In this document: one piece after another, positions 1 through 33,249 of the stretch
Position numbering within the stretch: position 1 is the stretch's first letter
Layout: each line of letters begins with the position of its first letter
From: Candidatus Liptonbacteria bacterium
GTDB lineage: Bacteria > Patescibacteriota > Minisyncoccia > UBA6257 > Colwellbacteraceae
Length of the DNA stretch: 33,249 bases
Reading direction: 5' to 3'
Assembly: GCA_019923695.1 (NCBI GenBank)
Contig: JAHXGO010000006.1
Coordinates: 1 to 33,249, forward strand
Made by a program: the position numbers and the translations under genes
The notes under the pieces: generated by a model
What the model was told of the DNA's origin: nothing
Seen by the model: only the letters and a program-made list of their open reading frames with translations
The model's database searches: none

Positions 1-289
1 ATAAGCAAGGTGCTTAATATATTGAGTGGCGTATTATTCACTATAATATTTTTTTAATTTTAGAATATTGTTGACAAGGCGGATTTTCTAAGTTTTTTTG
101 AAAAATTTGGGAAGGACTTGAAAGAATAGATAAGCAAAGTTATGATGCTAATTAGGATATTCAAAGAACAAAGGTTCATAGAATAACAGTTCTGCGTCAA
201 AGTGACGATTGATATAGGGCAAGCGCGCTGATCTTGTTTTTGATTTATTTGAGCAAAGCAATGTCATAAATTGTTATTTCATTTCAAAC

Positions 290-376
290 GGTAGGGTGGG
301 TGAGTGGTTGAAACCGGCGGTCTTGAAAACCGCTATACCAGAAATGGTATCGTGAGTTCGAATCTCACCCCTACCG
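290..376 (+). tRNA. tRNA-Ser (anticodon UGA)
   Basis: Acceptor stem GGTAGGG/CCCTACC with G discriminator, anticodon loop CTTGAAA (TGA), long variable arm (taccagaaatggta), T-loop GTTCGAATC. Confidence 0.95.
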
Positions 377-449
377 CCTTATGTAGATAGGGATAGTCAG
401 TGGTAATTTTTTACTTCGAATATAATTTGTTATGTGAAATTCGTATTAT

Positions 450-1196
450 TTAAGTTTTTGCCGCGACCGCAACGATTATTTTTTTTACTCCGTTTTGTTT
501 AAGGATTCTGACAGCTTCGTTTATTGTCGCTCCAGAAGTGAAAACATCGTCAATTAAAATTACGGACTTACCTTTTAGTTTTTCTTTTACAGTTAAAAAA
601 TGATTTTTAGCCGAAAAATAATTCATAACTGAAAAGCAGTTTGATGTTTTTTCTATTTTGAATGCGTTTTTTACGTTTTCCTTTCTTTGTTTATTGTTTT
701 TAAGATTAATTTGTTTTTCTGTAGCTTTAATTCGTTTCAATATTTTATTTTCAATTTTTAATCCGAGTTCTTTGCCTAAAATTTTTGCCAATTCTTCGGA
801 CTGATTGAACCCGCGCTCTCTTTGTCTTATGAAATGAAGAGGGATCGGCACAATCAAAAATGAGTCATCTATTTCTTTTATGATATTGGATTTTTGGAGA
901 TGTATTATAATGAATTTTGTTAATGGTTCGGCGATTTTTATGAATCCTTCGTATTTGAAGTAGTGAATTAATTTTTGGATTGGTTTGTTTTCGTAATTTA
1001 CGGCAGCTGCTAAAATAAAATTTTTATGATGAAAAATTAAGGAATTCACGGTAATTGATTGATGACATTTTTGGCATAAAAAATTCAGTTGTTCTGAATT
1101 TTCAAGATATCGGCGACAGTTAAGACAGAGCGGCGGGAAAATAATATCAAAAACAAAATTTATTATTTTTTTAACCGGGAGAAAGAAACGAATCAT
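450..1196 (-). CDS. comF: ComF family phosphoribosyltransferase / amidophosphoribosyltransferase-like
   Basis: N-terminal Cys pairs (PPLCLNC, CQKC), PLH..RERGFNQSEELAK and the PRPP motif VILIDDVFTSGATINEA. Confidence 0.92.
   Translation of the reverse strand: MIRFFLPVKKIINFVFDIIFPPLCLNCRRYLENSEQLNFLCQKCHQSITVNSLIFHHKNFILAAAVNYENKPIQKLIHYFKYEGFIKIAEPLTKFIIIHLQKSNIIKEIDDSFLIVPIPLHFIRQRERGFNQSEELAKILGKELGLKIENKILKRIKATEKQINLKNNKQRKENVKNAFKIEKTSNCFSVMNYFSAKNHFLTVKEKLKGKSVILIDDVFTSGATINEAVRILKQNGVKKIIVAVAAKT
582..635 (-). repeat. Three consecutive 18-bp repeat units in-frame inside comF
   Basis: Minus-strand units TTTTCAGTTATGAATTAT / TTTTCGGCTAAAAATCAT / TTTTTAACTGTAAAAGAA; unit 618-635 matches unit 12027-12044 at about 13/18 positions. 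Confidence 0.6.
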
Positions 1197-1270
1197 TTTT
1201 TATTATTTAATTTATGATATAATAAATTCGTAAAATTAAAAATTAAATTTTGTGAAGCTGTCCAAGGATT

Positions 1271-1357
1271 ATATTGAATCACAGGTTCAATATGTCAAAA
1301 CTTTCTTTTGTCATAGATTGTCTTTTGATCATAAATTGTCCTTTGACCGCAATAATG
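1271..1357 (-). repeat. Intergenic modular repeat: hairpin (1271-1293) plus three 18-bp units (1304-1357)
   Basis: ATATTGAA-tcacagg-TTCAATAT hairpin followed by tcttttgtcatagattgt / cttttgatcataaattgt / cctttgaccgcaataatg. Confidence 0.75.
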
Positions 1358-1370
1358 TTTTTTTAAATCA

Positions 1371-2462
1371 ATGTCTTTTATCCCAAATTTTTTAAAATCT
1401 TTTCTTCCAACCTCTCCTTATTTAGGAATTGATATTGGAACAACTTCAATTAAAATCGTTGAACTTGATGAAAAAAACGGGAAAATTTTTTTAAAAAATT
1501 ATGGAATTTTAGAGTCATTTGGTCATCTTGCAAGATTAAACAACGCTATTCAAACCAGTGGTCTTAAAATAGTGGAAAAAGAAGCGGCTCAACTATTAAA
1601 AACTCTTTTAGAACGGATGAATATAAGAGGAGGTCAGGCAATAGCTTCTATTCCTTCTTTTTTTGGTTTCATTTCTGTTTTAGAGGTGCCTAAAATGAAT
1701 CCAAATGAATTAGCCGAAGCAATGCGTTATCAGGCGAAATTTTTAGTTCCTTTACCGGCAGCTGATATATCGGTAGATTGGTCGGTAGTCGGCGAATACG
1801 AAGATGAAAAGGGTTTTAAAAAACAGCAGGTTCTTTTAACTTCTATTCCTAATGACCAGATTAAAAAATATCAGACTATTTTCAAAATGTCCGGACTTAG
1901 TTTAAAAATGGTTGAAATTGAAGCAGTCAGTTTAGCGAGGATTTTAACGATGGACGATTCTCAAAACTCTTTAATAGTGGACATCGGCGGCCGCTCAACT
2001 GTTTTGGCGGTTGCTCAAAATGGCCGTTTGAAATACAGCAATCAAATGGATCTTGCCGCTAATTTATTGACTCAAGCGATTGCCAATGGTCTTGATTTAA
2101 ACACTAAACGCGCTGAAGAATTAAAAAGACAAAGGGGATTAGGCGGGATTGGCGGCGAATATCAGTTATCCACATTAATGTTTACTTATCTTGATGTTAT
2201 ACTTAATGAAGTAGAGCGGATTAAAAATACCTACGAAAAAACTTATTATGGAAAGATAGAAAAAGTTATTTTATCCGGCGGAGGGGCGAATTTAATAGGA
2301 ATAGAAAAATATACCGCTGATTATCTGAAATTGCCGGTTTTTAAAGCAGACCCTTTTTCAAGAATTTCTTTGCCGGAGGGATTATCACCGATTGGGAAAG
2401 ATATTGCCGCTCCCTTAAGTGTTGCTCTGGGATTAGCTGCTAAACAATTTATTTCTATATAA
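1371..2462 (+). CDS. pilM: Type IV pilus assembly protein PilM
   Basis: YLGIDIGTTSIKIVEL actin-like N-terminus, SLIVDIGGRSTVLAV, ILSGGGANLIGI; followed by pilN/pilO-like ORFs. Confidence 0.93.
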   Translation: MSFIPNFLKSFLPTSPYLGIDIGTTSIKIVELDEKNGKIFLKNYGILESFGHLARLNNAIQTSGLKIVEKEAAQLLKTLLERMNIRGGQAIASIPSFFGFISVLEVPKMNPNELAEAMRYQAKFLVPLPAADISVDWSVVGEYEDEKGFKKQQVLLTSIPNDQIKKYQTIFKMSGLSLKMVEIEAVSLARILTMDDSQNSLIVDIGGRSTVLAVAQNGRLKYSNQMDLAANLLTQAIANGLDLNTKRAEELKRQRGLGGIGGEYQLSTLMFTYLDVILNEVERIKNTYEKTYYGKIEKVILSGGGANLIGIEKYTADYLKLPVFKADPFSRISLPEGLSPIGKDIAAPLSVALGLAAKQFISI

Positions 2463-2477
2463 AAAATTTTATAAAAA

Positions 2478-3065
2478 ATGCCGATTCCAAAAGAAATCAT
2501 CAGCAATAGTTTTCAAAAAGAAAAAATCGCCATTGGCTGGCCTTGGCAATTTTTTCTATTTACTTTTTCTATGTTTTTAATTTCGTTTTTGATTTATTTT
2601 GGTTTGGCTGTTGGTTATAAGCCGTTTTTAGAAAGACAAATTGATGGCATTAAATCTAAAATAGAAGAGCTAAGCGCTAAAATTACCCAAGAAGAGAGAG
2701 ACAATCTTATGAGTTTTTACTCTCAATTTATTAATTTACATAATATTCTTAAAAATCATTCAACTTTTGCCGGAGTTTTTGAGTTTTTGGAAAATAATAT
2801 ATCCAAGAATGTAGTTATAAATTCTTTAAACATAGAAGCTGCTCAAAAATCAGTTATGGTTGAAATGACAGCTAAGACTTACAGTGACTTTATAGAACAA
2901 ATGATTTTATTTGAAAATTTAGAAGAAGTTAAGAAAGTTAATTTAGATGATTTTAAATTAATCGATCAGTCGGTTCAGTTTAAGATGGTTTTGGTTTTTG
3001 ATTCTGATTTTTTTAATTATCAAAAGAGAGCGCAAAAAATAAATGAAGAACCAACAGAACTATGA
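2478..3065 (+). CDS. PilN-like inner membrane assembly protein
   Basis: Single N-terminal TM then coiled coil; position directly after pilM. Confidence 0.6.
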   Translation: MPIPKEIISNSFQKEKIAIGWPWQFFLFTFSMFLISFLIYFGLAVGYKPFLERQIDGIKSKIEELSAKITQEERDNLMSFYSQFINLHNILKNHSTFAGVFEFLENNISKNVVINSLNIEAAQKSVMVEMTAKTYSDFIEQMILFENLEEVKKVNLDDFKLIDQSVQFKMVLVFDSDFFNYQKRAQKINEEPTEL

Positions 3066-3655
3066 GAGCATCAAGTAAAAGACTTTATACTATTTTATTG
3101 AGTATCGTTTTTTTAATCGGCGCTTTGTATGTGTATGCTTCAATGACCCGGCCTCTTTTTGATGAATTATCGCGGTTAAGAAGCGAAAGATTGTCTGAAC
3201 AAAAATCATTGGAAGAGTTCGAAGAGGCGTTTAAAACTATCAGTAGTCTTCTTGCTCAATATGAAGATATGATTGGTATTCAAGAGAAAATTTCCGCTTC
3301 TTTCCCAATAGGCGAAGACATCCCCAATCTTTTAAATCAAGTTTACGGAATTGGCGAACTTAATAAAACAAAATTTACCTCTATATCTTTGCAATATCTG
3401 CCGATTACCCATTCAGAAACAAAAGCGACATTAAAACCCGTGGGAACTTTAAAAATAAATCTTAAATTTGAAGGTGATTATGAAAATATGAAATCTTTAC
3501 TTTCTTATTTTGAGACTAATATTAGAATTTTAGATATTTACTCCATAAAAATTGACAACAAAATTCCCGGCAGAAACCCAATTTTAAGCTATGATCTTTC
3601 TTTAAAGGCTTATTATCAAGTGTCGGATATTAAACAAGTGTCGGATATCGAATAA
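3062..3655 (+). CDS. pilO: PilO-like assembly protein
   Basis: N-terminal TM, coiled coil and PilO-like C-terminal domain (KINLKFEGDYENMKSLLSYFE); gene order. Confidence 0.75.
   Translation: MRASSKRLYTILLSIVFLIGALYVYASMTRPLFDELSRLRSERLSEQKSLEEFEEAFKTISSLLAQYEDMIGIQEKISASFPIGEDIPNLLNQVYGIGELNKTKFTSISLQYLPITHSETKATLKPVGTLKINLKFEGDYENMKSLLSYFETNIRILDIYSIKIDNKIPGRNPILSYDLSLKAYYQVSDIKQVSDIE
3617..3652 (+). repeat. Two 18-bp tandem units at the pilO 3' end
   Basis: CAAGTGTCGGATATTAAA CAAGTGTCGGATATCGAA, encoding QVSDIK QVSDIE, then the stop codon. Confidence 0.8.
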
Positions 3656-3685
3656 AACAAAAAAATAAAATAAAAAAAATCAAAC

Positions 3686-3976
3686 ATGGCATTCGTTCTT
3701 GAAGAAGAAAAAAAGGGAATAAGTCTTTTTAATATTTTAATTATTGCTTTAGTTTTTGGCGCCCTCTTAATTTCTTGTTATTATTTATTTTTCGCGCCTG
3801 TTCCGCTGATTGATTCCGCTTTTAAAACCGAGGTGCAGTTCGTTTCTGAAGTTTCAAAAATTACTTTTGATCCTTCTTTAGTCACTGATTCGGAGGTTTT
3901 CATTTCTTTGGAGGAATATGTAAAACTTCCTGAATTGAGAGATCCCGGTCGGTCAAATCCTTTTGGATCATTTTAA
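3686..3976 (+). CDS. Small single-TM protein, PilP-like position
   Basis: 96 aa, one TM, C-terminal LPELRDPGRSNPF; located between pilO and pilB. Confidence 0.6.
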   Translation: MAFVLEEEKKGISLFNILIIALVFGALLISCYYLFFAPVPLIDSAFKTEVQFVSEVSKITFDPSLVTDSEVFISLEEYVKLPELRDPGRSNPFGSF

Positions 3977-3980
3977 AAAA

Positions 3981-5804
3981 ATGGATAATAAAAAATTAGC
4001 CCAAGGTCTTATCAAAAACGCCATTTTGTCCGAAGAATTGGCTCAAAAACTTTTGGTTGAATCTTCGCAGATTAATAAATCTTTGGAAAGCATTCTTTAT
4101 ATTCGTCGGTTGGTTGATGAAGTTTCAGTTGCTAAAGTAAAAAGCGAAATTACTGGAGTGCCTTATCAAAAAATAAAATCTGAAGAAATTTCTGAAGAAA
4201 TTTTAAAATTTATTCCCGAAGAAACCGCGATAAATTATAAAATGGTTCCTTTAAAAATGGAAAAAGATATGCTTATTGTGGGGATGATTGATCCTTTAAA
4301 CGCCAAAACGCAGGAAGCTTTGCGTTTTATCAGTCAACAGAATCGTTTGCAAATAGGAATTTATCTTATCACGCCGACTGATATGGAATTGGCTTTAAGA
4401 AGATATTCTCCTTATCAAACTGAAATTCAGGCGGCAGTTAAAGCTTTGAATATAAAATCCGGGGTCGGACTTTCTACTTTGCAAAAGCCGGTTTCTTTGG
4501 AAGCCGGTTCTTCGGTTTCCGATGAAGCGCCGATAATTAAAATAGTTTCTTCAACCTTAAGGGCGGCAATTGAACAAAAAGCTTCGGATATTCATATTGA
4601 GCCGCAAAGAGATCGTTTAAGAATAAGATTCAGGCTGGATGGCATTTTAAAAGAAGTGGCTTCTTTTCCGCTTGAACTTCATCAGCCGATAATCTCCCGG
4701 GTAAAAATACTTTCTGAACTAAAAATTGATGAGACTAGAATTCCTCAAGATGGTCGTTTTAGAACAGTTATCTTTGGCAGGGACATTGATTATAGGATTT
4801 CCACTTTTCCTACTCCGGTTGGTGAAAAAGTGGCTATCCGTGTTTTGGATCCGAGTATTGGTTTAAGAAAAATAACTGATTTGGGAGTGGTCGGAAAAAA
4901 CGCCGATCTTATAAAAGAAGGACTTGAAAAACCCTTTGGGATGATTTTAATTACCGGGCCGACTGGTTCTGGAAAAACAACCACTCTTTACGCAATTCTT
5001 CGGATTTTAAATAATGAAGGAGTTAATGTTTTGAGTTTGGAAGATCCGGTTGAATATGTTATTGACGGAGTAAATCAATCTCAAATTAAGGCTGATATCG
5101 GTTATACTTTCGCTTCTGGTTTAAGGCAGGCAGTCAGGCAAGACCCCGATATTATTTTAGTCGGAGAAATAAGAGATAAGGAAACAGCCGGGTTGGCAGT
5201 TCATTCAGCTTTAACTGGCCACATTGTTTTGTCTACTTTACATACCAATAATTCTTATGGTGTTATTCCAAGACTTATTGATATGGGAGTGGAGCCGTTT
5301 TTACTTCCAGCGTCGCTTAATTTAATGGTTGCTCAAAGACTGGTAAGAAAATTATGTAACGAGTGTAAACAAGCGGAAACCGCTTCTTTGGAGATTCAAG
5401 AGATTATTAAAAACGAAATTTCAAAATTACCTAAAGAAGTTTTAGGCGGACTTTTGGTTAAAGGACAATCTGTGGTTAATAAACAATCCGCAGTTATCGA
5501 GCGGCAGACTGTTCACTATACTGAACAAGATATTATTCGATATGCTGAATCAGCAGTTCATTATAGACCGGTTGGTTGTAAAATTTGTAAGGGGAAGGGG
5601 ACAAGCGGAAGAGTTGGGCTTTATGAAATTTTGAAAATGACCCGAGGAATCGATGAAATTATTAATTCTGGCCCAACAGAAGGAAAATTAAGAGACGAAT
5701 CAAGAAAACAGGGTATGATAAGTTTGCGTCAAGACGGAATATTGAAAGCATTAGATGGTTTAATTTCCATTGAAGAAGTTTTAAAAGAAACAGCCGAAAC
5801 ATAA
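3981..5804 (+). CDS. pilB: Type IV pilus extension ATPase PilB (GspE family)
   Basis: GPTGSGKTTTLYAIL Walker A, SLEDPVEY, DPDIILVGEIRDKETAGLA, C-terminal CxxC pairs. The ORF track starts at TTG 3963; ATG 3981 is more likely. Confidence 0.95.
   Translation: MDNKKLAQGLIKNAILSEELAQKLLVESSQINKSLESILYIRRLVDEVSVAKVKSEITGVPYQKIKSEEISEEILKFIPEETAINYKMVPLKMEKDMLIVGMIDPLNAKTQEALRFISQQNRLQIGIYLITPTDMELALRRYSPYQTEIQAAVKALNIKSGVGLSTLQKPVSLEAGSSVSDEAPIIKIVSSTLRAAIEQKASDIHIEPQRDRLRIRFRLDGILKEVASFPLELHQPIISRVKILSELKIDETRIPQDGRFRTVIFGRDIDYRISTFPTPVGEKVAIRVLDPSIGLRKITDLGVVGKNADLIKEGLEKPFGMILITGPTGSGKTTTLYAILRILNNEGVNVLSLEDPVEYVIDGVNQSQIKADIGYTFASGLRQAVRQDPDIILVGEIRDKETAGLAVHSALTGHIVLSTLHTNNSYGVIPRLIDMGVEPFLLPASLNLMVAQRLVRKLCNECKQAETASLEIQEIIKNEISKLPKEVLGGLLVKGQSVVNKQSAVIERQTVHYTEQDIIRYAESAVHYRPVGCKICKGKGTSGRVGLYEILKMTRGIDEIINSGPTEGKLRDESRKQGMISLRQDGILKALDGLISIEEVLKETAET
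5464..5570 (+). repeat. 18-bp unit array plus hairpin-like tail inside pilB
   Basis: GGACAATCTGTGGTTAAT / AAACAATCCGCAGTTATC / GAGCGGCAGACTGTTCAC / TATACTGAACAAGATATT, then cGATATGCTGAATCAGCAGTTCATTATA. Confidence 0.65.
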
Positions 5805-5805
5805 A

Positions 5806-5978
5806 AAATCTCAAATCTAAAATTTCAAATCTCAAAAACACATCTTAAAGTTAAAATCTTATGGAAAATGATTACAAAAAACAATTTTATCAAATTTGTA
5901 GATTTGAGATTTGATTTTTGAGATTTGAGATAAACTATGGTTGGCAAAAAAGATTATCTGCTATAAAATGTAAATAAT
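5806..5978 (+). repeat. TIR-bounded element, short copy A
   Basis: AAATCTCAAATCT...AGATTTGAGAT inverted ends; 89-nt left block identical to 10561-10649 and 84-nt right block with one mismatch to 10751-10834. Confidence 0.88.
5941..5969 (+). promoter_or_regulatory. Candidate sigma70-type promoter upstream of pilT, carried in the repeat
   Basis: TTGGCA-N17-TAAAAT, 30 nt upstream of the pilT ATG. Confidence 0.5.
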
Positions 5979-5998
5979 GTTTAAGATTTTTATAAAGT

Positions 5999-7072
5999 AT
6001 GATTGATTACAAACAAAAATTAAACGAATTGCTTTTAGCAACAGCCACTCAAAAGGCTTCAGATTTACATATCGCGGTTGGCCGTAAGCCGACTTTAAGA
6101 ATTGATGGAGTTTTAATTCCTTTGCAAAAAGAGCAAGTTTTAACTTCGGAAGACACTCAAGGGTTGATTCTTGAATTATTATTGCCGAAAATTAAAGAAA
6201 GATTTTTAAAATACGGCGATGTTGATTTTTCTTATTCTTTTGAAGATAAGGCAAGGTTTAGGGTGAATGTTTTTTTCCAACGAGGATTTTTAGCCGCTTC
6301 TTTGCGTCTAATTCCCGCTCAAATTAAATCTATTGAGGATCTTAATCTTCCTCTGATTCTTCATGATTTCGCAAAATTAAACCAAGGATTTATTTTAGTT
6401 GTCGGTCCGGCTGGTCACGGAAAGTCAACGACTTTAGCCGCTATTTTAGACGAAATCAACCATAGCAGAAACGAGCATATTATTACTATTGAAGACCCGA
6501 TTGAATATTTGTTTGTCCAAGACAAAAGCATTATTTCCCAAAGAGAAGTTACGATTGACAGTCCAAGTTTTCATAGGGCTTTGAGGTCTTTGTTAAGGCA
6601 GGATCCTGATGTGGCGATGGTTGGGGAAATGAGAGACAGAGAATCAATTGCCACTGCTATGACTGCGGCTGAAACAGGTCATTTAGTTTTTTCGACTTTA
6701 CATACTAACTCTGCCAGTCAAACTATTGACAGAATTATTGATTCTTTTCCGGCCGATCATCAGGGCCAAATAACTTCTCAATTAGCCGCAACTTTGGTCG
6801 CCATTGTTTCTCAAAGACTAGTTCCAAGGATTGACGGCGGAAGAATTCCGGTCTGTGAAATAATGTTTGTTAATTCGGCTATTCGCAATTTAATCAGGGA
6901 GCGGAAGATTTTTCAAATAGATTTGGTTATTGAAACAAGTCTTCAAGAAGGGATGATAACTTTAAATCGCTCCTTGGCCGAGTTAGTTAAAAGAAAAGAA
7001 ATCTCTTTGGAAATCGCCGAATTTTATTCAACTAATCCCGGAGAATTGCGTTTATTATTAGAAAGAATTTAA
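5999..7072 (+). CDS. pilT: Type IV pilus retraction ATPase PilT
   Basis: ASDLHIAVGRKPTLRIDG, GPAGHGKSTTLAAI, IEDPIEYLF, MRDRESIATAMTAAETGHLVFSTLHTNSA. Confidence 0.95.
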   Translation: MIDYKQKLNELLLATATQKASDLHIAVGRKPTLRIDGVLIPLQKEQVLTSEDTQGLILELLLPKIKERFLKYGDVDFSYSFEDKARFRVNVFFQRGFLAASLRLIPAQIKSIEDLNLPLILHDFAKLNQGFILVVGPAGHGKSTTLAAILDEINHSRNEHIITIEDPIEYLFVQDKSIISQREVTIDSPSFHRALRSLLRQDPDVAMVGEMRDRESIATAMTAAETGHLVFSTLHTNSASQTIDRIIDSFPADHQGQITSQLAATLVAIVSQRLVPRIDGGRIPVCEIMFVNSAIRNLIRERKIFQIDLVIETSLQEGMITLNRSLAELVKRKEISLEIAEFYSTNPGELRLLLERI

Positions 7073-7117
7073 TATTATGGTGAATTTTAAGCTCGACATA
7101 TTAAAAATTATTTTACT

Positions 7118-8320
7118 ATGAAATTTAGATATCAAGCTCGCACTAAAGAAGGAGAACTTCAAGTTGGTTTTATTGAAGCGCCGACAAAAGAGGCGGCTGT
7201 CAATATTTTAGCCAGCCATAATCTTTATATTTTAAGCATTGTTGAATCGGCTAAACAAAAAGGAATATTTTTTAGTTTTTTGAATCGTGTAGCTTCAAAA
7301 GATTTAATGGTTTTTACAAGGCAATTCGCGACCCTGCTTGAGTCAAATGTCCCTCTTTCAGACACATTGAAAACCTTAGCTAATCAAACGCGCAATTTGA
7401 TTTTGAAAGAAGCGATTATTGATATTGGGGCTGATGTTGATTCGGGGCTGTCTCTTTCACAAGCGTTTGAAAAAAGAAACGATATTTTTTCTATTTTTTA
7501 TGTAAATATGATTCGTTCAGCTGAAGTAACTGGTCGGGTTGATGAAGTAATGAATTATTTGGCTGATTATGTTGAAAAACAAGCAATTTTAACTTCGAAA
7601 ATAAGGAATGCGATGATTTATCCGGCAATTATGATTTTTCTTTTTTTGGTTGTTGGGACAATTATGGGTTCGGTTGTTTTGCCTCAACTTGGAGTAATTT
7701 TTAAAGAATTTGATACTGAAATTCCCTTAATGACCCAGATTCTTATTAATTCCGGAACTTTTTTGGCTTCCTGGTGGTGGGCGATTGGTTTAGTTTTTAT
7801 TGTTTTAGGAGTTTTTATTGGCGATTACATTAAAACTGAAGAAGGAAGAACTATGATTGACGATTTAACTTTAAAAATTCCTCTTTTTTCTCAATTATTA
7901 AAACAGCTTTATGTCGCGAGATTTTCAGAATCTTTGGCGATTTTAATTAAAGGAGGGATTCCTATTGTTCAGGCAATCGAAGTAACCGGAAAAACAATCG
8001 GTAGCGCTGTTTACGCTGAAATTCTTCAGAGTGTGGCTAGAGATGTCCAAAAAGGAGAGCTTATTTCCCGGTCATTGGCAAAACACGAAGAATTTTTTCC
8101 CGCTTTAGTTGGTCAGCTAATAGCGGTGGGAGAAGCAACTGGCCGGCTCGAAGTTTTATTGAAAAAAATTTCTGTTTTTTACACCCGCGAAGTTGAGGAT
8201 TTGGTTGTCAGATTAACCGAACTTATCCAGCCGATCCTTTTGATTTTTATCGGCGGTCTGATAGGATTGTTGTTTATGTCTATTTTGGGTCCGATATTCC
8301 AGATGATTGGGTCTATTTAA
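7118..8320 (+). CDS. pilC: Type IV pilus inner membrane platform protein PilC (GspF family)
   Basis: FTRQFATLLESNVPLSDTL, ARFSESLAILIKGGIPIVQAIE, GEATGRLEVLL. Confidence 0.95.
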   Translation: MKFRYQARTKEGELQVGFIEAPTKEAAVNILASHNLYILSIVESAKQKGIFFSFLNRVASKDLMVFTRQFATLLESNVPLSDTLKTLANQTRNLILKEAIIDIGADVDSGLSLSQAFEKRNDIFSIFYVNMIRSAEVTGRVDEVMNYLADYVEKQAILTSKIRNAMIYPAIMIFLFLVVGTIMGSVVLPQLGVIFKEFDTEIPLMTQILINSGTFLASWWWAIGLVFIVLGVFIGDYIKTEEGRTMIDDLTLKIPLFSQLLKQLYVARFSESLAILIKGGIPIVQAIEVTGKTIGSAVYAEILQSVARDVQKGELISRSLAKHEEFFPALVGQLIAVGEATGRLEVLLKKISVFYTREVEDLVVRLTELIQPILLIFIGGLIGLLFMSILGPIFQMIGSI

Positions 8321-8396
8321 AAATTTGTTTTTATGATAAAATAAAAAAGGTCGGAATTTTAAATTAAAATAAAAAATATTTAATTTTTTAATAAAA

Positions 8397-8888
8397 ATGA
8401 AAAACTCAAAAAAAGGATTTACTTTGGTTGAAATGTTCATTGTTATTCTGGTAATCGGAATTTTGTCTGGAATTGTTTTTAGAGGAGCCGCTGGCATTCA
8501 AGCAGCAGGCAGAGACACTCGCAGGATTTCTGATATTCGCTCGATTCAATTAATGCTTGAACAATTTGCCGATATTTGCGGTCATTATCCGGGGACATTT
8601 ACTGCGGATACTTGTAGGGTGTCTGCGGGACAGCCATCAATTCCTATAATTGACCTTGCTGACACTTTAGTAACTGCTGGTATTGTTACTGAATTAGTAC
8701 ATGTTCCAAATGATCCCCATAGAGGGAGATCTTATATGTATACTGTAGGCGCAGGAGGCACTTCTTATGTTTTACGAGCGCAGCTTGAGCGTCGTCATCG
8801 GGTATTAAATGAAGATATCGATGGTACCGTATTAGGCGTCAATTGCGCTGATGATGCTCCTAATTTCTTTTATTGTGTCCGGCCATAG
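8397..8888 (+). CDS. Type IV pilin / GspG-like pseudopilin (major pilin candidate)
   Basis: KKGFTLVEMFIVILVIGILSGI class III signal peptide; Cys pairs in the C-terminal domain. Confidence 0.88.
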   Translation: MKNSKKGFTLVEMFIVILVIGILSGIVFRGAAGIQAAGRDTRRISDIRSIQLMLEQFADICGHYPGTFTADTCRVSAGQPSIPIIDLADTLVTAGIVTELVHVPNDPHRGRSYMYTVGAGGTSYVLRAQLERRHRVLNEDIDGTVLGVNCADDAPNFFYCVRP

Positions 8889-8900
8889 AAAACTTTAATC

Positions 8901-9022
8901 CGATATATTGAGTGGCGTGTTGTCCACTATAAATTATCCTTGCAACCGATGGATAATCTGTGGCCAAAGGATAAATTATAGCTAATGGTCAACTTATAAT
9001 CGAAGAGCAATCTGTATATAAG
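8901..9022 (+). repeat. Intergenic modular repeat: hairpin plus 18-bp units
   Basis: cgatatattgAGTGGcgtgttgtCCACTata, then GGATAATCTGTGGCCAAA / GGATAAATTATAGCTAAT / GGTCAACTTATAATCGAA / GAGCAATCTGTATATAAG. Confidence 0.75.
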
Positions 9023-9032
9023 ATTTAATTTA

Positions 9033-9920
9033 ATGTTTTTTTTCTATTTTCTTATTTTCTTTTTTGGGGCAGCTGCGGGGAGTTTCTTGAATGTTTTAAG
9101 TTTGCGTTATAATCCGGACAAAAATTTGTTTTATAACGCTGGCGGACGATCTCGCTGTTTAGGTTGCGGGGAAAAGCTTTGTTGGTATGAACTTATCCCG
9201 CTTTTTAGTTTTTTTATTCAAAAAGGCCGCTGTCGGCATTGTCGTCAGCGGCTTTTATGGCAGTATCCCTTGATTGAAGCGCTTTGCGGATTGCTTTGCG
9301 TTTTTATCACTTTTAAAATTTTGGAAACTTCTTTGATTTATTTTTTGCCTTTATCAACCCAGGTTTTTTTGATAATTTTATGGTTTTTGATATTTCTTTC
9401 CCTTGTTTTAATGTCGCTTATTGATTTTAAGCTTCAGATAATTCCCGATGAGATAAATATTTTTTTAATAGTTCTGGGGTTTTTAAATCTTCTTGTTTAT
9501 TATTATTTATTTCCTTTTTCAGACATTATTGATTTAAACCTCAAAACTTCTTTTTTGGGAAGTTATGCTTTGCTTTTCAGGTTTTCCGATATTTTGTGGT
9601 TTAATTTTTTACTCGGAGCTGTTTTCGGAGGATTATTTTTCGGTTTTCTTTATTTTATAACTAAGGGGCAGGGGATGGGTTTTGGCGATGTTAAATTGGC
9701 TTTTTCTCTTGGTTTAGTTTTTGGCTGGCCGGATATTTTGATAATAAGTCTTTTAGCTTTTATAATCGGTTCGTTTGTTGGTTTGTTTCTTATGATAAGA
9801 CAAAAGAAAAAAATGAAAGACCTTCTTCCTTTTGGGCCTTTTATCGCTTTATCTTCTTTTTTGGTTTTTTTGTTTGGCGCCCAAATTTTAGGATTTTATT
9901 TCAAACTTTTTTTGGTTTAA
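9033..9920 (+). CDS. pilD: Prepilin peptidase (A24 family)
   Basis: GSFLNVLSLRY, zinc-type CxxC pairs, LIDFKLQIIPDEIN, GMGFGDVKLAF. Confidence 0.95.
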   Translation: MFFFYFLIFFFGAAAGSFLNVLSLRYNPDKNLFYNAGGRSRCLGCGEKLCWYELIPLFSFFIQKGRCRHCRQRLLWQYPLIEALCGLLCVFITFKILETSLIYFLPLSTQVFLIILWFLIFLSLVLMSLIDFKLQIIPDEINIFLIVLGFLNLLVYYYLFPFSDIIDLNLKTSFLGSYALLFRFSDILWFNFLLGAVFGGLFFGFLYFITKGQGMGFGDVKLAFSLGLVFGWPDILIISLLAFIIGSFVGLFLMIRQKKKMKDLLPFGPFIALSSFLVFLFGAQILGFYFKLFLV

Positions 9921-9983
9921 GAACAACCTATTTCTTTTAAATCATTTGTTTTGGTATAATTCATTTAATTATTGAAATTATAA

Positions 9984-10556
9984 ATGAATAAGTTTGCGGT
10001 TAAAAAACAATTTTTGGTTGAAGGACAGATAAAAAAAAGAAAGGGCTTTACTATTATCGAGGTTATTATAACGATCGGGATAATTGGAATTATGATATCG
10101 TCAATGGGTATAGTGATTGATAGACAAGAGCTTGTTTTTAATCTGGATCATCATAAATTAAGAGCTTTAATAAGCAGGGCAAAATCATTGACAATGTTCG
10201 GAGTATTTCAGGAAAAACCCGGGTCCCGATTTTGCGGTTATGGAGTAGAAATTAACGCTTCAGAAGGAAGGGCGGTTATTTTTAAGTCATTTAGCCGTGT
10301 AGAATGTCCTCCGGCCAGTTTTGGCGATTTTATTAGACGAGAACCTCTTTCCGGCGAATTAAACGAGTTAAGACTTGATAGGTTTTTAAGCTTTGAAGAA
10401 TCGGTTTATATTTTTTTTATTCCCCCTGATCCTAGTGTTCATATTTATGATATCCGAGGAATCCGAACTAATTCATTTACTATAAGAATGATAAACGAAA
10501 TCGGGAATGTTAGAAAAATAAATGTTAATTCCGCCGGCTTAATAGATTTATTGTAA
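9984..10556 (+). CDS. Pseudopilin
   Basis: KKRKGFTIIEVIITIGIIGIMISS. Confidence 0.8.
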   Translation: MNKFAVKKQFLVEGQIKKRKGFTIIEVIITIGIIGIMISSMGIVIDRQELVFNLDHHKLRALISRAKSLTMFGVFQEKPGSRFCGYGVEINASEGRAVIFKSFSRVECPPASFGDFIRREPLSGELNELRLDRFLSFEESVYIFFIPPDPSVHIYDIRGIRTNSFTIRMINEIGNVRKINVNSAGLIDLL

Positions 10557-10560
10557 AAAG

Positions 10561-10834
10561 AAATCTCAAATCTAAAATTTCAAATCTCAAAAACACATCT
10601 TAAAGTTAAAATCTTATGGAAAATGATTACAAAAAACAATTTTATCAAAAGAGAAGGGCAAAAAAATTTTAAAAGAAGCCAAAGAAATCGCCAACATTTT
10701 AGCCGCCAGCATCATTACAATGAAAAATAAAAGAAAGATTTAAGATTTTATTTGTAGATTTGAGATTTGATTTTTGAGATTTGAGATAAACTATGGTTGG
10801 CAAAAAAGATTGTCTGCTATAAAATGTAAATAAT
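10561..10834 (+). repeat. TIR-bounded element, longer copy B, with four-helix-bundle ORF debris
   Basis: Same 89-nt and 84-nt blocks as copy A, with 101 extra nt encoding ..GKKILKEAKEIANILAASIITMKNKRKI*; the start MENDYKKQFYQ is out of frame with this tail. Confidence 0.85.
10797..10825 (+). promoter_or_regulatory. Candidate promoter carried by repeat copy B
   Basis: TTGGCA-N17-TAAAAT. Confidence 0.45.
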
Positions 10835-10877
10835 ACTCGGAATTCTTGTAAATAATAATACAATAACAACCAACAAT

Positions 10878-11381
10878 ATGTTTTTTTTAGATAATAATCG
10901 TAAAAATAGATCGGGCCAGCTTTTAGTTGAGGGGTTAGTTGCTTTAAGTATTTTGACAATTGTGATTTTGGGCGTTGTTGCTATACTTTCAAGATCTTTT
11001 AGACAAACGAGAATAGTATTTGAAACGGCAATTGCCTCTAATTTAGCGGCTGAAGGAGCAGAGGTCGCAAAAAACATTATAGACAGGAATGTCTGGACAA
11101 ATCCTTTTAGACCTTGGAATGAGGGAATTTCTGAAGGAAAGTTTTCTGTTAATTATAACAGCGAAAGCTTTGGTTCATATCAAGATCGATTTATTCGTTT
11201 TAATCCGCAAACTGGAATTTACAGCTCTCAAGACGGTGTTCTAACTCCTTTTGAAAGAGTCATTGAAATGTCAATTATTTCTCCTAACCTTGTAAAAATA
11301 AAATCTACTGTAACTTGGCAAATACCCGGGACTCCTGAAAGAGAAGTTTCTGTTGAACATAATGTTTTGGGTTGGAGGTAA
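10878..11381 (+). CDS. PilV-like minor pseudopilin
   Basis: SGQLLVEGLVALSILTIVILGVVAIL; position among minor pilins. Confidence 0.7.
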   Translation: MFFLDNNRKNRSGQLLVEGLVALSILTIVILGVVAILSRSFRQTRIVFETAIASNLAAEGAEVAKNIIDRNVWTNPFRPWNEGISEGKFSVNYNSESFGSYQDRFIRFNPQTGIYSSQDGVLTPFERVIEMSIISPNLVKIKSTVTWQIPGTPEREVSVEHNVLGWR

Positions 11382-11979
11382 AAATAAAAGTTTTTGGTTT
11401 AAAATGTATAAAAAAATAAGAAATAAAATAAGAATGAGCAAGGGGATTGCTCCATTAAAAATTTTTAAAAAAAAATTAGAAGGGTTTACTTTAATGGAGT
11501 TGATGATAGCTTTGGGAATTTTTGTAATCGTTATTATTGTCGTTGTTTCAATTTTTATTCATTCAGTCAAAATTAATAGAACGATTTCTAAAAGAATAGC
11601 GGCAATAGATAATGTTTCTTTGGTTGTTGAACAGATTGCCAGAGAAATCAGAACAGGAGTGAGATTTGGCCAGATAAGAGAAATTGACGGCAAAGTTGGT
11701 GAAGGCTTTTCTTTTGTGAATTATAAAGGAGAGACTGTTAACTATAAATTAAGCGGCGGAGTAATAAAAAAAAGAGTAAAGCTGGGGGACAATATGATTC
11801 ATGATTTTTTGCCTATTACTTCAGCGAATGTTAAAATTAATAGATTGATTTTTCTATCGTCAGTTCAGCCGCCTCGGATAACGATTGTAGTTGAGGCCTC
11901 TGGCGGGCCATTCGCAAAACCATTGAATCTTCAAACAACAGTCGGCGCCCGACTTATTTATTATAAAGAAGCAAGATAA
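11353..11979 (+). CDS. PilW/PilJ-like minor pseudopilin
   Basis: LEGFTLMELMIALGIFVIVIIV; true start may be internal. Confidence 0.8.
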   Translation: MNIMFWVGGKNKSFWFKMYKKIRNKIRMSKGIAPLKIFKKKLEGFTLMELMIALGIFVIVIIVVVSIFIHSVKINRTISKRIAAIDNVSLVVEQIAREIRTGVRFGQIREIDGKVGEGFSFVNYKGETVNYKLSGGVIKKRVKLGDNMIHDFLPITSANVKINRLIFLSSVQPPRITIVVEASGGPFAKPLNLQTTVGARLIYYKEAR

Positions 11980-12007
11980 CAAAAAAATAAAAAATAGTTA
12001 AAATAAT

Positions 12008-12061
12008 TTTATGTTTATGGCCAACGGACAATCTATGACTGAAAGACAACCCAACGATTTA
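12008..12061 (+). repeat. Three 18-bp units overlapping the 5' end of the PilX-like ORF
   Basis: TTTATGTTTATGGCCAAC / GGACAATCTATGACTGAA / AGACAACCCAACGATTTA. Confidence 0.65.
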
Positions 12062-12475
12062 AAAAAACACAAGAACAGCGAACTACAGACTCATTATATT
12101 AAACTCGAAACTCACCAGAGAAAGGGTCAAATAATGATTTTTACCGCAATAGTCTTTATCGGAGCTATTATGATGATAGGTGTTTTTGTCGGTCTTTTGG
12201 TTCTTTTTGGGTTTGCTCAATCAACTAATATACCTCTTTCATCTGAATCTATTTTTGCCGCTGACGCTGGCATTGAATGTGTGATTAATAAAAAATTTGG
12301 AATTATTGAAGGATCCAATTGTCCAGAAGCAGAAACAATAAAAACCCTTGGTAACGGCTCAAGATTTCAATATCGACAGCTATATGATAATAATACTTGG
12401 GTTGCCATAGGTATGGATAGAAAAGGAAGAACAGTAAGGGCTTTACAAATAAGGTTTGAAGAAGTACGATTATAA
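12011..12475 (+). CDS. PilX-like minor pilus protein
   Basis: KGQIMIFTAIVFIGAIMMIGVFVGLL followed by AADAGIECV. N-terminal about 35 aa are repeat-derived; start uncertain. Confidence 0.6.
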   Translation: MFMANGQSMTERQPNDLKKHKNSELQTHYIKLETHQRKGQIMIFTAIVFIGAIMMIGVFVGLLVLFGFAQSTNIPLSSESIFAADAGIECVINKKFGIIEGSNCPEAETIKTLGNGSRFQYRQLYDNNTWVAIGMDRKGRTVRALQIRFEEVRL

Positions 12476-12511
12476 AAATGTCGAATTTATAATATTTTTG
12501 TAAATTTTAAT

Positions 12512-13294
12512 ATGAATTTAAATAATTTTAAAAATAAAAAGTTTTTTTTAATTATTGGTGTTGTGGTTGCCGCGATGATTTTGATTTATTTAGCTTTTGT
12601 TTACGGTCCTGGTTTTTTTGCAAAGAAATCGCCCGAATATCTTCTTCAACAAAGAATTATCAGAGATCACGGTTTAGCAGTTGAAGTAAAAAACTGGGAT
12701 AACTATTTTGTTTATTTGCCTGCGGAAGAAGTCCGTTCCGCTTTGTTGGAAGCTGAACAAAAAGAAGAGTTTAAAATTTTGTTTCCTCAATTTAGTTTTC
12801 CTCTTGGAGAAGAACGAATAGATGATATAAGTTTTGGAAATTTAATGCGGTCTTCGACTTTAGAAGAATCTTTTTTTAATCGCGGTCCTGGTTCAGCCTT
12901 TCTTGTTTTAGATGGGTTTCCGAGAAACACAGTTTTTTATTCTATCTCTGACGCGACAATTAGGACTATCAAAATACCTTCTGAATCATTGGAGTTTAAT
13001 AATTCAGTTACGGTATTTCAGGCGCAATCAGGAGATTTAAAATGGGAGATTTATGTGGCTGGCGAAATTTTACTCAAAGAAGCGATGATTGGTTCTGACG
13101 AAACAGAAAAGATTGTTTCTATAGGTACTCCTTTATTTGCTTTGGGAAATCATCAAATCATCCCAGCTTCAGTTTTTGGCACTGCAGGTTTCCAAATAGC
13201 TTTTATCGCTGCCAAAGGCGAAAACTATGAAGCTGCTAATCTTCTCAATATTTTAACCAGAGGCGGAAGGTTTGTTATGTTACAAAGTCCTTAG
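12512..13294 (+). CDS. Hypothetical single-TM protein, last gene of the pilus cluster
   Basis: Long ORF, N-terminal TM, followed by a terminator. Confidence 0.65.
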   Translation: MNLNNFKNKKFFLIIGVVVAAMILIYLAFVYGPGFFAKKSPEYLLQQRIIRDHGLAVEVKNWDNYFVYLPAEEVRSALLEAEQKEEFKILFPQFSFPLGEERIDDISFGNLMRSSTLEESFFNRGPGSAFLVLDGFPRNTVFYSISDATIRTIKIPSESLEFNNSVTVFQAQSGDLKWEIYVAGEILLKEAMIGSDETEKIVSIGTPLFALGNHQIIPASVFGTAGFQIAFIAAKGENYEAANLLNILTRGGRFVMLQSP

Positions 13295-13317
13295 TTTTTA
13301 GTAAGGTTGAAGAGTTC

Positions 13318-13366
13318 ACCGGTTTCTAATTTTGCGATATGCAAAAAAAGAAACCGGTTTTTTATT
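13318..13366 (+). terminator. Rho-independent terminator
   Basis: ACCGGTTTCT ... AGAAACCGGT followed by TTTTTATTTTT. Confidence 0.8.
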
Positions 13367-13371
13367 TTTGC

Positions 13372-13452
13372 CCCGTTAGAAGCTTTCATTATATAGCAAG
13401 TTAATCTAAATTATTGAGCTTAAAACTCGAAATCTGAAAGCTTCTAACAGGG
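13372..13452. repeat. 17-18 bp inverted repeat
   Basis: cccgttagaagctttca (13372-13388) versus tgaaagcttctaacaggg (13435-13452). Confidence 0.75.
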
Positions 13453-13545
13453 TTGATATATCGAACCTATGGCTTGCTATAGTTTAGTTATTTCAATAAT
13501 TATACGTTCACATATAACCATATAACAATCATAGCAAGCGCGTTT

Positions 13546-14055
13546 TCAGTAACTGATGAGATTTAAAATTATATCTTTTATTTTAATCGGGTTAGGCAAA
13601 TTTTTTATTAGAAGTTCTTTGATTTGACCGGCGGTTTGAACATGAATATGTCCAAATTTTAGTAAAGAAGGTAAAAATCCGATTATTTCTATTTTTATAT
13701 CCTGAATGTTTTTAATGGGGATTGATGTTTGGTCTCTTGCAAAAAGACCTCTTTGTTCAACATCAATTAATCTTTTATTAGTCACAACTATCACATCCAG
13801 ATAATAATTTGTCCAGACAATAAAGAAAATCGTAAAAATACAGAATTTCCAACTAATTAGAATGAAAAGTAAACCAGTAATTGATTTTATATTTCCAAAA
13901 AATAAAACCTGAATCGGTTCAATCGCGCTAAGGGAAAAGATTATTAAAAGGGGAACAATAATAGCGGCTATTAAAGCAAAACTTTGATAAAGAACGACAA
14001 TCCAATGTCGTCTTTGTTCAATAATTATTTTTTCGTCTTCTAAAAGATTAATCAT
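13546..14055 (-). CDS. Bacterial PH-domain membrane protein
   Basis: Two TMs, then YYLDVIVVTNKRLIDVEQRGLFARDQTSIPIKNIQDIKIE. Confidence 0.75.
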   Translation of the reverse strand: MINLLEDEKIIIEQRRHWIVVLYQSFALIAAIIVPLLIIFSLSAIEPIQVLFFGNIKSITGLLFILISWKFCIFTIFFIVWTNYYLDVIVVTNKRLIDVEQRGLFARDQTSIPIKNIQDIKIEIIGFLPSLLKFGHIHVQTAGQIKELLIKNLPNPIKIKDIILNLISY

Positions 14056-14269
14056 ATAATAGATAAATTATCATTAACGCGAACATAATTGCCAAAAAAG
14101 CGACTGAAAGCCCAAAGTAAATTTTTTGTATTATTTTTATTTTTTTAGCGTTTAATCCGTAGCGGGTCCAATGATGGTTTAAGACGGCGCTGATAACTCC
14201 CCAAAAAATCAGGGCTATTAGAAAAATTAACGGTATGGCGATTGTAAGTATTTCGTGAGTTGTTTCCAT
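14048..14269 (-). CDS. Small membrane protein, hypothetical
   Basis: 73 aa, two TMs, overlaps the PH-domain gene by 8 nt. Confidence 0.5.
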   Translation of the reverse strand: METTHEILTIAIPLIFLIALIFWGVISAVLNHHWTRYGLNAKKIKIIQKIYFGLSVAFLAIMFALMIIYLLYD

Positions 14270-14312
14270 TGATTCACTTTATTCAATTATATAATTTAAG
14301 TATAAAAATACA

Positions 14313-14403
14313 AATGATATCGGTATATTTTGAGTGAATCTGATTAAAAAACTTCATAGAACTAAGACTTTATGGGTCCAGGATGTATGTAAAGTTATGC
14401 GCA
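14313..14403 (-). mobile_element. Solitary IS end relic
   Basis: gatatcggtatat...aaaaaacttcat...atgggtccaggatgtatgtaaagttatgc aligns to the IS end gataccggtatat...aaaaactccatg...atggagtgcaagatgtatgtgaggttatgc. Confidence 0.6.
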
Positions 14404-14523
14404 TTTAAACAATTTCAAGGATTATAAAAATAAAAAAGCAATCGTTTTGTCAACTACAACAAGCGTAATACTTTATATTTTAATGGACATCATTTAAAAT
14501 TATGTTAATATATAAATATAAAA

Positions 14524-15537
14524 ATGTTTGTTAAACAAGTGGGGATTGATTTAGGCACGACAAATACTGTTGTTTTCGTGCCAAAAAAGGGCTTTGTTAT
14601 CAATGAGTCAACCATTGTGGCCTTAAGTTATCCAGAAAACAAGGTTTTGGCTATTGGCAAAGAAGCCAAAGAAATGATTGGTAGAACGCCAGGAGACATA
14701 GTTGCTTATCGGCCGCTGAAAGATGGGGTGATAGCTGATTATTATATTACTAAAGCAATGCTTAAATATTTTATTAATCGAGCGGTTGGTAATTTTAATC
14801 TTTTCAGGCCTGATGTTGTAATTTCAGCGCCTGCCGGTATTACCCCAACTGAACGCCGGGCAGTTATTAATGCGGCTTTGGAAGCAGGCGCTAAAAACGC
14901 TTATATTGTTCGGGAACCTCTTTTAGCCGCTTTAGGCGCCGGCATTCTTATTAATTCATCTTCCGGAAATATGATAGTTAACATTGGCGGAGGAACCAGC
15001 GAAGTAGCCGTGATCTCTTTGGGAAGCATTGTTTGTTGGTCAAGTATTAGAGTTGCCGGCAATAAATTTGACGAAACAATTATAGATTATATAAAAAAGA
15101 AATATTCTTTGGCGATTGGAGAACAAACCGCTGAAATGGTGAAGATTAATATTGGTTCTGCCTTATCACTTAAGACAGGAAAATTAGAATGTGAAATTAG
15201 GGGGCGTAGTCTTTTAACTGGCTTGCCTAAAGATATTATTATTAATTCGAATGAAATAGCCGAAGCCCTAAGTCCGCTTCTTTTAGAAATCACCGCTTCC
15301 ATTCAAAACATTTTTAACCAAACGCCTCCGGAATTAGTGGCTGATATTATGGAAAAAGGGATTATTGTTTCCGGCGGCGTCGCTAATTTAAGGAATATTG
15401 ATGAATTTTTTATGCGTTTTTTGGGAGTGGAGGCCTATATTGCTGAAGAGCCTATTCTTTGTGTGGCTAAAGGAACAAGTATAATTTTAAATCATTTGGA
15501 AGCGTATAAAAAAACATTATTAGATAAAAGAACTTAA
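14524..15537 (+). CDS. mreB: MreB/Mbl family actin, paralog 1
   Basis: GIDLGTTNTVVFVP, IVREPLLAALGAG, IVNIGGGTSEVAVISLG, IGEQTAEMVKINIGSA. Confidence 0.92.
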   Translation: MFVKQVGIDLGTTNTVVFVPKKGFVINESTIVALSYPENKVLAIGKEAKEMIGRTPGDIVAYRPLKDGVIADYYITKAMLKYFINRAVGNFNLFRPDVVISAPAGITPTERRAVINAALEAGAKNAYIVREPLLAALGAGILINSSSGNMIVNIGGGTSEVAVISLGSIVCWSSIRVAGNKFDETIIDYIKKKYSLAIGEQTAEMVKINIGSALSLKTGKLECEIRGRSLLTGLPKDIIINSNEIAEALSPLLLEITASIQNIFNQTPPELVADIMEKGIIVSGGVANLRNIDEFFMRFLGVEAYIAEEPILCVAKGTSIILNHLEAYKKTLLDKRT

Positions 15538-15553
15538 TTTTTGATTTGGATAA

Positions 15554-16498
15554 ATGATGACAACAAAACAAAGCCTTGATTTATCGAATCCGAAGTTCAT
15601 TATCGGCCATAAGAAACAGCAAGAGTTTTTTAATCGTTTAATTAAAGAAGGTAAGTCAGGCGGCAGTTATATTTTTTTTGGGGAAAGCCAGATAGGTAAA
15701 TTTACTTTTGCCAAATTTTTAGCTACCAAGCTATCAACCGGTATTTCAGAACAGAAAAGTTCTTCTTTACAATCAAAAGACGACTCTTGGTTAAAAGGCA
15801 ATTTGTTTGATACTTTAATTATTGATGTTTTTCAAGACCAAGAAGAAAATCAAGAAGAAAAAGAAGAAAGCATTGGGATTGATAAAATAAGAAAAATAAA
15901 GATTTTTCTTAGTCGAAAACCAATTTATTCTCCATTAAGAACAGTTATTATAAATGAAGCTGATAGGTTAACTTTAGAAGCTCAAAACGCTCTTTTAAAG
16001 ATTGCCGAAGAACCTTCGATTTTAAGTTTGATAATTCTTGTTTTGCCGAATCCGGAAGCTTTATTTTCTACTCTTACTTCAAGGTTTAAAAAGATTTATT
16101 TTAGTCGATTAACTTTTCAAGAGATAAAATTATGGCTGATAGAAGAATTTAAAGTTGAATCAAAAATAGCTAATGCCGCATCAATTTCTTGTTTCGGCAA
16201 GCCCGGGTTAGCTCTGGAATTGATTACAACTGAAGGGCAGTTTCAAACCGAAAAAGTTGGTTATACTAAAGTTTCGTCTTGGCAGACTGATCGTCTTGCC
16301 CAATATAATCAATTAAAAACCATTGGCGATTATCGTTTTTTTATTAAAAAGCTTTTAATAGAGCTTTACGGCGTTCAAAATAGAGACAAAATAAGAAATG
16401 TCGATTGTCTCAAAGAATTATTAAAAAGATTGGTTTTTATTGAAAGTTTAAATACTAATAAAAAAATTCAACTTCAATCAATTTTATGGAACCGTTAA
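15554..16498 (+). CDS. holB: DNA polymerase III delta' subunit-like
   Basis: FFGESQIGKFTFAKFLA, TVIINEADRLTLEAQNALLKIAEEPS, LVLPNPEALFSTLTSRFKKIYF. Confidence 0.82.
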   Translation: MMTTKQSLDLSNPKFIIGHKKQQEFFNRLIKEGKSGGSYIFFGESQIGKFTFAKFLATKLSTGISEQKSSSLQSKDDSWLKGNLFDTLIIDVFQDQEENQEEKEESIGIDKIRKIKIFLSRKPIYSPLRTVIINEADRLTLEAQNALLKIAEEPSILSLIILVLPNPEALFSTLTSRFKKIYFSRLTFQEIKLWLIEEFKVESKIANAASISCFGKPGLALELITTEGQFQTEKVGYTKVSSWQTDRLAQYNQLKTIGDYRFFIKKLLIELYGVQNRDKIRNVDCLKELLKRLVFIESLNTNKKIQLQSILWNR

Positions 16499-17016
16499 AA
16501 GAAATAGAACAATTAATAAAAGATATTCTTATTTGGCTAAAAGAGGAATTTTCAAAAATTCGTTCCAACAGGCCGTCGTCTAAATTTATAGAACACATAA
16601 AGGTTAATTACACTGACGGAGTTTACTCAATCAATCAATTAGCTTCAATTGGGGTGGTACCACCAAGAGAAATTATTGTTTCTCCGTGGGACACCAGTCT
16701 TGTCTCTATTATTTCTAAAGCGATAGAATCTTCTGGTTTAGGACTGAAAGCCACTCCAGAAGGGAATATAATTAGAGTTCATCTTCCGTCGCTTACAGAA
16801 GAACGGATAAAAGAACTGACAAAGTTGATAAAATCTTTAGCGGAAGAGGCCAGAATAAAAATGAGACTGGCAAGGGATAAAGTAGTGAAAAAAATCAATG
16901 AGTCTCCCGAGGACCAAAAATTTAAATTTAAAAATAATCTTCAAAAAATGGTTGATAAATTTAACGATGAGATTGACACAATAGTTGAATTAAAGATAAA
17001 AGAATTAAACGAATAA
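16486..17016 (+). CDS. frr: Ribosome recycling factor
   Basis: IRSNRPSSKFIEHIKVNY, IIVSPWD, PEGNIIRVHLPSLTEERIKEL. Confidence 0.93.
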   Translation: MEPLKEIEQLIKDILIWLKEEFSKIRSNRPSSKFIEHIKVNYTDGVYSINQLASIGVVPPREIIVSPWDTSLVSIISKAIESSGLGLKATPEGNIIRVHLPSLTEERIKELTKLIKSLAEEARIKMRLARDKVVKKINESPEDQKFKFKNNLQKMVDKFNDEIDTIVELKIKELNE

Positions 17017-17020
17017 AATA

Positions 17021-18058
17021 ATGGATTTTTTTATTGTTTTTCTTTTAATTGTGGTTTTTTTGGCTATTCTTATTTTAGGCCATGAAGGAGGTCATTTTTT
17101 GGCCGCTAGATTATTTGGCGTTGATGTTGAGGAATTTGGTTTTGGTTTTCCGCCTCGTCTTTTTTCTAAAAAAATAGGAAAAACAATTTACAGTTTTAAT
17201 TTTTTTCCTTTTGGCGGCTTTGTAAAAATTAAAGGAGTTGATGTTTCTAAAGAAGAAGCTGATAAAATCCAAAAAAACGATGATTTAAAAAATGATTTTC
17301 GATCTCAATCAACTTTAAAAAAAATAATAATCATTTTATCGGGCGTTATAGTTAATTTTATCATTGGGTGGTTAGCTTTTAGCGTTGTTTTTATGGTTGG
17401 TATTCCTAAAGCTGTTTATGTTCGCGGGACCTTGCCGGAAAGTCCGGCTTTTTTGGCAGGCTTCCAAAGCGGAGATAAAATTCTGGGTTTTGAAAAAATG
17501 GAGGACTTTATTAAATTAATTGAAGATAGTCCTCAAAAAAATATTGAAATAGAAATTAAAAGAGAGGGCAAGGTTCTTTTTATAGAAGCTGTTCCGCGCT
17601 TAGACGATAATTTGAATAAAGGCGTTTTAGGCATTGAGCTTTTTGAAACGGGAATGGAAAAAAGCGGATTAGTTAACAGTTTTAAAAATGGTTTTGAGCA
17701 GAGTGTAAATATTATGAAGCTTATTGCTTTGTCTTTAGCGTCTATAATAAGAGAAGGAGATTTTTCTTCGGTTGTCGGGCCGGTCGGAGTTTTTCAAGCG
17801 ATTGGCAGCGCAAAAGAACTTGGCATTCCTTATATTTTTCAGCTTTTAGGATTAATTTCTTTAAATTTGGTTTTTATAAACATTTTGCCTTTGCCGGCTT
17901 TGGACGGAGGAAGAGTAATTTTTATTATTATTGAAAAAATTATTCGACGGCCGATTAATTATAAAATAGAATCTGCCATTCATTCATTCTTTTTTCTTGT
18001 TTTGTTATTTTTATTGATAGCTGTGACTATTAAAGATGTTTCAAGACTTATTTTTTAA
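17021..18058 (+). CDS. rseP: Site-2 protease / RseP-like with PDZ domain
   Basis: ILGHEGGHFLAARLFGV, PDZ region, NILPLPALDGGRVIF. Confidence 0.92.
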   Translation: MDFFIVFLLIVVFLAILILGHEGGHFLAARLFGVDVEEFGFGFPPRLFSKKIGKTIYSFNFFPFGGFVKIKGVDVSKEEADKIQKNDDLKNDFRSQSTLKKIIIILSGVIVNFIIGWLAFSVVFMVGIPKAVYVRGTLPESPAFLAGFQSGDKILGFEKMEDFIKLIEDSPQKNIEIEIKREGKVLFIEAVPRLDDNLNKGVLGIELFETGMEKSGLVNSFKNGFEQSVNIMKLIALSLASIIREGDFSSVVGPVGVFQAIGSAKELGIPYIFQLLGLISLNLVFINILPLPALDGGRVIFIIIEKIIRRPINYKIESAIHSFFFLVLLFLLIAVTIKDVSRLIF

Positions 18059-18113
18059 CGAAGTTGTCAGCAGTTAAAAATAATGATAAGATATAAAAAA
18101 TTAAAGACTAATT

Positions 18114-19160
18114 ATGATGAGAATATTCGATAGATTTAGTAAACAGATTGGCGTTGATTTAGGAACAGCCAATACTCTTATTTATCTAAAAGGGAAAGGG
18201 CTGATAATAGATGAACCAACTATTATTGCGGTTAATAACAAAACCGGTCAGATTTTAAATATCGGAGAAGGCGGAAAAAAAATGATTGATCGCGCTCCCC
18301 AGCATATTAGTGTTATTAAGCCTTTAATTAATGGCGTTGTTTCTGATTTTGAGATGACTGAAGAAATTTTAAAACATCATCTTAATAAATTAAGCGGAAG
18401 TTTTTTCTATCGTTACGGTTTAGGAGTTATCTCTGTGCCAAGTAATTTAACGGAGGTTGAAAGAAAGTCGGTTGAAGACGCGGCAATCGGCGCCGGACTT
18501 TCAAAGGCTTATTTAGTGGAAAGCCCTATTGCCGCCGCTTTAGGGAATCGTCTGCCTATTGAAGAACCAATAGCCAGTATGATAATAGATATTGGCGGCG
18601 GCACAACCGAACTGGCAATTATATCAATCGGCGGCGTTGTTATTTCAAAAAGTTTAAAAATCGCCGGAGATAAATTTAATGATGATATTATTAGGTTTAT
18701 TAAAGATGAATTTAAACTTGCTATTGGAGAACCAACAGCCGAAAGGATTAAAATTACCATTGGCTCTGTCCTCCCTTTTGACGAAAAATTAGAAATGGGG
18801 ATTAAAGGAAGAGATCTTGCAAGCGGTTTACCTAAAGAAATTATTGTTAAAAATTCTCAAATAAATAGCGCCATTTCCAAATCAGTAAAAACTTTGGCTG
18901 AAGCTGCTAAAAACTTGATTGAAGAGGCGCCGCCCGAACTGGTTGGAGATATTTTAGAAAACGGAATTTATCTTTGTGGAGGAGGTAGTTTGCTTAGGGG
19001 TATAGATAAGCATATAGAAAAAGAAGTTTTCGCTAAAACTATTTTAGTTGGTGATCCTTTAACTTGCGTTATTAGAGGATTGGGAATGATTGTTGAAGAT
19101 TTTCAAAAATACGAAAAATTGTTAAACAGTCAACCAAGATCAAGAGAGATAAAAATTTAG
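18114..19160 (+). CDS. mreB: MreB/Mbl family actin, paralog 2
   Basis: IGVDLGTANTLIYLKGKG, IIDIGGGTTELAIIS, IGEPTAERIKITIGS; followed by mreC. Confidence 0.92.
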   Translation: MMRIFDRFSKQIGVDLGTANTLIYLKGKGLIIDEPTIIAVNNKTGQILNIGEGGKKMIDRAPQHISVIKPLINGVVSDFEMTEEILKHHLNKLSGSFFYRYGLGVISVPSNLTEVERKSVEDAAIGAGLSKAYLVESPIAAALGNRLPIEEPIASMIIDIGGGTTELAIISIGGVVISKSLKIAGDKFNDDIIRFIKDEFKLAIGEPTAERIKITIGSVLPFDEKLEMGIKGRDLASGLPKEIIVKNSQINSAISKSVKTLAEAAKNLIEEAPPELVGDILENGIYLCGGGSLLRGIDKHIEKEVFAKTILVGDPLTCVIRGLGMIVEDFQKYEKLLNSQPRSREIKI

Positions 19161-19172
19161 TTTAAACTTCGT

Positions 19173-19910
19173 ATGTTCTTACCCGCAAAAAAGGGCCTTA
19201 AAGATATATTAATCTACTTTATTTTAGGGGTTTTCGCTTTTTTTGTTTTTTTTGCCGGTGAAAATATTATTAGGTTTAAAAACGAAATCTTTGAGCCGAA
19301 AAGACAGGAGGAAATAATTAATATTCTTTCTCAAAAAAATAAGGAACTTGAAGCTGAAATTTTTAAGCTGCAAATTAAATTACCGGAGAGAAAAATTGAC
19401 TATCAACGAGCCAAAGTTTATTCTAATTATCCGTTTTCTAATAAATCGGAAATAGTTATTGATATTGGAAGCTTGTCTGGAATTAAGGAGGGATCAGCCG
19501 TAACCGCGGATGGAAAAAATTTAATCGGAAAAGTTAAAAAAGTTTATAATAACATTAGCGTTGTTCAAACGATTTTTAGCCCTGATTTTAAGATTCCGGT
19601 AAGAATAGGGCTTGGAGAAATTGACGCTCTTTATACCGGCGGATTAAGCCCGAGACTTAGTCTTATAGCGAACCATAGGCTCGATATATCAGAACCCCGT
19701 TCTGCCGTAACAAACCCCGAGCTGGATATAATTAGCATTCAAGTTGGCGAATATGTAGTTTCCGCTTCAAAAGATTTTCCTTATGGTCTTGTTTTAGGGA
19801 AAATTAGAGAAATCACTGCTAAAGGTCGATTTAAAGAGGCAACATTAGAGCCGATTTACGAAATTAAAGATTTAAGAAATGTTTATGTGGCCATCGGTTG
19901 GACTAATTGA
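19173..19910 (+). CDS. mreC: Rod shape-determining protein MreC
   Basis: N-terminal TM and coiled coil, VIDIGSLSGIKEGSAVTADGKNLIGKVKKV. Confidence 0.88.
   Translation: MFLPAKKGLKDILIYFILGVFAFFVFFAGENIIRFKNEIFEPKRQEEIINILSQKNKELEAEIFKLQIKLPERKIDYQRAKVYSNYPFSNKSEIVIDIGSLSGIKEGSAVTADGKNLIGKVKKVYNNISVVQTIFSPDFKIPVRIGLGEIDALYTGGLSPRLSLIANHRLDISEPRSAVTNPELDIISIQVGEYVVSASKDFPYGLVLGKIREITAKGRFKEATLEPIYEIKDLRNVYVAIGWTN
19668..19700 (-). repeat. 28-nt module shared with intergenic 13453-13482
   Basis: tatagcgaaccataggctcgatatatca (mreC) versus tatagcaagccataggttcgatatatca (reverse complement of the intergenic copy), 25/28. Confidence 0.65.
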
Positions 19911-20190
19911 AGGAAGTAGTTTAGTTCTGGCGACAGTTCTTTTTATCGCTTTTTTTATTGGTTTATCCTCTGGTCAAAAAGATTTACGAATAAAAATATT
20001 TCTTATTCTTTTTTCTGTTTTTTTGATAAAATTTAAGCCGGGATTGAGTTTTGAAGATTTCGCTTTTTTTTCAAGCGGGATGCTGGGAATTTTGCTTCAA
20101 AAATACCTAATTTTCAAACCTTATTTAAGTTTAATAATCTCTATCGTCGCCTCTATTATCTTGCTTCATATTTTATTATTTTTATTTTGA
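19879..20190 (+). CDS. MreD-like membrane protein
   Basis: 103-aa multi-TM ORF between mreC and PBP2; synteny only. Confidence 0.55.
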   Translation: MFMWPSVGLIEGSSLVLATVLFIAFFIGLSSGQKDLRIKIFLILFSVFLIKFKPGLSFEDFAFFSSGMLGILLQKYLIFKPYLSLIISIVASIILLHILLFLF

Positions 20191-20194
20191 TTAT

Positions 20195-22021
20195 ATGAAA
20201 AAAAGAATTCAAGGAATAAATTTTGACGAAATCAGCGTTGACGAGCAACGCGGTGAATTAAAAGTTAAAGAATTTCCTATTAAGGACTTTGTTTTTCAAA
20301 TTGCTTTTGGCATTTTTTTCGCGGTTTCTCTTATTGCTATTTTTAGAGTTTTTTCTTTTTGGGCTGTAAGCGGAAGTTTTTATCAAAATCGATCTTTTGC
20401 GAACGTTAATAGAGTTATAATCCAGCCGGCGCCTCGCGGTATTATTTTTGACCGCTATAATAAGCCGCTGGTTGAAAATGTTCCTTCTTTAAATCTTTAT
20501 CTAAAGCCATCTGATTTAATAAAACACAAAGAAACGGAAAAAGTTTTGAGTTTATTAAAAGAAATTGGTTTAAGCGAGGAATCTTTTTATGAAATTTTAA
20601 GAAAAAGAGATTTTCATTCTTTTGATATTATTCTTTTAAAAGAAGATATTTCTAATATTGAAGCAATTAAAATTCAAAGCTCGGGTTTGGATTCTTTAAC
20701 AGTTGGCAGCGATTTCAGACGTTTATTTCATCCTGCTTACAGCCATATTGTTGGTTATGTTAATTTAACGACTAGAGAAGAAGTTATGAGACAATCTCTT
20801 TCTTCAGTTGATGTAGTTGGCCGCTCGGGCCTGGAATTGCAGTACGATAGTGTTTTACGGGGGGAAAATGGAAAAAGAATTATTTATCAAAACGCCATAG
20901 GTGAAAAACTGGGAGAGAGGGTTGTCAGACAACCTAAAAAGGGCAACGATATACATACAACTATTGACCTTGATTTACAAAAATATTTTCATACTCGTTT
21001 TGCTGAACAATTAAAACTTTTGGAAAGAAAAAAAGGGGCAGGAATTATTATTAATCCTAAAAACGGAGAAATTTTAAGTTTAATTAGTTTCCCAAGTTTT
21101 TCTCGTGAAGAAATTCCAAAACTTTTAAGAGACCCTAATCAGCCATTTTTCAATAGAGCTATTTCTGGTGTTTACAGTCCTGGTTCAGCAATAAAGCCAA
21201 TAATCGCTGTTGCCGCTCTTAAAGAGGGGATTATTGGACCAGAAGACAATATTTTTTCTCCCGGCTATATTGAAATTCCTAATCGCTATCAACCAGATAA
21301 TCCGGCTCGATTTTCGGAAATAAATCCGGCTGGCTGGGTTAATGTCCATTCGGCTATTGCCAAGTCTTCTAATGTTTATTTTTATATTGTCGGAGGCGGA
21401 TTCGGCAACCGCAAAGGATTGGGTATAGATAATATTAAAAAATATTTTGAAATTTTTAATCTTGATAAAAAAACCGGTATTGAATTTCCAAGAGAGTCAA
21501 AAGGATATATAGCTTCTTTAAAAGATAGAAAACATTGGCAGGTAGGTCATACTTATCATACTTCAATCGGTCAGGGTGATATCGGAATCACCCCAATTGG
21601 TTTGCTTAATGCTATCGCTTCGATTTTAAATGGCGGAAATCTTTATAAGCCAAATTTAATTCTTGGAAAAGACCCTGTTTTGGTAAGAGAACTTTCTTAC
21701 CCGCAAGGCGGGACAAATCTTCAACCTCAATTAGATGAAGCGACACAGGGGATGATTGACGCTGTTGCAAAACCTTACGGAACTATTCGGGCGCTTTCAA
21801 GATTACCTATAAAAATAGCTGGTAAAACAGGCACAGTTGAAATTGGAGAAGAAGGAAAAATAAACGCTTTGTTTGTAGGATGCGGTCCTATTCCGCTAAA
21901 TAATGAAAATCCGTCAATCTGCGTTATAGTCCTTGTTGAAGACGCAAGACATGAAATTTCAAATACTATTCCGGTGGTTCATGATGTTTTTAGATGGTAT
22001 TATGAAAATAGAATAAAATAA
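20195..22021 (+). CDS. mrdA: Penicillin-binding protein 2 (transpeptidase)
   Basis: APRGIIFDRYNKPLVEN, YSPGSAIKP (SxxK), AKSSNVYF (SxN), AGKTGTVE (KTG). Confidence 0.93.
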   Translation: MKKRIQGINFDEISVDEQRGELKVKEFPIKDFVFQIAFGIFFAVSLIAIFRVFSFWAVSGSFYQNRSFANVNRVIIQPAPRGIIFDRYNKPLVENVPSLNLYLKPSDLIKHKETEKVLSLLKEIGLSEESFYEILRKRDFHSFDIILLKEDISNIEAIKIQSSGLDSLTVGSDFRRLFHPAYSHIVGYVNLTTREEVMRQSLSSVDVVGRSGLELQYDSVLRGENGKRIIYQNAIGEKLGERVVRQPKKGNDIHTTIDLDLQKYFHTRFAEQLKLLERKKGAGIIINPKNGEILSLISFPSFSREEIPKLLRDPNQPFFNRAISGVYSPGSAIKPIIAVAALKEGIIGPEDNIFSPGYIEIPNRYQPDNPARFSEINPAGWVNVHSAIAKSSNVYFYIVGGGFGNRKGLGIDNIKKYFEIFNLDKKTGIEFPRESKGYIASLKDRKHWQVGHTYHTSIGQGDIGITPIGLLNAIASILNGGNLYKPNLILGKDPVLVRELSYPQGGTNLQPQLDEATQGMIDAVAKPYGTIRALSRLPIKIAGKTGTVEIGEEGKINALFVGCGPIPLNNENPSICVIVLVEDARHEISNTIPVVHDVFRWYYENRIK

Positions 22022-22348
22022 ATGTAAGGTTTACAAATAAAATAGAAAATTTTTTGCCAGCTGTTGCCGCTTCAGATAAATTATTTTTGTTCGTTGTTAA
22101 AAGTTTGTCTTAAATATCAAATTTAATTTTTACTTAGTTTCGGACCCAAATAAAGACATTTTCTTATTTTTTCTTAACTTGCTAATTTATAATTTCGTTT
22201 TAATTTACTGACTATGAAAAGATTTTTTGCCGGTTTTATTCTATCTGCTTGTGAGGTCAGATTATTTTAGTTTTTAAAGGTATAAACAGGCAGAACAAAG
22301 TCTAAGTAATGTGTTGTAAACAATGTTGAGATTTCTTACAATAAAAAT

Positions 22349-23074
22349 ATGGCAAAGTTAATTGTTTTCAACTGGAAGAACAAGATTTACAAAACAGAAG
22401 AAGCTTTAAAATTAGCGAGAATTTCCGATTTGAAAAATTCAGTGATTTGTCCGCCGTTTTTTTTATTTAATCAAATTAAACCAATTATTAAAAAATCAGA
22501 ATTGGGAAGTCAAAATGTTTTTTTGTCAGAACAAATTTGTACTGGAGAAATTACAGCCAATACCCTTAAAAATTTAGGCGTCAAATACGCGATTATCGGT
22601 CATTCGGAAAGGCGTTGTTTTCTTAAAGAAGATGATAAACTAATAAATAAGAAAGTTTTAGCTTGTTTTAAAGGCGGGTTAAAATCAATTTTATGTGTAG
22701 GAGAATCAAAAAAAATGAAAGAGAGCGCTATTTTTAATTTCATAAAAAATCAACTGATAAATAATTTAAAGGGAATAAACTCTGATTTAGCTTCAAAATT
22801 TTTAATAGTGGCCTATGAACCAGTTTGGGCAATAGGCGCTGGTAATTATTGTAAGCCAAAAAAAGTTTTAGAAATAATTAAATTTATCAAACGAACCCTA
22901 AGTTCTAAATTTCACATTTTAAATTTTCGCGTTCTTTACGGCGGGTCAGTTGATTCTCAAAATATCGCTGATTTTTTAAAATATAAAGAAATTGATGGGA
23001 CATTAATTGGCGGGGCTTCGGTTAATCCCCAAGAACTTAAAAAAATAGTACAAAAATATGAAAATTTTAAATAA
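22349..23074 (+). CDS. tpiA: Triosephosphate isomerase
   Basis: FNWKNK, AIIGHSERR, AYEPVWAIGAG, LYGGSV, GTLIGGASV. Confidence 0.95.
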   Translation: MAKLIVFNWKNKIYKTEEALKLARISDLKNSVICPPFFLFNQIKPIIKKSELGSQNVFLSEQICTGEITANTLKNLGVKYAIIGHSERRCFLKEDDKLINKKVLACFKGGLKSILCVGESKKMKESAIFNFIKNQLINNLKGINSDLASKFLIVAYEPVWAIGAGNYCKPKKVLEIIKFIKRTLSSKFHILNFRVLYGGSVDSQNIADFLKYKEIDGTLIGGASVNPQELKKIVQKYENFK

Positions 23075-23165
23075 CAAAACTTCTAAAAAAATCAAAGAAG
23101 TTTTGATAAAAATTATAATTATTTTGGGAGCTATAATTATTATCGCTTCTTTGGTCACATATTAA
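23058..23165 (+). CDS. 35-aa single-TM peptide ORF overlapping the tpiA end
   Basis: MKILNNKTSKKIKEVLIKIIIILGAIIIIASLVTY*; basic N-terminus and one TM. Confidence 0.3.
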   Translation: MKILNNKTSKKIKEVLIKIIIILGAIIIIASLVTY

Positions 23166-23180
23166 TTATTTTATAAGGAA

Positions 23181-23374
23181 ATGGAAAAGGTTTTTTTAAA
23201 AATTTTGGATAATAACACAATAACGGCTAATTTTTACAGCAAGATCGGAAATCCGTTATTTTGAACTATTTTTATGTATATGATGTCGCAGATAAAATTA
23301 AAACTTTTGGGGAAAAAGAAATTATAAAACGAATATTATTGAAAATAATCCGAAACTGGCGGAAAAAATAATAA
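23181..23374 (+). pseudogene. Possible decayed ORF remnant
   Basis: SD-like aagga before ATG at 23181, MEKVFLKILDNNTITANFYSKIGNPLF*, then YFYVYDVADKIKTFGEKEIIK and NIIENNPKLAEKIINKL in shifting frames. Confidence 0.25.
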
Positions 23375-23382
23375 ATAAACTA

Positions 23383-24537
23383 ATGTCAATTTTACTTTTG
23401 AGAACTAATTTAGATTTTCAGCCGGAAGAATTTTCTTCTTCATTAAGGGCAAAGAATTTTATTTCCGCCATTAAATTATTTGGCAGAAAAAACAAAATAG
23501 TTGTTTTAAGCCATCGGGGAAGGCCGAATTTGTCCCGCAAGCTTTCTTTAAATCCCTTTGTAAAACCGATTTCCGATTCATTGGGTTATCCGTTGGCTGT
23601 AGGTCATCCGTTGGCTGTAAAAAAAGCTGTAAAAAAACCGGTTTATTTTATTGATGTTAAAAAAGTGGGTTTTATAAAAACTAAAAACCAAATTAAAAAC
23701 TCGGCTAATGGAAGCGTTTTTTTGCTGGAAAATTTGCGTTTTTTCCCCGGTGAAGAAAAAAATAGCAGGGGATTGGCTAAAAATCTGGCTTCTTTAGGAG
23801 ATATTTATATAAACGATGATTTTGCCAGCTCTCATCGAAAACATGCGTCTTTGGTTGCGATAACCGAATTTTTGCCTTGTTTTGCCGGTCCGAGTTTAAT
23901 GAGAGAAATCAACGCCTTAGGAAAAGTTTTAAAGAAAACTAAAAAACCTTTTGTTGTTATAGTCGGCGGAATAAAAATTTTGGATAAACTTCAAATAATC
24001 CAAAATTTTATTCGCCGAGCGAATTTTGTTTTAACCGGCGGGGGAGTGGCTAATACTTTTTTAAAAGCAAAAAACATAGATATTGGGAATTCATTATTTG
24101 AAAAATTAATGGTTAAAAAAGCGGGGTCTTTGATTAATTCTTCTTTAGGCAGAAAAAAAATTATACTGCCGCTTGATTTTAAAAAAGAAAAAAACCGAAA
24201 TTTAGATATTGGTCCGAAAACTATTAAAAAATACGCGGAAATTATTAAAGAGGCGCGAACTATTATTTGGGCCGGGCCAATGGGCTACATTGAAGATAAA
24301 CGATTTATCAAAGGCACAAAAACGATTATCAAAGAAATTATAAAAAGTCGCGCTTTTTCAATTATTGGCGGCGGTGAAACCACTTCAGTTATGCCAAAAA
24401 TCAAAAATCAAAAGTCAAAAGTTTTTATAAGCGCTGGCGGCGGCGCAATGTTAGAATATTTGGCAGGTAAAAAAATGCCGGCAATTGAAGCTTTAAGAAA
24501 AAATGGTAAAATTTTTACATATAAAAATAAAAAATGA
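23383..24537 (+). CDS. pgk: Phosphoglycerate kinase, divergent
   Basis: VVLSHRGRPN, LLENLRFFPGEEKN, ASLGDIYINDDFASSHRKHAS, LDIGPKT, WAGPMG, GGGETTSVM. Confidence 0.88.
   Translation: MSILLLRTNLDFQPEEFSSSLRAKNFISAIKLFGRKNKIVVLSHRGRPNLSRKLSLNPFVKPISDSLGYPLAVGHPLAVKKAVKKPVYFIDVKKVGFIKTKNQIKNSANGSVFLLENLRFFPGEEKNSRGLAKNLASLGDIYINDDFASSHRKHASLVAITEFLPCFAGPSLMREINALGKVLKKTKKPFVVIVGGIKILDKLQIIQNFIRRANFVLTGGGVANTFLKAKNIDIGNSLFEKLMVKKAGSLINSSLGRKKIILPLDFKKEKNRNLDIGPKTIKKYAEIIKEARTIIWAGPMGYIEDKRFIKGTKTIIKEIIKSRAFSIIGGGETTSVMPKIKNQKSKVFISAGGGAMLEYLAGKKMPAIEALRKNGKIFTYKNKK
23590..23625 (-). repeat. Two 18-bp repeat units in-frame in pgk
   Basis: CCGTTGGCTGTAGGTCAT / CCGTTGGCTGTAAAAAAA. Confidence 0.7.
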
Positions 24538-25418
24538 TGAAAATAAAAAAGGGAGAAATAGCAATTATTTATCACAGAAATTGTCTTGACGGCTTTGGAG
24601 CTGCTTGGTCTGCTTGGAAAAAATTTAAAAATAAAGCTGTTTATTTATCGGCTGAACATCAAGTTAATAATGCGGCCATTGATAATTTGACTGGTAAAGA
24701 AACTATTTATCTGCTTGATTTTGGTTATCAAACAACCGATAAAATTAAGCAATTAACGAAAAATAACCAAAATGTTATTTTAATTGACCACCATATGAGT
24801 CAAAAACCATTTTTACCTTTTTATACTAAATCAATTTATAATGAAAATCATTCTGGCGCAGTGTTGGCCTGGCAATATTTTCATCCGAAAAAACCCTTGC
24901 CAAAACTTCTTAAATATATTGAAGATTATGATTTGTGGAAATTTAAAATACCCCATACTAAAGAATTGATGGCGTGTCTCGATGTTCATAAAATGGATTT
25001 TTCTTTTTGGCAAAAAATCGTTCGTGATTTTGAACTGGCTAAAACTCGTCGAAAGTATCTGGAAGAAGGCAGGATTATTATTAAATATCAAAATCAGATT
25101 ATTAAGCGATTAATTAATTATGCGGAAAAAATTTCCTTTGCTGGATATTCGGCTTTAGCCGTTAATTCGCCAATTTTAGTTTCTGAAATAGGTAATTTAC
25201 TTTCTCAAAAAAGTAAAACTTTTGCTGTTGTTTGGCGATACAAAAAAGGAGGGATAGAGGTTTCCTTGAGATCATCGGCTGGCCAAGTTGATGTTTCGCG
25301 AATAGCCGCAAAATATGGCGGTGGCGGGCATCAAGCAGCTGCCGGATTTATGATTTATCCGAATAAAAAATTATCTTCAAAAAATAATCTTAATTTTCTA
25401 TGGAGAAAAACAAAATAA
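24534..25418 (+). CDS. DHH family phosphoesterase
   Basis: IIYHRNCLDGFGAAW, LLDFGYQ, VILIDHHMSQK, AAKYGGGGHQAAAGF. Confidence 0.9.
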   Translation: MMKIKKGEIAIIYHRNCLDGFGAAWSAWKKFKNKAVYLSAEHQVNNAAIDNLTGKETIYLLDFGYQTTDKIKQLTKNNQNVILIDHHMSQKPFLPFYTKSIYNENHSGAVLAWQYFHPKKPLPKLLKYIEDYDLWKFKIPHTKELMACLDVHKMDFSFWQKIVRDFELAKTRRKYLEEGRIIIKYQNQIIKRLINYAEKISFAGYSALAVNSPILVSEIGNLLSQKSKTFAVVWRYKKGGIEVSLRSSAGQVDVSRIAAKYGGGGHQAAAGFMIYPNKKLSSKNNLNFLWRKTK

Positions 25419-25825
25419 AAATTTTTTGCGACGGCGGAAGCCGCGGTAATCCCGGGCCGGCAGGTATCGGGATAATTATTGGAGATAAAAAATACGGGGA
25501 ATATATCGGAGAGGCGACTAATAATATTGCCGAATATAAAGCGGTTATTTTTGCTTTAAAAAAAACTAAACAACTTTTGGGAAGAAAAAAATCAGCTGAA
25601 GCGGATTTAGAAATAAGGGTTGATAGTGAGCTTTTATTTAAACAAATGAACGCCGAATATAAAATTTTAGATAAAAAACTTCAACCTCTTTTTATTGAGG
25701 TTTGGAATTTAAAACAGGATTTTAAAAAAGTTGAATTTATTCAAATAAAAAGAGAAGATAACGCGGAAGCTGATTTATTGGTGAATAGAACTTTAAATAG
25801 TTTAAAATCTTCTTTATTTTCTTAA
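25400..25825 (+). CDS. rnhA: RNase H type I-like
   Basis: IFCDGGSRGNPGPAGIGIII, TNNIAEYKAVIFAL, RVDSELL, REDNAEADLLVN. Confidence 0.88.
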   Translation: MEKNKIKIFCDGGSRGNPGPAGIGIIIGDKKYGEYIGEATNNIAEYKAVIFALKKTKQLLGRKKSAEADLEIRVDSELLFKQMNAEYKILDKKLQPLFIEVWNLKQDFKKVEFIQIKREDNAEADLLVNRTLNSLKSSLFS

Positions 25826-25865
25826 TTTTGCACAAAAACTTTTCTTTGGATTATTTTACAATCAT

Positions 25866-25997
25866 AGCAAATCGCGGGTTTGATATGCTAAAACATTATT
25901 TCTTGGTTAGAAATTGTCCATTGGTCAGAAATAACCTTTTGGCTATAGGTTGTTTTTCAGCCATAACGAATGATATGTCGCTCAATATATCAAATTT
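25866..25997 (-). repeat. Best-preserved modular repeat: head, four 18-bp units, tail
   Basis: Units ttcttggttagaaattgt / ccattggtcagaaataac / cttttggctataggttgt / ttttcagccataacgaat (25900-25971), tail gatatgtcgctcaatatatcaaattt. Confidence 0.8.
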
Positions 25998-26029
25998 GGG
26001 ACATAATAAAAAATAAAATTTATATTATT

Positions 26030-26463
26030 GGTAATTCATAAGCCGGATTCTGTTCCCTACCTTATTTTTGCCGATGATGCTTATAAACATCATCAATTAA
26101 AATGAGATGGGGCGACGATAATTTATCTGGGCCATTGATTACTCGCAGGCTCAAGCGGCACTCTCCGATAAAATATCGGAGCGCGGCCTTGCACCCCGTA
26201 AGGATTTAGCCGTTTCACCCTTTGCATTACTGCAGAGGATTACCCTGTAAAAACAGGGTCTCTTAACCCTTTCGGATTTTGACGTCTCTGTTCGCACCTC
26301 TACCCAACTCTTTTTGAAGAGAAAGCCGGGCGGCGGCTGTTAGCCGATACGTTTCTTTATTTTATTTTTGTTAAAGAAGGTGTCCGGACTTTCCTCTCCT
26401 CGTCATTTTTATAAATTATTAAATAAATATAAAAACAGCAAGGAGCTATCGTCTGAATTACCG
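26030..26463 (-). ncRNA. rnpB: RNase P RNA (bacterial)
   Basis: Minus strand has GAGGAAAGTCCGGACACC near the 5' end and ACAGAATCCGGCTTATGAATTACC at the 3' end; P1 ggtaattca/tgaattacc closes it. Confidence 0.95.
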
Positions 26464-26501
26464 GTTAAAAATTATAATATTTTATGTAAAATGTCAAATA
26501 A

Positions 26502-27060
26502 TTGTATAACCGCACCCACTTTTGCACTCTTGAGACCTTAGAGGTATTTTATTTTGTAAAAAATATAGCGATGACCTTTGTTTTAGTGATAACATAAATT
26601 GTACTGGTGAAAGTTTGTTTTGGAAAGCGTAATGGACTCTTTCAGTATTGTAAAATATCAAATAATCAATAAGTTTGCGGTTGAATTCATCGGGATTCAA
26701 AAGAAGAAAAGAATGGTAATCAATAAATTCTTCTTGAATAGTCCGATTGAATCTTTCCAGATGGGCATTCATCTTTTTTGTCGCCCTTTTCCCATTGGCT
26801 TTTCCAATAAAATAAAGTTCTCCTTTTGACCTTGAAAGCGTCCATTGCGGCCTCAAGGCCGTACTTCTCCCAGAAAACCAAGACGCGAGCTTTCTGATGA
26901 GCTTTTGTTGTAATCATATACCGATATCTTAGCGCATCATTGTAGACTGTGATAAACCCTTTGATACCGGTATATCTGCAATGTATTTTATTGAAAAACT
27001 CCATGAATCAGCGAAATTCTACGGCTTCATGGAGTGCAAGATGTATGTGAGGTTATGCAA
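26502..27060 (-). mobile_element. Internally deleted insertion sequence (IS481/IS3-like transposase), 559 bp
   Basis: Imperfect TIRs TTGTATAACCGCACCCACTTTTGCACTC and TTGCATAACCTCACATACATCTTGCACTC; N-terminal HTH fragment (MITTKAHQKARVLVFWEKYGLEAAMDAFKVKRRTLFYWKSQW) joined out of frame to an rve C-terminal fragment (MNAHLERFNRTIQEEFIDYHSFL...YNTERVHYAFQNKLSPVQFML). Confidence 0.85.
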
Positions 27061-28539
27061 TCACTCGCCTTTTATAACGGCTAAAGGCGTTAGTTCTGCC
27101 ACTTTTTTTGACAAACCCGTTTGGTGAACCACCTCAACAACCTCGTGAACATTTTTATAGGCCTCTGACGCTTCTTCGGCAATACTCCGCAAAGAATGAC
27201 ACTTAACAACAATGCCGCGATTCTTTAAATCTCTAATTATTTCTTCGCCTGATAAAGTTCGAATTGCCTGCTGTCGGGACATCGCTCTGCCAGCGCCATG
27301 ACAAACCGTATGCCAAGCCTCTTTGGATTTGTCAGCGCCAACTAAAACATAAGAAGCCGTGCCCATTGAACCCGGGATTAAAACCGGTTGACCAACTGAC
27401 TGATATTTTTCGGAGACCCCTGAATAACCGGCAGGCAAAGCCCGCGTTGCTCCTTTTCGATGAACAATCAATTTCATCTTTTGACCGCTTGCCCCGTTAG
27501 AAATCTCTGATTCTCTAATGGGGCCAACTTCATGCTCCTCAATTTTGGCGATATTATGCGCAACATCATAAAGTAATTTCAATTCTGATTCTGTTGAAAA
27601 ACCTAAAACTTTTTTCCAGGCAATTCTAATATAATAAGTTATCATCTGCCGGTTTGACCAAGCAAAATTACAAGCGGCTGACATTGCTTTAAAAAATCTT
27701 TGTCCTTCGGAAGAATTAAACGGTACGCAAGCCAATTCTCTGTCCGGCAACTTAATCCCATATTTTGAACAAGCTGGTATTACTATTCTTAAATAATCTG
27801 TACAGTTTTGGTGGCCCAGCCCCCTTGAACCAGTATGTATCATAAGCACAACTTGGTCCTTAAATAATCCAAAAACTTTAGCCGCTTTTTCGTCAAAAAT
27901 TTCGTTAACTTTCTGAATCTCGCAAAAATGATTTCCACTGCCTAATGTCCCTACTTGGTCTCTCCCGCGATTTTTAGCTGTTTCTGAAACACAAAAAGCA
28001 TCAGCTTCTTCCATTTTTCCTTTTTCTTCGCAATTTTCTACATCGTCTTTTTCTCCATAACCTTGCTCAACTAAATAAGGAACCCCTCCTTCTAAAATTT
28101 TATTAATTTGTTCAATTGATAACTTTGTTGTTCTCCCCCTTCCTAGTCCCGAAGGGACTTCTTTTTGAATCTCGGCTGCCAATTTATCCAAATATGGCTT
28201 GATTTCTTTTTCAGTATAATTTGAAAGCAATAATCGACAACCGCAATTTTGGTCATAACCAATTCCGCCGGGCGAAATAATCCCCTCCGGATACCTTGTG
28301 GCCGCCACTCCTCCGATAACAAACCCGTAACCCGTATGACAATCAGGCATAGCCAAAGAATAATTTACAATCCCCGGCAACGAAGCAACATTAATAATTT
28401 GTTCTATCGCTTCTGGCTCAATTTCTTTTAATAAATTTTCTGAAGCATAAATTCTCGCAGGCACCCGCATATCAGGCCGAAAAGACATAGGTATTTCCCA
28501 CAAATAATTATTAATTTTTATAAAGTTTTTCTTATTCAT
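27061..28539 (-). CDS. rtcB: RNA 3'-phosphate ligase RtcB
   Basis: MPDCHTGYGFVIGGVAA, GGIGYDQNCGCRLL, GTLGSGNHFCEIQ, HTGSRGLGHQ, CHGAGRAMSR, C-terminal PLAVIKG. Confidence 0.96.
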   Translation of the reverse strand: MNKKNFIKINNYLWEIPMSFRPDMRVPARIYASENLLKEIEPEAIEQIINVASLPGIVNYSLAMPDCHTGYGFVIGGVAATRYPEGIISPGGIGYDQNCGCRLLLSNYTEKEIKPYLDKLAAEIQKEVPSGLGRGRTTKLSIEQINKILEGGVPYLVEQGYGEKDDVENCEEKGKMEEADAFCVSETAKNRGRDQVGTLGSGNHFCEIQKVNEIFDEKAAKVFGLFKDQVVLMIHTGSRGLGHQNCTDYLRIVIPACSKYGIKLPDRELACVPFNSSEGQRFFKAMSAACNFAWSNRQMITYYIRIAWKKVLGFSTESELKLLYDVAHNIAKIEEHEVGPIRESEISNGASGQKMKLIVHRKGATRALPAGYSGVSEKYQSVGQPVLIPGSMGTASYVLVGADKSKEAWHTVCHGAGRAMSRQQAIRTLSGEEIIRDLKNRGIVVKCHSLRSIAEEASEAYKNVHEVVEVVHQTGLSKKVAELTPLAVIKGE

Positions 28540-28579
28540 TTAATTTAAAATTTCTTTGCCCTATGACAACCACTGCGTT

Positions 28580-28605
28580 CTTAATATATTGAATTCGGGA
28601 ATCAA
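28580..28605. repeat. AATATATTGA-type hairpin
   Basis: ttaatatATTGAATTCggGAATCAATg upstream of rtcB. Confidence 0.45.
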
Positions 28606-28642
28606 TGTAAAATCGCAATAATAAATTTGGTCATTTTAACTT

Positions 28643-29071
28643 TTAAATATCAAATAGCAAATCTGTTTCAAAAAGTCCTTCTTTGTTTTTCTTTATTTTT
28701 ACTCTGTAATAAGTAACTGCCTTAACTTCTTCTTTAAATCGGTTAATTGGCGCGCCAAAAATTACAGCTGAAATTTTATTTTCATTTAAGCTGATAATTT
28801 GAGCTTCTGGATATACCGCTTTATTAACCTGCATTTTAGTTAAAATCTCGTTTAAAAAATCAACCAAGAGAGATTCTTTGTCTAAGGCGTCTATTGTCAA
28901 CTCTTTTTTGATATTTAATTTTAAAGGCAATTCAACAACCGATGTAAGGGCCAACAACAAAACCGCATTTTGGAAAATATCTTTTAAGTCATCACCAAAT
29001 ACCTTAAAGCGTAAATCAGCCGAATGACTAATCGTCTCAAATTTTTTATATAGTTTATTATTTAAGTCCAT
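28643..29071 (-). CDS. Archease
   Basis: ETISHSADLRFKVFGDDLKDIFQNAVLLL, LLVDFLNEIL, VKAVTYYRVKI; next to rtcB. Confidence 0.92.
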   Translation of the reverse strand: MDLNNKLYKKFETISHSADLRFKVFGDDLKDIFQNAVLLLALTSVVELPLKLNIKKELTIDALDKESLLVDFLNEILTKMQVNKAVYPEAQIISLNENKISAVIFGAPINRFKEEVKAVTYYRVKIKKNKEGLFETDLLFDI

Positions 29072-29115
29072 CTTGCTTTATTTTTAAAATAACAAAACTT
29101 AACTCTGTCAAAACT

Positions 29116-29143
29116 TGCCTTTTATTAAACAAGGCATATAATT
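29116..29143 (+). promoter_or_regulatory. Candidate promoter of the zinc-finger gene
   Basis: TTGCCT-N16-TATAAT shortly before ATG 29151. Confidence 0.45.
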
Positions 29144-29150
29144 TTATTAT

Positions 29151-29567
29151 ATGCAAGAAGAAGAATTAAAAAAATACCAAAATAAGCTGACTGAGTTGAA
29201 AAAAAAGTTGGAAAAAGAAATTAAAGAAACTCCGGACATTATTGATTATGGAACCGAAGCGGGAGAAGACGAAGAAGTTGATGAGGCAATTTCCGCCGAT
29301 GTTCAAGCCAGCCTTAAAAAAAACTTTAAAAGACGCCTTGAAGATGTTAAATCCGCTCTTATTAAAATCAAGGAAAAAACATACGGTCTTTGTGAAAAAT
29401 GCAAAGGTGAAATTGAAAAAGAAATTTTAAAAATCGACCCCGAATCCCGTCACTGTAAAAAGGAAAAAACATACGGTCTTTGTGAAAAATGCAAAGGTGA
29501 AATTGAAAAAGAAATTTTAAAAATCGACCCCGAATCCCGTCACTGTAAAAAACATAAATCTATTTAA
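29151..29567 (+). CDS. DksA/TraR C4-type zinc finger protein with duplicated C-terminal finger half
   Basis: EEVDEAISADVQASLKKNFKRRLEDVKSALIKIKEKTYGLCEKCKGEIEKEIL; coiled coil plus CxxC. Confidence 0.88.
   Translation: MQEEELKKYQNKLTELKKKLEKEIKETPDIIDYGTEAGEDEEVDEAISADVQASLKKNFKRRLEDVKSALIKIKEKTYGLCEKCKGEIEKEILKIDPESRHCKKEKTYGLCEKCKGEIEKEILKIDPESRHCKKHKSI
29370..29551 (+). repeat. Perfect 90-bp tandem duplication
   Basis: Positions 29370-29461 are identical to 29460-29551 (period 90), encoding a 30-aa repeat. Confidence 0.97.
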
Positions 29568-29569
29568 AA

Positions 29570-31126
29570 ATGATATCAAAGCTGGCGCGAATTTTCTCCG
29601 CTGAATTAGAAGGGATTGACGCCAAATTAATAGAAATTGAAATTGATATTAATGTTGCTCTACATAGTTTTACTATTGTCGGATTAGCTGACAAGGCTCT
29701 TTCCGAGGCAAAAGAAAGGGTAAATTCAGCGTTAAAAAATTCCGGCTTTAAACCGCCGACAAAAGAAAATAGAAAAATTACCGTTAATCTGGCGCCGGCA
29801 AACATTCAAAAAACCGGCTCGCAATACGATTTGGGAATCGCTGTCGGCTACCTTTTAGCCACCGGACAAATTAAAAATTTTGATTCCAAAAATAAACTTT
29901 TCATCGGAGAATTAGCCCTTGATGGAAGTTTAAGGCCGGTTTACGGCGCTTTAAATATCTCCTGCTTAGGAGAAAAATTAAAATTTGATGAAATAATTCT
30001 CCCTAAAGCAAACTCAAAAGAAGCTTCTCTTGTTTCCGGTATCAAAATAATACCGGCCCAAAACTTAGAAGAGGTTTTAAATCATTTAGAGGGAAGAATA
30101 GTTATCCCGCACTCTCCTAAGACATCAATTAAAAAACCAAATAATGCTGAAAACTTTGAATTTGATTTTGAAGACATTAAGGGCCAAGAATCCGCTAAAA
30201 GAGCTTTAATTGTCGCGGCGAGCGGCAACCACAATCTTTTAATGGTCGGGCCTCCCGGTTCAGGGAAAACAATGCTGGCTAAAGCGCTGAACTCAATTCT
30301 TCCGGAGTTGGAGTCAGAAGAAATAATAGAAATTTCAAAAATTTGGAGCGCCGCCGGTTTCCTTAAAGAACAATTTAATTTAAACTCAAGGCCATTCAGA
30401 CAACCCCACCATTCAGCGTCGGCAACGGCTGTTATTGGCGGAGGAGCAAACCCAAGACCCGGAGAAATAAGTTTGGCTCACCGCGGAGTTTTGTTTTTTG
30501 ACGAGCTTCCGGAATTTCATCGCGATGTTTTAGAGGCCCTAAGACAACCCCTGGAATCAGGAAAAATTTCGATTTCCCGAGTTAAAAATAATCTAACTTT
30601 TCCGGCCCGCTTCCAATTTATAACCGCAATGAACCCCTGCCCTTGCGGATTTTATAATGATCCGGAAAAAAAATGCCGATGCACCGCTTATGAAGTTTTC
30701 CGCTACCAAAAAAAGATTTCCGGCCCCTTAATTGACCGAATAGACCTTCAAATTTCCGTTCCCCGCCTTAAAATAGAGCAATTAAAATCAACCCAAAAAA
30801 CAAAATCCCAAGAAATTAAAAACCTGATTACAGAAGCAAGAGAAATTCAAAAAAATCGTTTTAAAAAAGCAAATTTAAACATTCTAACAAACGCGGAAAT
30901 GACTTCCAAACATTGCGAGCAAATGATACAGCTTAATAAAGAGGCAGATGATTTTATAAAACAAGTTTTTGACAAATCTCTTCTTTCAGCCAGAGGATAT
31001 TTTAGAATTTTAAAAGTAAGTCAAACAATCGCCGATTTAGAAAAAAGCCAAATAATTAAACTCTCCCACATTACCGAAGCTTTTCAATACCGGCTTAAAA
31101 ACAACATTGATTCTAATTTAGAATAA
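29570..31126 (+). CDS. comM: YifB/ComM family Mg-chelatase-like AAA+ ATPase
   Basis: VGLADKALSEAKERVNSAL, MVGPPGSGKTMLAKAL, FRQPHHSASATAVIGGG, ITAMNPCPCGF. Confidence 0.95.
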   Translation: MISKLARIFSAELEGIDAKLIEIEIDINVALHSFTIVGLADKALSEAKERVNSALKNSGFKPPTKENRKITVNLAPANIQKTGSQYDLGIAVGYLLATGQIKNFDSKNKLFIGELALDGSLRPVYGALNISCLGEKLKFDEIILPKANSKEASLVSGIKIIPAQNLEEVLNHLEGRIVIPHSPKTSIKKPNNAENFEFDFEDIKGQESAKRALIVAASGNHNLLMVGPPGSGKTMLAKALNSILPELESEEIIEISKIWSAAGFLKEQFNLNSRPFRQPHHSASATAVIGGGANPRPGEISLAHRGVLFFDELPEFHRDVLEALRQPLESGKISISRVKNNLTFPARFQFITAMNPCPCGFYNDPEKKCRCTAYEVFRYQKKISGPLIDRIDLQISVPRLKIEQLKSTQKTKSQEIKNLITEAREIQKNRFKKANLNILTNAEMTSKHCEQMIQLNKEADDFIKQVFDKSLLSARGYFRILKVSQTIADLEKSQIIKLSHITEAFQYRLKNNIDSNLE

Positions 31127-31183
31127 TTTAATTTAATATATTGAACAACCTCCCGCTTAATATAAAAATATCTTCATAAAAAT

Positions 31184-32044
31184 ATGCCGGCAAAACTCGG
31201 TCAACATTTTTTAATCAATAAATCAGCTCTTAAAAAAATAGCGGAAAGCCTGGAAATCAAAAAAAATGATTTAATTATTGAAGTTGGAGCCGGCCACGGA
31301 GAACTTACTGAAATCATAAAACAAGAAAACTCTGAAGTAAAAATTATCGCTATTGAAAAAGATAAAACTCTTGTTGAGTTCGCCCGAAAAAAATTTGAAT
31401 CGGACAAAAAAATAAAAATAATTGAAGGAGACGCGTTAAAAGAAATTAAAAATCAAATATCACAAATCAAAGCCGTCCCGAACAACAAAACAAAACTAAA
31501 TGCAAAACAAACAAACCAAAATCCCAAAATAAAAAATCACCTTCCGAACACAGAAAATTTAAAAATCACGGGAAACATTCCATATTATATTACCGGATAT
31601 TTGTTTCGAGTTTTAGCTGAATTAGAGCCCAAACCATCGTTAATTGTTTTAACAATCCAAAAAGAAGTGGCTCAAAGAATTTGCGCCGAACCTCCAAAAA
31701 TGAATTTATTGGCGGCCAGCCTTCAGTTCTGGTCAAAACCAAAAATTATAAGCTTTATTAAAAAAACCAGTTTTAGCCCTCAACCAAAAATTGATTCAGC
31801 AATAATAAAATTAACGACAAAAAACGAAAAGCCCGGGATAAAAAGCGAAAGTTATTATAAATTAATAAAAATCATTTTCAAACAACCAAGAAAAACCATT
31901 TTAAATAATTTCGCCAAAGGATTTAAAAAACAAAAAGGTGAAATTGAAAAAGAATTAAAAAGTCTTGATGTCGACCCAACCCTTAGACCCCAAAACCTCT
32001 CAATTGAAGATTTAATTAAGTTAGCGGTATATTTTAATAAATAA
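31184..32044 (+). CDS. rsmA: 16S rRNA adenine dimethyltransferase RsmA/KsgA
   Basis: LGQHFLINKSALKKI, IIEVGAGHGELTE, ITGNIPYYITGYLF, FSPQPKIDSAIIKL. Confidence 0.94.
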   Translation: MPAKLGQHFLINKSALKKIAESLEIKKNDLIIEVGAGHGELTEIIKQENSEVKIIAIEKDKTLVEFARKKFESDKKIKIIEGDALKEIKNQISQIKAVPNNKTKLNAKQTNQNPKIKNHLPNTENLKITGNIPYYITGYLFRVLAELEPKPSLIVLTIQKEVAQRICAEPPKMNLLAASLQFWSKPKIISFIKKTSFSPQPKIDSAIIKLTTKNEKPGIKSESYYKLIKIIFKQPRKTILNNFAKGFKKQKGEIEKELKSLDVDPTLRPQNLSIEDLIKLAVYFNK

Positions 32045-32093
32045 AAGCTGTTGGATTTTAAAAAACAAATCTGATATTATTTTATTAATAAAG

Positions 32094-33249
32094 ATGAAAA
32101 AAATCACTGCGCTGATTATTGTTTTAAGCATATTTTTGCCGCTTTTTAGCCAATCCTTAACCCCGACTGTTCAGGCGAATGGAGGTGTTATGTTAGAAAG
32201 GGAAATAGAAATGAGGGGACGACTTGGTGGCATAGGATTAGATAAAGAAGAACCACAAGTACAAGAAGGAATCACAATTTTCGAATGTCCAATCGACACC
32301 AGCGGGTTAGGTAATTTTATAGCCCACCAGGTTATATACCCGCTAATAGGAAAACTAGTAATTGACAAACTATCTGATATGGAGGTTGGCTTTGAGGCCT
32401 TTTTCATTGGAGGCAAATGGGGCTGGGACCTTGATTTAATCACAAAAGGTCTTGAAAAATGGTTTATGTCTATTGTTTGGGGAATAATAGCTAGTATCCT
32501 AATTCTTATCAGCGGGATGGCCCTTCAAGGAGTTATCGGAGTCAATTTTAATATTTCTCAAAATAATCCAGTTTTTGATATTGGACATCCGATTATGCTT
32601 AATATCGCTTACATAGGATTTGTAATTATAATTATAGTTATTGGATTTTTGACTATCTTAAACATCAAAAGCTGGAAAGGTTGGGAGATTAAAAGTATTT
32701 TACCAAAATTAATTATAGCTATCTTATTAATAAGCTTTGGCCCATTTTTCGCAAACACTATAGTTAATTACAGCACTATGATTATGAGGGGTTTTGTCGG
32801 CGGTAACTGCGTCGCAATTAATTTAACTGATTCGTTTAATGTAGTGAATATTTATAATAATATCCTCGGGACTTTCTTCCACGGCCCCATGACCGGATTC
32901 TTTGGAGGGTTTGTCTTAGGCCCGGTTATCATGATTATCGCCTCTTTTATGTCAATAATCGCGGCAGCAACGATTATTGCTTTAACAATATTTATTATGA
33001 TGCGATACATAGCTATAACCATCTTAATGATATTAATGCCTATTGCTTGGCTCGGGTTGGCCGCCCCAGGACTAAAAATCCCAATAATAGATAAAAGCCC
33101 GTGGGAATACTGGTGGGAGGAATTTTTGAAATGGGTAACAGCGGGGCCCCTTATCGGATTTTTGATATATCTAAGCGCAGCAATGATAAATAATATAGAT
33201 GAGGCTTCGAGAGGTCTTGGCGATAATAATATTGGTTTTATTAGTGGTC
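32094..33249 (+). CDS. TrbL/VirB6-like multi-TM protein, truncated by the window edge
   Basis: Open frame from ATG 32094 to the window end: signal peptide MKKITALIIVLSIFLPLFSQSL, several TMs, YIAITILMILMPIAWLGLAAPGL...WWEEFLKWVTAGPLIGFLIYL. Absent from the ORF track because it is not closed. Confidence 0.6.
   Translation, partial: MKKITALIIVLSIFLPLFSQSLTPTVQANGGVMLEREIEMRGRLGGIGLDKEEPQVQEGITIFECPIDTSGLGNFIAHQVIYPLIGKLVIDKLSDMEVGFEAFFIGGKWGWDLDLITKGLEKWFMSIVWGIIASILILISGMALQGVIGVNFNISQNNPVFDIGHPIMLNIAYIGFVIIIIVIGFLTILNIKSWKGWEIKSILPKLIIAILLISFGPFFANTIVNYSTMIMRGFVGGNCVAINLTDSFNVVNIYNNILGTFFHGPMTGFFGGFVLGPVIMIIASFMSIIAAATIIALTIFIMMRYIAITILMILMPIAWLGLAAPGLKIPIIDKSPWEYWWEEFLKWVTAGPLIGFLIYLSAAMINNIDEASRGLGDNNIGFISG

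Follow-up and report, generated by a model that had tools for sequence, protein, structure and literature searches.

A probable frame-preserving small repeat element with an 18-bp unit in the small genome of a Candidatus Liptonbacteria bacterium

The genome of this Candidatus Liptonbacteria bacterium carries short tandem arrays of a degenerate 18-bp unit, with the consensus GGACAATYTATGRCCAAM. We consider these arrays probably to be copies of a lineage-specific, non-autonomous, frame-preserving small repeat element that has inserted at dozens of places and in both orientations. The source genome amounts to 422 kb in 22 contigs and is estimated to be 96% complete; the genomes of close relatives measure 0.4-0.7 Mb, and those of a wider sample of the phylum are of like size, which points to an organism of the Patescibacteria (CPR) type. 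The stretch of DNA that was analyzed here, which we call the window (33,249 nucleotides, contig 19 of the assembly), has a G+C content of 34% compared with 41-52% in eight sampled relatives.

Results

Period and sequence of the repeat unit

A preliminary description of the window had claimed an exact 18-bp period at positions 25866-25997. In a four-letter autocorrelation with a threshold of 25/36, lag 18 was unremarkable. When the sequence was recoded as purines and pyrimidines, however, lag 18 was the only one among lags 10-30 at which 36-nt stretches matched in at least 33 of 36 positions (19 positions, the best reaching 35/36), while the remaining lags peaked at no more than 32/36. The claimed period is thus confirmed in the purine/pyrimidine code and stays hidden in the four-letter code, because the units vary mostly by transitions. 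A profile was built from the matches and then refined, yielding the consensus GGACAATCTATGGCCAAA. G and A alternate mainly at unit positions 1, 2, 12 and 13, and C and T at positions 4, 7, 8, 14 and 15; mismatches among units are mostly transitions and cluster at the G/C positions of the unit. As the alternating positions are the G/C positions, the simplest reading of the unit variation would be a G/C-richer ancestor near GGACAACCTATGGCCAAC that has been decaying toward A+T. Covariation between pairs of positions within the unit was weak and scattered.

The units follow one another head to tail, some two to seven to a run, forming tracts of 36 to about 123 bp, and have no unique spacers between them, which sets the arrays apart from CRISPRs. 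Similarity among units is higher within a locus than across loci (0 of 300 permutations), and therefore local gain of units occurs; identical adjacent units mark local expansions at C4 and C12:5687. The order of two units common to several loci showed no excess over chance, so that copying of blocks is not demonstrated. For one-unit (18-bp) copies, 48 matches scored above threshold compared with 9 for the reversed profile, and at least one of the 48 resembles native MurA sequence.

Loci in the window

The 18-bp loci of the window are the following:

25895..25966, minus strand: intergenic array of about four periods, lying between an RNase H-like gene and rnpB
1303..1352, minus strand: array of about three periods, intergenic, upstream of a pilM-like gene
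5444..5498, plus strand: array in a PilB/GspE-type ATPase gene, read in frame 0 as GQSVVN/KQSAVI
8939..9015, plus strand: array of four units and partial units, upstream of a prepilin peptidase gene
12014..12053, plus strand: element of minimal size (40 bp) at the N-terminal end of ORF 12011-12475 (MANGQSMTERQP)
23582..23621, minus strand: minimal 40-bp element in the phosphoglycerate kinase (PGK) gene, antisense reading YPLAVGHPLAV
9987..10027, plus strand: probably a decayed element, where ORF 9984-10556 starts, refined-profile score 17.9
598..633, plus strand: doubtful, very decayed candidate in a ComF-like gene, first-profile score 20, lost after refinement

Arrays had previously been proposed at 25900-25971, 1304-1357, 5464-5535, 8951-9022, 12008-12061 and 23590-23625, and all of them score with the profile (at 25902-25955, minus; 1306-1341, minus; 5445-5498, plus; 8951-9022, plus; 12026-12043, plus; and 23592-23609, minus, respectively), with partial units on each side. 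The array proposed at 582-635, within the ComF-like gene, fared less well, since it reached a score of 20 with the first profile but was gone with the refined one. A candidate in DnaG (C17:34464) was dropped as marginal. The class A RNase P RNA gene of the window (26024-26464, minus strand) scores 90 bits against an Rfam gathering cut-off of 100 and contains extra loop sequence.

Distribution within and beyond the genome

About 36 array loci were found in approximately 105 kb of the 422-kb genome, a count that rests on sequence partly picked around matches; the unselected window alone gives six to seven good loci per 33 kb. Genome-wide, 39 matches were obtained at three or fewer mismatches compared with 2 for the reversed pattern, and a 36-nt model, R1, gave 43 matches (E ≤ 0.01), which bears out the idea of a dispersed family, enriched across the genome and present in both orientations. 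Conservation of the units outside this genome was, on the other hand, absent: R1 matched at most once in any of 149 further genomes from the order and, at E 0.001, not at all in a further 379 from the phylum. No convincing match to the unit came from searches of viral contigs, phages and plasmids, and a scan of 84,980 species genomes, which may omit the present one, returned four isolated matches in unrelated taxa. Arrays of other units were sought in eight relatives of the family, and no lag-18 peak was found comparable to that of the own-genome sample, which had been chosen around matches. As the enrichment is strong in the own genome, we read the absence of units elsewhere as lineage specificity and not as a refutation of the family; as far as the searched data reach, the 18-bp family is specific to this lineage.

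Palindromes next to the arrays form a separate family

In the preliminary description, the array at 25900-25971 was framed by a head and a tail, thought to be modules of the repeat itself. Both are instead copies of a dispersed palindrome, family C (TATATYGA-stem-loop-stem-TCRCTATA), which also adjoins other arrays:

25860..25891, minus strand: family C copy, formerly the "head" (R2 model, E 0.003; family hairpin covariation)
25959..25993, minus strand: family C copy, formerly the "tail" (R2 model, E 0.0065)
1267..1298, minus strand: family C palindrome adjoining the array at 1303..1352
8900..8934, plus strand: family C palindrome adjoining the array at 8939..9015

Among 19 copies of family C, standard pairs occupy 95% of pair cells and four pairs change on both sides, slid controls all being far lower; a covariance model gave 81 matches in this genome and 0 in 26 relatives. 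In the window, three intergenic arrays have a family C copy no more than 50 bp away, and beside the great majority of intragenic arrays none was seen. Most arrays are not accompanied by the head and tail, and family C copies are neighbors, not modules, of the 18-bp arrays. Other copies of family C occur in the window (e.g., 14-48, 13453-13484 and 19661-19692), and the family sometimes forms overlapping alternating runs (e.g., C21:1049-1142).

Further repeats were observed in this genome. Two copies of a longer repeat with degenerate heptamer runs (AAATCTC) lie at 5803-6022 and 10558-10878 of the window, and a piece of it recurs at C1:38799. A repeat family starting TGTAAAATTTCATAATGTTGTTTACATTTTCGG, with copies 95-100% alike, was found at C1:31943, C2:7639, C12:41709 and C12:4554, two of its copies adjoining 18-bp arrays. 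The window also contains an exact 90-bp tandem duplication (29370-29549) in an ORF with a dksA/traR zinc finger (29151-29567), adding 30 identical residues, which is either a recent duplication or an assembly artefact.

Arrays within conserved genes

Counting ORFs of 120 codons or more, of which one or more (C2:7531) may be spurious, 27 of the 36 loci lie within an ORF and nine lie outside; at least 25 are intragenic, in host genes that are mostly conserved. The hosts, some named by sequence or family search and others by eye from the sequence, include isoleucyl-, phenylalanyl- and glutamyl-tRNA synthetases, EF-G, RecO, GatA, MurF, RNase III, a RelA/SpoT protein, a primary sigma factor, PGK and PilB. 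Two elements reside in the gene for ribosomal protein L4 and two, oppositely oriented, in that for SMC. Apart from the 18-bp repeat, the isoleucyl-tRNA synthetase (C1:3604-6006) has a complete histidine phosphatase domain inserted (Pfam His_Phos_1, E 4e-32; fragment residues 139-300). The arrays are read in forward frame 0 (GQSMAN) in 11 cases, reverse frame 0 (VGHRLS) in seven, reverse frame 1 (LAIDCP) in six, forward frame 1 in two and forward frame 2 in one, and never in reverse frame 2, which has a stop in each unit. With multiple reading frames in use, a peptide function common to all copies is unlikely.

Inserts were called from alignments with up to 19 orthologues of the same family. 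RplD (L4) has extra residues at two sites, one of about 36 residues that is only partly recognizable as repeat, and the other, site two, of exactly 12 residues (ELPLGQGLSVGQ), equal to two units. Approximately 23 residues of RecO and 12-17 of PheS are absent from same-family orthologues, as are about 26 residues of PilB from 19 relatives, and PGK has 16 extra residues, 12 of which represent two units and four a neighboring 12-bp duplication. EF-G has 13 residues for which its E. coli counterpart has none. At tightly aligned sites the extra length corresponds to whole units, the smallest inserts being 36 bp. Judged by these alignments, the intragenic arrays are insertions relative to the orthologues. 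As the insert consists of whole units, multiples of six codons are added and the gene is rarely broken; the frame preservation foreseen from 18 being a multiple of 3 is thus seen both in the in-frame intragenic arrays and in the gaps of the orthologues. The insert sites of PheS and PilB are loops that are variable in some relatives too, as expected if only tolerated insertions survive. In the AlphaFold model of PGK (mean pLDDT 90), the insert is predicted, at low confidence, to form a loop that connects a helix with a strand, the insert region (residues 71-80) having a mean pLDDT of about 51.

Array ends and folding

Ends were located by extending each array outward in phase and keeping the best-scoring segment. 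The array ends are fixed: left ends fall at unit phase 7-8 in 22 of 36 cases, compared with a mean of 4.9 and a maximum of 12 in simulations with random ends, and 18 of 36 right ends fall at phase 10-11, compared with a simulated mean of 4.6 and maximum of 10. An array runs from YYTATGG on the left to ACAAYYYR on the right, spans about 18n+4 bp and has the 4-bp word YYTA at either end. The terminal inverted repeats typical of MITEs were not found, as YYTATGG and ACAAYYYR are not complementary. In a hand-typed table of the readable ends, in which some monomers are doubtful, the left 4-mer is T-rich (TTTR) and the right one contains more C; in the same table, which consists of decayed copies, the two end 4-mers of one locus resemble each other no more than those of different loci do. 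A left word derived from the host and a right word derived from the element would fit these ends better than would a target duplication. Relative to dinucleotide shuffles, RNA of the arrays folded no better (z-scores from -1.8 to +1.7), and no stable hairpin was obtained.

No enzyme linked to the 18-bp arrays was found, and the sole Y1 transposase gene that the genome yielded has another repeat at its flanks. This IS200/RAYT-like gene (C7:8832-9065, within C7:8580-9302, minus strand) has on both sides an exact palindrome, TTACGATGTCGGGAATCGTAA, which belongs neither to the 18-bp family nor to family C. A degenerate third copy of this palindrome is apparently in frame inside the Y1 gene (SYDVGNRK).

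Discussion

How the repeat may spread

Read from its left junction, the element would be (TGGCCAACGGACAAYYTA)n placed 3' of a T-rich site (TTTR). Copied units may insert at TTTR-like sites either through a site-specific enzyme, which the phase-locked ends favor, or through template switching at a 4-bp match, which the absence of a linked enzyme favors. Most copies would be selfish DNA that surface loops tolerate. Only one of the unit's six frames is usually closed, the other five being open, which would allow genes to survive the insertion, and copies would later shed or acquire units and decay through G/C-to-A/T transitions. We infer the spread of the element from insertion together with dispersal, both read from sequence, and its mobility from gaps in the protein alignments, because the nearest genomes belong to other genera. 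It is tempting to go further, although only tentatively, and to regard the repeat as a minimal class of mobile DNA with an 18-bp unit and with neither inverted repeats nor evident target duplication, of which whole units insert 3' of TTTR. Such DNA would be frame-safe on both strands by virtue of its length and stop-poor sequence, and hence could colonize the essential genes of a gene-dense, ultra-small genome.

A possible but rather unlikely alternative dispenses with dedicated mobility altogether: a 3' end stalled in TTTA would anneal to the TTTA/YYTA of an array elsewhere, copy one or more 18-bp periods and return, adding 18n bp. Such replication errors would account for an added length of 18n and for a 4-bp word that is identical at the two ends, and they would explain frame preservation without selection. 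The end 4-mers uncorrelated within a locus (no target-site duplication being seen), the lack of a linked transposase and the local expansions at C4 and C12:5687 are also in line with them. Yet entry would be expected at any unit phase, whereas the ends cluster at one phase beyond simulation, and the shared unit order expected from block copying did not rise above chance.

We regard it as improbable that the units are binding or DNA-uptake sites, comparable to the DUS of Neisseria or the USS of Haemophilus, which selection or biased uptake would maintain without any mobile element. A short conserved word in both orientations, in genic as well as intergenic positions, and the type IV pilus genes in the same window would suit such a role; but uptake words arise mainly by point change and bring no added length, whereas here blocks of codons are added relative to orthologues, the tandem arrays with fixed ends are unlike the form of DUS/USS, and a density of roughly one locus every 5-12 kb is low for such a signal. 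Little can be said for an RNA-level element, a palindrome whose stable stem-loop matters, as in Rickettsia palindromic elements (RPEs): the unit does contain a weak dyad (GGnCA..TGnCC) and weak 14-to-2' co-variation (z 3), but the arrays fold no better than dinucleotide shuffles, unlike family C with its clear pair covariation, and we hold this reading to be highly improbable. That the repeat is a module selected for protein function, such as binding or a role at the surface, in the manner of PARCELs and other domains of repeat proteins, is scarcely credible. Most copies are presumably translated, judging by their location in ORFs, but five frames on both strands give unrelated peptides (GQSMAN, VGHRLS, LAIDCP, QRTIYG), the hosts are unrelated cytosolic enzymes and copies are also intergenic.

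Comparison with known repeats

Cyanobacterial STRRs are heptamers and SDRs are 21-27-nt palindromes; both are very short units, tandem or dispersed, and lineage-specific. The 18-bp element resembles them in its very short lineage-specific units, and in-frame 18n insertion with fixed ends is not known from them. Elements of the IS200/IS605 and REP/RAYT types enter on the 3' side of a short word and do not duplicate the target. A Y1 transposase gene is present in this genome as well, but the 18-bp units lack terminal hairpins and the gene is not flanked by them. PARCELs are tandem repeats of variable number inside ORFs that have been proposed to move within genomes (PMC2996958). They encode one 25-aa amphipathic motif in ORFs of no assigned function, whereas the 18-bp unit is read in five frames and in housekeeping genes.

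RPEs and the WPEs of Wolbachia are small repeats dispersed in reduced genomes, found in frame in conserved protein genes and between genes, and the regions of their insertion are reported to be solvent-exposed (PMC2229807, PMC10969869, PMC3767692). In-frame insertion into conserved protein genes is shared by the 18-bp element. In contrast, RPEs are palindromes of ~70-150 bp that have inverted repeats at their termini and fold into stable stem-loops, and the 18-bp element, compared by architecture, is a non-palindromic tandem with a variable number of units and no stable fold. As neither the palindrome with its stem-loop nor the 70-150 bp length was found, the element works like an RPE without being one; RPEs, named as its closest analogue from the outset, are so in behavior (PMC2229807, PMC10969869, PMC3767692). 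A literature search, with most subscription journals outside its scope, found no such family described in CPR bacteria.

Selfish sequences inserted in frame into core genes have been known mainly from Rickettsia and Wolbachia, where they are palindromes. If our reading is true, the 18-bp element would represent a second, structurally different solution, and frame-safe repeats would recur in gene-dense reduced genomes. Its copies would amount to a natural experiment that shows at which sites PGK, EF-G, PheS and similar enzymes, as well as ribosomal protein L4, tolerate six or more extra residues, and would explain lineage-specific insertions in the alignments and structure predictions of the host proteins.
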